From Candidatus Thiodictyon syntrophicum (GTDB taxonomy: Bacteria > Pseudomonadota > Gammaproteobacteria > Chromatiales > Chromatiaceae): a DNA stretch of 64,000 bases. Below, one piece after another: positions 1 to 64,000 of this stretch. Each line of letters begins with the position of its first letter. Position 1 is the stretch's first letter. The stretch is taken from assembly GCF_002813775.1 (NCBI RefSeq), contig NZ_CP020370.1:5171501-5235500 (forward strand), in the 5' to 3' direction. The translations under genes and the position numbers were made by a program. The notes under the pieces are model-generated. The model saw nothing but the letters and a program-made list of their open reading frames with translations. It had not been told where the DNA came from and searched no databases.

Positions 1-32
1 CGGGGCGCGGCCTGGTCGCCAACGAGACCCTG

Positions 33-1229
33 ATGAGCACCGCGGGCAGCGCCCCCGTGGTCGACCCCAACCCCTTCCCGCCCCAGGCGGAGTTGCCCTT
101 CGAGGACACCCTGCTGTCCGGGCTGGCGGCCGACGGGCGCGGCGCGCCGGCCGCGACCGACGCGGCACCCGCGGGCGGGGCCTGCGGGCTCGAGTCGCTG
201 GAGATGGGCGCCGGGCGGGTGCGGGTGGACGACAAGCGCATCATCAACTGCCGTGCGGACCTCAACCAGCTCGTCCCCTTCAAGTACGACTGGGCCTGGC
301 AGAAATACCTGGACGCCTGCGCCAACCATTGGATGCCGCAGGAGATCAACATGAACGCGGACATCGCCCTGTGGAAGGACCCCAACGGCCTCACGGACGA
401 CGAGCGCACCATCATCAAGCGCAACCTGGGCTTCTTCTCGACCGCCGACTCCCTGGTCGCCAACAACCTGGTACTGGCCGTCTATCGGCACATCACCAAT
501 CCGGAGTGCCGCCAATACCTGCTGCGGCAGGCCTTCGAGGAGGCCGTGCACACCCACGCCTATCAATATGTGGTGGAAAGCCTGGGTTTGGACGAGGGCG
601 AGATCTTCAACATGTACCGGGAGGTGCCGGCGGTGGCCCGCAAGGCGGAATGGGCCCTGCCCTTCACCCGCTACCTGGCGGACCCCCACTTCCACACCGG
701 CACCCGGGACAACGATCAGCGGCTGCTGCGCGAACTGGTCGCCTTCTATGTGATCTTCGAGGGGATCTATTTCTATGTCGGTTTCGTGCAGGTCCTCTCC
801 ATGGGACGGCGCAACAAGATGACCGGAACCGCCGAGCAGTTCCAATACATCCTGCGCGATGAATCCATGCACATGAACTTCGGCATCGACGTCATCAACC
901 AGATCAAGATCGAGAACCCGGCGCTGTGGACCGAGCCCTTCAGGCAGGAGCTGGTGGCAATGATCCGCGAAGCGGTGCAACTGGAGGCGCAATACGCCTA
1001 CGACACCATGCCGCGCGGCGTCCTGGGGCTCAACGCCCCGCTGTTCGAGGAATACCTGCAGTTCATCGCCAACCGCCGCTGCGCCCAGATCGGCCTGCCG
1101 GAGCAATACCCGGGCGCTGCCAACCCCTTCCCCTGGATGTCCGAGGTACTGGATCTGAAGAAGGAAAAGAACTTCTTCGAGACCCGGGTCACCGAATACC
1201 AGACCGGCGGGGCGCTCAATTGGGACTGA
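33..1229 (+). CDS. nrdB: Class I ribonucleotide reductase small (beta) subunit
   Basis: Small subunit of class I ribonucleotide reductase, which generates the radical used by NrdA to reduce ribonucleotides for DNA synthesis in the cytoplasm. The segment [10 protein letters not shown] holds Glu170, His173 and Tyr177 with the E-x2-H-x3-Y spacing of tyrosyl-radical enzymes, and a second iron-ligand pair (E-x2-H) lies in DESMHMNFG. About 75 residues before the conserved VPFKYDWAW stretch are Ala/Pro/Gly-rich and probably unstructured. The reading frame stays open to the left edge, so the ATG used is only the first visible start and the real one may lie outside. nrdA is presumably upstream of the window. 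Confidence 0.93.
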
Positions 1230-1240
1230 GTTCATGAACG

Positions 1241-1379
<139 letters not shown>

Positions 1380-3050
1380 ATGGGCCAAAATCCAGCACCG
1401 CCGGAACCCGGGAGAGGCACGCTGCGCAAGGCACGCGGGGCCTACTTCACCCCGGCGGAGGTCGCCCGCTTCATCGCCGCCTGGGCCATCCGCTGCGCGT
1501 CCGACCGGGTACTGGAGCCCTCCTGCGGCGAGGCCGCCTTTCTCACCGAGGCGGTCACGCGCCTGCGCGCCCTGGGTCTCACCGAGGCCGGCTGGGCGAA
1601 CGCCCTGCACGGGCACGAGATCCATCCCCAGTCCGCGGCGGTGGCACGGCAACTGCTGGCCGAACTGGACGCCGGGGCGAGCATCGCGGAGGGCGACTTC
1701 TTCATGCGGGAGGCGCGCCCGGAGTTCGACGCGGTCATCGGCAACCCCCCCTTTGTGCGCTATCAGCACTTCAGCGGGGAGACCCGCGCCCGCGCCCTGG
1801 CCGCGGCGCTGCGCCAAGGGGTGCGGCTGAGCGGGCTGGCCGCCTCCTGGGCCGCCTTTGTGGTCCATGCCGGCGCCTTTCTGAAACCGGAGGGCCGGCT
1901 CGGCCTGGTGCTGCCGGCCGAGCTCCTGTCGGTCAAGTATGCGACCGAGATCCGCCGCTTCCTGCTGCGGCGCTTCGCCCGGGTGCGGCTCGTCCTGTTC
2001 GACCACCTGGTCTTTCCGGGGGTCCTGGAGGACGTGATCCTGCTGCTCGCCCAGGGCAGCGGCGGGACCGACCACTTCGAGGTCTATCAGGCGGCCCGGC
2101 CCCAGGACCTGATGCAGTCACTGGGGCAGGACTGGGTGGGCTTCCACCCCCGCCCGGACGCCAAGTGGACCTCGGCCCTGTTGCCCGCCGAGGTGCTCGC
2201 ACTCTACAGCGCGGTGGTGGAGGGCGACGGCTTCGCGCCGCTCGCCCACTGGGGCGGGAGCTTCCTGGGCTCGGTGACCGGCAACAACGGCTTTTTCGCC
2301 CTCTCGCCGGCGCGCGCACGCGCGCTGCGGCTGCCCCCGCACGAGTTGCTCCCCATCTCCCCCCCCGGCGGGCGGCACTTGAGCGGCCTGTATTTCGAGC
2401 GCACCGACTGGGAGCGGCTGGGCCAGGCCGGGGCCGCCACGCTCCTCTTTGCCCCCGGGGAGGACCCGTCCGCCGCCGCCCGCCGCTATATCGCCCTCGG
2501 GGAGCGCGAGGGGGTGAGCAACGCCTACAAGTGTCGGGTGCGAACGCCCTGGTGGCGCGTCCCCCTGGTCGACCGACCGGATCTGTTCTGCACCTACATG
2601 AACCACCGGCGCCCGCGCCTGCTCGCCAACCAGGCCGGGGCCCTGGTCCTGAACTCGATCTACGGGGTGCGCTTGAGCGAGCCGCGCCGCGCCCTGGGCG
2701 TCCGGCTACTGCCGCTGGCGGCGCTCAACAGCCTGTCGCTCCTCGGGGCTGAGATCGGCGGGCGCATCTACGGCGGCGGTATGCTCAAACACGAGCCGCG
2801 GGAGATCGACGCCCTGCCGGTCCCCGCCGCCGCCCTGGTCGAGGCCTTGGCCGCCGACCTGGAGGCACTGGCCCCGGAGGTCGCCCGCCTGCTCGCCCTG
2901 GGGGAGGAGACCCGCGCCACGGCCCGGGTCGACGACCTGGTCCTGCGCCATGGACTGGGGCTCGCCCGCGAGGCGCTCGACACGCTGCGCGCGGCGCGCG
3001 AGTACCTGCTCGATCGCCGCCTGACCCGGGGGCGCGGCACCCATGGCTGA
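1380..3050 (+). CDS. N6-adenine DNA methyltransferase of a restriction-modification pair
   Basis: Predicted adenine-specific DNA methyltransferase, 556 residues. The SAM-binding motif VLEPSCGEAA is at residues 44-53 and the catalytic NPPF motif begins at Asn122, an order typical of gamma-class N6-adenine enzymes; the rest resembles a target-recognition region. The frame extends upstream into the hexamer repeat and would add a Thr/Ile tract, so I take the ATG at 1380, where family-like sequence (KARGAYFTPAEVARF) begins shortly after. Its stop overlaps the next gene by 8 bases, which suggests translational coupling to the likely restriction enzyme. A stand-alone modification role is possible but less likely given the partner. 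Confidence 0.85.
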   Translation: MGQNPAPPEPGRGTLRKARGAYFTPAEVARFIAAWAIRCASDRVLEPSCGEAAFLTEAVTRLRALGLTEAGWANALHGHEIHPQSAAVARQLLAELDAGASIAEGDFFMREARPEFDAVIGNPPFVRYQHFSGETRARALAAALRQGVRLSGLAASWAAFVVHAGAFLKPEGRLGLVLPAELLSVKYATEIRRFLLRRFARVRLVLFDHLVFPGVLEDVILLLAQGSGGTDHFEVYQAARPQDLMQSLGQDWVGFHPRPDAKWTSALLPAEVLALYSAVVEGDGFAPLAHWGGSFLGSVTGNNGFFALSPARARALRLPPHELLPISPPGGRHLSGLYFERTDWERLGQAGAATLLFAPGEDPSAAARRYIALGEREGVSNAYKCRVRTPWWRVPLVDRPDLFCTYMNHRRPRLLANQAGALVLNSIYGVRLSEPRRALGVRLLPLAALNSLSLLGAEIGGRIYGGGMLKHEPREIDALPVPAAALVEALAADLEALAPEVARLLALGEETRATARVDDLVLRHGLGLAREALDTLRAAREYLLDRRLTRGRGTHG

Positions 3051-3882
3051 GATCGACGAGCGCCTCGCCGAGGCCCTGGGGTCCCTGCCCCCCAAACCCG
3101 GGGACGAGGCCCCACAGGCGGCCAAGAAGCGCTACAGCGAGTTGGTCTCCCAACAGGTCGCCCTGGCCCTGGGGGCGGAACTGCGCCGCCGCGGGCTCAA
3201 GGAGGCGCGCCCGGCCCCCGGCGGGGCCGGTCCGGATGCGGGCGCCGAGCGGCGCATGGCCGGCGGTCTGGGGGCCAAGAAGGTCGACGTGACCTGGGCG
3301 ACCGAGGAGTCCGGACTGCTGCTCGGCATCTCGGTCAAGACCATCAACTTCCGCGACAGCAAGACCCGCAATTTCCAGAAAAACCTGGTCAACCGGCGCG
3401 GCGACATGCTGATGGAGGCGGTCACCCTGCATCGGCGCTTCCCCTATGCGGTGCTCGCCGGGCTCTTCTTCCTCGACAGCGAGGCAGCCAACGACGGCAC
3501 CGAGAAGCGCCGCTCCACCTTCCTCAACGCCCACGCCCGGCTGCAACTCTTCACCGGCCGCAACGACCCGGCGGACCGCGAGGAGCAGTTCGAGCGCTTC
3601 TACCTGATCCTGCTCGACTCCGCCCGGACGGGACCGCGCCCCACGCCGCCGCCGTTGGCGCCGCCACCCCGGTCCGGGTCCACCGCTGACCTCTTTGCCC
3701 CCGCCCCCCTGGCGGAGGCGGCGCCGGACCCGGTCTCCTTGCCCCTGCTGCGCCCCTTCCAGGTCGGCGCCCCGGAGCGCGAATTGGCGCTCGCCGACAT
3801 GCTCGACGACCTGCTGAGCCTGGTGGCGCAGCGCAATCCGGACTTCTATGAACTGCGCGACGGGCGGCTGATCCCGGCCTGA
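3043..3882 (+). CDS. Putative type II restriction endonuclease, partner of the methyltransferase
   Basis: 279-residue protein encoded immediately after, and overlapping, the methyltransferase gene. The segment KKVDVTWATEES then GISVKTINF gives Asp82 followed by Ser97-x-Lys99, which fits a variant PD-(D/E)XK nuclease core; a basic stretch (KTRNFQKNLVNRR) follows. The C-terminal third is Pro-rich and then has a leucine-rich helix near the end. The role is inferred mostly from gene order (overlap with an N6-adenine methyltransferase) and the weak nuclease motif; cleavage specificity cannot be read from the sequence. Confidence 0.65.
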   Translation: MAEIDERLAEALGSLPPKPGDEAPQAAKKRYSELVSQQVALALGAELRRRGLKEARPAPGGAGPDAGAERRMAGGLGAKKVDVTWATEESGLLLGISVKTINFRDSKTRNFQKNLVNRRGDMLMEAVTLHRRFPYAVLAGLFFLDSEAANDGTEKRRSTFLNAHARLQLFTGRNDPADREEQFERFYLILLDSARTGPRPTPPPLAPPPRSGSTADLFAPAPLAEAAPDPVSLPLLRPFQVGAPERELALADMLDDLLSLVAQRNPDFYELRDGRLIPA

Positions 3883-3890
3883 GCCGGCGG

Positions 3891-4027
3891 TCGTTGTCGT
3901 TGTCGTAATCGGAGAAGCGATGCAATTCGGCGTGCAAGAGAATCCGGGGCCCAGGATGACCGCGATTACGATTACGATTACGATTACGATTACGATTACG
4001 ACAACGACAACGGCGCGACAAGCATTC
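3891..4027 (+). repeat. Hexamer-arm inverted repeat, subfamily A, copy A2
   Basis: Left arm CGTTGT x2 plus CGTAATCG. The core starts GAGAAGCGATGCAATTC. The right arm has ATTACG x6 then ACAACG x2, so the arms are unequal. It ends GCGCGACAAGCATTC, matching the edge of copy A1. Same orientation as A1; together they bracket the restriction-modification pair. Confidence 0.9.
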
Positions 4028-4093
4028 CCTAACGATTTTGATGACCTGGCCGCAAGCAAACTCGTAACACCAGACCCCGCAGGAGCCGCCGCC

Positions 4094-4690
4094 ATGACCG
4101 AGCACATCTCCATCCAAGACCCGGAAGACTATGCACCCGAAGACCTGATGCGCCTCACTGAAATCCTCTTCTCACCGCTGAGCGGCGTGGCCGAACTGGA
4201 ACGGGCATGTATGACCCTGGCCCATCTGCCCACCCCCGAGGCCCAGGACCTCTTGCAGCGCTTTACCTCCTCCCCGCGCGCCGCCGAGGTGAGTTGGCTC
4301 GAATGCGCCGTCGAGGAGGGCCAACAGGTCCTGATGGAGCCGACGAATGAGCTGGAGGAGCGCGAATTCCTCACCCTCAAGGTGATTCAGGAGTTGATCG
4401 ATGAATCATCCGAACTGGAGTTAGACCTCAGTCAGAAGCGGGTTTCCATCGAGAAGGCGGAGATCCGGCTCGGCGCCCTCCAGGCGCTCGCCGCCGTCGG
4501 CAAATACGATCCAATCGCGGTGCTCGGGGTTTCCGGCGGTATCGATTGCGACCGCAATCAGCTGGACGAACTGGCCGAAGAGATCGCCCTCAAGGAAGCC
4601 ATGGTCGAACACCTGCGCAATTCCATCACCACCCCGCGATACCGCAACACCGACCCGGTGTTCATTCGCCATGTGCACTGGGATGCCTGA
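4094..4690 (+). CDS. Hypothetical acidic protein, 198 aa
   Basis: Soluble acidic protein with no family I recognise. The start at 4094 is chosen because AGGAG lies 8 bases upstream and the protein then begins MTEHISIQDPEDYAPEDLMR. The open frame further upstream only translates the hexamer repeat into an Ile/Thr tract. The middle of the protein (VEEGQQVLMEPTNELEEREF) and a later helix (SQKRVSIEKAEIRLGALQAL) look alpha-helical. No membrane segment or signal peptide is visible. It stands alone between repeat A2 and a tract of dispersed repeats; base composition and codon use look normal, so it is probably a real gene. Confidence 0.7.
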   Translation: MTEHISIQDPEDYAPEDLMRLTEILFSPLSGVAELERACMTLAHLPTPEAQDLLQRFTSSPRAAEVSWLECAVEEGQQVLMEPTNELEEREFLTLKVIQELIDESSELELDLSQKRVSIEKAEIRLGALQALAAVGKYDPIAVLGVSGGIDCDRNQLDELAEEIALKEAMVEHLRNSITTPRYRNTDPVFIRHVHWDA

Positions 4691-4794
4691 GCCCAACTCG
4701 GTGTCTCGTCGGTGCCCAAGGCCCTGACCGGCTGTCCGATGTGACCTGAGGCTCCCGGCAGGCGGACGGCCCCGAACGAACGACTCAACCTACA

Positions 4795-4934
4795 ATCCAC
4801 AGATGAACACAGATGAACACAGATTTTCTCAGAATTGTCATGCGTCTTCGCTATTGTCACAGTCACCGCCAGAATGAGTCCCCGGCCAAGCGTAAGTCAA
4901 TGAATCATCTGTGTTCATCTGTGTTCATCTGTGG
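4795..4934. repeat. ATCTGTGTTCATCTGTGG repeat, inverted pair
   Basis: Left arm (4795-4825) reads CCACAGATGAACACAGATG and continues with another GAACACAGAT. The right arm (4903-4934) is its reverse complement, giving a roughly 30-bp inverted repeat with a 77-nt loop. The left arm plus the following 40 bases (ATTGTCATGCG..CGCTATTGTCA) recurs inverted at 42768-42841. This fills most of the gap between the hypothetical gene and pgpA (4691-4980). Confidence 0.85.
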
Positions 4935-4980
4935 ATAACTGCTCGTTCCAGTTTCACTGCCGACGGCATCCAGGAACCCC

Positions 4981-5865
4981 ATGACCGACCAGACCCCGAC
5001 CCCGCTGACCGATTTCACCCGCCGCGCCGTGGCCGCCCGCGCCCTGATCCAGTCGCTGCTGACCGAATTGATCGGTCCGGTGGACCTCAAGTACGACTTT
5101 TTCCGTGAATGGAACGGCTGCTGGAAGGCGCGCGTGGACCTCACCGGGGCGGCGACCGGGCGCCTGGAGTTCACCTTCCTCACCACCCCGGGCGGAGGCC
5201 TGCTGGCCCTGCCGCGCCCCCTGCCGGAGCGCTGGCGCCTGATGACCGGGATCCCCGCCGACGACGGCACCCGCTGGACCCTGGACGCGGCGGGCCTGCT
5301 GGTGCCTTTTGCGCCGCCGGCCGGCGATGCCGACGGACGCGCGGCGCCGCCTGCAATCGGTTCTCTCGATCCGGCGCCGGGCGCGCCTCGAGCCACGATC
5401 ACGCGGCGTGATCGAGCCATCCTGTTCCTCGCCCAAGGCTTCGGCACCGGGCGCCTGCCAAAGGCCCCAGGCACCTTCGGCACCCTGCCCGGGGTGCTGC
5501 TCTATCTGCTCCTGGCCGGTCTGCCGCTCGCGCCCTATCTGGCGGTCACCGCGGCGCTCCTGCTCATCGGCATACCGCTCTGCGGCCGGGCGGCGCGAAG
5601 CCTCGGGGAAAAGGACCCACCCTCGGTGGTGTGGGACGAGATCGTCGGCTATCTGATCACGATGATCGCGATAGCCCCGAGTTGGCCCGCGGTCGTGGCG
5701 GGGTTCGCCGCCTTCCGGCTCTTCGATATCTGGAAGCCCTGGCCGATCGGGTGGATCGACCGCCGGGTCGGCGGGGGGTTGGGCATCATGCTCGACGATG
5801 TCGTGGCCGCACTCATGGCGCTGGGCCTGATGCACCTGGGCCTGGCACTGGTGGACTGGATTTAG
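4981..5865 (+). CDS. pgpA: Phosphatidylglycerophosphatase A with an extra N-terminal domain
   Basis: Membrane enzyme that dephosphorylates phosphatidylglycerophosphate to phosphatidylglycerol. Residues from about 140 onward match the PgpA family: AQGFGTGRLPKAPGTFGT, the acidic motif WDEIVGYL, RLFDIWKPWPIG, and LDDVVAAL near the end, with several hydrophobic helices. PgpA proteins are usually about 160-170 residues. Here 294 residues are open because an N-terminal part of about 140 residues (FFREWNGCWKARVDLTGAAT...) precedes it. That part is soluble-looking and not recognised. The two parts are joined by an Ala/Pro-rich linker. The fusion could be real, or the enzyme could start internally. 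Confidence 0.85.
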   Translation: MTDQTPTPLTDFTRRAVAARALIQSLLTELIGPVDLKYDFFREWNGCWKARVDLTGAATGRLEFTFLTTPGGGLLALPRPLPERWRLMTGIPADDGTRWTLDAAGLLVPFAPPAGDADGRAAPPAIGSLDPAPGAPRATITRRDRAILFLAQGFGTGRLPKAPGTFGTLPGVLLYLLLAGLPLAPYLAVTAALLLIGIPLCGRAARSLGEKDPPSVVWDEIVGYLITMIAIAPSWPAVVAGFAAFRLFDIWKPWPIGWIDRRVGGGLGIMLDDVVAALMALGLMHLGLALVDWI

Positions 5866-5904
5866 GCGCTTTTCGGGCCAGGGCGAACGGACCCGCCCCC
5901 GGCC

Positions 5905-6098
5905 GGGTGCGCGATGCGTACCCTGCAGCTACAGCTACCGGACGCTCTCACGGACCGGGCGTCGTTGTCGTTGTCGCTGTCGTTGTCGCTGTCGTTGTCG
6001 TTGTCGTAATCGAATAATCCGACCACGATTACGACAACGACAACGACAACGACGGCGTACCCGGGATCTCGGTCACCACATCAGTTCTGACCGCACCC
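5905..6098 (+). repeat. Hexamer-arm inverted repeat, subfamily B, copy B1
   Basis: Left arm from 5961 has seven CGTTGT-type hexamers, two of them CGCTGT variants, then CGTAATCG. The loop is short (AATAATCCGACCA). The right arm is ATTACG x1 and ACAACG x3. The flanks (GCGATGCGTACCCT on the left, GGGATCTCGGTCACCACAT on the right) are shared with copy B2 at 42.6 kb and not with subfamily A. It occupies the gap between pgpA and the efflux operon; 6099-6250 shows nothing else except the leader of the adaptor gene. Confidence 0.88.
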
Positions 6099-6250
6099 CC
6101 GGCCCGCCGGGTGTCCCGCCTGCCCCCTTGTGTGAGACGATACACACATCTAGTCCGCAGCGGCTGAACCGGGCCTTGAGTCCCGGTGCCCCCCGCGGGC
6201 TCGGGGCCTGGACCGAGCGGATTCCCCAGTTACATCGGAGCACCACCGAG

Positions 6251-7486
6251 ATGCGTTGGTTGTTGATCGCCCTGACGGTGTCTGCCTTCCTGGCGGGCTG
6301 CGACAAGCCCGCGGCCAAGCCCCAGGAGCGCCCGCCGGCGCAGGTGACGGTCCAGACCATAGTCCCGCGCGATATCCCGGTCAGCTTTACGTACGTGGGT
6401 CAGACGGAGAGTACCCACCAGGTACAGATCCGCGCGCGGGTCGACGGCTTCCTGGAGCAGCGGGTCTACACCGAGGGCAGCCTGGTCAAGGCCGGGGACG
6501 TGATGTTCAGGCAGGACCCCAAGCCCTTCCAGGCCTCGCTCGACGCGGCCAAGGGCGCGCTGGGCGAGCAGCAGGCGCGGCTTCAGGTCGCCAATGACAA
6601 TCTCGCGCGGGTCAAGCCGCTGACCGCGCTCAAGGCCCTGAGTCAGAAGGACCTTGACGACGCGACCGGCTCGCAGCAGTCGGCCGCGGCGGCAGTCTAC
6701 GCGGCCAAGGCCAACGTGCAGCAGGCCCAACTCAACCTGGGCTATACCACCATCACCGCCCCGGTGACGGGGCTCTCGAGCTATGCCCAGGTCCAGGACG
6801 GGGCCTATGTCTCCGGGGCCAACAGCCTGCTGACCTATGTCGCCCAGATCGACAGCCTGTGGGTCAACTTCAGCGTGTCCGAGAACGACATGCTCAAGTT
6901 CCGTACCCAGAAGGACGCGGGCATCCTGAGCGTTCCCGACCAGAAGGACTTCGTGGTGCAGGTCATCCTGTCGGACGGTTCCGTCTTCCCGCACGAGGGC
7001 CGTATCACCTTTACCAATGCCGATTACAACGTCAAGACCGGGACCTTCCTGCTGCGCGCCACCGTGCCCAATCCCGATTACACCCTGCGCCCGGGGCAGT
7101 TCGTTCAGGTGCGGCTCTCCGGAGCCGTGCGCCGCAACGCCATCCTGATCCCTCAGGAGGCCGTGCTGCAGGGTGCCAAGGGGCACTTCGTGATGCTGGT
7201 CGGCAAGGACGATACCGTCGCGCCCCGCCCGGTGGAGGTCGGACCCTGGCAGGGCAATGACTGGTTCATTACCGGCGGACTCGCCGCCGGCGATGTGGTG
7301 GTGACCGACGGGGTGTCACGCCTCGCCCCCGGGGCCCGGGTCAAGATCGTCGCGACCGCGCCGGCCGCCGCCGCGCCGGCGCGGACCGACACCAAGCCCG
7401 CCGCCCCGCGCCCGCCCCCGGGTGTGCTCCATGGACCAACCGCGCCGGCCCAGAGCACGGCCCCGGCCGACGACGCCAAGAAGTAG
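6251..7486 (+). CDS. RND efflux periplasmic adaptor (membrane fusion lipoprotein)
   Basis: Adaptor that links an inner-membrane RND pump to an outer-membrane channel. It starts MRWLLIALTVSAFLAGC, a lipoprotein signal with Cys as the lipidation site, so I choose the ATG at 6251 rather than an in-frame upstream start. It then shows the family order: lipoyl-like half (TYVGQTESTHQVQIRARVDG), alpha-hairpin (about residues 95-150), second lipoyl half (NLGYTTITAPVTG), and beta-barrel (FVVQVILSDGS...). The last 35 residues are a Pro/Ala-rich tail. The pump gene follows after 17 bases, so the three genes form one operon. Confidence 0.93.
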   Translation: MRWLLIALTVSAFLAGCDKPAAKPQERPPAQVTVQTIVPRDIPVSFTYVGQTESTHQVQIRARVDGFLEQRVYTEGSLVKAGDVMFRQDPKPFQASLDAAKGALGEQQARLQVANDNLARVKPLTALKALSQKDLDDATGSQQSAAAAVYAAKANVQQAQLNLGYTTITAPVTGLSSYAQVQDGAYVSGANSLLTYVAQIDSLWVNFSVSENDMLKFRTQKDAGILSVPDQKDFVVQVILSDGSVFPHEGRITFTNADYNVKTGTFLLRATVPNPDYTLRPGQFVQVRLSGAVRRNAILIPQEAVLQGAKGHFVMLVGKDDTVAPRPVEVGPWQGNDWFITGGLAAGDVVVTDGVSRLAPGARVKIVATAPAAAAPARTDTKPAAPRPPPGVLHGPTAPAQSTAPADDAKK

Positions 7487-7503
7487 CAGCGCAGGACCAG
7501 CCC

Positions 7504-10500
7504 ATGTTCTCCCACTTCTTCATCGACCGGCCCATCTTCGCCGCCGTCATCGCCCTGATCATCTCCATCGCCGGCCTGGTGGCGATGGTGCAGTTGCCCA
7601 TCGCCCAGTACCCGCAGGTGACCCCGATCCAGATCCAGGTCTCCGCCACCTACCCGGGGGCCAACGGCACCCTGGTGGCCCAGAACGTCGGCGCCCCGAT
7701 CGAGGAGCAGGTGAACGGTGCCAATAACATGATCTACATGTCGTCGGCCAGTTCGTCGACCGGCAACTATACGCTGACGGTCTATTTCACCATCGATACC
7801 AACCCCGAACTGGCTCAGGTGGACGTGCAGAACCGGGTGAGTCAGGCGATGGCCCAATTGCCGCAGTCGGTGCAGGCGCAGGGCGTGGACGTACAGCAGA
7901 AGACCAGCACCTTTCTGATGGTACTGGCCTTCTTCTCACCCGATGGCCGGCTCGACAACGACTATATCTCAAACTATACCAATACCCAGATTCTGAGCAA
8001 CATCAACCGCATCGACGGCGCCAACCAGGCGGCCATCTTCGGCGTCCCCGAGTATGCGATGCGTATCTGGCTCAAGCCCGATCGCATGGCCCAGCTCGGG
8101 GTGACCGCCACCCAGCTCGCGAACGTGGTCAAGCAGCAGAATCAGCAATTCGCGGTCGGGCGCATCGGCGATACGCCCACTCCCTATCCGGTACCCATGA
8201 CCTTCCCGGTCACCACCGGTATCATCACCGAACCCGACCAGTTCGACAACATGATTGTGCGCGCCGAGAACAAGGACGCGGCCCTGGTGCGGGTCAAGGA
8301 CCTGGGCTATGCGCAACTGGGCGCCCAGAGCTACACCCTCCAGACCGAATACCAGGGCCGGCCGGCGACCCTGATCGCCGTCTATCAGCAGCCCGGGGCC
8401 AACTCCATTGCGGTCTCCAAGGAAGTGCGCGCCAACCTGGCGGAGCTGGCGAAGGGCTTTCCCAGCGGGCTCGACTATGCCGTGGCGCTGGATACCACCG
8501 CCTTCGTGCAGGCGTCCATCGACGAGGTGGTCAAGACCTTCTTCGAGGCCGTGGTGCTGGTGGTGCTGGTGGTCTTCATCTTCCTGCACAGCCTGCGCCT
8601 GACCATCATCCCGACGCTGGCGGTGCCGGTGTCGATCCTGGGCGCCCTGATCGGGATGCTGCTCCTGGGCTTCTCCATCAACATGCTGACCCTGTTCGGC
8701 ATGATCCTCGCCATCGGGCTGGTGGTGGATGACGCCATCGTGGTGGTGGAGAATACCGAGCGCAATATGGAGCAATACGGGCTGACCCCCAACGCGGCCG
8801 CGAAGAAGGCCATGGACGAGGTCAGCGGACCCGTGATCGCGGTGGTACTGGTGTTGAACGCGGTCTTCGTCCCGGTCGCCTTCCTGGGCGGCATCACCGG
8901 CGCCCTGTACCAACAGTTCGCCGTGACGATCGCCATCTCGGTGGTGTTCTCCGGGTTCATCGCGCTTACTCTGTCCCCGGCCCTGGCGGCCATCCTCATC
9001 CAGGCCAGGAAGGGCGAGAAGAAGGGCTTCTTCGCGTGGTTCGATACGGGCTTCGAGCGGATCACCAACGGCTATGTGCAGGGGGTCAAGACGGTCCTGG
9101 GGGCCTGGTTCCCGGGCTTCCTCGTCCTTGGTCTGGTGATCGCCGGCTGCGTGTGGCTGTTCAAGGTCCTGCCGACGGCCTTCGTGCCCCAGGAGGACCA
9201 GGGCTATATCTTCGTGCCCTATTTCCTGCCGGACTCCGCCAGTCTGTCGCGCACCAACGCGGTCGGCAGCCAGGCCGCAACCATCATGCGCGCCAACCCG
9301 GCGGTGGCCAATGTCACCCAGGTCGACGGCTACAGCCTCATCGACTCGCAGATGAAGACCAACTTCGGCCTGCTGTTCGTAAGCCTGAAGGACTATGCGG
9401 AGCGCACCTCACCGGCCCTGTCCGCGAACGCGGTCATCGCCGACGGCATGCGCCAGTTCCAGAGCATTCAGGGCGGCCTGGTGGTACCCATCAACCCGCC
9501 GGCCATCCCGGGACTGGGCATCACCGCCGGGTTCCAGATGTGGATCGAGCAGAAGGGCGCCGGGACCTTTGGACAACTCTACGACCTGGTCAATCAGATC
9601 ATCGAAAAGGCCAAGACCCGACCTGAACTCGCCGGGGTCTCCACCACCGTGCGCGCCAATGGTCAGCAATTGCTCGCCGATGTGGATCGGGAAAAGGCGG
9701 AGATCCTGGGGGTGCCGATCCAGGAGGTCTACAACACCCTGCAGATCATGTTCGGGTCACTGTATGTGAGTCAGTTTCCCAAGGACTCACGGCTCTTCCA
9801 GGTGATCCTGCAGGCGGAGCCGAGCTATCGCATGACCCCGGAAGATATCGGTAATTTCTATGTCAAGAACAACGATGACAAGATGATCCCGCTGTCGGCC
9901 CTGGTCAGCACCCGCTATGTGGTGGGGCCAGATATGGTGACCCGCTTCAACAACTACCCGGCCATCGCCATCAATGGCGCCCCGGCCCCCGGGGTGAGTT
10001 CCGGCACCGCCCTGGCGGCGATCCAGGAGGTGGCGGAAGGACTGCTGCCCCAGGGCTATGGCTTCGAGTGGGCCGGCGAGGCACGCGAGGAGGTCAGCTC
10101 CGGGTCCACCTCGACCATTGCCTTCAGTTTCGGCCTGATCTTCGTGTTCCTGATCCTCGCCGCCCAATACGAGAGTTGGTCCCTGCCGATCAGCGTCATG
10201 ATGGCGATCCCCTTTGCGGTCCTGGGCGCGCTGATCGCCATTGCGCTGCGCGGTATCGACAACGACATCTATTTCCAGATCGGCCTGCTGACGCTGGTCG
10301 GGCTGGCGGCCAAAAACGCCATCCTGATCGTCGAATTCGCCGTGGAACTGCACCGCAAGGAAGGGATGTCGCTGTTCGACGCCGCGGCGGAGGCGGCGCG
10401 GCTGCGGCTGCGGCCGATCATCATGACGTCCTTTGCCTTCGTCCTGGGGACCCTGCCGCTCGCCATCGCCACCGGGGCCTCGGCCAACAGCCGTCACTCC

Positions 10501-10725
10501 ATCGGCACCGGCGTCATCGGCGGTACGCTCGTCGCCACCCTGGTCGCCATCTTCTTCATCCCGATGTTTTATTGGCTGGTGGGGACCTTCAGCAAACGGT
10601 TCTTCGGCAGCGCCAGGAGCGATCTCTCGGCGTCTGTGGAGACCAAGCCTGCGGGGGCGGATGGCCCGGGGGCGACCGGCGGCGGCGCGGCAGTCGCGAC
10701 TCGGGTGGAGCGCAAGGATGTCTGA
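7504..10725 (+). CDS. RND multidrug efflux pump, HAE1 (AcrB-like) family
   Basis: Inner-membrane proton-driven exporter of hydrophobic and amphiphilic compounds, 1073 residues, the usual size for AcrB-type pumps. It begins MFSHFFIDRPIFAAVIA, as HAE1 pumps do. Transmembrane helix 4 carries GLVVDDAIVVVENTERNM with the paired aspartates of the proton relay, and the helix-10 signature AKNAILIVEFA has the conserved Lys. Two large periplasmic loops follow the first and seventh helices. The C-terminal 40 residues are Gly/Ala-rich. Its stop overlaps the channel gene (ATGTCTGA). Substrates cannot be told from sequence. Confidence 0.96.
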   Translation: MFSHFFIDRPIFAAVIALIISIAGLVAMVQLPIAQYPQVTPIQIQVSATYPGANGTLVAQNVGAPIEEQVNGANNMIYMSSASSSTGNYTLTVYFTIDTNPELAQVDVQNRVSQAMAQLPQSVQAQGVDVQQKTSTFLMVLAFFSPDGRLDNDYISNYTNTQILSNINRIDGANQAAIFGVPEYAMRIWLKPDRMAQLGVTATQLANVVKQQNQQFAVGRIGDTPTPYPVPMTFPVTTGIITEPDQFDNMIVRAENKDAALVRVKDLGYAQLGAQSYTLQTEYQGRPATLIAVYQQPGANSIAVSKEVRANLAELAKGFPSGLDYAVALDTTAFVQASIDEVVKTFFEAVVLVVLVVFIFLHSLRLTIIPTLAVPVSILGALIGMLLLGFSINMLTLFGMILAIGLVVDDAIVVVENTERNMEQYGLTPNAAAKKAMDEVSGPVIAVVLVLNAVFVPVAFLGGITGALYQQFAVTIAISVVFSGFIALTLSPALAAILIQARKGEKKGFFAWFDTGFERITNGYVQGVKTVLGAWFPGFLVLGLVIAGCVWLFKVLPTAFVPQEDQGYIFVPYFLPDSASLSRTNAVGSQAATIMRANPAVANVTQVDGYSLIDSQMKTNFGLLFVSLKDYAERTSPALSANAVIADGMRQFQSIQGGLVVPINPPAIPGLGITAGFQMWIEQKGAGTFGQLYDLVNQIIEKAKTRPELAGVSTTVRANGQQLLADVDREKAEILGVPIQEVYNTLQIMFGSLYVSQFPKDSRLFQVILQAEPSYRMTPEDIGNFYVKNNDDKMIPLSALVSTRYVVGPDMVTRFNNYPAIAINGAPAPGVSSGTALAAIQEVAEGLLPQGYGFEWAGEAREEVSSGSTSTIAFSFGLIFVFLILAAQYESWSLPISVMMAIPFAVLGALIAIALRGIDNDIYFQIGLLTLVGLAAKNAILIVEFAVELHRKEGMSLFDAAAEAARLRLRPIIMTSFAFVLGTLPLAIATGASANSRHSIGTGVIGGTLVATLVAIFFIPMFYWLVGTFSKRFFGSARSDLSASVETKPAGADGPGATGGGAAVATRVERKDV

Positions 10726-12367
10726 CCTGAAGCGACCCGCGATCTTGGATGCGACCACCGCGCCCTTTGCGGGGGCGTCGGTCCGCACAGCGGACCCTAC
10801 GGGGGGGGCAACCCCTAGGGTCCGCTGTGCGGACCGAGCGGCACCGGCCCTGAGCGCCAGTCTCGCAGCGACCATGACGCTGGCGGTTCTGCTCGCCGGC
10901 TGCATGGTCGGCCCCGATTATGTCCGGCCCAAGGTCGATACCCCGGCGCAGTACCGCTTCCAGTTCCGCGAGGTGCAGGAGACCGCCAACACCCGTTGGT
11001 GGCGGGGCTTCAACGACCCGGTCCTGGACGACCTGATCAGTCAGGCCCTGGCCCATAATTGGAACGTCAAGATCGCCGCGGCCAACGTGGAGGCCGCCGC
11101 CGGGGTCCTGAGCCAGGCCCGCGCACCGCTCTTTCCGCAACTGACCTACAACGGCGTGGGCGAGCGTGCGCGCGTCTCCGAGGACACCGCCACCACCATC
11201 CCGGGCACCTTCGCGAACCCGGCGGACAACTTCCAGGTCCTCGCCGGGGCCTCTTGGGAGATCGACCTGTGGGGCCGCATCCGCCGTCAGACCGAGGCGG
11301 CGCGGGCCAACCTGCTCGCCACCGAGGAGGCCAGACGCGGTGTCATCCTGTCACTGGTGGGGACGGTGGCGAGCGGCTACCTCCAGTTGCGCGGGCTCGA
11401 CTCCCAACTCGCCTTGTCGAAGCAGACCCAGGCTGCCTATGGCGAATCCCTGCGCCTGTTCGAGGCCCAGTTCAAATACGGACAGGTCTCGGAGATGACG
11501 GTCGCCCAGGCCAAGTCGCAGTACGAGACCGCCAGCGCCCAGATCCCGCTCCTGGAACGCAAGATCGCCCAGACCGAGAATGGCATCGGCGTGCTCCTGG
11601 GACGCAACCCCGGGCCTATCCCGCGCGGCCTGCCCGTCGAGACCCTGGTGGCGCCGGCCGTCCCGGCCGGGGTCCCGTCGGACCTGCTGGCCCGCCGACC
11701 GGACATTCTGGAGGCGGAGCAGCAATTGATCGCCGCCAATGCCCGGATCGGCGCGGCCCGGGCACTGTACTTCCCGACCATCTCCCTGACCGGCGCCCTG
11801 GGCACCAACAGCGCCCAACTCGCCAACCTCTTCAGCGGACCGGCCAATACCTGGAGCTTTGCCGGGACCCTGGCCGGACCCATCTTCACCGCCGGGGCGG
11901 TCAGCGGTCAGGTCGCCCAGGCCGTGGCGCTCCAGCAAGCGGCCCTGAACAACTACCAGCGGGTCATCGTGGGCGCCTTCGCCGACGTCTCCAACGCACT
12001 CGTCGGCCGGGAGAAGCTGACCGCCGAGGTGACGACCCAGCAGCGGCTGGTCCAGGCCTTGAGCGACTATGCGCGCCTGGCCAGGCTCCAGTTCACCGGC
12101 GGCTATGTCCCCTACTCGACGGTGCTCCAGGCCGATCAGGAACTCTTTCCCGCCGAACTGAACCTGGCGGCCACCCGCGCCGCCAGCCTGATCGCGCTGG
12201 TCAGCATCTATCAGGCCATGGGCGGCGGCTGGGTCGACGAGGCCGCCCGCGAGGCCCCGGCACCGGTGCGCGGCAAGGGGCCCTTCGCCCCGGCCATCCC
12301 CAGGGCGCCGGGGGTGGTGGCGCCACCGGCGGGAGCGGGGTCGGGTGTTGCTGGTGCGGCGCAATAG
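10718..12367 (+). CDS. RND efflux outer-membrane channel lipoprotein (OprM/NodT family)
   Basis: TolC-like outer-membrane channel of the efflux operon. The lipobox LLAGC is followed by MVGPDYVRP, the typical OprM start, then paired outer-membrane efflux repeats (WWRGFNDPVLDDLISQAL; WEIDLWGRIRRQTEAAR; RRPDILEAEQQLIAANARIG). The ATG at 10718 overlaps the pump stop and would put the lipidated Cys at residue 62, far deeper than normal. The only later ATG (10874) leaves just 9 residues before Cys, too short for a signal. The long leader is due to a hairpin repeat at 10779-10836 inside the frame. The stop codon lies at the edge of repeat A3. Confidence 0.9.
   Translation: MSDLKRPAILDATTAPFAGASVRTADPTGGATPRVRCADRAAPALSASLAATMTLAVLLAGCMVGPDYVRPKVDTPAQYRFQFREVQETANTRWWRGFNDPVLDDLISQALAHNWNVKIAAANVEAAAGVLSQARAPLFPQLTYNGVGERARVSEDTATTIPGTFANPADNFQVLAGASWEIDLWGRIRRQTEAARANLLATEEARRGVILSLVGTVASGYLQLRGLDSQLALSKQTQAAYGESLRLFEAQFKYGQVSEMTVAQAKSQYETASAQIPLLERKIAQTENGIGVLLGRNPGPIPRGLPVETLVAPAVPAGVPSDLLARRPDILEAEQQLIAANARIGAARALYFPTISLTGALGTNSAQLANLFSGPANTWSFAGTLAGPIFTAGAVSGQVAQAVALQQAALNNYQRVIVGAFADVSNALVGREKLTAEVTTQQRLVQALSDYARLARLQFTGGYVPYSTVLQADQELFPAELNLAATRAASLIALVSIYQAMGGGWVDEAAREAPAPVRGKGPFAPAIPRAPGVVAPPAGAGSGVAGAAQ
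10779..10836. repeat. 21-bp perfect inverted repeat inside the channel gene leader
   Basis: CGGTCCGCACAGCGGACCCT at 10779-10798 (plus one A) is exactly reverse-complemented at 10816-10836, with a G-rich 16-nt loop. It belongs to a TAGGGTNCGC...GCGNACC type of dispersed palindrome, also seen at 18244-18263 and 42530-42599. It sits in frame and encodes SVRTADPTGG..RVRCADR of the pre-signal leader. Confidence 0.9.
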
Positions 12368-12580
12368 TAACGAGTCAAGAACCAGTCAAACGCAATCGTT
12401 GTCGTTCTCGTTGTCGTAATCGGAGAAGCAATGCACTTTCGGCTGCGAGGGAATCCGGGCACTACGATAACCCTCGATTACGATTACGATTACGATTACG
12501 ATTACGACAACGACAACGACAACGGCGCTATAGCCAGTACCTAATGGAATTGTTTAAGTTATCAGTGAACCGTTCCTTCG
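12365..12580 (+). repeat. Hexamer-arm inverted repeat, subfamily A, copy A3 (longest)
   Basis: Full-length copy with conserved outer flanks: TAGTAACGAGTCAAGAACC on the left and GTTTAAGTTATCAGTGAACC on the right. Both recur inverted in copy A4 at 50.6 kb. Left arm has CGTTGT hexamers with one CGTTCT variant; right arm is ATTACG x5 and ACAACG x3. The first three bases are the stop codon of the efflux channel gene. The remaining gap to 12679 contains only the leader of the next gene. Confidence 0.9.
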
Positions 12581-12679
12581 GCCTGACACAATGAAAAGAG
12601 ATCCATCAGCAGACGCAGGTGAGAAAGGGTCCGGGCGGCCCGGGGCACTGGTCCCGGCCCGGGCACTGGAGGTTTTTCC

Positions 12680-14914
12680 ATGACGACGAACGGCACCCGC
12701 TACGACCTGGTTCTTTTCGGCAGCGACCTGCAAGGCGAAGAACGTGCGCAGGCGGTCAGTCGCCTGGCGCAGTGGATGAAGGTCGCCCCCGAGCAGGGCG
12801 CGCAGATACTCGAACAGCGCGGGCTCGTCATCGCCCGCGGCCTGGATGCGGACACCGGGGCGGAGACCCAGCGTAAATTGCTCGCAATCGGTATCCGCTG
12901 CAATCTGCGCCCTTGCAACACCTCGGGCCTGACCCTGGAACTCGCCGCCGTAGAAAAACCGGCGACGGTGATCACCTGCCCGGCCTGTGGTCACGTCCAC
13001 CAGGTCAAGGGGGACCAACCGGCCCCCACGACCTGCGAGCAGTGCGAAATCGTCTTCGCCAAGTACGAAAATCTGGCGAAGGAGAAGAAGGAACGCGAGC
13101 AGATCCGGCAGACGCTGCTCTACGAGCAACAGCGCTCCCTGGAGCGGGATCAGAGAGAACAGGAGGAGCGCCTGGCGCAGCAGCGGCGCCGCCAACTGGA
13201 AGATGAGATCCGCAAGCAGTTGGGCCTGCCGCGCCTGATGGCCAGCCGCACCGGGCTGATCAGTTCAGCGGCCGGTATCTATCTGTTGGGCCTGAGCATG
13301 GGCGCGGGGGGCCTGTTCGCCTACAACCTGTTGTCCGGGAGCGGCACCATCGCCCCTGACCCCAACCGGGTCGGCGTGGGCGCACTGGCCATGGGCCAGG
13401 CGGCGGCCGAGTCGGGCGTATTCGATCCCGGTATGGTCGCCGAGATGCAGGTCTCCGCACTCCTGGACCCCGCGGCGGGCGCCGTCGCCGCGGAGCCGGG
13501 TGGCGCCGCCACCGACCCGGGTGTCGCCGCCACAGGCCCAGGTGTCCCCGCGGACACTGGCGCAATCCCGGGGGCTGCCGGGCCTCTCCTTGATGCGTCT
13601 TTCGGCCAGTCGGGCGCCGCGGGCCCCCGGCAACCGGGGGCTGCGGGGGCCGGCACGGCCGCGCCTGACGGGCCGGACACGCTCGGATTCCTTGACAGCC
13701 GCCTGGCCGATCTGAAGAAAGACACCGAGTGGGACCTCTATCTCCTCGACCGGATCGGGGCCCTGCACGAACGCGGCGCCGCGCCGCAGGCCATGGCCCT
13801 GGTCGAGCACCTGCAGGACCCCGAGTTGCGCTTTGACCGCGGCGCCCGGCTGGCCGATGACCTGGGGCGTGAAGGCCGGTCGGCGGACGCCGAGAACCTG
13901 TATCTGCGCCTGGGCGCCGCGGCCGACCAGCAACCCGACCAGGCCGGGGCGCGGGTCGCCGCCTACGCCACCCTGGCCCGCCATCGCCACCGGGCCGGGC
14001 GTCCGCTCGAGGCCGCCGCGCTCCTGCAGCAGGCGATGACCATGGCCGCGACCCTGACCGCACCCGCGGATCAGGCCGCGGCCGAGAGCGAGATTGCCGC
14101 ACTCCTGACCGACTTGGGCCGTCCCGCGGAGGCCCGAGCCCATTTTCAGGCGGCGCTGGGGGCGCTGGGCCGCATCCCGACCCCGGCCGCCCGTCTGTCG
14201 GCGATCCCCCCACTCGCACAGGGCTATGCCAAGGCGGGCTACCGGGCCTCAGCCCTGAATCTACTCGACGAGGCGACCCACAACATCGCCGCGGCCAAGG
14301 ACGCGCAGGCGCGTGAGCGCATCCTTGGCGCACTCGCGCACACCAGTGCCCAGTTGGGGGACCGGCAGGGCGCCATGGGTGCCGCGGCGCGGATTGCCGA
14401 CCCCGCCGGGAAAGATCGGGCCCTTTATCGACTCGTCGCAACTGAACTTGCAGCAGGGCGCCTCGCCGATGCGGTCGCGCTGGCCGAGGGCCTGCACACC
14501 CCGGCCTATCAGGCGCTGGCAGGCGGTTTGGTGGGGCTGCGCCAAACGGCGCTGCCCGCCTATCGGCCACTGGCGACCCAGTCGGCTGAACGCGCCGCCG
14601 CGGCCGTCGCCCTGCTGACGAACCCCGCGGAGCAGGCGGCCGTCACCGCTGAACTGGCACGCTTCGCCGCGCGCGGCGGCGACAGCGCCGCAGCCGATCG
14701 CGGCTTCGCGCAGGCACTGCGGCTCGCCGCCTCGGTGCCGTCGCTGCCGGAACGTGACCGCGCGCTGGCGATCCTGGCCACCAACGAGGCGCTGGCCCTG
14801 CGCCTCGCCGACGCGCGCTCGCGGCTGCCGCAGATCGCCGATACACAATTGCGGTTCGCCCTGACCAACGACCTGGCCGGTCTTGGCGACGCGGCAAAGG
14901 CGGTCGGTCAATAG
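12680..14914 (+). CDS. Zinc-ribbon, coiled-coil, single-pass membrane protein with helical repeats
   Basis: 744-residue protein of unknown function. Visible layout: an N-terminal alpha/beta domain (1-90); a zinc ribbon with C100-x2-C103 and C119-x2-C122; a charged coiled coil (about 128-182, KEKKEREQIRQ...); a transmembrane helix (about 193-217, SSAAGIYLLGLSMGAGGLFA); an Ala/Gly/Pro-rich linker (about 225-330); then a long helical-repeat region of TPR-like units (GRSADAENLYLRLG, GRPLEAAALLQQAM, GRPAEARAHFQAAL). The topology suggests a cytoplasmic sensor part joined to an outer repeat scaffold, but this is inference. The ATG lies about 10 bases after GGAGG. It is monocistronic between repeat A3 and a small gene. 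Confidence 0.8.
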   Translation: MTTNGTRYDLVLFGSDLQGEERAQAVSRLAQWMKVAPEQGAQILEQRGLVIARGLDADTGAETQRKLLAIGIRCNLRPCNTSGLTLELAAVEKPATVITCPACGHVHQVKGDQPAPTTCEQCEIVFAKYENLAKEKKEREQIRQTLLYEQQRSLERDQREQEERLAQQRRRQLEDEIRKQLGLPRLMASRTGLISSAAGIYLLGLSMGAGGLFAYNLLSGSGTIAPDPNRVGVGALAMGQAAAESGVFDPGMVAEMQVSALLDPAAGAVAAEPGGAATDPGVAATGPGVPADTGAIPGAAGPLLDASFGQSGAAGPRQPGAAGAGTAAPDGPDTLGFLDSRLADLKKDTEWDLYLLDRIGALHERGAAPQAMALVEHLQDPELRFDRGARLADDLGREGRSADAENLYLRLGAAADQQPDQAGARVAAYATLARHRHRAGRPLEAAALLQQAMTMAATLTAPADQAAAESEIAALLTDLGRPAEARAHFQAALGALGRIPTPAARLSAIPPLAQGYAKAGYRASALNLLDEATHNIAAAKDAQARERILGALAHTSAQLGDRQGAMGAAARIADPAGKDRALYRLVATELAAGRLADAVALAEGLHTPAYQALAGGLVGLRQTALPAYRPLATQSAERAAAAVALLTNPAEQAAVTAELARFAARGGDSAAADRGFAQALRLAASVPSLPERDRALAILATNEALALRLADARSRLPQIADTQLRFALTNDLAGLGDAAKAVGQ

Positions 14915-14995
14915 GATGACCGCCCTTTCTGAAATTGCCGGTCCGGGCGCAGACCTGGAGCGCGGGGCGGCCCCCGACCCCCGGGGGGCCGTCGC

Positions 14996-15229
14996 GTGAA
15001 GTACATCGTGCTGAAGACCAGCCGCGGCGAACGCCCGGTGCTCTTTCCCAGCGAGTTCTCCCACCGCGACCTGGCGGACCTCTTTGCACCCGCGCCGATC
15101 GCGGCCGCGGGCTTCGTGCACGAGGGAGCGGACGGGATCAGTTGCGGGGGCGAGAGCGCCGGCCTGCGCATCGGCTCCCGGGGCAGCCTGGACGCGGCGC
15201 TGATCCGCGCCGCCTTGGGGGAGGACTGA
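14996..15229 (+). CDS. Small hypothetical protein, 77 aa
   Basis: Short protein starting at a GTG (MKYIVLKTSRGERPVLFPSE). It has no signal peptide or membrane helix. The sequence is compact and mixed alpha/beta in appearance, with two Gly-rich turns (GGESAGLRIGSRG). I do not recognise a named family. It lies 81 bases after the zinc-ribbon gene and ends 115 bases before the sulfhydrylase gene. The composition is protein-like in this frame and not in the overlapping ones, which is the main support that it is real. Confidence 0.55.
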   Translation: MKYIVLKTSRGERPVLFPSEFSHRDLADLFAPAPIAAAGFVHEGADGISCGGESAGLRIGSRGSLDAALIRAALGED

Positions 15230-15344
15230 GCCAAGAAAAGGCACTCGCGGCGCGGCGGACCGGGCGTTACCATCCGCGCGCCACCCCGCGCCCCGCGCGC
15301 GGCCGGATAACGAGACCGACCACCAGACCACCACCGGAGCCCCC

Positions 15345-16622
15345 ATGAAGATCGAAACCCTGGCCATCCACGCCGGCTTTGCCCCGGACCCCACCACCAA
15401 GTCCGTGGCCACCCCCATCTATCAGACCACCAGCTACGCCTTCGACGACACCCAGCACGGGGCGGACCTCTTCGACCTCAAGGTGGCAGGCAACATCTAC
15501 ACCCGCATGATGAACCCCACCAGCGACGTGCTGGAGCAGCGGGTGGCGGCCATGGAGGGCGGGGTCGGGGCCCTCGCGCTCGCCTCCGGCATGGCGGCGG
15601 TGACCGACGCCATCTTCACCATCGCCCAGGCCGGGGACAATATCGTCGCCGTCTCCACCCTCTACGGCGGCTCCTACAACCTGTTCGCCCACACCCTGCC
15701 CCGGCTCGGCATCCAGGTGCGCTTCGCCGCCCCCAACGACATCGCCGGCATGCAGTCGCAGATCGACGCCAGGACCCGCGCCGTCTTCGTCGAGTCCATC
15801 GGCAACCCGGCCGGCAATGTGGCGGACATCACCGCCATCGCCGACATGGCCCACGCCCACGGCGTCCCGCTCATCGTCGACAACACGGTGCCGAGCCCCT
15901 ACCTGTGCCGCCCCTTCGAGCACGGCGCGGACATCGTGATCCACGCCCTGACCAAATACATGGGCGGCCACGGCACCAGTATCGGCGGCGTCCTGGTGGA
16001 CTCCGGCAAATTCCCCTGGGCGCAGAACGCGCAACGCTTCCCCATGCTCAACGAGCCGGACGTCTCCTACCACGGCGTGGTCTACACCCAGGCCCTGGGC
16101 GCCGCCGCCTTCATCGGCCGGGCCCGCGTGGTGCCGCTGCGCAACATGGGCGCCTGCATCTCGCCCTTCAACAGCTTCTTGATCCTGCAAGGGATCGAGA
16201 CCCTGCATGTGCGCATGGACCGCCATTGCGAGAACGCGCTGGCCGTCGCGCAGTTCCTCAAGGACCACCCCAAGGTGGCCTGGGTGCGCTATGCCGGCCT
16301 GCCCGACAGCCCGGACTACCCACTGGTGCAGCGCTACATGGACGGCGCCAAGGCCAGTTCCATCCTCTCCTTCGGGATCAAGGGCGGGCTCGCCGCCGGC
16401 GCCCAATTCATCGACGCGCTGAAGCTCGCCGTGCGCCTGGTGAACATCGGCGACGCCAAGACGCTCGCCTGCCACCCCGCCACCACCACCCACCGCCAAC
16501 TCTCCCCGGAGGAACTGGCCCGCGCGGGCGTCTCCCAGGACCTGGTGCGCCTGTCCATCGGCATCGAACACGTAGACGACATCATTGCCGACCTGGAGCA
16601 GGCACTGGCCGCGGCGGGCTAG
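15345..16622 (+). CDS. metY: O-acetylhomoserine sulfhydrylase (PLP-dependent)
   Basis: Cytoplasmic PLP enzyme of the Cys/Met metabolism family that makes homocysteine from O-acetylhomoserine and sulfide. 425 residues, the usual size for MetY. Signatures: KIETLAIHAGFAPDPTTKSV at the start, YTRMMNPTSDVLEQRVAAMEGG, and the PLP lysine Lys204 in HALTKYMGGHGTSIGG. MetY proteins carry the longer insertion between the PLP lysine and the C-terminal domain seen here (FPWAQNAQRFPMLNEPDVSYHG), which favours MetY over cystathionine gamma-synthase. It stands alone and no SAM or cobalamin riboswitch is evident upstream. Confidence 0.9.
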   Translation: MKIETLAIHAGFAPDPTTKSVATPIYQTTSYAFDDTQHGADLFDLKVAGNIYTRMMNPTSDVLEQRVAAMEGGVGALALASGMAAVTDAIFTIAQAGDNIVAVSTLYGGSYNLFAHTLPRLGIQVRFAAPNDIAGMQSQIDARTRAVFVESIGNPAGNVADITAIADMAHAHGVPLIVDNTVPSPYLCRPFEHGADIVIHALTKYMGGHGTSIGGVLVDSGKFPWAQNAQRFPMLNEPDVSYHGVVYTQALGAAAFIGRARVVPLRNMGACISPFNSFLILQGIETLHVRMDRHCENALAVAQFLKDHPKVAWVRYAGLPDSPDYPLVQRYMDGAKASSILSFGIKGGLAAGAQFIDALKLAVRLVNIGDAKTLACHPATTTHRQLSPEELARAGVSQDLVRLSIGIEHVDDIIADLEQALAAAG

Positions 16623-16712
16623 CCCCCCCACCGCCCCGGCAGTCCTGCGCGTGCCGAGGCGCTGCCGCCCGCCCGGATCGGCGCCTTGGCGTGAGAACCG
16701 CTCTTGCTGGGG

Positions 16713-17996
16713 CTATTGGATCGCGAACTTCACCGCCGAGGCCGCCGCGATCAGCCACACCGCCCCGCCGACCTCACGCGGACGCCCGGCGAGCGTCTTC
16801 ACCACCGCATGGACGATGAAACCGAGCCCGATGCCGGCGGCGATCGAGAAGGTGAAGGGCATCGCGAGCGCCGTGACCACCGCCGGCAGATAGTCGGTCA
16901 GGTCGTCCCAGTTGAGCCCGCGCAGGGCCCCGGCCATCAGGCAGGCGACGAACAGCAGCGCCGGCGCGGTGGCGAAATCGGGGAGCGAGGTGGCGAGCGG
17001 GGCGAAGAAGAGCGTCGCCAGGAACAGCACGCCGGTCACCACCGCGGTCAGGCCGGTGCGCCCGCCCGCCTGGATGCCCGCGGCGCTCTCGATGTAGCTG
17101 GTGACGGTCGAGGTACCGAGCGCCGCGCCCAGGATGGCACCGCCCGAATCCGCCGTCAGGGCCTGCTTGAGCCGCGGCACGGTACCGTCCGGGCGCATCA
17201 GCCCGGCCCGGTGCGTGACCCCGATCAGGGTGCCGGCATTGTCCAGCACGTCGACCAGGAAGAAGGTCAGCACGATGCTCACCAGGCCCAGATTGAGCGC
17301 GCCGGGGATATCCATCTGGAGCCAGGTGGGCGCCAGCGAGGGCGGCAGCGAGACCACGCCGTGGAAGCTGGTGAGGCCGAGCGGGAGGCCGGCGGCGGCG
17401 GTCGCAAGGATGCCGATCAGCACCGCCGCGGCGATGCCGCGCGCCGCCAGCGCCGCCATCGTGAGGAAGCCGGCGCAGGCCAGCAGCGTCGCGGGGTTAC
17501 CGAGCTGGCCCAGGGTCACATAGGTCGCGGGGGCTGCGACCACCACGCCCATGTGCTCCAACCCGATCAGTGCCAGGAAGAAGCCGATGCCCGCACCGAT
17601 GCCGAGCTTGAGCGACAGCGGAATGGTGTTGATCAGCCATTCGCGCACGCGCAGCAGCGAGACGATCAGGAACAGGACGCCGGACAGGAAGACCGCGCCC
17701 AGTGCGACCTGCCAGGGGATGTGCAGCCCACCCACCACGACGAAGGCAAAATAGGCGTTGAGCCCCATGCCGGGCGCCAGCGCCAGCGGGAGGTTGGCGT
17801 ACAGGCCCATGGCGATGGAGGCGATGCCGGCACCCAGACAGGTCGCCGCGAACAGCGCCCCCTGGTCCATGCCGGTGGTAGCCAGGATGCTCGGGTTGAC
17901 CGCCACGATATAGACCATCGCAAGCCAGGTCGTGATCCCGGCGAGGACCTCGGTGCGGATCGTGGTACCGGCCTCATCAAGGTGAAACAGGGTCAT
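16713..17996 (-). CDS. Purine (adenine/guanine/hypoxanthine) permease, NCS2 AzgA-like
   Basis: Inner-membrane nucleobase:cation symporter of the AzgA/PbuG branch. Signatures: RTEVLAGITTWLAMVYIVAV with a Pro-rich start of helix 1, ALAPGMGLNAYFAF, FFLVDVLDNAGTLIGV, and the SYIESAAGIQAGGRTGLTAV motif, all typical. About 12-14 hydrophobic helices. The start at 17996 (ATG) gives 427 residues and has GGTGG upstream; an in-frame GTG 33 bases earlier is possible. It converges with metY, whose stop is about 90 bases away. Exact purine specificity cannot be decided. Confidence 0.88.
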   Translation of the reverse strand: MTLFHLDEAGTTIRTEVLAGITTWLAMVYIVAVNPSILATTGMDQGALFAATCLGAGIASIAMGLYANLPLALAPGMGLNAYFAFVVVGGLHIPWQVALGAVFLSGVLFLIVSLLRVREWLINTIPLSLKLGIGAGIGFFLALIGLEHMGVVVAAPATYVTLGQLGNPATLLACAGFLTMAALAARGIAAAVLIGILATAAAGLPLGLTSFHGVVSLPPSLAPTWLQMDIPGALNLGLVSIVLTFFLVDVLDNAGTLIGVTHRAGLMRPDGTVPRLKQALTADSGGAILGAALGTSTVTSYIESAAGIQAGGRTGLTAVVTGVLFLATLFFAPLATSLPDFATAPALLFVACLMAGALRGLNWDDLTDYLPAVVTALAMPFTFSIAAGIGLGFIVHAVVKTLAGRPREVGGAVWLIAAASAVKFAIQ

Positions 17997-18243
17997 CGCA
18001 ACCACCGTGCTCAGGTTGGGTTCAGGCACCCCGGCCGCTGGCCGTGTGCGGGTGGGCCGGGCCTTGGACGCGCCCGCTTTGCGCCGCGCGCCGCATTGGT
18101 CTCAGCAAGGCCCGGCAGCGGCCCGTCGGCGTACTTGGCGGGACCATGTAACCGACGCAGGGTAGCGCAACGCCCCCCTGAACGTAAGCCGTCGCGGCAC
18201 GGTCCGGCCCGTAGAGCCGCCGCTCGGCGCCTGGACGGCGCGC

Positions 18244-18263
18244 GTAGGGTGCGCCGTGCGCAC
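18244..18263. repeat. TAGGGTGCGCCGTGCGCACC palindromic repeat in a 340-bp gap
   Basis: Imperfect palindrome of the same type as the 21-bp arms at 10779-10836. It lies in the gap between the purine permease start and the CHAT gene stop (18030-18366). Apart from this repeat I see no gene or clear terminator in that gap. Confidence 0.7.
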
Positions 18264-18366
18264 CGTTGGGCTGACCAAGACTCACGCCGTTTCGTTCAAC
18301 CGCGGCCGCTGAAGGTCCGCGCGGCGCATCCTACGTCAATGATCCGAACAATTGCGCCTGGTGGTA

Positions 18367-21300
18367 TCAGCGCCGCTCCACCAGCACAAAGGGCGCCCAA
18401 TAGGCCGGGTCCTGCCGACGCGGGTCCGCCTTGTCCCCGATCCATCCCAGCCGCGCCGCGCGCAGGGCGTCGGACGGGTCGCTGTTGGGTCCGGCGCTGA
18501 GCCAGCGGCGGTAGAAGTCGCCCATGAACTCGGCGGCCAGCGCATCGTCGAGCGGCCACAGTGACATCAGCACGGCCTGGGCCCCGGCAATCTGGAAGGC
18601 GCGCACGAGACCATAGACCCCCTCGGAGCGGTCCAGCGCCCCGCGGCCGGTGTCGCAGGCGGACAGGGTCACCAGCCGGGTCCCCTCCAGGTTGAGATCC
18701 TGCGCCTCCAGTGCATAGAGGATGCCGTCCTGGTGGCCCGGGCCGAGCTTGCCCGTAAGGCCCAGGTTGGCCCCGGCCAGCGCCAGCCCGGCGAGCGTCA
18801 GGGGCCGGTCCGTCCCATCCGCCCGGGCGGCCAGAAAGAAGCCGTGGGTCGCAAGATGCAGCACCAGCGGCGGCTCGGTGATCGCGCTCAGGCTGGACTC
18901 GGCCGCCTCCGGCCCGGTCAGGACCCGTGCCTTACGGTTGAAATAGTCCCAGAACGAGCGCCCGACCGCCGCGGCCTCGGGACCGGTCTGCGGGAGCGGC
19001 TTGAAGCTGCCGCGCTCGGCGCGCAGCCGCTCGTTCAAAGGAGCCGGGGCGTCCCGCCCCGGCGCACCAACAACCGCCGTCGCCTCCACCCCAGCCTCCG
19101 CCGCCGGAAACCGCTCGTAATCCACCCCGCCCATCGCGATCATCCCCACCGCCTCCCCGCCCGCCTCCAGCGGCAAAAGGTCGCGCCCGGTGCCCAGTTC
19201 CCGCAGCGACTGGCGCTCGACCCAGTAGCGCCCGTCGGGGAGCTTGAGCCGCGCGAAGGGCATCAGGTCCAGCGCCCCGTCCGGGGCCAGGTACAGGATG
19301 GAGAAGCCGGCCAGGGTCTTGTCCAGTGCGCCGAACAGGGTCCGGTAGAGGGTCCGGGCGGACTCATCGGCGGACTGATTGACGGCCGCCAGGCGGGCGC
19401 GGACCTCCTCCGGCTTGGCCGGCGCGGCCGGGTCGAGCGCGTCGGCGCAGGCCGGGCGGGGGTCGGGGGCGGCCAGGAGTTGGTTGAGACAGAGAGCCTC
19501 GCGGGTCAGGCGGGTCAGGTCCGCCTGGAGCGGGGTCGTGGCCGAGACGGGACCCAGGTCGAAGATGCGCAGCGTCGGGGGCTCCTTGGGTTTCTTCTTC
19601 CCGGACCGCTTCCCGGCGTGGCTGCCCGTATCAGTCTCCGCCGCCGGCTGCGCGCTCGTCAGTACGGCGAGCCAGCGGTCCTCGCCGAACTTCCCGGTCT
19701 TGAAATCGACCGGCTTGAAGGCGCGGAGTTCCAGCAGTGCCGCACCGCGCGGCAGGGCCGCCTGGACCGACTCCCACTCCACCGAGCGGCCAGCCACCTG
19801 GCCGCGAAAGCGGCGGCTCAATCCGGCCAGTTCGGTCTCCAGCCGCTCCAATTCGGCCAGTTCGGCGGCTGTCACCTTGGGGTCCGGCTTGGGCAGATTG
19901 ACTAACCGGCTCAGTTCGCTACGCGCCTGACGGAGACGCCCGCCCAGGTCCATCACCCGCGGGTCTCGGCTGGTACGGGTCAGCCGCGCGATCACCGCCT
20001 CCTCGTCGCCCGCCAGGCGCTTCCAGCGCAACAGGATGTCCGCCGCCAGTGGCAGCGCGGCGCTGTCTGGGTGGGCCAGGGCCAGGGTGAAGACGATGTC
20101 CTGAAGCCCGGACTCCGTGACCAGCCATTGGCGGCGCACCAATTCTGAGCCGGTGGTATCCAACTGGCGCCCGACGAAGGTCCGCAAGCGGCCGTCGATC
20201 ACCCGCAACTCGGCGAGGGCAGGGGCCAAGCGGCCCTGGTTGACTAAGATAGGCGCCAGGTTGCCTTGGACCCGAATAGTATTCGGATGGTACTCGCCAA
20301 GCACTCGCTCACTAATACCCAGCGCCCGGCGCAAAAGAAGTTCCGCATCGCGATAGCGGCCTTTGGCCCAGTACAAGCCGGCCAGGTTGTTTACGCTTGT
20401 GAGGGTATGCGGATGCTCAACTCCCAGCACCCGCTCGCAAACATGCAACGTCTGGCGGTAGAGCCTCTCGGCCTTTTCGTAGCTGCCCTGGTCCTGGTAC
20501 AGACCTGCGAGGTTGTTAGCACTCTGGAGCGTATCCGGATGCTCCGCCCCCAGCACCCGCTCGCGGGCGGCCAACGTCCGGCGGTAGAGCGGTTCCGCCT
20601 CAGCGTAGCGGCCCAAACCCGTGTAAAGCAAAGCGAGGTTGTTGGCGCTCTGGAGAGTCTGCGGATGCTCGGCGCCTAAGACCCGTGTGCTGGTCTCCAA
20701 CGCTCGCCGGTAGAACGACTCCGCCTCATCGTTGCGATCTTGAGTCCGGTACAGTTCGGCGAGGTTGTTGACGCTCGAAAGGGTATCCGGATGCTCGGCC
20801 CCCAGCACCCGTTCGCTCGCTTCAAACGTCCGACGCAGGAGCGGCTCCGCCTCACCATACCGGCCTTGGGCTAGGTACAGGCTGGCCAGATTGTTGACAC
20901 TTGATAGGGTATCCGGATTGTCGTGTCCCAGCACCCGCTCGCTGGCCTCCAGCGTCCGCCGCAGGAGCGGCTCCGCCTCGCCAAAGCGGGCCTGAAAATA
21001 GTAAAGGCTTGCGAGGATGGCGGCACTCTTGAGGGTCTGCGGATGCTCGGCCCCCAGCGCCCGCTCATTAGCCACAAACCCGCGGTAGCAAAGCGGCTCC
21101 GCCTCACTGTAGCGGCCCTGGGTCAGATACAGGCCAGCGAGGTTGTTGACGCTCGAAAGGGTATCCGGATGGTTGGGCCCCAGCACTCGCTCGCGGGCCT
21201 CCAGCGCCCGGCGGAGGAGTGGCTCCGCCTCACCATAGCGGCCTTGGGAGTAGTACAGGCCAGCCAGGTTGTTGACGCTTGCGAGGGTATCCGGATGCTC

Positions 21301-21567
21301 GGCCCCCAGCACGCGCTCGCCGTGATCAAGGGCAATGCGGGCGAACGGCTCGGCGTCAGCATGGCGGCCTTCTTCCAAGAGCCCGACGGTAATGCGGTTC
21401 AAGACATCCACCACCGCTACCGCATCCGGCTCCACCCCGGTCTGCTCGCGCAACGCGGCGGTCACCTCATCGATCAGCGCCTGCTCACCGCCATCCTCCC
21501 CCCCGCCCACCGGCCCGGCGAGGATCAGCGCGAAGACCAATGCAAGGGTGCGGACGAAGTCTGACAT
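18367..21567 (-). CDS. Exported TPR-CHAT caspase-like protease
   Basis: 1066-residue protein with a hydrophobic signal-like N-terminus (VRTLALVFALILAGPVGG), about nine 42-residue tetratricopeptide units of the kinesin-light-chain/TPR_12 type (ERVLGAEHPDTLxSVNNLAxLYxxQGRYxEAEPL), a central helical region, and a C-terminal CHAT domain. The CHAT catalytic pair is visible as His908 in LHLATHGFF and Cys971 in LSACDTGRG. CHAT proteins are caspase-like cysteine proteases, often in signalling or cell-death pathways. Substrate unknown. A shorter paralogue lies at 27970-30417, and both stand divergently from an Rpn-like nuclease gene. Confidence 0.9.
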   Translation of the reverse strand: MSDFVRTLALVFALILAGPVGGGEDGGEQALIDEVTAALREQTGVEPDAVAVVDVLNRITVGLLEEGRHADAEPFARIALDHGERVLGAEHPDTLASVNNLAGLYYSQGRYGEAEPLLRRALEARERVLGPNHPDTLSSVNNLAGLYLTQGRYSEAEPLCYRGFVANERALGAEHPQTLKSAAILASLYYFQARFGEAEPLLRRTLEASERVLGHDNPDTLSSVNNLASLYLAQGRYGEAEPLLRRTFEASERVLGAEHPDTLSSVNNLAELYRTQDRNDEAESFYRRALETSTRVLGAEHPQTLQSANNLALLYTGLGRYAEAEPLYRRTLAARERVLGAEHPDTLQSANNLAGLYQDQGSYEKAERLYRQTLHVCERVLGVEHPHTLTSVNNLAGLYWAKGRYRDAELLLRRALGISERVLGEYHPNTIRVQGNLAPILVNQGRLAPALAELRVIDGRLRTFVGRQLDTTGSELVRRQWLVTESGLQDIVFTLALAHPDSAALPLAADILLRWKRLAGDEEAVIARLTRTSRDPRVMDLGGRLRQARSELSRLVNLPKPDPKVTAAELAELERLETELAGLSRRFRGQVAGRSVEWESVQAALPRGAALLELRAFKPVDFKTGKFGEDRWLAVLTSAQPAAETDTGSHAGKRSGKKKPKEPPTLRIFDLGPVSATTPLQADLTRLTREALCLNQLLAAPDPRPACADALDPAAPAKPEEVRARLAAVNQSADESARTLYRTLFGALDKTLAGFSILYLAPDGALDLMPFARLKLPDGRYWVERQSLRELGTGRDLLPLEAGGEAVGMIAMGGVDYERFPAAEAGVEATAVVGAPGRDAPAPLNERLRAERGSFKPLPQTGPEAAAVGRSFWDYFNRKARVLTGPEAAESSLSAITEPPLVLHLATHGFFLAARADGTDRPLTLAGLALAGANLGLTGKLGPGHQDGILYALEAQDLNLEGTRLVTLSACDTGRGALDRSEGVYGLVRAFQIAGAQAVLMSLWPLDDALAAEFMGDFYRRWLSAGPNSDPSDALRAARLGWIGDKADPRRQDPAYWAPFVLVERR

Positions 21568-21673
21568 GGTGAGGCTCCGTGACCATCGTAAGGTGAACTC
21601 CGGATGAGCTTGTACCCGTACAACAGACCGGAGGTCGAGGCTTCAGCCGGATGCGGCGCCGCTGCCCGCTAAA

Positions 21674-23612
21674 CCGAAGTTCCAGCGAGAACCATTCTCA
21701 TCTTCGTCGCAAGCCCTTGAAATTTTTGTTCAATAGGTACTTGTTGCCGTCATTCCGCTCTAAAGTGTACCCATGTAAACGGTCGTAGATAGCTTGTTAT
21801 TTCGAGTTTTCCTGCTATATTTTTTCCCATGTACATCGACATCGTTCCAAACCGCAGCTCGCCCCCTGCCATCTTGCTCCGCGAGTCGTTTCGCGAAGGC
21901 AAGAAGATCCTTAAGCGCACCATCGCCAACCTCTCGGCCTTGTCGCTGTCACAAGCCGAGGCGATTCGTGCCGTTCTCAAAGGCAAGCCGTTGGCCGCCG
22001 TTGATGAGGTCTTTGAAATCATCCGCTCGCGCGCGCATGGTGCGGTCAATGCGATCAGGCTGGCGATGGAGCACCTGCGGCTGAGTGCGCTCTTGGGGCG
22101 CGAAGCCTGCCGAGAGCGGGATCTGGTGCTGGCGATGATCGCCGCCCGGGTGCTAGACCCGCAAAGCAAACTGGCGACCACGCGCAGTTGGGAGCACAGC
22201 ACCCTGGGCGAGCTGTTCGGGGTCAGTGATGCTGATGAAAATGAGCTGTACGCGGCCTTGGATTGGCTGCGGGAGCGTCAGGCGGTCATTGAGCAACGAT
22301 TGCCCAAGCGCCACCTGCACGAGGGGGGCCGCGTGCTCTACGACCTCTCGTCGAGCTATTTCGAGGGTGAGTCCTGCCCCCTGGCCGCGCGTGGCTACTC
22401 CCGTGACGGGAAGAAGGGGCTGCTGCAAGTCAACTACGGCTTGCTGACTGATGCGCGCGGTTGTCCGGTGGCCATCTCGGCCTTTGCGGGCAATACCACT
22501 GACCCCGAGACCTTGATGGCGCAGGTGGATCAGCTGCAACACGACTTTGCCCTGCAATCGGTCATCCTGGTGGGGGATCGCGGAATGATCTCGCAAACCC
22601 AGGTTGAGGCCCTGCGGGAGCGTGCCGGAGTGGCGTGGATCACGGCACTCAAGAGCGGGGCGATTCGCCAACTGGCGGCGGCCGGTACGCTCCAGATGGA
22701 TTTATTCGACGAGCGCAATCTCTTTGAATGCACCGACGAGGACTTTCCCGGCGAGCGGCTGATCGCGTGTCGCAATCCGCAACTGGCGAAATTGCGTGCG
22801 GCTAAGCGGCGCCAGCTCCTCGCGGCCACCACCACCGAATTAGAGACGGTACAACGGATGGTCGCCAATGGCCGACTGAAGGATCCGGACAAGATCGGCG
22901 TGCGGGTCGGGCGCGTGATCAACAAGTACAAGATGGCCAAGCATGTCGTGCTGGACATCACCGCCACGCAGTTCGTTTTCCATATCGATGAGGAGTCGGT
23001 GGCCGCAGAGGCGGCGCTGGACGGGCTCTACGTCATTCGCACGCCCCTGCCGGTCGCGCAGGTCAGCAGCGCCGAGGTCGTACTCCATTACAAGGGGTTG
23101 AGTCACGTCGAGGCGGCGTTCCGCTCGTTGAAAAGCGATGATCTACAGATTCGTCCGATCTACCACCATACCGAAGAGCGGGTGCGTGCCCATCTGTTTC
23201 TATGCATGCTCGCCTATTACGTCAAATGGCACATGGGCGAGGCGTGGCGCAGTCTTCTGTTCGCCGATGAAGATCAGGAGCGTCTCACCCAGCGCGATCC
23301 CGTGGCGCCCGCGACCCGTTCGGACGCGGCTTTGGAAAAAGTGGCGAGCAAGCGACTCGCCGACGGCTCACCGGCGCACAGCTTCCGGACCCTTCTCAAT
23401 GAACTAGCCACCATCGTTCGCAATACCTGCCGACGTAAACAGGCCAGTGCCGATGAGGCGCTGTTCAACATCGACACCACTCCTAACCCCAAGCAGCAGA
23501 CGGCATTCGATTTGATCAAAACGATCCGCGTGTAGCCAGACGTTTGCACGACGATTTTCTGAAAAATAAAGAGAATCAATAGCCTATCGCTTAGGCGATG
23601 CTGGAACTTCGG
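21674..23612 (+). mobile_element. IS1634-family insertion sequence with 13-bp IRs and 6-bp TSD
   Basis: 1939-bp element. The left end reads CCGAAGTTCCAGC (21674-21686) and the right end is its exact reverse complement (23600-23612). The 6-bp GCTAAA directly outside both ends (21668-21673 and 23613-23618) is a target-site duplication. It holds one intact transposase gene. It inserted in the intergenic region between the first CHAT gene and its divergent nuclease partner. Confidence 0.9.
21829..23535 (+). CDS. IS1634-family transposase (DDE, IS4-like fold)
   Basis: 568-residue transposase, full length for the IS1634 group. Visible features: an N-terminal helical part (SLSQAEAIRAVLKGKPLA), the first catalytic-region strand VLYDLSSSYFEG, the LVGDRGMIS motif that carries a catalytic Asp, and the late YKGLSHVEAAFRSLKSDDL region containing the expected Glu, with HTEERVRAHLFLCMLAYYV after it. 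No frameshift or stop interrupts it, so the element may be active. The ATG follows a T-rich leader inside the IS; codon use is less GC-biased than in the host genes, consistent with transfer. Confidence 0.92.
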   Translation: MYIDIVPNRSSPPAILLRESFREGKKILKRTIANLSALSLSQAEAIRAVLKGKPLAAVDEVFEIIRSRAHGAVNAIRLAMEHLRLSALLGREACRERDLVLAMIAARVLDPQSKLATTRSWEHSTLGELFGVSDADENELYAALDWLRERQAVIEQRLPKRHLHEGGRVLYDLSSSYFEGESCPLAARGYSRDGKKGLLQVNYGLLTDARGCPVAISAFAGNTTDPETLMAQVDQLQHDFALQSVILVGDRGMISQTQVEALRERAGVAWITALKSGAIRQLAAAGTLQMDLFDERNLFECTDEDFPGERLIACRNPQLAKLRAAKRRQLLAATTTELETVQRMVANGRLKDPDKIGVRVGRVINKYKMAKHVVLDITATQFVFHIDEESVAAEAALDGLYVIRTPLPVAQVSSAEVVLHYKGLSHVEAAFRSLKSDDLQIRPIYHHTEERVRAHLFLCMLAYYVKWHMGEAWRSLLFADEDQERLTQRDPVAPATRSDAALEKVASKRLADGSPAHSFRTLLNELATIVRNTCRRKQASADEALFNIDTTPNPKQQTAFDLIKTIRV

Positions 23613-24377
23613 GCTAAAGCGTCGGCCTCCGGTCGAGTCGCCCCGGTCGTGGGAGGTCGAGTTGGGAACCTGGGCGCGACCCGGTGGCCCCGGGCCGCGG
23701 GCAGCGCATCCACGCATAGACTAAGATACCGCCTTCACGACCCTTTTGTCCCTTCACCGCGGCGCCGGCCTTCAGGCCCGGGCACCCGCGCCACGGTGCC
23801 CGCGCGAGGATCGACCTGCCCACCCTGGACTTGACCGAGGTCCCGGACCGGCTTTATCACCGGCTTGAACATGATCAACTGGCACCGCCTCTTCGGCCTG
23901 GCCCTGGAAGACTACTTCACCGGTACCCGCTATGCGGTGGAGATGGAGAAGGACGTCGCGCGCAAGCGCCAGGTCCTGGATGTCGTCATCGTGCGCGGGA
24001 CGGGCGAGGCGCTGGTCGACCCCTGCGACGGTCTGGAAGACCTCAAACCGCACAACCTCCTGACCTACAAATCGGGTCAGGAGAGCCTGGACGCCTGGGC
24101 GATCGAGGAACTGATCGGCCACTACGTCAACTACCGCAAGGCGTTCGCGCCCCGGGAGCCGGCCGCCCGGTTCGGGCTCTATGCGGTCACCACACGCCGC
24201 CCCCGCGCACTGGCGGAACAGGTTACGCTGACGCCGGTCAAACCCGGGGTCTACCGGCTGCCGGTCGTGGGCCGCACGATTACGCTGATCGTGCTGCGCG
24301 AGGTGGAGCCCTGCCCGCGCAACGCCCTGTGGGAGATCTTCAGCTTTGAAGCAGCGAAGGTCGCCGCCGGGGCCGGC

Positions 24378-26434
24378 CAGGGCTCCGTCGAGTTCACCCG
24401 TAGCCCCTTGAGCTTGTGACCGATGTTCGCAGAACTGGATTTTCGGCCCGAAATGTCTTACAACAGTCGGCATGGCCGAAATTCCTTGCCAGTCCTGCCG
24501 CCCCGCGTCGGAGTTACTCCGGCGTCTGGAGGTCCGCCTGATCCTGCCCGGGGAGCGGGACGCGTGGGATGCGCTGGTCGAGGCGCATCATTACCTGGGC
24601 CTACGCTCGTTATTCGGCAAGACCTTACGCTACGTTGCCACGCTTGATGGGTGCTGGCTGGCGCTGCTCGGCTGGCAGGCGGCGGCGCTCAAGTGCGCGG
24701 CCCGCGATGCCTGGATCGGTTGGCCGCGGGTGCTGCACTATCAACGCCTGCATCTGCTGGCCAACAACGCCCGGTTCTTGATCCTCCCCGCCACCGGGCG
24801 CGTCCCTAATCTGGCCTCGCGCATCCTGGCGCTGAACCTGCGGCGCCTGTCCGACGATTGGCTGCGCGTCCATGGTCACCGCCTGTTGCTGGCCGAGACC
24901 TTCGTCGATCCAACGCGTTTTACCGGTGCCTGTTACCGCGCCGCCAACTGGCAGGTGGTCGGCACCACGCGCGGCTTTGCGCGCTGCAACGGCCGCTATA
25001 CCCCCCATGGCGAACCCAAGCAGGCACTCGTCTATCCGTTGCACCCACGCGCCCGGGCGCTGTTGTGCGCCCCCGTGCTACCCGCCCCTTGGAGCACGCC
25101 AATGCAATCCGTCACCCTGACCACGGCCCAGATGCAGGACCTGCAGCAGCGTCTGCGCGCGCTGCCCGATCGGCGCCGTCCGCGCGGTAAACGCCATCCC
25201 CAGGCCACGGTGTTGAGCATCGGCCTCGCCGCCGTACTCGCCGGCAACCGCGGCTATACCGCGCTCGCCGAGTGGGCAGCGCGCCTGACCCAGGCCCAAC
25301 TCAAGCGTCTACACGCCCGCTACAATCCCCGCACCGAGCGCTTCGAGCCACCCTCCGAGCCGACCTTGCGCCGCGTCCTGCAAGCCAGCGACGTTGCCGC
25401 CATTGATGCCACCTTGAGTGACTGGCTGCTCGGCCTCGTCGCTGCCGACGATGCCGTGGCCGTCGATGGTAAGGCCCTGCGCGGGGCGGTGCGCCCCGAC
25501 GGCACCCAGGTGCATCTGCTCAGCGCGTTCCTCCAAGATCAGGGCGTGACCGTGGCGCAGCGCGAGATCCCGGCCAAGACCAACGAGATCCCGGAGCTCA
25601 AACCGCTGCTCGCACCCTTGGACCTCACGGGACGGGTGGTCACCGCCGATGCGCTGCATACCCAACGCGAGACCGCGCGCTTCCTGGTCGAGGAGAAACA
25701 GGCCCACTATTTTTTCACGGTCAAAGAAAATCAGCCCACCCTCTATGCCGACCTCAGCGCCCTGACCGAGGCGCATTTCCCCCCTCTGCACCACGACCCT
25801 CGATAAGGGCCATGGGCGCCTGGAGCAGCGCCGCTTGATGGCCTCCACGGCCCTCAACGACTACGTCAACTTCCCCCACGTCGCCCAGGTCTGTCGCATC
25901 GAACGCGCCGTCACCGAACTCACGTCGGGCAAGCAACGCGACGAGACGGTGTTCGCCGTGACCAGCCTGCCACCGCAGTTGGCCGACCCGCCGCGACTCC
26001 TGCAACTCAACCGCGGCCACTGGGGCATCGAGAACCGCTCCCATTATGTCCGCGACGTCACCTTCGACGAGGATCGCTCGCGCGTGCGCGTCGGCCACGG
26101 ACCGGCCATCATGGCCAGCCTGCGCAACTTCGCCATCGCCTTGGCTCGTCTGCACGGCTTTACCAATATCGCCAGCGCCCTGCGCGCCTTCGCTCACCAA
26201 CCGCGCCGGGCCCTGGCCGCCATCGGCGTCTGACACCCGACGCCGCTGACGCTGACGCACGGCCGCTCCGGCGGAGGCTGGCGCTCGCCTGCGCCCGCGC
26301 ACTTCCCCTTCGCGCGCCTCGCCCAACCCCGCGATCGTCTTCGCCAGATCTACCGCCCGACCGTCACCCGCGCGCTTCGCATCGCCCGAGGCCCCCGCCG
26401 CTACGTCAAGCCCCCGGACTTTGACGGGACCCTG
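24378..26434 (+). mobile_element. ISAs1-family insertion sequence with 10-bp TSD
   Basis: 2057-bp element bounded by imperfect inverted repeats: CAGGGCTCCGTCGAGTTC on the left and CAGGGTCCCGTCAAAGTC (reverse complement of the right end). The 10-bp CGGGGCCGGC occurs directly outside each end (24368-24377 and 26435-26444), within the 8-10 bp target duplication expected for this family. It carries a DruA-like domain upstream of, and in frame with, the transposase domain. The last 200 bases (26234-26434) hold no gene. Confidence 0.9.
24472..26233 (+). pseudogene. DruA-like (DUF4338) / ISAs1-family transposase fusion, frameshifted
   Basis: One frame (24472-25806) joins two domains. Residues 1-205 resemble DUF4338/DruA (LVEAHHYLGLRSLFGKTLRY, LAETFVDPTRFTGACYRAANW). 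From residue 211 an ISAs1 transposase begins (LQQRLRALPDRRRPRGKRHP; VAVDGKALRGAVRPDG with a catalytic Asp; YFFTVKENQP). The frame ends at DPR-stop, but the next frame continues the transposase (from TTLDKGHGRLEQRRLMAST to 26233, including HWGIENRSHYVRDVTFDEDRS). The break is near a run of six C at 25779-25784. It may be a disabling indel or a programmed frameshift; I favour the former. Confidence 0.8.
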
Positions 26435-26824
26435 CGGGGCCGGCATGTACCAGTGGCGCCAGGACGACCATTTCCCGATACTTGAAGAAATCTACCGACG
26501 CTACCGCGAGGCGGGTATCCGATGTCATACACCTTTCAAGACTTTCGCCGCGACCTCGCACGCGAGACGCTGCCTGAACTGACCCCGGAGGAGCGGCTGC
26601 GGGGGCTGCCGCCGGAAGAGGTCCTGCGGGGGCTCAGCGACGAAGACGCTGACCGGCTCAAAGAACTGTTGGAGCGTCGCAAGTCCGGTCGGCCGTGACC
26701 TGAATCGATCGCCGGTGTCGGCCGCGAGGTCGGCATCCCTGGCGACCTCCTTCCGGCATCTCACCGCAATGCCGGACACAGCGACGGCAAGGGCCAAACC
26801 CGGGACCCGCAGCGCAACGCCGCC

Positions 26825-27553
26825 CTAACGCGGCCCGCACCCCGGCGGGACCGGGGTCAATTCCATCGCTGCAATCTCAGCGACCGGGACCACCAGGCTC
26901 GGGTGCTGCGGCTTGACCGGGGCGTCCGGCGGGTCGGCGCGGAACAGGGCCAGGACCCCGCCGCTCTGGATCAGCAGCCGGTACTGGCCCGCGGCCAGGG
27001 CCTCGGGCAGGCCCGGGAGCGACTTGGCGAGCATCGAGGCCTCCTTGGACACCACCCGAACCGCGGGGAAGGTACAGAATCCCTCGCCCTCATGGCGGGC
27101 GAAGCTGTCGTCCGCCGTCTGCCGCCCCAGGGCATAGGCGCCCCAGAAAAGGAGCAGGATCAGGCCCGGCCGCAGGACCCGGGCGGCGCCGCGGGTCGCG
27201 GTGCGGGTCTCCGCGCTGAACCGCGGCCAGGGCCGGGCCTGGAGCCGGCGGCGCGCCCAGGGCCAGCAGCGCAGGAAGGGCGCCAGCGCGACCACGACGG
27301 CGCCCGGCACCAGCCACCAGAGGTTCGCCGTCACCACCCAATAGCCGTACATGGCGAAATAGCCGCTGGGGATGCCGAGCCCGATCACCCCCAGGTCGAA
27401 GGATGCGAGCCATTGTTCCGCGTAGCCCCAGCCGGCAACGAACAGCAGCGCGGTGGCGAACGTGACCAGGAGCGTGGCGTCGAGGGCGATCCCGGCGAAG
27501 GACGGCGCGCCCGCCGCCGCGGGCAGCGCTGTCTCGGCCGCGGGCGCGGTCAT
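26825..27553 (-). CDS. Hypothetical membrane protein, 242 aa
   Basis: Three likely transmembrane helices: about residues 22-45 (LDATLLVTFATALLFVAGWG), 72-100 (YWVVTANLWWLVPGAVVVAL) and 128-146 (RPGLILLLFWGAYALG), followed by a C-terminal domain of about 90 residues (VRVVSKEASMLAKSLPG...), probably outside the membrane. No family recognised. It starts 4 bases inside the preceding small exported-protein gene, so the two are translationally coupled. With the upstream CHAT gene on the same strand they could form one transcript. Confidence 0.75.
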   Translation of the reverse strand: MTAPAAETALPAAAGAPSFAGIALDATLLVTFATALLFVAGWGYAEQWLASFDLGVIGLGIPSGYFAMYGYWVVTANLWWLVPGAVVVALAPFLRCWPWARRRLQARPWPRFSAETRTATRGAARVLRPGLILLLFWGAYALGRQTADDSFARHEGEGFCTFPAVRVVSKEASMLAKSLPGLPEALAAGQYRLLIQSGGVLALFRADPPDAPVKPQHPSLVVPVAEIAAMELTPVPPGCGPR

Positions 27554-27882
27554 GGCCGACGCCCCGCCGGGGCGGCGGGGCCCTCATCGCCCGGCCGCAT
27601 GATCGGGGGCAGCGGGGGGCCGCGGCGTCCCTCGCAGAGTTCGCAGGGCGGCGTGCCGGCCGCGATGCGCGTCATCGCCGGCCCGCCCGGGATCTCGACC
27701 CGGTTCGGACCGGACGGGAGGCGGCACTCGACATAACGTGACCGGACCGCCCCGCGGTAGCCCTCGACGCAGTCGTAATAGGGCGTGCGGTCCGGGGCGA
27801 CCAGACAGAAGCAGGACCCGGCCCAGGCGGGGGCGCCCAGGGTGAGCCCGAGACCGAGGGTGAGACGGGCGGCGAGACGCAT
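27550..27882 (-). CDS. Small exported cysteine-containing protein, 110 aa
   Basis: Starts with a clear signal peptide (MRLAARLTLGLGLTLGAPAWA, probable cleavage after AWA). The mature part is short and holds seven visible Cys-type positions in CFCL, YDCVEGY, VECRLP and PPCELCEG, consistent with a periplasmic disulfide-bonded protein. The C-terminus is Pro/Gly-rich. I recognise no family. It lies 87 bases downstream of the second CHAT gene on the same strand and overlaps the membrane protein gene. Confidence 0.65.
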   Translation of the reverse strand: MRLAARLTLGLGLTLGAPAWAGSCFCLVAPDRTPYYDCVEGYRGAVRSRYVECRLPSGPNRVEIPGGPAMTRIAAGTPPCELCEGRRGPPLPPIMRPGDEGPAAPAGRRP

Positions 27883-27969
27883 GGCGGAGGTCCTCCCAAT
27901 GTCCTGAAAGACGATAAGTTTAGCCGACGGACCGGGCAGCCGTCGCGCCGCGGGCGTGGCTTCCCGGCA

Positions 27970-30417
27970 CTACCTGCGCTCCACCAGCACATAGGGCGCC
28001 CAGTGCCGCGGGTCGCGCTTCTCGGGACGCTCGCTGCCGATCCAGTCGAGTTGGGTCCGGCGCAGTGCGGACGCCGGATCGGCGGGCAGGCCGGGCTTGC
28101 GGTCGAGCCAGTTGCGATAGAAGTCCGTGACGAATTCGGCCGCCAGGTCGTCGTTGAGCGGGCGCAGCGTCATGAGGACATTGGCGGCCCCGGCGATCTG
28201 GAAGGCGCGTACCAGGCCGTAGACCCCTTCGGACCTGTCGACCTCGCCCTTGCCGGTGTCGCAGGCGGAGAGTGTGACCAGTTCGGTGCCGGTCAGGTCC
28301 AGGTCCAGGACCTCCAGGGCGTTGAGGATGCCGTTGTCGGACTGGTCCGCCCCGGCCTTCGCGGTTGGGACCCGGTTGGCGCCGGCCAGGGCGAGCAGGG
28401 AAAGTGTCATGGGTCGCTCGGCCGGGTCGGCACGCGGAATGAAGCAACCGTGGGTGGCCAGGTGCAGGACACGCGGCGGTGGGGAGTGTGACTTGAGCCG
28501 GGACTTGCTGGCGTCGCGGCCCTGGAGGACCAGGACCTCGCCGCCATCCGGATCGAAATGGGTCTTGAGATAGTTCATCTCAACTGCGGTTCCGGGGACC
28601 GGCGGGAATACGCTACAGGCGGCCCGCAGGCGCGGGTTGGGCTGGTTTGGGCCGGTATTGGCGACGGTGCGTGCTAGCGCTGCACCGCTAGGCTGTGACC
28701 GCGACTTCGCCTTCTTGGGCGACTGGACCGACCGCGCCGAACCGTAGTCCACTGCGCCGAGCGCGAACAAACCACGCGCGGCCGGCACCGGCTCGCGGGC
28801 GATCAAGTCGCGACCGCTGCGCACCTGGCGCAAGGTCTGCCGCTCGATCCAGTAACGACCGTCAGGTAGTTTGAGGCGGGCGAAGGGAACCAAGTCCAGT
28901 GCCCCATCGGGGGCGATATAGAGGGTGTCGAAGCCTGCCAGTTCCCGGTCAAGTGGGCCGAGCAGGGCGGCGTAGAAACGGGCGGAGGCGGCGTCGATCT
29001 CGGCGCCTATGGCCTCGGACCGGGCCTGCGCCTGGGCCGGCGCGGCGAAGTTGGCCGCATCGTAGCCCTCGGCGCAGGCTGGACGTTCAGTTCGCTTGGC
29101 GAGATAGCGCGCGAGACAGAGGTCCTCGTCGGTGAGTCGGGCCATGTTCTCTCGATCGGACGCGGATGCCGCGACCGGACCCAGGTCGACCAGGCGCGGA
29201 GCCTTGGCCTTCCCGTCGCTGCCGAGATCGGCGCTCGCCTCCAACACCAGGGCCAGCCAATGGTCCTCATCGAACTGCCTGCTCTTAAAGTTGAACGACT
29301 TGAACGCGCGCAGGTCTAGCAGAGCCGCATTCCGCGGCAACGCCTGCCGCACCGCCTGCCAGGTGGCCGCCTCGCTAGCGGCCTGGTTGGCGAAGGTGCG
29401 GATGCGGGTCCTGAGTGCCACTTCCAGTCGATCCAGTTCGGCCAGGGACTGGTCCCGCGCCTGCTTGCGCGCGGACAGTTGCTCCGGCTTGGCGTCCGGC
29501 AGGGTGACCAGTCGGCTGTAGTCGGACCGGGCCTGTTGGACCTGCCGGGCAAGGTCCCGTATCTGCGGGTCGCCGCTGGTACGGGCGAGCCGCGCGAGCA
29601 CCGCTTCCTGCTCACCCGCCAAACGCTTCCAGCGCAGCAGGATATCCGCGGCCAGGGGCTGGGCGTCGCTGTACGAGCGGGCCAGGGCTAGGGTAAACAC
29701 AGCATCTTGGAGCCTGGACTCGGTCGCCAGCCATTGGCGGCGTACCAACTCCGATCCAGTGGTATCCAACTGGCGCCCGACGAAGGTCCGCAGGCGCCCG
29801 TCGATGATCCGTAACTGGGCTAGGGCCGGGTTCAGTCGGTCCATGTTGACCAAGGCAGTCACCAAGTTGAACTCGACCTCAATGGTGTCTTGATGGGCCT
29901 CCCCGAGCACGCGTTCCCTGGCCTGCAGCGCGCGGCGATAGAGCGGCTCCGCCTCGCCTTAGCGGCCCTGGGCGCGGTATAGGGCGGCGAGGTTGTTGAT
30001 GCTCGTGAGGGTATCCGAATGCTCGGCCCCCAGCACCCGCTCACGGACCTCCAGTGCCCGGCGGTCGAGCGACTCCGCCTCACCATAGCGACCTTGGGCT
30101 TCGTATAGAAAGCCGAGGTTGTTAACGCTTTTGAGGGTATTCGGATGCTCGGCCCCAAGCACCCGCTCGCCTCGCTCGAGCGCGAGCCGGGCGACCGGTT
30201 CGGCCTCGGCATAGCGACCTTCCTGGAGAAGGCCAGCCGTCTTGCGGTTCAGGGCATCCACCAGCGCCGCCGCCTTCGGCTTCGCCCCGGTCTGCTTGCG
30301 CAGCGCCGCGGTAACCTCATCGATCAGCGCCTGCTCACCGCCCTCCTCCCCCCCGCCCACCGGCCCGACGAGGATCAGCGCGAATACCAATGCAAAAGCT
30401 CGGACGAAAACCGACAT
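27970..30417 (-). pseudogene. Second TPR-CHAT protease gene, interrupted by an in-frame TAA
   Basis: Paralogue of the CHAT gene at 18367-21567: same signal-like N-terminus (VRAFALVFALILVGPVGG), only three 42-residue TPR units, then a conserved middle and a CHAT domain with His in LHLATHGCF and Cys in LSACDTGKG. The frame is interrupted once by TAA at 29959-29961, exactly where the repeat consensus GRYGEAEPL needs Tyr (reads GR-stop-GEAEPL). No shift is needed; reading through gives 815 residues. It is either a recent nonsense mutation or a sequencing error. Start chosen at 30417 to match the paralogue. Confidence 0.88.
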
Positions 30418-30606
30418 GGCGAAGCTCCATGACCATAGCAAAGACCCGCTCGGGGTCCGGTGCGTACCGCCCCTGCCCGCGGGCCGGGTCGCGACAACCG
30501 CGGGCAACGCGGGGGATGATAGCGCAACGGCGATCCCACCACTTGCCGGATGCACCGCCGCCCCCTACCCTAGCCCGATCATCGATCCACCGCCGTGATG
30601 GCACCC

Positions 30607-31395
30607 ATGATCAACTGGCACCGCCTCTTCGGCCTGGCCCTGGAAGACTACTTCACCGGTACCCGCTATGCGGTGGAGATGGAGAAGGACGTCGCGCACA
30701 AGCGCCAGGTCCTGGATGTCGTCATCGTGCGCGGGACGGGCGAGGCCCTGGTCGACCCCTGCGACGGGCTGGAAGACCTCAAACCCCACAACCTCCTGAC
30801 CTACAAGTCGGGCCAGGAGAGCCTGGACGCCTGGGCGATCGAGGAACTGATCGGCCATTACGTCAACTACCGCAAGGCGTTCGCACCCCGGGAGCCGGCC
30901 GGCGAGTTCGGGCTCTACGCGGTCACCACCCGCCGCCCCCGCGCCCTGGCGGAACAGGTCGCACTGGAGCGGGTCAAACCCGGGGTCTACCTCCTGCCGG
31001 TCGTGGGCCGCACGATTACGCTGATCGTGCTGCGCGAGGTGGCGCCCTGCCCGCGCAACGCACTGTGGGAGATCTTCAGCTTCGAGGCGGCGAAGATCGC
31101 CGCTGGGGCCGGCATGTACCAGTGGCGCCAGGACGACCATTTTCCGATACTTGAAGAAATCTACCGACGCTACCGCGAGGCGGGTATCCCGATGTCATAC
31201 ACCTTCCAAGACTTTCGCCGCGACCTCGCACGCGAGACGCTGCCTGAGCTGACCCCGGAGGAACGGCTGCGGGGGCTGCCGCCGGAGGACCTGGTACGTG
31301 GACTGCGCACCGAGGGGCGCCTGCGCGGGCTCAGTGACGAAGATCTCGCCCAGCTCAAAGACCTGCTGGAGCGCGGCACATCCGGCCGTCCTTGA
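30607..31395 (+). CDS. Rpn-like PD-(D/E)XK family protein, copy 2
   Basis: 262 residues, intact. The N-terminal domain resembles Rpn/transposase-associated PD-(D/E)XK nucleases: acidic residues in YAVEMEKDV, Asp37 in LDVVIVRG, then KPHNLLTYKSG, which aligns with the HNxIExKS motif of that family but has Thr in place of the usual catalytic Glu. The C-terminal tail is built of short Leu-rich units (PEERLRGL, PEDLVRGL, RLRGLSDED). Start chosen as the ATG matching the other copies; an ATG 9 bases upstream also exists. It is divergent from the second CHAT gene with 189 bases between starts. Confidence 0.75.
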   Translation: MINWHRLFGLALEDYFTGTRYAVEMEKDVAHKRQVLDVVIVRGTGEALVDPCDGLEDLKPHNLLTYKSGQESLDAWAIEELIGHYVNYRKAFAPREPAGEFGLYAVTTRRPRALAEQVALERVKPGVYLLPVVGRTITLIVLREVAPCPRNALWEIFSFEAAKIAAGAGMYQWRQDDHFPILEEIYRRYREAGIPMSYTFQDFRRDLARETLPELTPEERLRGLPPEDLVRGLRTEGRLRGLSDEDLAQLKDLLERGTSGRP

Positions 31396-31608
31396 TCCTG
31401 TTCCCGGCCACGCCGTGCCGCGGCACGTCCGCGACATGGCTCCCGCGGTGCGGTGAGAGCACGCGCGGCACCCGGGTCGAACGTCGGGAGCGCAGCACCC
31501 CTGCTTGGAATCGAGGCGAGCGCGATCCGACCCCGGAAGCGACCCCGGCGTTGTGCACCCCGCACCCCGCACCAAGCCAACAGCCCCGCGTGAGCATCCA
31601 AACCCAGC

Positions 31609-32424
31609 ATGATCAACTGGCACCGCCTCTTCGGCCTGGCCCTGGAAGACTACTTCACCGGCACCCGCTATGCGGTGGAGATGGAGAAGGACGTCGCGCG
31701 CAAGCGCCAGGTCCTGGATGTCGTCATCGTGCGCGGGACGGGCGAGGCCTTGGTCGACCCCTGCGACGGGCTGGAAGACCTCAAACCGCACAACCTCCTG
31801 ACCTACAAATCGGGTCAGGAGAGCCTGGACGCCTGGGCGATCGAGGAACTGATCGGCCATTACGTGAACTACCGCAAGGCGTTCGCGCCACGGGAGCCGG
31901 CCGCCCGGTTCGGACTCTATGCAGTCACTACCCGCCGCCCCCGCGCCCTGGCGGAACAGGTTACGCTGACGCCGGTCAAACCCGGGGTCTACCGGCTGCC
32001 GGTCGTGGGCCGCACCATTACGCTCATCGTCCTGCGCGAGGTGGCGCCCTGCCCACGTAACGCACTGTGGGAGATCTTCAGCTTTGAAGCGGCGAAGGTC
32101 GCCGCCGGGGCCGGCATGTACCGCTGGCGCCAGGACGACCATTTTCCGATACTTGAAGAAATCTACCGACGCTACCGCGAGGCGGGTATCCCGATGTCAT
32201 ACACCTTCCAAGACTTTCGCCGCGACCTCGCACGCGAGACGCTGCCTGAACTGACCCCGGAGGAGCGGTTGCGGGGGCTGCCGCCGGAAGAACTGGCGCG
32301 TCGGCTTCGCCCTGAAGAGCGTCTGCGCGGGCTTAGCGAAGAAGAGCGGCTGCTCGGACTCAGCGACGAGGCGGCAGCCCGGCTCAAGGACCTGCTGGAG
32401 CGCCGGACGTCCGGCAAGCAGTGA
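31609..32424 (+). CDS. Rpn-like PD-(D/E)XK family protein, copy 3
   Basis: 271 residues, nearly identical to copy 2 over the first 225, so a recent tandem duplication. The same LDVVIVRG and LLTYKS motifs are present. The C-terminal tail is longer, with extra octamer-like units (PEERLRGL, PEELARRL, PEERLRGL, EEERLLGL), so the tail length varies between copies by whole units. The spacer to copy 2 (31396-31608) shows no gene. Function is unknown; family members are linked to mobile DNA and recombination, but the Glu-to-Thr change makes nuclease activity doubtful. Confidence 0.75.
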   Translation: MINWHRLFGLALEDYFTGTRYAVEMEKDVARKRQVLDVVIVRGTGEALVDPCDGLEDLKPHNLLTYKSGQESLDAWAIEELIGHYVNYRKAFAPREPAARFGLYAVTTRRPRALAEQVTLTPVKPGVYRLPVVGRTITLIVLREVAPCPRNALWEIFSFEAAKVAAGAGMYRWRQDDHFPILEEIYRRYREAGIPMSYTFQDFRRDLARETLPELTPEERLRGLPPEELARRLRPEERLRGLSEEERLLGLSDEAAARLKDLLERRTSGKQ

Positions 32425-32506
32425 ACTGAACCGGGCGACGCGGCGCTTTCCGTCGCCCATCGCACGAAACGGCCGGTCAGGCGTCCACACGCGTCAAACG
32501 CCGGAA

Positions 32507-34339
32507 TCAGGCCGCCCCACCCGGCAGTTCCCGCCCCGCATACAGCCGCCGGATCACCTCCCGGAACCGCTCCTCCAAGCGCCCGCGCTTGACCTTCATG
32601 GTCGGCGTCAGCAGGCCATTCTCGATGGTCCAGGGCGCGAGGCTCAGGTGCACCGCCCGCACCTGCGCATGGCGCGGGAAGCCCTTGAGCAGGTCCTGCA
32701 CGCGCGCAAGGACCGCGGCGCGGGCCGCGGACTGGTGCAGCGCGGCGGGATCGTCCGGGTCGAGCGCGAGACCCGCGGCCAGGCGCGCCCAGGCGTCGGG
32801 CTCCAGCACCAGGAGCGCCGCCAGGTAGGGGCGGCCCTCGCCCAGGATCAGCGCCTGGGCGAAGAGCGGGTTCATGGTCAGCGCCGACTCCAACTCGGCG
32901 GGGGGGATCTTCTCGCCGGCGGAGGTGACGAGGATCTCCTTCAGCCGCCCGCGGATATAGAGATACCCGTCGCGCAGTTCGGCCAAGTCCCCGGTGTGCA
33001 GCCAGCCGTCGGCGTCGATGGTGGAGGCGCTCGCCGCCGGCTGGCCCCAGTAGCCCAGCATCAGACCTGGGGTCCGGGCGAGCAGTTCGCCGTCGGGTCC
33101 GATGCGCAGTTCGAGTCCCGGCAGGGGCCGCCCGACCGAGCCCGGGATACAGTCCGCGGGTGCCGTGTTGGTCAGCACCGGGGAGGTCTCGGTCAGGCCG
33201 TAGCCCTCCGTCAGCGGCAGGCCGAGCCCGATGAAGAAGCGCGCCACCGTGCTCGCCAGGGGCGCACCGCCGCTGACCGCCACCCGCAGCCGGCCGCCGA
33301 ACCGGTCCAGGACCTGGCGCGCAATCAGACGCCGCAGCACCACGGCGGCCAGCCGGGCGAGTGGACCCAGGACCGGGCCGCGCCCCTGCGTCACGAGAAA
33401 GCGCCGCCAGCCCAGGTCGACGGTCGTCTCCAACAGCCGCCGCCTGAGGCCGTGCGGCCCGAGCCGGGCCTGGATGACCAGATAGACGCGCTCGTAAACG
33501 CGGGGGACCCCGAGCAGGACGCTCGGGCGGATGCGGATCAGGTCCTGGCGCAACAGTTCCACCGAGCGCGCAAACGCGACCTGGGCGCCCGCCATCATGG
33601 GTAGGTAGTAGCCGACGGTGCGCTCGAAGCTGTGCGCCAACGGCAGGAAGGAGAGAAAGCAGTCGGTCGGGTAGGCCGGGATGCGCCGCAGGACCGCCTG
33701 CGCCGTCCACAGGATGCCGTGATGGGACTGCATCACCCCCTTGGAGCGGCCGGTGGTGCCGGAGGTGTAGACCAGGGTCGCCAGGGCGTCCGGGTCCTGG
33801 ACCAGGTCCACGAGGTCAGCCGACGCGCGCGGCAGCCAGTCCGCGAGGTCGCGCAGGGTCTCGTCCGCGGCCGGTAACTCGCGCTTCAGACACAGGACCC
33901 GGCGCAGCGCCGGAAAGGCGGCGCGACCCGCGGCGAGGGCGGGCCAGCGGCGGTCGGAGTCCAGGAGCAGCAGGCGGGCCCCTGAATCGGCCAGGATGTG
34001 GGCGATGTTGTCCGGGCTGTCGGTGGCGTAGAGCGGCACCGGCACCAGCCCCAGGCCCAGGGCCGCCTGGTCGCAGCAGACCCAGTCGACCCCGTTGGGC
34101 AGGCTCAAGGCGACCCGGTCGCCCGGTTGCAGGCCCTCCCCCGCGAACCCCAGTTGCCAACGCCCGACCAGCCCTGCCAGCGCCGACCAGGTGTAGTCGC
34201 GCCAGGCGCCGCCCTCGAACTGGCGGTAGGCGACGGCCGCGGGCGAGCGCGCGACCCGTTGGCGGAAGAGTCCGGGGAGGGTGCGGGCCGCGTCACAGGT
34301 GATGCTGTGCGGCGGCAGGCCGGGGCTTTCGGTGGTCAT
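32507..34339 (-). CDS. Long-chain acyl-CoA synthetase (AMP-forming)
   Basis: ANL-superfamily adenylating enzyme that activates fatty acids to acyl-CoA. The ATP-binding motif TLVYTSGTTGRSKGVMQSHH is clear, as are FLSFLPLAHSFERTVGYY, EGYGLTETSPVLTN and the hinge region DGWLHTGDLAELRDGYLYIRGR followed by KEILVTSAGEKIPP. 610 residues, normal for FadD15/FAA1-type synthetases. The start at 34339 has GGAGG 9 bases upstream; the open frame before it is not protein-like. It converges with nuclease copy 3. Substrate chain length cannot be told. Confidence 0.9.
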   Translation of the reverse strand: MTTESPGLPPHSITCDAARTLPGLFRQRVARSPAAVAYRQFEGGAWRDYTWSALAGLVGRWQLGFAGEGLQPGDRVALSLPNGVDWVCCDQAALGLGLVPVPLYATDSPDNIAHILADSGARLLLLDSDRRWPALAAGRAAFPALRRVLCLKRELPAADETLRDLADWLPRASADLVDLVQDPDALATLVYTSGTTGRSKGVMQSHHGILWTAQAVLRRIPAYPTDCFLSFLPLAHSFERTVGYYLPMMAGAQVAFARSVELLRQDLIRIRPSVLLGVPRVYERVYLVIQARLGPHGLRRRLLETTVDLGWRRFLVTQGRGPVLGPLARLAAVVLRRLIARQVLDRFGGRLRVAVSGGAPLASTVARFFIGLGLPLTEGYGLTETSPVLTNTAPADCIPGSVGRPLPGLELRIGPDGELLARTPGLMLGYWGQPAASASTIDADGWLHTGDLAELRDGYLYIRGRLKEILVTSAGEKIPPAELESALTMNPLFAQALILGEGRPYLAALLVLEPDAWARLAAGLALDPDDPAALHQSAARAAVLARVQDLLKGFPRHAQVRAVHLSLAPWTIENGLLTPTMKVKRGRLEERFREVIRRLYAGRELPGGAA

Positions 34340-34649
34340 GGCATGGACCTCCATCCAGAAAAACGCGCTCAGACTCAAACGGGCGATGCCCTGCCACTGA
34401 TCCGGCCAGCCGTGACCGCGACGTCGGATCAGGGACCGGAGCGGCCGGGCGGGGCAGCTTGCGCTACTGCAATTATGGCAACTGAGCGCCAAATGGGCAG
34501 CCCGGCGCGCCCCCCGGTGCGCACCTGCACACAAGGTCGCTGGTCCGCACCGCGGCGGCCTGCTGGATCTGAATCAGGAAGAGCGCAAGTTACTGGGGCA
34601 GGGTTCGACTTGGAGGCCGAATCCTGATTCACCCGTCTGCTACCCAGGC

Positions 34650-35160
34650 CCCCGGGACCGCCAGGGCTCGCTCGAACCCTGGGACCTGCCGGACGGCTCT
34701 TGGGACCAGTTCGCCGACTCGCGCCTGATGCCCCACCTGCAACGGCCGCTGCGGCGCGGCGAGACCGCACAGTTCACCCGTCTGGCCGCACTGGGGCAGG
34801 CCGCGCGGTGCCGCGGATCAACCTCACGAGCGACATCATCGCCAACGTCCCCGGCGAGACCGAGTCTAAGTGGCCCGAGACCCTGGGCTTCGTCGCCGCC
34901 ATGGGCTTCGGTCAGGTCCATTGCCTCGCCTATTCACCGCGAGTCTGCACCCGGGTCGCCGCGCTTGCCGGGCAGGTGGATCCGGCCACCACGCGGGCGC
35001 GGCTCATGGAGATGAAAGACCCTGCGCATCAGCTGCAACGGCAGGTGTTCGCATCCCAGGTCGGGCGGGACTACCAGGTCCTGCGCGAGGCCCAGCCCCG
35101 CGGCGGACGGCCCGGGGACCTGGTCGGCTATGCGCCAAACGACCTGCCGGTGCGAATCGA
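34650..35160 (+). pseudogene. Remnant of a radical-SAM methylthiotransferase (MtaB-like)
   Basis: Decayed C-terminal half of a MiaB/MtaB-type tRNA methylthiotransferase. One frame gives DSRLMPHLQRPLRRG, matching the PHLHLPLQSG motif. After a frameshift near 34815 another gives RINLTSDIIANVPGETE, then GFGQVHCLAYSPRVCTRVAAL, LQRQVFASQVGRDYQVL and GDLVGYAPNDLPVR, the order seen in MtaB. The radical-SAM Cys motif and the N-terminal half are absent, and no start codon fits. The stretch 34340-34650 holds no gene. Confidence 0.7.
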
Positions 35161-35207
35161 CGGGCACCCGGACGCGGCGGCAATCGGTGAGATCCTGGAG
35201 TTCAAAA

Positions 35208-35244
35208 CTTCACATAGGGGTCGCTATGTGAAGCTTCACATAGC
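35208..35244. repeat. Perfect 22-bp palindrome plus third arm (CTTCACATAG)
   Basis: CTTCACATAG at 35208-35217, then GCTATGTGAAG and CTTCACATAGC back to back (35223-35244) forming a perfect palindrome. Three alternating arms could give two alternative hairpins. It lies just after the methylthiotransferase remnant, in a region (35161-35446) with no gene. Confidence 0.8.
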
Positions 35245-35446
35245 GGCCAGGAGCTGTCAATCGGCGCGGATGAGGCGACCGCAGCGACGCGTGCTTGAGC
35301 TGCCATTGATTCCGCGCTGGTCGCCGACCGCAATGGCGTTTTGAGCCGACGCTTGTTTTCTCAGGAGTATCCTGATTCGGTTGGCCCAGGTCGATATCAG
35401 TGGTCGTTGGGAGCCGCAGTCTGATGCTTGTTCGCCGGTGACTTGA

Positions 35447-38400
35447 TCAGGGTGGAACACAAGTCTTAGCGCTGACTTGCAGGCCGGCGTGAGTGGCTTC
35501 GGTCGGCGGTGATGGGCGCCAGGCGGCCAGCCAGCCGGGTAGCTCGCGGGCCGGCAGGGGATGGGCGATGCTGAAGCCCTGCGCTAGCTCGCAGCCGAGT
35601 TGCCGCAGCCGCTCGCCCTGCGCCAGGGTCTCCACTCCTTCGGCGACGGCCTGGCAACGGAAGGCGGTGGCCAGGCCCAGGATGCTATCGACGATCGCCA
35701 GGTCATCCGGGTTGTCGAGCATGTGGCCGACGAAGCTCCGGTCGATCTTCAACGCGGTGACCGCCAGGCGTTTCAGACAGGTCAACGAGGAATAGCCGAT
35801 ACCAAAGTCGTCCAGGGCGCAACCCACCCCGAGCGCGCGGCACTCCGCGAAGATTCGGGCGACCTGGGCCAGATCCTGCATCGCGCTGGTTTCCAGGATC
35901 TCCAGCGCGAGGCTCGATGGCTTGACCCCTGGATGCGCCGCCAGAAGGGCGCGCAGACGCGCGACAAAATCCGCCTGCCGTAACTGGCGCGTGCCGACAT
36001 TGACGCTGACCGGGAGACCGAGTCCGCTCGCCCGCCAGCTATCCATCTGGGTCAGCGCGGTCTCGATGACCCATTCGCCGAGTTCGACCGCCAGCAGGTC
36101 ATCCTCGATCGCCGGCAGGAACTCCTGCGGTAGCAGGAGTCCGCGTTTCGGATGCTGCCAGCGGACCAATGCCTCGGCGCCGATGACCGCTCCGGTGCGC
36201 AGGTTGACCTGGGGCTGGTAATAGAGCACGAATTCGCGCGCGACCAGGGCGCGGCGGATGCGCTCCAGACCTTCATGCTAACCGCGGATGCGATGATCCT
36301 CTTCGACGTTGAAGACATGGTAACGATTCTTGCCGGCCCGCTTGGCCAGATACATGGCCTGGTCAGCCTGGCGCAGCAGTTGATCCGCGTCGAGCGCGTC
36401 CGTCCCTTCGCTGTCGCCCGGAACCGGCTGCGGATAGAAGGTGACGCCAAGGCTGGCCGAGACCTGCATGACGACATCGCCGAGGGGCACCGGCGCGGCC
36501 GCGGCGGCGAGCAGGCGGTTGAGCAGCGGCACGCCGGCGGCTCTGTCGCCGAGATCGACCAGCACGGCGACAAACTCGTCGCCACCCAGGCGGGCCAGGG
36601 TGTCGCCTTCGCGCAGCATCTGCTTCATCCGGCGTGAGAGTGCGATCAGCAACTGGTCGCCAACGTCGTGCCCGTGGCGATCATTGATGGCCTTAAAACC
36701 ATCCAGATCGAGATAGACCACCGCCAGGTATTGTCCCCGTCGCTGGGTCTGCGCCATGGCGTGCCGCAGACGGTCGTGCAGCAGCGTGCGGTTGGGCAGC
36801 GCGGTCAGCACGTCGGAATAGGCGAGGCACTCGAGCTGCCGTTCACGGTCCTTGAGCGCGGTGACATCGTCAAAGACCGCCACGACCTCGCCAGTGGGCA
36901 GACGATAGACAAAATTGTCATACCACCGGGTCAGTCGCTCGTCTTGGTAGAGCTTGACAGGGAACTGCTGTGGGATGCCGGTGGTCCAAACCCGTCGCAA
37001 GACCTCCAGCAGTCCGAGCGTCCCGACGCCCGGGAAGACCTCGGCCGGCGATTTTCCGACCAGATCTTTCCGCTGGACCCCGCGGAGACGTTCGGCTGCG
37101 CGATTGAAATCGCGGAACAGGACCTCCTGTCCAGGGTCGCGGATTTCATAGATCGCCACGCCGCTGCTGATATGATCGAACAAGGCATGGTAGCGTTGCT
37201 CGCTCTCGTGCAGAGCGCGCTCGGCCGCGCGGCGTTCGGTGACGTCCTGAATAAATCCAAAGAGGCGCGTGACCTGCTTGTCCGTGCCGATTTCCGCATG
37301 GCCAACAGCCAGCACGACCACCGTCGCGCCATCCTTGCGAATGGCGCGCAGATCCAGCTCGTAGGGTGTGCCCTGAGTGAGGGCGGCAGCCACCGCATCA
37401 CGGAGTCGTTGCATGTCCCCGGCGATATAGAGTTGCACATGGTCCGCAAAGGACGGCGCCCCCTCGGCCGGATCGCGCTGCAGGATTCGGTACAACTCGT
37501 CCGACCAGGTGACGGTGTCCGTCGCCACTTCCCATTCCCAACTGCCGACGTGCGCGATCGCCTCCGCGCGTGCCAGCATGGTTCGATTGCGCCGCAGTGC
37601 CTCCTCGGCGAGTTTGCGCTCGGTAATGTCCGTCAGGATGCCGGTCCACAGCACACTCCCGTCCGGCTGAAGACGGGGCGTGGCCTGTCCGCGCACCCAT
37701 TTGAGTTGGTCGGGCTGCCCACTGGGGTGGATACGATGTTCATGGAACCAGGGCGTGAGGGTCTGGTTCGCACGTTCCACCGCCGCCCGATGAGAGGGCC
37801 GATCGTCGGGCAGGATGCACAGGGTGAGCGCATCCGGGTTCGCGTAGGCCGCTTCCACCGGGATGCCATACAGGGTTGCGATGCCTGGACTGAGATAGGG
37901 AAACCGCCAGGCGCCATCGGGCAGCACCAGGAATTGATACACGACCCCTGGAACCGCCGCCATGAGCGCATTCAGCGCATCCAGCTCGGCCTGTTTACTC
38001 GAAGAGATGTCGCTGATCGCGACGTGACAGACGGGCGATCCATCGGCATCCGTTGCGGTGGCGGCTTCGAGCCGCGCCCAGATGATCGCGCCGTCCGGCT
38101 TCGCCATGCGCAGCGTGCACACCCGTGGCGTGCGGACAGGCTCTGACCGATTCTGTTCCGGGCCCGGTCGAGCCGCCAAAAGCGCCTCAAAAAGCGATTT
38201 ACGGAACAGATAGAAGACATCCTGGTCCTCCCGGACGATGAACCGGGAGAGCGGCTGACCGGTCAGTGCGCTTCGGGTCAGACCCAGCAGTCTGGCGGCA
38301 GTGAGATTGGCCTCCCGGATCAGTTCCGGTTCGGAGAGTCGACTGACGCATCGTACACTGCATTCATCATGGTATGCGGCGTGGCGAGGCGTGGGCCAGT

Positions 38401-38449
38401 CCGCCGCCAGCTTCGCCTTCGCCGTCTGACGGCTTTGAACTGGGACCAA
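35447..38449 (-). pseudogene. PAS-GGDEF-EAL cyclic-di-GMP protein split by an in-frame TAG
   Basis: Multi-sensor c-di-GMP protein. From the N-terminus: a first PAS domain that lacks its beginning (starts ELIREANLTAARLLG), two or three more PAS/PAC units (DITERKLAEEALRRN, DVTERRAAERALHE), a GGDEF domain with intact ARLGGDEFVAVL, then a TAG at 36278-36280, then an EAL domain with IGAEALVRWQHP, ALDDFGIGYSS, ALKIDRSFV and AEGVET. Both halves are in the same frame, so one point mutation splits an otherwise normal fusion. The first 35 residues before the PAS look unrelated, suggesting 5' truncation as well. A stand-alone EAL protein could start at 36229. Confidence 0.85.
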
Positions 38450-38547
38450 GCCCGTGATGGCCTCTGCTGGGAGACCCGATCAGTCTACCCGGATTCGGGG
38501 CCGGTCTGGAATGGTTTGCATCGCGCTGTCACAACCGACTCGCTGAC

Positions 38548-38680
38548 GGACCACTGTCCCGGCAAACGCCATGGGCCAGCGGCTCCAGCGTCACCGCCGC
38601 CTGCCACAGGCGCGCGACCAGGCCCAGGCCGGCCACCGGGCAGCCGCTGGTCCAGAAGCGCTCCGTGCCGCGGCGGCCCG
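38548..38680 (-). pseudogene. Duplicated 3' fragment of murI
   Basis: Translates in the minus direction to ERFWTSGCPVAGLGLVARLW..AVTLEPL, almost identical to the last 45 codons of murI at 40957-41784, including the downstream CCACTGTCCCGGC. The rest of murI is missing. It marks a duplication or recombination joint. The DNA from 38450 to 38547 shows nothing recognisable. Confidence 0.85.
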
Positions 38681-38691
38681 CGGGGGTAATC

Positions 38692-38843
38692 GGGGACAGA
38701 CCCTGAGGTATCCCCACGGAATGTCTCTTTCGATCAAATAGATACAGAGTCGTTGAGTAGCCGGGTAAGCCTCTGACGCAGGGGTTCCGCTAACCTACTG
38801 ATGTCTAGCTCAGATTCGTGGGGATACCTCAGGGTCTGTCCCC
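38692..38843. mobile_element. 152-bp MITE-like element with 26-bp perfect terminal inverted repeats
   Basis: The ends are GGGGACAGACCCTGAGGTAT (38692-38711, continuing CCCCAC to 38717) and its exact reverse complement at 38818-38843. The interior is about 100 bp, less GC-rich than the surroundings and non-coding. Size and perfect long ends fit a non-autonomous miniature transposable element. A target duplication is not obvious. Confidence 0.75.
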
Positions 38844-38873
38844 GCTTTCGTCCCCGCTTTCGTGCAACGACGC

Positions 38874-38899
38874 TGTGGGAGCGGCTCCAGCCGCGACGA
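38874..38899. repeat. REP-like GTGGGAGCGGCTCCAGCCGC
   Basis: Short palindrome (GCGGCT-CC-AGCCGC core) of the REP type common in gammaproteobacteria, lying between the MITE-like element and the Uma2 remnant. Confidence 0.6.
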
Positions 38900-38977
38900 G
38901 ACCGCGCGGGAGGTCCGGCGTCGCCAAGCAAGCCGCGGCGGGCTCGGGCTATACTCGGGGCCATCCAACCCAGCGAC

Positions 38978-39367
38978 ATGAAGGTACGGCTCGTCTCCGG
39001 CAAGGTCGGTGCCTACCCCGATGTCATGGCCGTCTGCGGCGAGCGTCGATTCTACGACCAGCGCCGCGACCTGCTCCTCAATCCGACCCTGATCGTCGAG
39101 GTCCTGTCCGACTCGACCGAGGCCTACGACCGCGGCGACAAATTCGCCCATTACCGAACGGTGCCGAGCCTCGATGCCTATCTGCTGGTTTCCCAGAACC
39201 GGGTCGGTGCCGAGCTCTATGTGCGCCAGTCCGACGGCAGTTGGAGCCTGACCGCCTATGGCGCATTGTCCGATACGGTCCCATTGGTCGCTGCGGATGC
39301 CGTGCTGTCGCTCGCCGAGGTCTATGACAAGGTCGAGCTGCCGCCTTCGGACCTGGGGGCAGGCTAA
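38978..39367 (+). pseudogene. Uma2-family (DUF820) nuclease, 5'-truncated
   Basis: 129 codons matching the C-terminal two-thirds of Uma2 proteins: GAYPDVMAVCGE, PTLIVEVLSDSTEAYDRGDK, FAHYRTVPSLDAYLLVSQ. Uma2 proteins are usually 180-200 residues. The missing N-terminus would have lain where the REP and MITE-like sequences now are. The catalytic-type PD..(E)V..E residues are present (PDV, IVEV), but the truncated start makes function doubtful. The frame is open upstream to 38801 across the MITE edge without family-like sequence. Confidence 0.75.
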
Positions 39368-39429
39368 TGCGGATGCGGCGCGATCCCGGCAACGACCATG
39401 GCCTGGGTCCGCCCGTTGCAAGGTCCGAT

Positions 39430-39780
39430 ACCCCGGTGCGTCGTCCGGAGAGCAGGCAAGGGTCCAGAAAGCGCTGCTCGGCGCGGATGGCGCCGCAGAA
39501 GAAGCGCATGTACGCAAGCCGGTTCTCCAGCGTGCCCAGGTCGGGCCGAAATAGCGCATTGGCGGCATGGATGGCATGGCCCTGCCCGATCAGGGGTATG
39601 ACGCCAGCGGGGCCTGCAAGCAGCGCCACCGCCGCGGTGCGCCCGCCATGGGCGAGCGCGACCTCCGCGAGGGTCCAGCACGGGCCATCGCGGCCGACAC
39701 AGACAGGCAGTGGGGTCCGGCCCCGACCCTCGTTCCGTGCCCGGTCGAGCGCGAGTCCCAGAGGTCCAGGCGCCGACTTC
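39430..39780 (-). pseudogene. Protein-like remnant of an unrecognised gene
   Basis: On the minus strand one frame reads PLPVCVGRDGPCWTLAEV, then GGRTAAVALLAGPAGVIPLI, GQGHAIHAANALFRPDLGTL and ENRLAYMRFFCGAIRAEQRF without a stop for about 115 codons. The even mix of residues looks like real protein, unlike the Arg/Pro-rich overlapping frames. No start codon or natural end is apparent, and family resemblance after residue 115 is lost. I do not recognise the family. Confidence 0.4.
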
Positions 39781-39975
39781 GGACGCGCGATCCAATATAC
39801 TGTCCGCGCGATCCCTGCCCCGCATTAACCGCGCGGCTGTCACAGAGAGAACCCTGGGCAGCGCCGGTGCGCGGGAGCCGCGCCGGACGCCGGTCAGGCC
39901 CGGCCAAGCGCATCCGGGGACCGCCGGACAACCGACACCGACCGCCGTCATCGTCACGCACAGGAATCCAAGACC

Positions 39976-40278
39976 ATGGCCCGGAACACGATCAACTTTG
40001 AATTCAACCAATACATCGTCACCGTCGCGACGATCGTCGCTGCGGTCGCGGCCGGCTATCTGTCTTACGCCACGGGGATCGCCAATCCGCTGGTGGCCGC
40101 GGCGACGGCAGGGGCCATCGGGTTCGCCGTTTCCTATGCCCGCGATGGTCCGAATCCCCGCCGGCAGCTTCTCCATAGGTTTCCGCGTGGCCAGGACGCT
40201 TACCAATTGATTTTTATGTTCTTTACATCGCGAGAAACCAGGGGGAACCATTGCCAAACCCGCGGAGTGAGCGGATGA
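39976..40278 (+). CDS. Small hypothetical membrane protein
   Basis: 100 residues starting MARNTINFEFNQYIVTVATI. Two adjacent hydrophobic stretches (about 13-30 and 37-52, VAAVAAGYLSYATG and NPLVAAATAGAIGFAVSYA) would span the membrane. The last 45 residues do not look conserved, and the true 3' end may be lost. It overlaps the toxin gene start by 4 bases. A weak AGGAA lies upstream. Real but possibly degenerate. Confidence 0.45.
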   Translation: MARNTINFEFNQYIVTVATIVAAVAAGYLSYATGIANPLVAAATAGAIGFAVSYARDGPNPRRQLLHRFPRGQDAYQLIFMFFTSRETRGNHCQTRGVSG

Positions 40279-40568
40279 CGCTAAAGTGCGAATGGGCCGA
40301 CCGTAAAGCCGTGCTCAACCTAAAGAATCACCGGGTGAGCTTCGAGGAGGCATGTACGGTCTTTGCCGATACCCTGTCGGGTACCATTCCCGATCCGCTG
40401 CATCCGGCGAGCGAGGCGCGGTTCATCACGATCGGCCTGTCGGAGCAGATGCGGTTGTTGGTCGTGGTTCACGCGGAAGTCGGCGAGCGCATGCGGATCA
40501 TATCGGCACGCTGCGCAACTTCACACGAACGCAAGAGGTATCAAGAAGGCTATGTCAAAGCACGCTGA
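40275..40568 (+). CDS. brnT: BrnT-family ribonuclease toxin
   Basis: Type II toxin-antitoxin toxin, a small RelE-fold ribonuclease. 97 residues from the ATG at 40275: CEWADRKAVLNLKNHRVSFE (the W-D-..K-N-..H-.V-F-E-A signature), TVFADTLSGTIPDPLH, and RIISARCATSHERKRYQEG, which carries the late Arg/His-Glu-Arg-Tyr motif. Its end overlaps the antitoxin start by 17 bases, as in many brnTA operons. An in-frame start 24 bases earlier is less likely. Confidence 0.88.
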   Translation: MTLKCEWADRKAVLNLKNHRVSFEEACTVFADTLSGTIPDPLHPASEARFITIGLSEQMRLLVVVHAEVGERMRIISARCATSHERKRYQEGYVKAR

Positions 40569-40818
40569 TCCTGACCTGCTCGATGAGTACGACTTCACCG
40601 GTGCCGAACGGGGAAAATATGCGGAACGCTTCCGAGAGGGAACGAATGTCGTCAAGCTGGACGACGATGTGGCAGAGTTGTTCCGTAGTGCGAAAGAGGT
40701 GAACGATGCCCTGCGCTCCATCGGCCTGATCATCCGCGCGCATCGCCAAACGGGGCTTGGCGATACGCCGGTGGTGGAGCGCGATGCGAGCGCGCTCCAC
40801 CCCGGGCGGTCCAGATAG
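40552..40818 (+). CDS. brnA: BrnA-type antitoxin with a non-native C-terminal extension
   Basis: Antitoxin of the pair, binding BrnT and probably its own promoter. The sequence DLLDEYDFTGAERGKYAERF and DDDVAELFRSAKEVNDALRS is typical of this group. Family members usually end soon after the last helix. Here the frame continues another 25 residues (RQTGLGDTPVVERDASALHP...) before a stop, which looks like read-through into rearranged DNA. The C-terminal helix could still be functional. Confidence 0.8.
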   Translation: MSKHADPDLLDEYDFTGAERGKYAERFREGTNVVKLDDDVAELFRSAKEVNDALRSIGLIIRAHRQTGLGDTPVVERDASALHPGRSR

Positions 40819-40965
40819 GCGGCGGGGATATATTTGCTGCCGCCAAGCTCCGCGACGGTGCGCCGGCTGTAGTCATTGACGCTGTCGCGGATGCTCCAGA
40901 GTGCCAGCTCCTCGCGCTTGAGGTGCCATTGGACCCGGTGTGCGTCGAGCAATGAGTCACCAACT
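40800..40965 (-). pseudogene. Short unrecognised coding remnant
   Basis: Minus frame gives SLLDAHRVQWHLKREELALW followed by SIRDSVNDYSRRTVAELGGS and KYIPAAYLDRPG, a protein-like stretch without a start. It is wedged between brnA and the murI stop and is probably the 3' part of a lost gene. Family not recognised. Confidence 0.3.
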
Positions 40966-41784
40966 GGACAGACCACTGTCCCGGCACACGCCATCCGGCA
41001 GCGGCTCCAGCGTCACCGCCGCCCGCCACAGCCGCGCGACCAGGCCCAGGCCGGCCACCGGGCAGCCGCTGGTCCAGAAGCGCTCCGTACCGAGGCGCCC
41101 CGCCGGTGCCAGCAGGCCGTCAGCCTCCAGGCGCCGCCGGACCTGGCGCGCGACGGCGACCCCCGAGTCCAGCACCGTCACCCCGGGACCGGCCAGGTCC
41201 AGGATCAGGGGCCTGAGATAGGGATAATGGGTACACCCGAGCACGATGCTGTCGGCGCCCCGCTCCAGTAGCGGGCGCAGGTAGTCGGCAAGCAGGGCCC
41301 TGGTGTAGTCACCGTCCAGGTCCCCCGCCTCGACCCGCTCCACCAGCCCGGGACAGGGCTGGAGCAGGACCTGGACCCCGGCGCCGACCTGCGCCAGCAA
41401 GCGGCCGAAGCTGTGGCTGGCGAGCGTGGCACGGGTCGCGAGCACGCCGATGACCCCGCTGCGGGTGAGCCCCACCGCCGGCTTGACCGCCGGTTCCATG
41501 GCGATGATGGGCACCGGGTAGCGGCTGCGCAGGAGCCGGGCCGCGGCCCCGGTCGCGGTATTGCAGGCGACCACCACGGCCTTGGCGCCCTGCCCGATCA
41601 GGAACCCGGTGAGCGCCACGGCGCGCGCCTCGATCAGGGCCGGCGGCTTGTCGCCATAGGGGGCGTGACCGGAGTCGGCCACATAGAGCAGGTCCTCGGC
41701 GGGCAGTTCCCGGCGGATCTCCGCCAGCACGGTGAGCCCACCGACGCCGGAGTCGAAGACCCCGATGGGGCGCGAGGCGGTCAT
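40957..41784 (-). CDS. murI: Glutamate racemase
   Basis: Converts L- to D-glutamate for peptidoglycan. 275 residues starting MTASRPIGVFDSGVGGLTVL. The two catalytic cysteines are in VVACNTATGAAA and VLGCTHYPYL, and the nearby acid is in YVADSGHAPYG. The longer upstream open frame is not family-like. The last 45 codons are duplicated at 38548-38680. The final residues (after TLEPL) may be encoded by rearranged DNA because both copies share the same downstream joint. Confidence 0.94.
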   Translation of the reverse strand: MTASRPIGVFDSGVGGLTVLAEIRRELPAEDLLYVADSGHAPYGDKPPALIEARAVALTGFLIGQGAKAVVVACNTATGAAARLLRSRYPVPIIAMEPAVKPAVGLTRSGVIGVLATRATLASHSFGRLLAQVGAGVQVLLQPCPGLVERVEAGDLDGDYTRALLADYLRPLLERGADSIVLGCTHYPYLRPLILDLAGPGVTVLDSGVAVARQVRRRLEADGLLAPAGRLGTERFWTSGCPVAGLGLVARLWRAAVTLEPLPDGVCRDSGLSSW

Positions 41785-41815
41785 GATCGGCGATGGGGCC
41801 GCGCGGACATGGGGA

Positions 41816-42232
41816 TCAGGCGCTCGGCGAGGACACCCAGTCCTCGCACCGCAACCCAGGTACGCGCTTGAACTCCCGGGTGTTGTTCGTGACCAACACG
41901 GCGTCCAGCGACAACGCATGGGCCGCAATCAGCAGGTCCATGTTACCGATCGGTGTCCCCTGCCCATGCAGCACCGCACGGACACCGGCATAGGCGGCGG
42001 CGGCCGACTCGGTCCAGGGCAGCACCCGGAGACGGCGACGAAAATCGTCGATGTCGTGCCGAATCGCGGTGCCGCGGGTCGGATGGAGTTCGGCGCCGAA
42101 CCACAGTTCGGCCAACACGACGACCGAGATGGCGAGATTGCCATGGCCCACCGCGTCGAACCTGGCCTTCACACTTGGCGGGCGGCGGCGGATCACGAAG
42201 CTGCTGGTATTGGTGTCAAGCATCCAAAGCAT
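41816..42232 (-). CDS. vapC: VapC-type PIN-domain ribonuclease toxin
   Basis: 138-residue PIN-domain toxin. The metal-binding acids are visible: Asp in MLDTNTSSFVIR, Glu in VVLAELWFGAE, Asp in NMDLLIAAHAL, and a late acid in the FKRVPGLRCEDW strand. The start (ATG at 42232, or the ATG 9 bases later) overlaps the end of vapB. It is transcribed with vapB; autoregulation by the complex is known for the family. Confidence 0.9.
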   Translation of the reverse strand: MLWMLDTNTSSFVIRRRPPSVKARFDAVGHGNLAISVVVLAELWFGAELHPTRGTAIRHDIDDFRRRLRVLPWTESAAAAYAGVRAVLHGQGTPIGNMDLLIAAHALSLDAVLVTNNTREFKRVPGLRCEDWVSSPSA

Positions 42233-42476
42233 GGAGGCAGTCCCGCTCTTGGGGCGGCGCATCATCGCGATCGGCGAGAAACTCGTCCGGCGTCGCGGAC
42301 GGACCGGCGAAGAAATCGTCCCAGCCGACGGGCTTCGGACGCAGGATCACGGCATCGCCCGCGCGCTCGATATAGACCTCTTTGCCCTCGAAGCGGAACT
42401 CGGCGGGCAGCCGCACCGCCTGGCTGCGGCCGTTGACGAAGAGCTTTGCGGTCTTGTGCACGGGAATGACTCCCAC
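42216..42476 (-). CDS. vapB: VapB-type AbrB/SpoVT antitoxin
   Basis: 86-residue antitoxin. The N-terminus (KTAKLFVNGRSQAVRLPAEF) is the swapped-hairpin AbrB DNA-binding domain, and GKEVYIERAGDAVILRPKP completes it. The C-terminal tail (WDDFFAGPSATPDEF) would wrap the toxin. Its stop lies 17 bases inside vapC, so the pair is translationally coupled. A TA-rich stretch (TATATATTATGAGTATA) just upstream is a good promoter candidate. Confidence 0.9.
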   Translation of the reverse strand: MGVIPVHKTAKLFVNGRSQAVRLPAEFRFEGKEVYIERAGDAVILRPKPVGWDDFFAGPSATPDEFLADRDDAPPQERDCLHALDA

Positions 42477-42529
42477 CTGGTATATATTATGAGTATATTC
42501 CAGCGCAACTGGTCACTCAAGTCGTAGTC

Positions 42530-42599
42530 GTAGGGTACGCATCGCGTACCCGCCAAGCTGCCACAACCGCCGGAGCTGGGTACGCGATGCGTACCCTAC
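42530..42599. repeat. 22-bp perfect inverted repeat GTAGGGTACGC...
   Basis: GTAGGGTACGCATCGCGTAC (plus CC) at 42530-42551 is exactly reverse-complemented at 42578-42599 around a 26-nt loop. The right arm continues into element B2. Same palindrome type as those at 10779 and 18244. Confidence 0.88.
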
Positions 42600-42749
42600 A
42601 GCTACCGGAAGTTTTCACGGGCCGGGTGTTGTCGTTGTCGTTGTCGTTGTCGTAATCGCGGTCGAATTATTCGATTACGACAACGACAACGACAACGACA
42701 ACGACAGCGTACCTGGGATCTCGGTCACCACATCAGTTCTGATCGCACC
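42578..42749 (+). repeat. Hexamer-arm inverted repeat, subfamily B, copy B2
   Basis: Flanks (GCGATGCGTACCCT; GGGATCTCGGTCACCACAT; CAGTTCTGATCGCACC) match copy B1. The left arm is GTTGTCG-type hexamers ending CGTAATCG; the loop is CGGTCGAATTATT; the right arm is ATTACG x1 and ACAACG x4. Together with the palindrome and repeat C it fills the gap between vapB and xthA (42477-42817). Confidence 0.88.
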
Positions 42750-42767
42750 TGGGACGCACCTTGCCGG

Positions 42768-42841
42768 TGATTATGACAATAGCGATAAGCGCATGACAAT
42801 CCGAAGAGAATCTGTGTTCATCTGTGTTCATCTGTGGATTC
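42768..42841 (-). repeat. ATCTGTGTTCATCTGTGG repeat, second locus
   Basis: Inverted relative of 4795-4867: GAATCTGTGTTCATCTGTG and the adjoining TGACAATAGCG..GCATGACAAT both match. Its right end overlaps the 3' end of xthA and supplies that gene's last codons and stop. Confidence 0.82.
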
Positions 42842-43657
42842 CAGATCGAAGCTGGCCCACACCGGGCAATGATCGGAGGGCCGGTCCATGGCGCGCAGTG
42901 CATAGTCGATACCGGCCTCGCGCAGGCGCTCCTTCAGCGGGGCGCTGACCAGAATCAGGTCGATCCGCAGGCCCCGCCGGGGCTCGCGCTCAAAGCCCTT
43001 GGAACGATAGTCGAACCAACTGAAGCGGTCATCGACCGCCGGGTGCAGGACCCGGTAGGCGTCATGCAGCCCCCAGTCCATGACGACCTTGAGCCATTCG
43101 CGTTCCTCGGGCAGGAAGCTGCACTTGCCCTCGCGCAGCCAGCGCTTGGCGTTGTCGGCCCCGATCCCGATATCGAGATCCAGCGGTGCCACGTTCATGT
43201 CACCCATCACCACCAGGTTCTGATCGGGGCTGAAGGATTCGCGCAGATAGGCCGCCAGATCGCGATAGAAGGCGGCCTTGCCGGGAAACTTCACCGGGTG
43301 GTCGCGCCCCTCACCCTGGGGAAAATAGCCATTGATGACGGTGACTTCCCCACCCCCGGCCAGGGCATAGCGCCCGGTGATGGCGCGGCGCTGGGCGTCC
43401 TGCGGATCGCTCGGGAACCCCTTGGTCACCGCCAGCGGTTGCGTCTTGCTGAGGAGTGCGACCCCGTAGTGTCCCTTCTGACCGTGGCAATGCGCGCGAT
43501 AGCCCACCCCTTCCACCATCGCCAGGGGGAACTCCTCATCAACCACCTTGCACTCCTGCAGGCCCAGGATGTCGGGATCGAGCCCCGCCCTCAGCGCCTC
43601 CAACTGGTGGGGCCGGGCGCGGATGCCATTGATATTGAATGAACAGATCGTGAGCAT
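42818..43657 (-). CDS. xthA: Exodeoxyribonuclease III / AP endonuclease
   Basis: DNA repair enzyme that cuts at abasic sites and trims 3' ends. 279 residues from the ATG at 43657 ([20 protein letters not shown]). Conserved motifs of the exonuclease III fold: GLQECKV (metal Glu), [27 protein letters not shown] (catalytic Asp/Asn), RIDLILVS and PSDHCPVW (catalytic His). The last six codons, STDEHR, and the stop lie in the dispersed ATCTGTGTTC repeat, so the repeat has replaced the original 3' end, though the fold is complete. Confidence 0.95.
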
Positions 43658-43743
43658 GTCGGTACCTCTGCTGCACCTGGTGGAACCCGTCGTCAGTGCG
43701 CACAATGTCACGTCATTGCGGGTCCGAGCGCGCTTAAGCCCAG

Positions 43744-43900
43744 AAGAAGAAGTTTAGCCGCAAATGAACGCAAATAGACGCAAATAATCAGCGACTTGGC
43801 CTTGGCTGCATGTTCACCGTCGGGGTGACGCCCGCGACGATGCTAACCAGCAGATTTATTTGCGCTTATTTGCGTTCATTTGCGGCCAAATACTCTTCTT
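43744..43900. repeat. GCAAATGAACGCAAATA inverted repeat pair
   Basis: Left part AGTTTAGCCGCAAATGAACG continuing CAAATAGACGCAAATAA (43752-43786). Right part is the complement, TTATTTGCGCTTATTTGCG then TTCATTTGCGGCC (43856-43887). The outer edges (AGAAGAAG / CTTCTTGGG) also pair imperfectly. The loop of about 70 nt is non-coding. Fills the gap between xthA and lpxB. Confidence 0.8.
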
Positions 43901-43942
43901 GGGTTAAACGTAAGCCGTAAATTACGTATGTCATCTTCCGCT

Positions 43943-45106
43943 TCATCCCGGCGCGCGCCCGATGAGTTCGAGCACCGCCAAGGCCGCCGCGCGGGCCGCG
44001 TCGTGGCGCATCCCGGCATGGATGCGGGCATACTCAGCAGTAATCGCGGCCACCCGGGCGGGATCATCGAGCAGGGCCAGGATGGCCGGTGCCAGCAGGT
44101 CGGCACGACACCGGTCCTGCAGAAATTCCGGGGCCAACTCGCGCCCCGCGAGCAGGTTGGCCATGGCCGCGTATTGGACCTTCACCAGGCGCAACTGCGT
44201 GAGCAGTTGGTAGGTGAACGGGTGGACGCGATAGCCCACCACCATGGGGCGTTTGAGGAGCAGGGTCTCCAGGGTCGCCGTACCCGAGGCGGTGAGGACG
44301 CAATCCGCGGCGGCGATGACCTCGCGGCCCCGCCCCTCGACCAGGGTCACCGGCAGGTCCGGGGCCAGGCGTTGCAAGGCGGCGACGAAGCAGGCATGCA
44401 GCCGCGGGTTGACCAGGGGCACGGCGAAGCGCAGACCCGGGCGGGCGGCCAGGCAGGCGACGGCCGTCTCGATGAACGGCACCGCCAGTCGCTCCATTTC
44501 GCCCAGGCGGCTGCCGGGCAGCAGTGCAATCAGGGTACCTGACAGGGGCAGCCCCAGGGCGGCCCGGGCCTTGGCCCGATCGACCTGCAAGGGGATCTGG
44601 TCGGCCAGCGGATGGCCGACATAGCGGGCCGGCACCCCGTGTCGGCGCAGGAACGGCTCCTCGAACGGGAAGAGGCACAGCAGCAGGTCAACGGCGCGCC
44701 GAATCGCCTTGACCCGCCCCGGGCGCCAGGCCCAAACGGTGGGGCTGACGACGTGTACGGTACGGATACCGGCCGCACGCAGGCGCCGCTCCAGCCCCAG
44801 ATTGAAGTCGGGCGCATCGATGCCGATGAACACATCGGGCCGGTCCTTGCGGAAGTGCTCGGTGAGTTGGCGGCGCCGCCGAAGCAGTTCCGGCAGGTGA
44901 CCCAGCACCTCGGTCAGCCCCATCACCGAGAGGCGCTCCAGCGGGAACAGGGTCTCGCAACCGGCCGCCATCATCCGGGGCCCGGCCACCCCGACGCAGT
45001 GCACGCTCGGGACCAACCGTGTGAGCTCCGCGACAATGGCGGCTCCCAGGAGGTCGCCCGAGGCCTCGTTGGCGACGATGCCGACGCGCAACCCGGCGTC
45101 GGCCAT
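43943..45106 (-). CDS. lpxB: Lipid-A-disaccharide synthase
   Basis: Peripheral inner-membrane glycosyltransferase that joins UDP-2,3-diacylglucosamine and lipid X in lipid A synthesis. 387 residues. Family features: VGIVANEASGDLLGAAIVAE at the N-terminus, FIGIDAPDFNLGLERRLR, VSPTVWAWRPGRVKAIRR, LALLPGSR-type motif (ALLPGSRLGEMERLA), and a C-terminal ASGTATLETLLLKRPMVVGY. Last gene of the visible minus-strand cluster; its ATG shares one base with the lpxA stop (TGATG). Confidence 0.95.
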   Translation of the reverse strand: MADAGLRVGIVANEASGDLLGAAIVAELTRLVPSVHCVGVAGPRMMAAGCETLFPLERLSVMGLTEVLGHLPELLRRRRQLTEHFRKDRPDVFIGIDAPDFNLGLERRLRAAGIRTVHVVSPTVWAWRPGRVKAIRRAVDLLLCLFPFEEPFLRRHGVPARYVGHPLADQIPLQVDRAKARAALGLPLSGTLIALLPGSRLGEMERLAVPFIETAVACLAARPGLRFAVPLVNPRLHACFVAALQRLAPDLPVTLVEGRGREVIAAADCVLTASGTATLETLLLKRPMVVGYRVHPFTYQLLTQLRLVKVQYAAMANLLAGRELAPEFLQDRCRADLLAPAILALLDDPARVAAITAEYARIHAGMRHDAARAAALAVLELIGRAPG

Positions 45107-45876
45107 CAGCGTACGATGCCGCGACCGCGCTCGGCCACGAAGGCGGCCAGCGCGGCGACCTCTGGGACCTCCGCGGCCAGGCCGCCGATACGCTCCAGGG
45201 CCTCGTCCAGCTTGAGCCCGGCCAGGTAGAGCGCGCGGTAGGCGCGCTTGATGGCGGCGATGGCCGCCGGACTGAAGCCGCGGCGGCGCAGCCCCTCGCT
45301 GTTGATGCCGTGGGGAGCCGCGGGTTGGCCGCCGACCGTGACATAGGGCGGCACGTCCTTGCTCAAGGCCGAGCCCATGGCACAGAAGCTATGGGCACCG
45401 AGCCGGCAAAACTGGTGGACGATGGTGAAGCCGCCGAGGATTGCCCAGTCCTGAATCTCCACATGACCCCCGAGAGAGGCGGCGTTGGCCATGATGACGT
45501 GATTGCCGATCCGGCAGTCATGGGCCACATGGGTATAGGCCATGAAGAGGTTATCGTCGCCGACGCGGGTGACGCCCTGGTCTTGGACAGTCCCGCGGTG
45601 CAGGGTGGCGCATTCGCGAATCTGGTTGCGGTCGCCGATCTCCAGGCGGGTCTCCTCTCCGCCGTATTTCATGTCCTGGGGGTCCTCGCCCACCGAGGCG
45701 AACTGGAAGATGCGATTGTCCCGCCCGATGCGGGTAGGTCCGCGAATCACCGTATGGGGTCCAACCCGGGTGCCCTCACCGATCTCCACCCCCGGACCGA
45801 TCACCGCGAAGGGGCCGACGTCCACTCCGGCGGCAAGCCGCGCGCCCGGGTCGATGACGGCAGAGGGGTGAATCAA
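45106..45876 (-). CDS. lpxA: UDP-N-acetylglucosamine acyltransferase
   Basis: First enzyme of lipid A synthesis, a cytoplasmic left-handed beta-helix trimer. Hexapeptide repeats run through residues 1-190 ([20 protein letters not shown]...), the catalytic His is in [11 protein letters not shown], and the helical C-terminus ([20 protein letters not shown]) follows. I choose a TTG at 45876 that overlaps the fabZ stop (TTGA) because the protein then starts [14 protein letters not shown] like other LpxA; an ATG at 45900 would add eight residues and overlap fabZ more. Confidence 0.92.
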
Positions 45877-46400
45877 GCGTTGAAGTCCCGGGCGGTGCAC
45901 ATGATCTCGGCGCTCGCCACCAGGCGGTCATCCACCCGCGCCTCCCCGTTGAATTTCCAGATACCACGGCGCACGGCCAACAGCTCGACCGTCATGATCA
46001 ACTGATCACCGGGCTCCACCGGGCGCTTGAAGCGCGCCTTGTCGATACCGACGAAGTAATAGAGCGCCTTCTCGCCCACCTCCTCGGGGCGCGACGCCAT
46101 GGCCAGGATGCCGGTCGCCTGGGCCATCGCCTCAATGATCAGGACCCCGGGCATCACCGGGCGCACCGGGAAGTGCCCGACGAAATAGGGCTCGTTATAG
46201 CTCACATTCTTGAGTGCGACCAACCGCTGGTCACGCTTGAATTCCAACACCCGATCGATCAGCAGAAAGGGATAACGGTGCGGCAACAGACTCAGCACCT
46301 TGTGGATATCCATGGTGATGAGGTCCGAATCCACCCGCGCGCCCGGCGTGGCCGGCTCCCCGCAGTTCGGGTCCACCGGGTAAGGCTGAGATGCCTGCAT
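45873..46400 (-). CDS. fabZ: 3-hydroxyacyl-ACP dehydratase
   Basis: Hot-dog-fold dehydratase of fatty acid elongation, here placed, as usual, between lpxD and lpxA where it competes for hydroxymyristoyl-ACP. Motifs: [16 protein letters not shown], catalytic His in [19 protein letters not shown] and Glu in [12 protein letters not shown]. The ATG at 46400 shares one base with the lpxD stop; it gives an extra 29 residues at the N-terminus compared with a start at 46313 ([10 protein letters not shown]), which would match the usual 145-150 residue size. Confidence 0.93.
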
Positions 46401-47497
46401 CAATCGTCCTCCTGCGCCGGCGCGACGTCTAAGTCTGCGATGCGCGCCTCGAGTTGTTTGAGTCGGCGCGACAGCTCGTCGAGCTGTCGAAAGCGCGCCA
46501 CGTTGCGCCGCCAGTCCGCGCTGGGCATGGCTGGTATTCCGCTGCTGTAGGAGCCCGCCTGCGGAAAGGACCGGGTCACCATCGCCTGCCCGGTGAAGTG
46601 GACACCATCGGCGATCGTCAGGTGTCCGGCCATCCCCACGGCCCCGGAGATGGTGCAGTTGCGCCCGATCCGGGTGGAACCGGAGATTCCGGTCATGGCG
46701 GCCATGGCGGTATTCTCACCGACCTGCACGTTATGGCCGATCTGAATGTGATTGTCGAGCTTGACCCCGTCGCCGATGAGGGTGTCGCCGATGGCGCCGC
46801 GGTCGATCGTGGTGTTGGCACCGATCTCCACATCATCACCCAGGACCGCCCGCCCCACTTGGGGGATGCGCACCCAGCGCTCCCCATCCTTCGCAAAGCC
46901 GAAGCCGGAGCGTCCGATCACCGCACCTGGATGCAGCAGCGCCCGCTTACCGATCAGGGTTCCGCGGCACAGGGTCACCCGCGCCACCAGGCGGCTGTCC
47001 TCACCGATCGTCACCCCTTCCCCGATGATGCACCCCGGACCGACGAAGACCCGCGGCCCGATCCAGGCCCCGGCCTCGACGACGGCGGTCGGCCCGATCC
47101 AGGCGCTGGCATCGACCACCGCCGTTGGCGCGACGACCGCCGCGGGATGCACGCCACCAACGACCGGCGGGGATGGATAGAGAAAACGGGCGGCCCGCGC
47201 GAAGCTGAGGTAGGGGTTGACGCTGATCACCACCGGCACCGGCGCCGCGTCCGCGTCGGAGGCGCGCAGGATCACGACCCCGGCGCGCGTCTGGGCCAGA
47301 CCGGCACGGTATTTGCGGTCCCCCAGGAAGCTCAGACAATCCGGCTGCGCGGCGCGCAGCTCAGCGACCCGTGACACCCGGATGTGCGGGTCGCCGCGAT
47401 AGGGCTCACCCAGCAAGGCAGCCAGTTGTCCGAGACCAAGGCCCCCGCTCGCGGCACCCGCATCTGCATTCGCCGCGCCCCGCCCGTAACTGCTCAT
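46400..47497 (-). CDS. lpxD: UDP-3-O-(3-hydroxymyristoyl)glucosamine N-acyltransferase
   Basis: Third step of lipid A synthesis. N-terminal uridine-binding domain ([20 protein letters not shown]), then a left-handed beta-helix of hexapeptide repeats ([20 protein letters not shown]...), the catalytic His region [17 protein letters not shown], and a C-terminal helix ([20 protein letters not shown]). 365 residues, slightly longer than usual because of the Gly/Ala-rich first 18 residues. The start overlaps the skp stop by 4 bases. Confidence 0.95.
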
Positions 47498-48159
47498 TTG
47501 GTAGCCGAGTCCCGCTTCAGCCGCTCGATCACCAGGTCCGAGATATCGACGCGGGGGCTGTAATAGACCAGGCCCTCGGAAATGACCAAATCGATGCCGA
47601 GTTCCTTCGCCAGTTCGATCACCACTTCCTGCACCTGTTTTCCCAGCTTGGTCCGCAGCTCGTTTTGACGCAGGGCAAAGTCCTCCTGGAACTCGTCCTG
47701 CGCATACTTGAGTTTGCGGGTGCGGCTGCGGATGTCGTTTTGCAGCCGCTGCATCTCGCTCTCGCTCATCAGGGCCGCGTCACGCTCGAGCTTGCTCTGC
47801 AACACCGTGATCTGCTCCTGCTGTTGGCGCAGATTGCGTTCACGCTCCTCCACCTCGACCCGTAGCGCCTTGCCCGCCGCCTCGTACTGCGGGGAGCGCT
47901 CCACCACCCGGTTGGGATCGACCACGCCGATCTTATAATTCTCCGCGCCGACGCCCGGCGCGAGCAGGAGTGTCGCGGCGATGAAGCCGACGGCCGCCGG
48001 CTGCCGGTTCGCAGCCGCCCCCCAAGCAGCGAGTGCGGCCGCGACTGAACGTGAAAAAACGCTGATAACACTGTTGCTTGGCGATACCCTGGGGCGCCCC
48101 CGGCAAGTGCCTGGACAGCGCTCGCCAGCCTCATGATCAGTTGCGTCCGGTTGCGTCAT
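47494..48159 (-). CDS. skp: Periplasmic chaperone OmpH/Skp
   Basis: Trimeric periplasmic chaperone that holds unfolded outer-membrane proteins on their way to BamA. The mature part begins near GAENYKIGVVDPNRVVERSP and continues as long coiled-coil arms (AAGKALRVEVEERERNLRQQ; EQITVLQSKLERDAALMSES) then the C-terminal strand. The signal peptide (AAVGFIAATLLLAPGVGA) is preceded by an unusually long Arg/Ser-rich stretch from the ATG at 48159, so the real start may be an internal GTG. It lies 25 bases after bamA. Confidence 0.9.
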   Translation of the reverse strand: MTQPDATDHEAGERCPGTCRGRPRVSPSNSVISVFSRSVAAALAAWGAAANRQPAAVGFIAATLLLAPGVGAENYKIGVVDPNRVVERSPQYEAAGKALRVEVEERERNLRQQQEQITVLQSKLERDAALMSESEMQRLQNDIRSRTRKLKYAQDEFQEDFALRQNELRTKLGKQVQEVVIELAKELGIDLVISEGLVYYSPRVDISDLVIERLKRDSATK

Positions 48160-48184
48160 TTGCGGCTTATCCGTTCTTTCCGGA

Positions 48185-50539
48185 CTAAAAGGTCTGGCCG
48201 ACCCCGAACTGGAAGACCTGGGTCTCATCGCCCGGCTTCTCGTTCAGCGGGAAGCCCAGACTGAGGGACAGGGCACCGATCGGCGACAGCCAACTGGCGG
48301 ACAGGCCGGCGGAGAAGCGCATCTCGTCGAGATTAAATCCGGTTGGGTATATCAGGGGGTTGTCTTGCGTGACCCAGACATTGCCCCCGTCGAGAAAGAG
48401 CCCGAAGCGCAGGGTCTTCTCCAGATCGCCGCCGACCGGCGGTGACACCAACAGTTCGATACTGCCGACGATCTTGGTGTTACCGCCCGTGGGGTTATAG
48501 TTGATGGAGAGTTCGCGCGGCCCCAGGGTGTTGGCCTGGTACCCGCGCACCGAGCGCGGCCCGCCCGCGTAATAATTAAAGAAAAACGGCAGCGCGGTCA
48601 GGTCGCCGTACCCGGCCCCGTAGCCCAACTCCGTGGACAGGGAGAGCACGAAGCGCTTGGTCAGGGGGATGTAGCGGGTGCCCTCATAGCCGACCCGGTA
48701 GTAGGTCAGACTGCTCCCCGGGATCGCGAGTTCACCGTGCAGCGAGTGCAAATAGCCCTTGGTCGCGAATACCGCCTTGTCGCGCGTGTCGTCGGTATAG
48801 CTCGCGCTCATGATGAAATCGTTGAAAGTCTGGCCGTTCTGCTCCACGAAGGCGTAAACCTGCGGCGCGTAGAAAAAAGCGGTCAGTGGATTGTACTGGA
48901 TATTGGTGTATTGGTAGCGCAGCGCAAAACCGGCGCGGCTGGTCTTTGAAATCGGCAACCCGAAATTCATCCCGGCGATGCCGGTATCCGTCGTGTAGGT
49001 CGCGTAACTCGTATCGGTCAACTGACTGAAATCCGTCGCCCGATACGACAGCTCGAAACCGCGGCTGATACCGTCGGCAGTATAATAGGGATTTTGGTAG
49101 CTGAGCGAATAGAGGGTGCTCGCCTGGCTGGTATTGAACGCCAGGGAGACGCGTTTGCCGGTGCCGAGAAAATTGTTCTGATTGATGCTCGCGTTCAACA
49201 GCACGCCCTGGGACTGGGAGTAGCCGATGCCGGCCATCAGATTGCCCGCGGGCTTCTCCCGGACCGTGACATTGACGTCCACCTGATCGGCGGAGCCGGC
49301 CACCGCCGGTGTTTCGGTGGTGACATCGTCAAAATAGCCCAGACGATTGAGCCGCTCGCGCGACTCCTTGACCAGGGCCGCGGAGAACCAGGCGCTCTCC
49401 AGTTGGCGCATCTCGCGTCGCAACACCTCGTCACGGGTGCGCGTATTCCCCTTCATGTTGACGCGCCGGACATAGACCCGCTTGCCCGGGTCCACGAAGA
49501 AGGTGACCGTCACCTGCTTGGCCGTATCGTTGACCTCGGGGACCGCATTGACATTGGCGAAGGCATAGCCCTCGTCGCCGAGCAGGCTGGAGATGCGCTC
49601 GGAGCTCTCGGTCGTCAGCTTGCGCGAGAACGGCTCACCACGGCGCAATTGGATCAGGGGAAAAACCTTGGTCACCGGCACCGCCGCCTCGCCCGCCAAC
49701 TTGATGTCGCTGATCGTATAGGGGCTGCCCTCGTCGAGCACCACCGTCACGTAGATCTCTTTCTTGTCGGGACTGATCGAGACCTGGGTCGATTTGATGT
49801 CGAACTTGATGTAGCCGCGGTCGAGATAGAATGAGCGCAGACGCTCCAGGTCGCCCGCGAGCTTCTGCTTCGAGTATTGATCGTTCTTGGAATAGAAGGA
49901 ATGCCAGGTGGTGGCACCCAACTCAAACTGCTTGAGCAGTTGCGGGGTGGCAAAGGCCTTGTTCCCGATGAGATTGATCTGCTTGATACGGGCAGTGAGG
50001 CCCTCGGTCACGTCGATGCGGATCGCCACCCGGTTACGCTCCTGCGGAGAGACCGTGGAGACGACCAGGACGCCGTACTTGCCGCGCGAATAATACTGGC
50101 GCTCCAACTCCTGCTCGATGCGATCCAACACCGAGCGGTTGAACACCCGCCCCTCCTTCAGGCCGATCTCGTCCATCGCCTTACGCAGCGTCGCCTCGTC
50201 GATATCCTGGTTGCCGACAAACTCGATCTTGGCGATCGAGGGACGCTCCTGTACCGTCAGGACCAGGACATTACCCTCCCGCTCGACCCGGACATCATCG
50301 AAAAAGCCGGTCTGATAGAGAGCGCGAATGATATTGCCGGTAACATCATCCCCCACGGTGTCGCCGACCTGCACCGGCAAATAATTGAAGACGGTGCCGG
50401 GCGCAATGCGCTGCAGACCTTCGACCCGGATATCGGCAATCTGAAACTGCTGCGCCGACACCGCGGCGCAGAACAGGAGCAGGAAGGCAACGAGGGGCAG
50501 ACGCCGACCGCCGCCGATGTCAGCAAATGCTAGGTGCAA
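48185..50539 (-). CDS. bamA: Outer-membrane protein assembly factor BamA
   Basis: Core of the BAM complex, which folds beta-barrel proteins into the outer membrane. Signal peptide (LPLVAFLLLFCAAVSA), five POTRA domains (first: FQIADIRVEGLQRIAPGTVF; last: VYVRRVNMKGNTRTRDEVLR), then a 16-strand barrel ending in Phe (FQFGVGQTF), the usual C-terminal signal. The conserved GGPRSVRGYQANTLGPRE loop (VRGY/F) is present. 784 residues, normal. The preceding gap holds repeat A4, which separates bamA from rseP. Confidence 0.96.
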   Translation of the reverse strand: MHLAFADIGGGRRLPLVAFLLLFCAAVSAQQFQIADIRVEGLQRIAPGTVFNYLPVQVGDTVGDDVTGNIIRALYQTGFFDDVRVEREGNVLVLTVQERPSIAKIEFVGNQDIDEATLRKAMDEIGLKEGRVFNRSVLDRIEQELERQYYSRGKYGVLVVSTVSPQERNRVAIRIDVTEGLTARIKQINLIGNKAFATPQLLKQFELGATTWHSFYSKNDQYSKQKLAGDLERLRSFYLDRGYIKFDIKSTQVSISPDKKEIYVTVVLDEGSPYTISDIKLAGEAAVPVTKVFPLIQLRRGEPFSRKLTTESSERISSLLGDEGYAFANVNAVPEVNDTAKQVTVTFFVDPGKRVYVRRVNMKGNTRTRDEVLRREMRQLESAWFSAALVKESRERLNRLGYFDDVTTETPAVAGSADQVDVNVTVREKPAGNLMAGIGYSQSQGVLLNASINQNNFLGTGKRVSLAFNTSQASTLYSLSYQNPYYTADGISRGFELSYRATDFSQLTDTSYATYTTDTGIAGMNFGLPISKTSRAGFALRYQYTNIQYNPLTAFFYAPQVYAFVEQNGQTFNDFIMSASYTDDTRDKAVFATKGYLHSLHGELAIPGSSLTYYRVGYEGTRYIPLTKRFVLSLSTELGYGAGYGDLTALPFFFNYYAGGPRSVRGYQANTLGPRELSINYNPTGGNTKIVGSIELLVSPPVGGDLEKTLRFGLFLDGGNVWVTQDNPLIYPTGFNLDEMRFSAGLSASWLSPIGALSLSLGFPLNEKPGDETQVFQFGVGQTF

Positions 50540-50587
50540 GGAGTACTCCCCCAGGGTCGAGACGCCGCCCGGATCGGGGCCGCGACT

Positions 50588-50780
50588 AAGGAACGGTTCA
50601 CCAATAAGTTAAACAAGTCGATCAGCGAATGCCTTTAGCGTCGTTGTCGTTGTCGTTGTCGTAATCGAGGTTATCGTAGCGCCGCAGATGCTCTCGCACC
50701 CCGAATTGCATCGCTTCTCCGATTACGACAACGACAACGACAACGATGGTGTTTAACTTGTTCTTAACTCGTTACTAAAG
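50588..50780 (-). repeat. Hexamer-arm inverted repeat, subfamily A, copy A4 (inverted)
   Basis: Reads as the reverse complement of copy A3, with the same outer flanks: GGAACGGTTCACC.. at the left and GTTCTTAACTCGTTACTAAAG at the right, one or two bases trimmed. The core in reverse starts GAGAAGCGATGCAATTCG. Arms: CGTTGT x3 plus CGTAATCG; ATTACG x1 plus ACAACG x3. It lies between bamA and rseP; 50781-50961 shows no gene. Confidence 0.92.
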
Positions 50781-50961
50781 GGCACCGCGAACATCACGGC
50801 ACCCACGTGGGACCGGCTGGCCCCGCCATTGTTAGTTGCCCGAAAATGGGACCGACCGGAATCTGCCCGCGCTCGGGCAGGTTCGTTGCGTGACGTGAAG
50901 AATCGCCGCGTGGGGGATTTTTCAGGTCGCCAAGGGCGCTAGTATACGGGATCGGCAACTG

Positions 50962-52308
50962 CTAACCAAAGAGCCGCGACAGGTCCACGAAGAAGGCCAG
51001 ACCCATGAGGGCGGCGATCAGGACGATCCCGACCTTCTGACCCTGCAACTGGGCATACTCCGACAGCGGACTGCCCTTGACCCATTCGATGAAAAAGAAC
51101 AGCAGGTGGCCGCCGTCCAGGACCGGGATCGGCAGCAGGTTCAAGACCCCCAGGCTGATGCTGACCACGGCCAGGAATTTGACAAACGCGTCCCACCCGG
51201 CGTTGGCGGTCTGTCCCGCGACCTTCGCCATGGTGATCGGACCACTGAGATTCTCCACCGAGGCCCGACCGACCAGCATCCGCGCGATCACCCGCACGGT
51301 GAGCAGGCTCATGTCCAGGGTCTTGTGGGACGCGGCCGCCAGCGCGGCGAGCGGCCCGTAACGGATCTCGACGCGATCCAGCAGCACCCCGGCCCCGATG
51401 CGCCCGACCGACTTGCCGTCCTTCTCGACGGCGCGCGGGGTCAACCGCAGGGTCACGGGCGCCCCGGCACGCTCAATCGCGACCACGATCTCTTTGCCCG
51501 GCCGGGCCTGGACCATCTCCACCCAGTGCGCCCAGTCCCGCACCGGCTCACCGTCCGCCACCAGGATGCGATCCCCCGGTTGGAGGCCGGCGCGCTGCGC
51601 CGGCTCACCCGGGACCAGGTCCCCGACCACCGCGGGTAGCCGCGGCGGTCGCGGGTTCAGTCCAAGGCCCGCGATGAGGCTGGCGTCTTCGGGCAGCGCG
51701 GCCATCCGTTGGCCGTCGACCAGGCGGTCCTGCTCGCGCCCCTCGGCGTCGCGAACCGTGACGCGGAGGTCATCGCCGGAGCCCGCCTCGGCCATGAAGG
51801 CGAACACCGCATGATCCCAGATGGTCGCCTCACGGTTGCCCACCCGCAACAACCGGTCCCCCGCCTGGAACCCGCCCTGGGCCGCGATCGAGTCCGGCTC
51901 CACCGACGCCACCACCGCCCGCACACCGCTCTCGCCGGCCATGAAGATGACCCAATACGCGAGGACGGCGAACAGCAGATTCGCTGCCGGCCCCGCCGCG
52001 ACGATCGCCACGCGCCGCCACAGGGGCTGACGATTGAAGGCCAGGTGGAGTCGCGCCGGGGGCACCTCGTCCTCGCGCTCATCGACCATCTTCACATAGC
52101 CGCCCAGCGGGATGGCCGCCAGCACATACTCGGTCGTATCCGCACAGCGCTGCCAGCGCAGCAAGGGCCGCCCGAAACCGACCGAGAAGCGGATGACCCC
52201 GACGCCGAGCAGCCGCGCGACCGCAAAATGCCCTAACTCATGAACGGTAATCAAGATCGCCAGGGCGACCAGGAAATAGCCGACTTCCTGCAATAAGGTG
52301 GCTGACAT
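50962..52308 (-). CDS. rseP: Site-2 zinc metalloprotease RseP
   Basis: Inner-membrane protease that cleaves anti-sigma factor within the membrane to activate the envelope stress response. Zinc site HExxH is in ILITVHELGHFAVARLLG near the N-terminus; two PDZ domains follow (VVASVEPDSIAAQGGFQAGD and VVGDLVPGEPAQRAGLQPGD), and the C-terminal LNLLPIPVLDGGHLLFF carries the third zinc ligand (LDG). 448 residues, typical. Six bases separate it from dxr. Confidence 0.95.
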   Translation of the reverse strand: MSATLLQEVGYFLVALAILITVHELGHFAVARLLGVGVIRFSVGFGRPLLRWQRCADTTEYVLAAIPLGGYVKMVDEREDEVPPARLHLAFNRQPLWRRVAIVAAGPAANLLFAVLAYWVIFMAGESGVRAVVASVEPDSIAAQGGFQAGDRLLRVGNREATIWDHAVFAFMAEAGSGDDLRVTVRDAEGREQDRLVDGQRMAALPEDASLIAGLGLNPRPPRLPAVVGDLVPGEPAQRAGLQPGDRILVADGEPVRDWAHWVEMVQARPGKEIVVAIERAGAPVTLRLTPRAVEKDGKSVGRIGAGVLLDRVEIRYGPLAALAAASHKTLDMSLLTVRVIARMLVGRASVENLSGPITMAKVAGQTANAGWDAFVKFLAVVSISLGVLNLLPIPVLDGGHLLFFFIEWVKGSPLSEYAQLQGQKVGIVLIAALMGLAFFVDLSRLFG

Positions 52309-52314
52309 GGCGCG

Positions 52315-53498
<1,184 letters not shown>

Positions 53499-53502
<4 letters not shown>

Positions 53503-54389
53503 GGATTTACCACCGCGATAAGAGTGAGGCCGAGCAGGAACAGCGGCGCTGCCGCGGTCAAACTGTCGATACGGTCCAGGAGGCCGCCGTGTCCGGGCAG
53601 CAATTGCCCCGAGTCTTTGACGCCGCGCCGACGCTTGAGCAGGCTTTCATAGAGGTCGCCGACGACTGACATGAGCACCGTCACGGCACACACCAGGACC
53701 GCCGACCAGGTGCCGCCGCTCCCCGGGGCCAGCAGATAGCCCAGGGCCAGGCCGCCGACCCCGGCCAGCGCCAAGGCCCCGTAGACACCGGCGCGGGTCT
53801 TGCCGGGACTCAAGACCGGGGCCAGTTTGGTCCCGCCCCAGCGCCGGCCGGCGAAATAGGCCGCCGAGTCGGCAAACCAGATCAGCAACAACAGAAACAG
53901 GACCAGGGCCGGCCCCGCGGCGACGAAACCGTGCAGCGCGACCAGGGCCGCCCCCGCGGGATCGAAGGCGTGCAGTTCGACCAGGGCCGCCCAAGCGACG
54001 CAGAGTACCAGGAGTCCGGACAGCGCACCCGCACCGTCCAACCCCAAGCGAGGATCAATGCGCCGCACGCGCGCCAGGAGTACGCTCTGGATGGCCCACC
54101 AGGCGCCACCGACGACGACCAGCCCGAAACGCCACTGGGGCGCAAACCAAAGCCCCGCCAGACCCCCGGCAACCAGGATGACGTAGGCCGCCCGCCCGGC
54201 CCGGGCCGCGATGCCGGTAAGCCCGCTCCATTCCCAGGCACCGACCAGAATCACCAGGGCGATGAAGACGGCGAATCCCGGTGCCGGCAACCACAGAACC
54301 GCGGCCATCACCAGGGGCCCCAGGGTGAAGGCCGTCGCGGTGCGCACACGCAGCGCGCCGGCGGCCGTCACGACGTTACCGCCGCTCAT
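53499..54389 (-). CDS. cdsA: Phosphatidate cytidylyltransferase
   Basis: Membrane enzyme that makes CDP-diacylglycerol, the precursor of all phospholipids. Many hydrophobic helices and the C-terminal signature in [20 protein letters not shown] (with the metal-binding Asp residues), plus [20 protein letters not shown] and [14 protein letters not shown] earlier. The ATG at 54389 is preceded by GGTGG at a proper distance; another ATG lies 6 bases earlier. Overlaps the uppS stop by 14 bases. Confidence 0.95.
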
Positions 54390-55164
54390 AATCATCCACC
54401 CCGGAACGGTTCGCCACCTGTTCCCCGGTCAGGCCGAAACGACGCTGGCGCTGGGCGAAGTCGTCCAGGGCCAGGCCGTAGGCGGCGGCACCGAACTCGG
54501 GCCAGAGGAGATCGGTGAAATACAGTTCGGCGTAGGCCGACTGCCACAGGATGAAGTTGCTCAGACGCTTCTCACCCCCGGTACGGATAAAGAGATCCGG
54601 GTCGGGCAGGTCCGCAAAGGACAGCCGCGCGGCGATGGCCTTTTCATCCACCGCGGCGGGGTCGAGTCGATTGGCCGCCACGTCGGACAAGACCCGCCGG
54701 GTCGCCTGCGTGATATCCCAGCGCCCGCCATAGTTGGCCGCCACCTGGAGGTTGAGGGACCTGTTATTAGCGGTCACGTCCTCCGCCTCGGCGATGCGGC
54801 GCTGCAGCTTCTCGCTGAAGGCGCCGCGCTCCCCGATCACGCGCAGACGCACGCCGTTGTCGTTGAGCCGCCGCACCTCGCCGCGCAGCGTGCTCATGAA
54901 GAGATCCATGAGGATACTGACCTCAGCCGGCGGGCGGCGCCAGTTCTCGCTGCTGAAGGCGAACAGGGTAAGGGTCCCGACCCCGCGACGCACCGATTCC
55001 TCCACCACCGCGCGCACACTCTTCACGCCCTCGCGGTGCCCCCAGGTGCGGGCGCGATTGCGCTGATTGGCCCAGCGACCGTTGCCGTCCATGATGATGG
55101 CAACATGCTGAGGGACGCGCCGCTGATCATCGTGTGCCCCGCTGTCGGGGGATACCGTGTCCAC
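54376..55164 (-). CDS. uppS: Undecaprenyl diphosphate synthase
   Basis: cis-Prenyltransferase making the C55 lipid carrier for peptidoglycan and LPS sugars. Signature HVAIIMDGNGRWANQRNRAR with catalytic Asp, GHREGVKSVRAVVEE, LTLFAFSSENWRRPP, and DLFIRTGGEKRLSNFILWQS followed by AYAELYFTDLLWPEF. 262 residues. The first 17 residues are an extension; the fold starts at VPQHVAIIM. 29 bases separate it from frr. Confidence 0.95.
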   Translation of the reverse strand: MDTVSPDSGAHDDQRRVPQHVAIIMDGNGRWANQRNRARTWGHREGVKSVRAVVEESVRRGVGTLTLFAFSSENWRRPPAEVSILMDLFMSTLRGEVRRLNDNGVRLRVIGERGAFSEKLQRRIAEAEDVTANNRSLNLQVAANYGGRWDITQATRRVLSDVAANRLDPAAVDEKAIAARLSFADLPDPDLFIRTGGEKRLSNFILWQSAYAELYFTDLLWPEFGAAAYGLALDDFAQRQRRFGLTGEQVANRSGVDDYERR

Positions 55165-55193
55165 GTGTTGTTGCGTCGGCTGCGGGGCGCGCC

Positions 55194-55751
55194 TCAGATG
55201 GACATCAGGTCGGTTTCCTTGGCGGCGAGCGCATCGTCCACCTCCTTGACGTACTGATCGGTCAGCTTCTGCACGATGTCCTGGCCGCGGCGTTCGTCGT
55301 CCTCGGAGATCATCTTTTCCTTCACCATGTCCTTCAGTTCGGCATTGGCGTCGCGACGGATGTTGCGAAGCGCGACCCGCGCCTGTTCGGTCTCGTGGCG
55401 CGCCACCTTGATCAGGTCGCGGCGCCGCTCCTCGGTCAGCGGCGGCATGGGGACCCGGATCACGGTGCCCGCGGTGTTCGGATTGAGGCCGAGATCGGAC
55501 TGCATGATCGCCTTTTCGACCGCCTGCACCATCCCCTTTTCCCAGGGTGTCACGGCGAGCGTCCGCGCGTCCTCGGCGATGACGTTGGCGACCTGCCGGA
55601 TCGGCATCTCCGAGCCGTAGTAGGACACCATGACGTGGTCCAGCAGCGCCGGGTGCGCCCGCCCGGTGCGGATCTTGGCCAATTCGTGCGCCAGTGCCTC
55701 CACGCTCTTGGCCATCCGGGTCGCCGCGTCTTTCTTGATGTCATTGATCAT
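55194..55751 (-). CDS. frr: Ribosome recycling factor
   Basis: Splits post-termination ribosomes together with EF-G. 185 residues, the standard size. Three-helix bundle with family motifs: [38 protein letters not shown], and [20 protein letters not shown]. Start ATG lies 2 bases after the pyrH stop. Confidence 0.96.
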
Positions 55752-55753
55752 CT

Positions 55754-56476
55754 TCAGTCACCACTTACCACCAGGGAGCCCACGTCGTCGCCGCGCAGCA
55801 GGCGCAGCAGGGCCCCCGGCTCGTTGATATTCATCACGCGCAGCGCCATGCCGTGGTCGCGGCACAGCACGATGGCCGTGGTGTCCATGACCTGCAAGCC
55901 CTCACGCAGGGCGCGATCGTAACTGATTCGGGGATAGAAGGTCGCGTCCGCGACGCGCAGGGGGTCGGCGGAATAGATGCCGTCCACCTTGGTCGCCTTG
56001 ATCAGCAGGTCCGCGCCGATCTCGATGGCCCGCAGACTCGCCGCCGAATCCGTCGTGAAAAAGGGGTTTCCGGTGCCGGCGGCAAAGATCACCACCCGCC
56101 TCTGCGCCAGATGCCGCAGCGCCCGCCGCGGGCTGTGGTCCTCGCACACGCTGGCGACCGACAGTGCCGACATGACCCGCGTGGGCACCCCGCGGCGCTC
56201 CAGGGCATCCTGCATGGCAAGCGCATTCACCAGGGTCGCCAGCATACCAATCTGATCGCCGGTCACCCGGTCCATCCCCCGGGCGGCCAAACCGGCACCG
56301 CGGAAGATGTTGCCGCCGCCGATCACCAGGGCCACCTGAATCCCTTCGCCCACCAAGTCCCGCACGTCGCCGGCGAGGCCTTCGAGGACGTCCGGATCGA
56401 TACTCTCGCGGCCGCCGCCCGCCAAGGCCTCGCCGCTGAGCTTCAACAGAATCCGTCGGTAGATCGGGGCGGTCAT
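55754..56476 (-). CDS. pyrH: Uridylate kinase
   Basis: Bacterial hexameric UMP kinase of the amino-acid kinase fold. N-terminal [60 protein letters not shown] and VDGIYSADP are characteristic. 240 residues. 111 bases separate it from tsf. Confidence 0.96.
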
Positions 56477-56587
56477 AAGGTCTTCTCGTCACTCAGGGTG
56501 AATCTGGCCATGGCCGCCGGACGCGGGTCCGCGACGACCGCCCGGGTGCCGGGCGGCCGGAACCGCCCCGCCCGGCACACGCGATCT

Positions 56588-57472
56588 TCAATCCTTTTGC
56601 AGGGCCGCGACCTCGTCGGCGAAGTTCTCATTACGCTTCTCGAGGCCCTCGCCGACCTCGACCCGGGCGAAGCGCCGCACCCCGGCACCGGCCTGCTTCA
56701 AGAGCTTCTCGACGGTCTGCTCCGGGTCCTTGACGAAGGCCTGACCCAGCAGCGTCACCTCCTCCATGAACTTGCGCACCCGGCCCTCGATCATCTTGTC
56801 GACGATGGCGGCCGGCTTGCCGCTGTCCAAGGCCTGGGCACGGAAGATCTCGCGCTCCTTCTCCAGCGTTGCCGGCGGGACCTCGTCCGCGCTCACACAC
56901 ACGGGATTGCTCGCCGCCACATGCATGGCCAGATCACGCCCCAGGGTCTCGTCCCCGCCGATCACCTCCACAACAACGCCGATGCGCACACCGTGGCGGT
57001 AGCTGTAGAGGGTCCCCTCGACGCCATCGAAGCGCACCAGACGCCGCACCTGGACGTTTTCCCCGATCTTGGTGATCAGGGCCTCGCGGGCCGCGTTGAC
57101 CGTGGTCGCAGGGTCATCGACGAGCGGCAGTTCCAGGAGGGCGGCGGCGTCTACCGCGTCGCAGGCCAGGGCGGTCTTGGCGACGCTGGCCGCAAAGCCC
57201 TGGAAGTTGGCGTCCTTGGCGACGAAATCGGTCTCGCAGTTGATCTCGACCATGACGCCGCGCTTGCCGTCGGCGGCCAGTTCGATGACCACCATCCCCT
57301 CGGCCGCGATGCGCCCGGACTTCTTGGCCGCCTTGGCCTGGCCGGACTTGCGCATGGCGTCGATGGCCGCCTCGATGTCGCCGGCCGCCTCCACCAGGGC
57401 CTTCTTGCACTCCATCATGCCCGCGCCGGTGCGCTCGCGGAGTTCTTTAACGGTCGCCGCTGCAATTGACAT
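56588..57472 (-). CDS. tsf: Elongation factor Ts
   Basis: Guanine-nucleotide exchange factor for EF-Tu. Starts [20 protein letters not shown], with [20 protein letters not shown] next and the core motif [14 protein letters not shown]. 294 residues from the ATG at 57472; a further in-frame ATG 15 bases earlier is less like the family. Co-transcribed with rpsB upstream. Confidence 0.95.
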
Positions 57473-57599
57473 GGCTGACTTCCTCATACTGCTGGCGCGC
57501 CCGGCCGGAGGCCAGGCGCGGCGAAAATGGGTGTTGCCCGCTCGGCGGGCGACGGTCCCGAAGACTGAGGCGGACCGGTCTTGGACCAGTCGCCGAGGC

Positions 57600-57620
57600 G
57601 TCGGCGGCCAGGCCGCCGAC
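57600..57620 (-). terminator. GC-rich hairpin between rpsB and tsf
   Basis: GTCGGCGGC-CAG-GCCGCCGAC is a perfect 9-bp stem with a 3-nt loop in the 175-bp rpsB-tsf gap. There is no run of T after it on the minus strand, so it is more likely an attenuating or stabilising mRNA hairpin than a full terminator. Confidence 0.4.
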
Positions 57621-57647
57621 TACCCGCTGCAGGGAACTCCCGCGGAC

Positions 57648-58403
57648 CTACGAAGCGGCCTGATCCCGACCCGCCGGGGCGTCGCGGAACTCGGTTTCAC
57701 GGCCCGACACCATCCCGGCGGCCGTATCACGCCCCTCAAGGACCGCATCGGCGGTGCCGGCGATGTAGAGACGCACGGCGCGGATGGCGTCGTCGTTACC
57801 GGGGATCACGTAATCGACCTTGCTCGGGTCGTTGTTGGTGTCGACCACGCCGACCACCGGGATGCCCAGCTTGTTGGCCTCGGTCACGGCGTTCTTTTCG
57901 TGACCCACGTCGATGACGAACATGGCGTCCGGCAGGCCATCCATGTCCTTGATACCGCCCAGGCTCTGCTCCAGCTTGTCGCGCTCGCGCGACAGATCCA
58001 GCGCCTCCTTCTTGTTGAAGCGCTCGATGCCCCCACTCTCGAACATTACCTCCAGGTCCTTCAACCGCTTGATGGATTGGCGGATGGTCTTGAAATTGGT
58101 CAACATGCCGCCCAGCCAGCGGTGGTTGACGAAGGGCATGCCGCAGCGCAGGGCCTCCTCGCGCACCGCATCGCGGGCCGCCCGCTTGGTGCCGACAAAC
58201 AGCACCTTGCCGCCGTTGGCAGACAGGGTACTCATGAAATTCAAGGCGTCCTGGAAGAGCGGGACCGTCTTCTCCAGGTTAATGATATGGATCTTGTTGC
58301 GGTGCCCGAAGATGAAGGGACCCATCTTGGGGTTCCAGTAACGGGTCTGGTGGCCGAAATGGACTCCGGCCTCCAGCATCTGGCGCATGGATACTTGACT
58401 CAC
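57648..58403 (-). CDS. rpsB: Small ribosomal subunit protein uS2
   Basis: Ribosomal protein S2. The GTG at 58403 is the likely start: GAGGA lies about 8 bases upstream and the protein then reads [20 protein letters not shown]. Other motifs: [60 protein letters not shown]. 251 residues. The open frame upstream of the GTG is not protein-like. In this gene family S2 often represses its own mRNA leader, which would lie in the region up to 58850. Confidence 0.95.
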
Positions 58404-58599
58404 GATCGTTTCCTCGATGTTCTGGGTTAGGCCTCCACGCGTCCCATGCAGCAACCCCCCAGGCAGCGATCCCGGCGGGCACCCGGCAACATGTGACGAC
58501 GCGTGTGTGGTTGAATATCCGACCGCAACAGCGGCTGGTGCTCGTAATATCAGGCCCGGGAGTGGAGGACCGCACGTCTTTCGGCCGGCCCCAAAAATA

Positions 58600-58625
58600 A
58601 AGCGAAAAACTATGGTTTTTCGCTT
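58600..58625. promoter_or_regulatory. AAGCGAAAAAC palindrome between rpsB and map
   Basis: AAGCGAAAAAC-TATG-GTTTTTCGCTT is a perfect 11-bp inverted repeat with A/T-rich arms in the divergent 469-bp region between rpsB (minus) and map (plus). It could be an operator or a bidirectional terminator-like hairpin. No other feature is visible in 58404-58872. Confidence 0.4.
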
Positions 58626-58872
58626 GGATAGGCGATCCTCTGCCCTGATCTCCGAACCCGCGGCGCACGCGCAGCCTGCCGCGTGAACGCTTCCGGGGAA
58701 ACCCTGGGGCCGAGCGCACCGGAGTATCATCCCAGGCACCGGTCAGCGTCCGTTTGCGACGACGCGCCGCGTTTTATACCATAGTCAGCTTCGCCCGAGC
58801 AACGGCGGCGCGAACCAAACACTCTTTTTTCCTTAATAATCCGGGTACCAGGTGGACGCATTCAAAGGCCCT

Positions 58873-59655
58873 ATGAGCGTGCAAATCAAGACCCCCGAGG
58901 CGATCGAGCGGATGCGCCTCGCCGGGCGCCTGGCCGCAGACGTCCTCGACATGATCGCCGAACACGTCCAGCCCGGCGTCACCACCGACGAGTTGGATCG
59001 CCGCTGCCACGAGTACATGGTGCAGGTCCAGGACACTGTGCCCGCCCCCCTGAACTACCGCGGCTTCCCCCGCTCGATCTGCACCTCGGTCAACCATGTG
59101 GTGTGCCACGGCATCCCCGCCAACAAGCGGCTGAAGCGGGGCGATATCATCAATCTCGACATCACCGTGATCAAGGACGGCTACCACGGCGATACCAGCA
59201 TGATGTTCTTCGTCGGCGAGCCCTCGGTGCTGGCCAGACGCCTGGTCGGGGTCACCCGGGCGGCCCTGTTGCGCGGCATCGCGGCGGTGCGCCCCGGCGC
59301 CACCCTGGGCGACGTGGGTCACGCCATCCAGCAGTTCGTGGAGGCCCACGGCTACTCGGTGGTGCGCGAGTATTGCGGGCACGGGATCGGACGCGAGTTC
59401 CACGAGGACCCCCAGGTCCTGCACTACGGCAAGCCCGGGGAGGGGCTCACCCTGCGCCCGGGGATGTGTTTCACGATCGAACCCATGGTCAACGCGGGCA
59501 AGCGCTTCATCAAGCTGCTCCCGGACGGGTGGACCGTGGTGACCAAGGACCACAGCCTCTCGGCCCAGTGGGAACACACGCTCCTGGTCACTGAGGAGGG
59601 CCATGAGGTCCTGACCCTGCGGGCCGACGAGCGCGCCCCGGCCCCCGCCCCATGA
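58873..59655 (+). CDS. map: Methionine aminopeptidase, type I
   Basis: Removes the N-terminal Met from new proteins. 260 residues starting MSVQIKTPEAIERMRLAGRL. Metal ligands are visible: Asp in NLDITVIKDGYHGDTSMMF (two), His in YCGHGIGREFHEDP, Glu in FTIEPMVNAG and Glu in QWEHTLLVTEEG. Divergent from rpsB, as is common. Overlaps glnD by 4 bases (ATGA). Confidence 0.95.
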   Translation: MSVQIKTPEAIERMRLAGRLAADVLDMIAEHVQPGVTTDELDRRCHEYMVQVQDTVPAPLNYRGFPRSICTSVNHVVCHGIPANKRLKRGDIINLDITVIKDGYHGDTSMMFFVGEPSVLARRLVGVTRAALLRGIAAVRPGATLGDVGHAIQQFVEAHGYSVVREYCGHGIGREFHEDPQVLHYGKPGEGLTLRPGMCFTIEPMVNAGKRFIKLLPDGWTVVTKDHSLSAQWEHTLLVTEEGHEVLTLRADERAPAPAP

Positions 59656-62321
59656 GCGCCGTCCCCGCCCCGGTCCCGGCCGACGACGCCGCGGCGGCGC
59701 CGAACCTGCGTGACCTGATTCCGCTCTACCGCCGCCAACTGCGTGACGGCCGCGAGGCCCTGTTCAAGGAGTTCGACCAAGGGGTGCCGGTCACCACGCT
59801 GGTGCTGTCACTGAGCGAACTCACCGACCAGGTCCTGCGCGAGGTCTGGGTCCGGCATGTCGGCACCCCCGCGGGCCTGGCCCTGGCCGCGGTCGGCGGT
59901 TACGGCCGCCAGGAGTTGCACCCGGCCTCGGATCTCGACATCCTGATCCTGGCCGAGCCCGCGGTCGAGGCGGCGCTCCAGGAACCGTTGGAACAGTTGG
60001 TGACCTTCCTGTGGGACATCGGCCTGCAGGTCGGGCACAGCGTGCGCAGCGTCGCCGAATGTGTCAGCGAGGCGGCGGGCGACGTCACCGTGATGACCAA
60101 CCTGATGGAGGCACGCCTGCTGGCCGGCGACGCGGCCCTCTTCGAGCGCATGCGCGGCGCCACCGGCCCGGATCGGGTCTGGGACAGTCAGGCCTTCTTC
60201 ACCGCCAAGACCGAAGAACAGCAGGCACGCTGGCACAAATACGGCGACACCGCCTACAACCTGGAACCCAACATCAAGGAAAACCCCGGGGGCCTGCGCG
60301 ACATCCAGATGATCGGCTGGGTCGCCAAGCGGCACTTCGCCGCCGCCACCCTGCACGAACTGGTGACCCAGGGTTTCCTCATCGAGCCCGAGTACCAGGC
60401 CCTGATCGAGGGGCAAAACCACCTGTGGCGCATCCGTTTCGCGCTGCATCGGCTCACCGGGCGGCGCGAGGATCGGTTGCTGTTTGATTATCAGCGCACC
60501 ATGGCCCGCCAGTTCGGCTTCAGCGACGGGGAGAACAACCTCGCGGTCGAGCAGTTCATGCAGCAATACTACCGGACCGTGCAGGAACTCAACCGCCTGA
60601 ACGAGATGCTGCTGCAGCTCTTCCGCGAGGCCATCCTGCTGCACGACGACATCGGCCCCCCGGTCCCGATCAACAAGCGCTTCCAGTCGCGCAGCGGCTA
60701 TCTGGAGATCAGTTGTCCGACGGTGTTCCGGCGCTATCCGGTCGCCCTGCTCGAGGTCTTCTACCTCCTCCAGACCCACCCCGAGTTGTCGGGCGTGCGC
60801 GCCAGCACCATCCGCTCCATCCGCGAGAACCGCCACCGCATCGACGACGCCTTTCGCGCCGACATCCGCGCCCGCAGTCTCTTCATGGAGTGCCTGCGCG
60901 CACCCCAGGGCATCACCCACTCGCTGCGACGCATGAACCGCTACGGGGTGCTCGCCGCCTATATCCCGCCCTTCGCCAACATCGTCGGGCGCATGCAATA
61001 CGACCTGTTCCACGTCTACACGGTCGACGAGCACACGCTCGCCCTGCTGCGCAACCTGCGCCGTTTCACCGTCCCCGAGCACGCCGAGGAATTCCCCCTG
61101 TGCAGCGCGGTGAGCCTGCGCATCCCGAAACTGGAGGTCCTGTACCTGGCGGGGCTCTTCCACGACATCGCCAAGGGCCGCGGTGGCGATCACTCCCAAC
61201 TGGGCGCCCGCGACGCCTGGGACTTCTGCCGCCTGCACGGACTCTCGGAGTTCGACAGCCGCCTGGTCGCCTGGCTGGTGGAGAAACACCTGCTGATGTC
61301 CATGACCGCCCAGCGCAAGGACATCAGCGACCCGGAGGTGATCCAAGCCTTCGCCGAGATGGTCGGAGAGCAGACCCGGCTCGACTATCTCTACCTGCTC
61401 ACCGTGGCGGATTCGCGCGCCACCAACCCGGAGCGCTGGAACAGTTGGATCGACGCGCTGCTGCGCGAGCTCTACCACGCCACCCGGCGGGCCCTGCTGC
61501 GCGGGCTGGAGCACCCCCAGGCCCAGGAGGAACTGATCGCGCAGAAACAGGACGAGGCCAAACGCCTGGTCCAGCGCTATGGCGGCGACCCCGACGCCTG
61601 CACCCGACTGTGGCGGCGCTTCAGCCTGGACTTCTTCCTGCACAACTCCCCGGACGAGATCGCCTGGCAGACCCGCCTCATCCTGGACACGCCGCCCGGC
61701 GCCCTGCCGCTCGTGATGATCCGCCCGGTCACCGCCCGCGGCGGCACCGAGATCTTCATCTACACCAGCGACCGCGCCAACCTGTTCGCCCGCACCACCG
61801 CGCTCCTGGACCAGTTGGGGCTGAGCATCATGGACGCCCGCGTCATGACCACCGACGACCACATGGCCGTCAACACCTATCAGGTGCTGGATCTCGACGG
61901 CCACCCGGTCAACGACTCAGACCGCATGGAGGAGATCCGCGGCGCCCTCACCGCGGACCTGCGCGCCCATGCCAGCGGCGGTATCGCGGTGGCGCGCAGC
62001 CTGCCGCGGCGCCACCGTCACTTTCCGATCGAGACCCGGGTCAGCTTCGCGGTCGACGAGGCCAACCGCCGCACCGTCATGCGGCTCAACACGCTCGACC
62101 GGCCCGGGCTGCTCGCCGAGGTCGGCGAGGTCTTCCAGACCTGCAACATCCGGCTGCAGAACGCCAAGATCGCCACCGTCGGCGCCGAGGTGGACGACGT
62201 CTTCTTCATTACCGCCGCGGACGAGTCACCCATCCTGTGCGAGACCGCCATCGCCTGCCTGAGCCGGGAGGTCTACGCCCGGCTCGATCCCGACAAGGGC
62301 GCCGTCAAGGGTGCGGGTTGA
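59652..62321 (+). CDS. glnD: Bifunctional uridylyltransferase/uridylyl-removing enzyme GlnD
   Basis: Nitrogen sensor that adds and removes UMP on PII proteins according to glutamine level. Domain order: nucleotidyltransferase (VGGYGRQELHPASDLDILIL), a central helical part, an HD domain (YLAGLFHDIAKGRGGDHSQL), and two ACT domains at the end (TEIFIYTSDRANLFARTTAL and TLDRPGLLAEVGEVFQTCNI). 889 residues, normal for the family. The last A of its stop starts the next gene. Confidence 0.96.
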   Translation: MSAVPAPVPADDAAAAPNLRDLIPLYRRQLRDGREALFKEFDQGVPVTTLVLSLSELTDQVLREVWVRHVGTPAGLALAAVGGYGRQELHPASDLDILILAEPAVEAALQEPLEQLVTFLWDIGLQVGHSVRSVAECVSEAAGDVTVMTNLMEARLLAGDAALFERMRGATGPDRVWDSQAFFTAKTEEQQARWHKYGDTAYNLEPNIKENPGGLRDIQMIGWVAKRHFAAATLHELVTQGFLIEPEYQALIEGQNHLWRIRFALHRLTGRREDRLLFDYQRTMARQFGFSDGENNLAVEQFMQQYYRTVQELNRLNEMLLQLFREAILLHDDIGPPVPINKRFQSRSGYLEISCPTVFRRYPVALLEVFYLLQTHPELSGVRASTIRSIRENRHRIDDAFRADIRARSLFMECLRAPQGITHSLRRMNRYGVLAAYIPPFANIVGRMQYDLFHVYTVDEHTLALLRNLRRFTVPEHAEEFPLCSAVSLRIPKLEVLYLAGLFHDIAKGRGGDHSQLGARDAWDFCRLHGLSEFDSRLVAWLVEKHLLMSMTAQRKDISDPEVIQAFAEMVGEQTRLDYLYLLTVADSRATNPERWNSWIDALLRELYHATRRALLRGLEHPQAQEELIAQKQDEAKRLVQRYGGDPDACTRLWRRFSLDFFLHNSPDEIAWQTRLILDTPPGALPLVMIRPVTARGGTEIFIYTSDRANLFARTTALLDQLGLSIMDARVMTTDDHMAVNTYQVLDLDGHPVNDSDRMEEIRGALTADLRAHASGGIAVARSLPRRHRHFPIETRVSFAVDEANRRTVMRLNTLDRPGLLAEVGEVFQTCNIRLQNAKIATVGAEVDDVFFITAADESPILCETAIACLSREVYARLDPDKGAVKGAG

Positions 62322-62896
62322 TGGCGGATCTCGCGCGGGGCGCCCTTTTCGGGACTGATCAAGCGTCAATCATCCGCCGTGCGGACGCCGCTTTGCATCC
62401 CGCCGTGGGACTTGCGTCGCGGCGGCACCGGGGTGCACCCGCACTCCTGGTGTCGGCACTCCTCGCCCTGACGCCGGCCGCCCGCGCCGACGAGGCCCCC
62501 GCGGCCGACCCCCCGGCGCCGCCAACCGCCGCGCCGTCGGCGCCGCGGGACACCCCGCCCACCGACTCGGCGGCATCGGACACCCCCTGGCTGGCGGAGG
62601 TGCGCGCCCAGCGCCAGGCGGCCGAGGCGCGCCATCAGGCCAACCGCGCCGCCTTCGCCGCCCGCCGCCGCGCCCTGGACCCCTGGGGTGCCGCCCAGCA
62701 CGAGGCCCGGGAAGAGGCATTCGAGCGCCGCCGCGAGGCGCGCCGCGGACAACGCGAGCAGGCCCGCGGGCCGTTGCCCGCCCCCGGGACGCCCCCGGGA
62801 ACGCCGGACACAAGCACGGCGCGCGCCAACCCAGACCCGGGCCGCGGCACCCCGCCCCAAGACTGGAACAACCTCTGGTATTTCCGCGGCTATTGA
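62321..62896 (+). CDS. Small exported Ala/Pro/Arg-rich protein
   Basis: 191 residues. After an N-terminal stretch a signal-like segment (APALLVSALLALTPAARA) is followed by a Pro/Ala-rich linker, then a highly charged Arg/Ala/Glu helix (RAQRQAAEARHQANRAAFAA) and a Pro/Gly-rich tail that ends DWNNLWYFRGY, which looks like a conserved C-terminal tag. The start shares one base with the glnD stop. No family recognised; the tail and the signal make it a likely periplasmic or surface protein. Confidence 0.6.
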   Translation: MADLARGALFGTDQASIIRRADAALHPAVGLASRRHRGAPALLVSALLALTPAARADEAPAADPPAPPTAAPSAPRDTPPTDSAASDTPWLAEVRAQRQAAEARHQANRAAFAARRRALDPWGAAQHEAREEAFERRREARRGQREQARGPLPAPGTPPGTPDTSTARANPDPGRGTPPQDWNNLWYFRGY

Positions 62897-62928
62897 GCCT
62901 CGCCGGTTCAAAGGCCAAAACGCTGTCA

Positions 62929-63929
62929 CAAAATTACTATGTCGACAAGACGGACTTCGCCTGGCGGCTGATCGCGCAGGGCAGCCATTATTTTCTCTCC
63001 CGGCCGCGGCGCTTCGGCAAGTCGCTGTTCCTCGATACCCTGGGCGAACTCTTTGTCGGCAACGAGCCGCTGTTTCGAGGCCTCGCCATCCATAACCGCT
63101 GGGACTGGTCGCGGCGCGCCCCGGTCATCCGGCTGAGCTTCGGCGCTGGCTTCGCGCAGACCAGGGCCGAACTGGACCGGCGGATTCTGGCCCTGTTGCG
63201 CGTCAATGCCCGGGCCCTGGGGCAGACCTGCGTCGACCCCACCGACATCCCCGGCAGTTTCGCGGAACTGATTGCAGCGGCACACGCGGGCGCCGGCGAG
63301 CGCGTCGTGGTGCTGGTGGACGAATATGACAAACCCATCCTCGACAACATCACCGACCACCCGACCGCGCGCGCCATGCGCGACGGCTTGCGCAATCTCT
63401 ACTCGGTCATCAAGGACTCCGATGCCCATATCCGCTTCAGAGCCTCAACAGCACCTTGCTGCGTGCCTGGAGCCCGGACCCGCAGGCCGGGGTCCAGCAC
63501 CGCACGGCACTGTATCGCCTTATGCTTGCCAATGATTTCGCCGGTCTTGAGACCCTGTTCACCGCCTTCTTCGCAAGCATCCCGCCCGACTGGTATCGCA
63601 ACAACCCGATCGCCCGTTACGAGGGCTATTCAGCCTGCGTCTTCTACGCCTGGTTCGCCTCGCTGGGCCTCGACATCACCCCGGAAGACAGTTCCAACCA
63701 GGGGCGGCTCGACATGGCGGTACGGTTCAACGGCCAGGTCTATCTGTTCGAGTTCAAGGTGGTGGAATTGGAGCCGGAAGGGCGGGCCTTGCAACAGATC
63801 AAGGAACGCAGCTACGCCGACAAATACCGGGCCTGCGGTCAGCCGATCCACCTCATCGGGGTGGAGTTCAGCCGTAAACGACGCACCCTGGTGGGCTTCG
63901 AGGTCGAGACGCTCTATGGAATTGCTTAA
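62929..63929 (+). pseudogene. AAA-ATPase / PD-(D/E)XK (DUF1703-type) gene with internal deletion
   Basis: Pieces of a common accessory protein. First part: YYVDKTDFAWRLIAQGSHYF, LSRPRRFGKSLFLDTLGELF (Walker A-like), VVVLVDEYDKPILDN (Walker B). It breaks at SDAHIRF near 63438 and resumes in another frame with LLRAWSPDPQAG. The second part (63456-63929) is the C-terminal nuclease: EGYSACVFYAWFASLGLDIT, NQGRLDMAVRFNGQVYLFEF (D..ExK) and YADKYRACGQPIHLIGVEF. About 200 residues are missing, and no natural start is visible at the left, so the gene is dead, although the second half could be made alone. Confidence 0.8.
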
Positions 63930-63945
63930 CTGGGCGCCGGCACCC

Positions 63946-64000
63946 TCAGCGCCCCGCCGCGAGCTGCCCGAGCAACACCCGGGCGGCGTCCCGCTCGGGA
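63946..64000 (-). CDS. 3' end of a minus-strand gene cut by the window edge
   Basis: The last 17 codons, PERDAARVLLGQLAAGR-stop (TGA at 63946-63948), look helical and protein-like. Too short to identify. Confidence 0.3.
   Translation of the reverse strand, partial: PERDAARVLLGQLAAGR

Follow-up and report, generated by a model that had tools for sequence, protein, structure and literature searches.

The systems closest to the repeats described here are the bacterial MITEs, which in the available parts of the accounts concerned are short, lack a transposase gene, are bounded by terminal inverted repeats (TIRs), carry a target duplication and exist in many intergenic copies (PMC3049150), and which are credited with hairpin potential and a presumed mobilisation in trans (PMC3049150; for a review see PMC10969869). 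Our repeat family, which we call family A, is alike in these respects but differs from the MITEs covered by those portions in two others: its arms are built from two kinds of tandem hexamer in mirror order, and these arms recur in elements with other ends and another duplication length. The BOX repeats of Streptococcus pneumoniae, in so far as the available part of the source describes them (PMC3049150), are also composite and dispersed, with an internal module whose number varies between strains; there, however, a single central boxB is repeated (boxA-(boxB)n-boxC), whereas family A has two inverted hexamer arms that vary independently, and the likeness is one of architecture only. A third point of reference is provided by the GTAG and CGTC REPs, palindromic repeats that, according to the portion of the source available, are found in several phyla including Planctomycetes and in the CGTC case are likewise without a known transposase, but which measure 20-40 bp and bear a tetranucleotide tag, family A being larger and having TIRs and duplications (PMC3733652). 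No description of the element itself was found in the literature searched, which means titles and the starts of abstracts, with subscription journals mostly outside the search, and a text search for CGTTGTCGTTGTCG gave a sole match, about a human adrenoceptor.

The window, by which we mean the whole stretch of 64,000 nucleotides analysed, is chromosome 5171501-5235500 of the purple sulfur bacterium "Thiodictyon syntrophicum" Cad16T, whose own genome is labelled G000. An earlier note, made from the letters of this stretch, had picked out four copies of a dispersed hairpin at 1241, 3891, 12365 and 50588; a reading of the sequence places all four correctly, and they are members of the large family A (Table 1). 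The numbers of ATTACG/ACAACG given for their right arms, respectively 2/5, 6/2, 5/3 and 1/3, are exact, and the last copy is inverted, as had been said, being an intact element on the minus strand. A common core start, GAGAAGCGATGC, had also been proposed; this is true of 3891 and 50588, but the core at 12365 begins GAGAAGCAATGC and that at 1241 begins GAGAATCGCCGC. The outer flanks seen to be common to two copies (12365 and 50588) are in fact the TIRs of the element, lost from copies 1241 and 3891, and of the two intact copies only the one on the minus strand retains a 3-bp duplication, the other lacking an intact one because its flanks differ (ATA vs TTC). The arm pattern CGATTACGACAACGACAACG, with up to two mismatches, has 26 matches in the window against 0.00 expected from 100 dinucleotide shuffles. 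The judgement that this is not CRISPR is borne out, since the repeats are dispersed and inverted and form no array of direct repeats with spacers; the five CRISPR arrays reported for the Cad16T genome lie, by the available part of that report, outside the window and are made of other repeats (PMC5944118).

Table 1. Copies of the hexamer-armed hairpins in the window, followed by hexamer-unit numbers at orthologous loci (G000 first, G006 second).
Feature	Position in window	Strand	Details
Family A copy without terminal repeats	1244..1379	+	remnant of right subterminal region present
left arm	1244-1267	+	3 GTTGTC + 1 GTAATC
right arm	1322-1363	+	2 GATTAC + 5 GACAAC; core between arms
Family A copy without terminal repeats	3893..4031	+	remnant of right subterminal region present
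left arm	3893-3910	+	
right arm	3964-4011	+	6 GATTAC + 2 GACAAC
Family B hairpin	5961..6058	+	core AATAATCCGACC; flanks differ from family A
Intact family A copy	12367..12576	+	210 bp; flanking triplets ATA / TTC
left TIR	12367-12391	+	
left arm	12398-12421	+	4 hexamers
core	12422-12475	+	
right arm	12476-12523	+	5 GATTAC + 3 GACAAC
right TIR	12552-12576	+	
Second family B hairpin	42628..42710	-	hexamer arms as family A; 96% complementary to 5975 copy
Intact family A copy	50590..50775	-	186 bp; duplication TTA (TAA at 50587-50589 and 50776-50778)
L001/L103			left-arm units 4 vs 6; right 4/4
L006/L319			left-arm units 4 vs 7; right 4/2
L115/L320			left-arm units 9 vs 4; right 5/4
L130/L322			left-arm units 6 vs 2; right 3/4
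L147/L323			left-arm units 3 vs 5; right 7/5
L015/L324			left-arm units 6 vs 7; right 4/4

Outside the window, too, there are further copies, without which the earlier note would have given up its proposal: searching the whole genome with the left-end pattern GTAACGAGTCAAGAACAAGTTA, up to three mismatches allowed, gives 103 matches and the reversed control pattern gives 0, and the right end gives 43 with, again, 0 for its reversed control. Of 55 genomes compared, nine have matches, namely the strain's own, six of seven congeners and two others of Chromatiaceae, while the 21 that belong to other families have none; nor was there a match in plasmids, phages or viral contigs, in a search from which records near the Cad16T genome may be excluded. 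Our working set consists of 79 distinct family A cores, 65 of them 54 nt long. The order of an intact element is TIR, short spacer, (GTTGTC)n(GTAATC)m, core, (GATTAC)m'(GACAAC)n', subterminal GACGC..AGCATTCCCTAATGGACTTG and TIR, and two-ended copies are 158-384 bp long (40 scored, 31 in the own genome and nine in congeners). The 25-nt TIRs are imperfect, left GTAACGAGTCAAGAACAAGTTAAAC and right GGAACGGTTCACTAATAAGTTAAAC (reverse complement) being equal at 19/25 positions in a manual count on the consensus ends. Arms were scored in 76 cores, both being present in 74, and GATTAC stands innermost in the left arm of 48 of these 76 copies and in the right arm of 55, and never outermost; hexamer units were admitted partly via positions 1, 2 and 6, so that conservation there is built in, and position bias was left unused.

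Long copies contain, between their arms, seven ORFs of 74-102 aa, none of which matches a Pfam family, and reading these ORFs revealed no transposase or other recognisable gene inside the element. A gene-bearing ancestor (23S IVP, a four-helix bundle), suggested by a core reading RBS-ATG-MHFGVRENPGRYDNLDYDYDND, was considered and dropped: PF05635 has just three matches in the genome, two at loci without a hexamer unit and one at a locus with a single unit, and the longer congener copies contain other palindromes without a recognised protein. Another palindrome, with ends of the GGCCTTGATCATNN..TCCGGCC type, is nested in the family A cores of L113, L131, L149, L164 and L323; it is present in L323, which belongs to the congener G006, and absent from its G000 orthologue L147.

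We consider it very likely that family A is a MITE, that is, a non-autonomous element moved by a transposase in trans with a 3-bp TNA duplication, whose arms later vary unit by unit. The duplication was tested on 40 of 67 end pairs, one row per element, the 27 excluded pairs being 21 opposite-strand rows, L061 (orthologous in G006 to L001), alternative ends for the elements L047 and L096, and three with low scores (L095, L102 and L111). Identical 3-bp flanks are seen in 13 of the 40 elements, where shuffles give 6.1 (p=0.00075), and where TNR stands on both sides (26 elements) the middle base agrees in 18, with 9.9 expected (p=0.0003); duplication lengths of 2, 4 and 5 show no excess over shuffles in the same 40. 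Insertion favours TNA, commonly in the form cTNAg. That an exact duplication is found in just 13 of 40, a weaker signal than for a young MITE, is what old copies would lead one to expect, and no pair among the 79 is closer than 93.1% identity over at least 120 nt, which counts against recent transposition. These features sit badly with a REP/RAYT-type or other IS200/IS605 single-strand element, which would share with family A dispersed palindromes and could be thought of in view of the GGAG at the left-arm foot; given the TIRs, the 3-bp duplication (to our knowledge IS200/IS605 insertion makes none) and the size of the scored copies, from 158 to 384 bp, we regard that origin as highly improbable.

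The MITE reading also draws on the orthologous places in relatives, where the earlier note had proposed a search for empty sites. These are present: at least three of 21 joined flanks match uninterrupted in four congeners, judged by BLAST of the joined flanks, since MAFFT views positioned the gaps poorly. The sites concerned are L014 in G003 (87%), L018 in G006 (91%, extending 37 nt past the join) and L120 in G001 (79%, with a poor alignment right at the junction) and G004 (76%). In addition, L143 sits inside a different repeat of which uninterrupted copies exist. At least six of the 21 sites (L006, L015, L115, L120, L130 and L147) are occupied in G006 with both flanks on one contig, as is the L001 site, while among the matches listed most of the 21 joined flanks are neither clearly empty nor clearly occupied, some having one flank only. 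As for the window copies, there is no element in the orthologous place of G004 for the 1244 copy (G001 has another, unrelated insert there), of G003 for the 3893 copy, or of G004 and G001 for the 12367 copy, and the copy at 50590-50775 is common to G006 (orthologue L061/L103), a congener that is about 95% identical to G000 across a 4.8-kb stretch. Family A is old, and some of its insertions arose or were lost after the lineages of G000 and G006 had parted.

We picture, as a working scheme, a transposase, probably of the DDE type, that would act in trans to insert the element and duplicate 3 bp. Later, copies lose their ends, acquire other palindromes in the core or are interrupted by an IS. 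The earlier idea of a mobile hairpin is right in that the element moved; the moving unit, however, is the TIR-bounded MITE, and the hexamer hairpin is its internal module. A new MITE family of unusual architecture, with former mobility and unit-wise arm change, is well supported.

Which enzyme moved it is a natural next question, and the earlier note had suggested looking for an association with a transposase gene; none was found together with family A ends in the loci and transposase families examined, although the genome is complete, and this is a point against the MITE reading. We looked for a transposase between matching ends at 40 left-end and 18 right-end loci. At 31 of the 40 left-end loci hexamer arms lie directly inside the end, which makes these MITE copies. 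This leaves nine: in L120 and L141 the two ends lie no more than 300 nt apart, L110 shows first a decamer palindrome and then hexamer arms, and ORFs were read in L124, L125, L132, L137, L140 and L144, with a putative transposase in L125 and L144 only. At the 18 right-end loci arms or palindromes precede the end, except at L154 and L160, where ORFs were read by eye. L125 was rejected as an autonomous partner, being an IS with inverted repeats of its own, CAGCAATTCCCGC, inserted in a family A remnant; this IS lies at about 5166.6-5168.3 kb of G000 C1, 3 kb before the window, and has a 9-bp duplication, CACAGTGAA. L144/L308 was rejected too, as an IS near a left end whose transposase is matched by same-scoring ones at four loci (L305-L307 and L309) without such an end. 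The best 30 of 54 matches to PF01609 include no transposase with family A ends. Duplications of 3 bp at TNA mark the IS5 family (IS1031 group) and the PIF/Harbinger-like transposons, and family A resembles these in its duplication. At 11 PF13340 loci in congeners no end matches at 17/25 positions or more, and because ends are not shared there we do not assign family A to the IS5/IS1031 group; a DUF4096 IS in G007 (L171) has TCA on both sides and ends that differ from those of family A, and the element-carrying genomes G000, G006 and G003 have no PF13340 match.

The arms themselves have a history that can be counted. The earlier note had them growing and shrinking by whole units, and left arms do indeed differ in all six hexamer-bearing orthologous pairs of G000 and G006 (Table 1; numbers counted manually in one register, the scripted count having put some arms in another). 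The L120/L321 pair stands outside these six comparisons because L120 has no hexamers: the orthologous shell of this pair contains hexamers in L321 of G006 (right end not located in this comparison) but palindromes of another kind in L120 of G000. At L117, positions 415-554, the right arm is an array of 23.3 copies of CGACAA with 100% match, which suggests a recent expansion. The length of the left arm shows no correlation with that of the right (Spearman -0.01, n=74), so that the arms change independently and a pairing length is not maintained. After insertion each arm gains or loses whole hexamers on its own, and the mechanism we infer is replication slippage, assisted by folding of the hairpin; the slippage put forward in the earlier note is borne out as whole-unit change at orthologous loci, the slippage itself being the presumed cause.

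This independence also bears on whether the hairpin could be a functional RNA or terminator selected at gene ends. Its predicted fold is strong in single copies (z -5.9 for 50588 and -3.95 for 12365), and the setting is intergenic, with convergent neighbours commoner than divergent ones: by a crude ORF method, the neighbours of 42 copies with usable flanks are tandem (25 copies), convergent (9) or divergent (4), with one side unclassified for a further 4, and none of the 42 is spanned by a long high-GC3 ORF. Nevertheless, we think an RNA or terminator function very unlikely: uncorrelated arm lengths argue against it, as does a consensus RNA fold of the 79 cores that contains no pair, the element is missing from orthologous intergenic spaces, and the copy at 50590-50775 sits between a gene for an M50/PDZ peptidase (RseP-like) and one for an Omp85/POTRA protein (BamA-like), where a strong terminator would presumably be costly.

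Hairpins of comparable build also occur in the window with another unit length. Tandem decamers (AACACAGATG and AAATGAACGC types) form the arms of hairpins or half-hairpins at 4797-4933, 42810-42848 and 43753-43890, which repeat the architecture of the hexamer hairpins, and one of the AACACAGATG type is nested just within the MITE left end at L110. Other repeats of the window include stretches of 126-nt period at 20286-21467 and, as a related stretch 8.7 kb on, at 29892-30191 (nine copies of a 300-nt reference, 62-76% identical outside the reference copy), and a 300-nt repeat in three copies of at least 96% identity (23870-24169, 30606-30905 and 31608-31907). At the Rfam gathering threshold the window has a single family match, to t44 RNA, at 58426-58527 on the minus strand.

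The hexamer arms are not confined to family A. Family B has them between other flanks in the window, its repeats extending over 5902-6080 and 42575-42750 with further examples at L031 and L040, and G001 and G004 lack its 5961-6058 hairpin in the orthologous space between genes. In Thiorhodococcus and Thiocystis, arms of the family A type are seen by eye with CTAGTGC-type ends. Family B, and the differing contents of one orthologous shell (hexamers in L321, other palindromes in L120), show that arms and MITE shell can be separated. A search of a species-genome collection with the exact arm pattern and a core of 20-50 nt gave 58 stretches, comprising 22 in Chromatiaceae, 31 in Planctomycetota (two MAGs), three in Desulfobacteraceae and one each in Opitutales and Anaerolineae, and in these distant hairpins GTTGTC is outside and GTAATC inside, as in family A. 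The Planctomycetota hairpins are MITE-like; in 19 of 34 a TIR, GGCCTGGTTCA, is present at both ends, and these have an 8-bp duplication (at least 7/8 positions equal in seven of 19, against 0.58 in shuffles, maximum 5), although the end position was picked from six shifts tried and some of the 19 may be one site in two MAGs (for example, L221 and L261). When three family A copies are compared with these 19 elements there are 557 matches unmasked and 0 with the arms masked. In the Desulfobacteraceae MAG other hexamer-like inverted units stand near the GACAAC hairpins, namely TATCGN (L254) and GCACGN (L265), both by eye, and an AGCGAT pair (L238).

The arms have the look of a module shared by elements that are otherwise unrelated. 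Such a module might have spread separately, by capture, insertion or horizontal transfer, or have been retained through binding of a host factor or transposase; we hold this to be possible, if somewhat doubtful, and it would supplement the MITE reading of family A and not replace it. Speaking for it are the different flanks of family B, the other ends in Thiorhodococcus and Thiocystis, the Planctomycetota elements with ends and an 8-bp duplication of their own, the loss of all cross-phylum matches on masking, and the L321/L120 shell with its differing contents. The native hexamer order, moreover, matches in 12 of 14 genome handles (G002 and G055 have identical matches and are apparently one genome) and the swapped order in one, with a single match, in Anaerolineae. 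Inverted tandem-array pairs in the loci analysed, an ascertained sample, are nearly all of AACGAC-type hexamers, with a few others. Against this, order and unit in the distant MAGs, whose taxonomy is that of their record titles, come from a biased sample, because those genomes were found through the native-order pattern; different ends and 3-bp vs 8-bp duplications cover two phyla, Planctomycetota alone outside Chromatiaceae, with three more taxa represented by the hairpin alone; no hexamer hairpin was seen to insert by itself; and a slippage-prone simple repeat may have converged. The fuller proposal, that two-hexamer inverted arms are a recurrent part of mini-transposons with different transposases, acting as a captured or mobile module or as a binding array whose length is tuned or tolerated, is speculative and, to our minds, rather doubtful.

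The surprising result is this recurrence of the arms in another phylum with different ends and a different duplication length, which may have come about by transfer, capture, selection of binding sites or convergence. In its scores of copies, and in its orthologous pairs in close relatives, family A provides a natural setting in which the changes of inverted tandem arrays within mobile DNA can be counted. It also raises the question of why two hexamers, in a shared order, are found in unrelated elements of Gammaproteobacteria and Planctomycetota, and this question covers the hairpins of Desulfobacteraceae, Opitutales and Anaerolineae as well.
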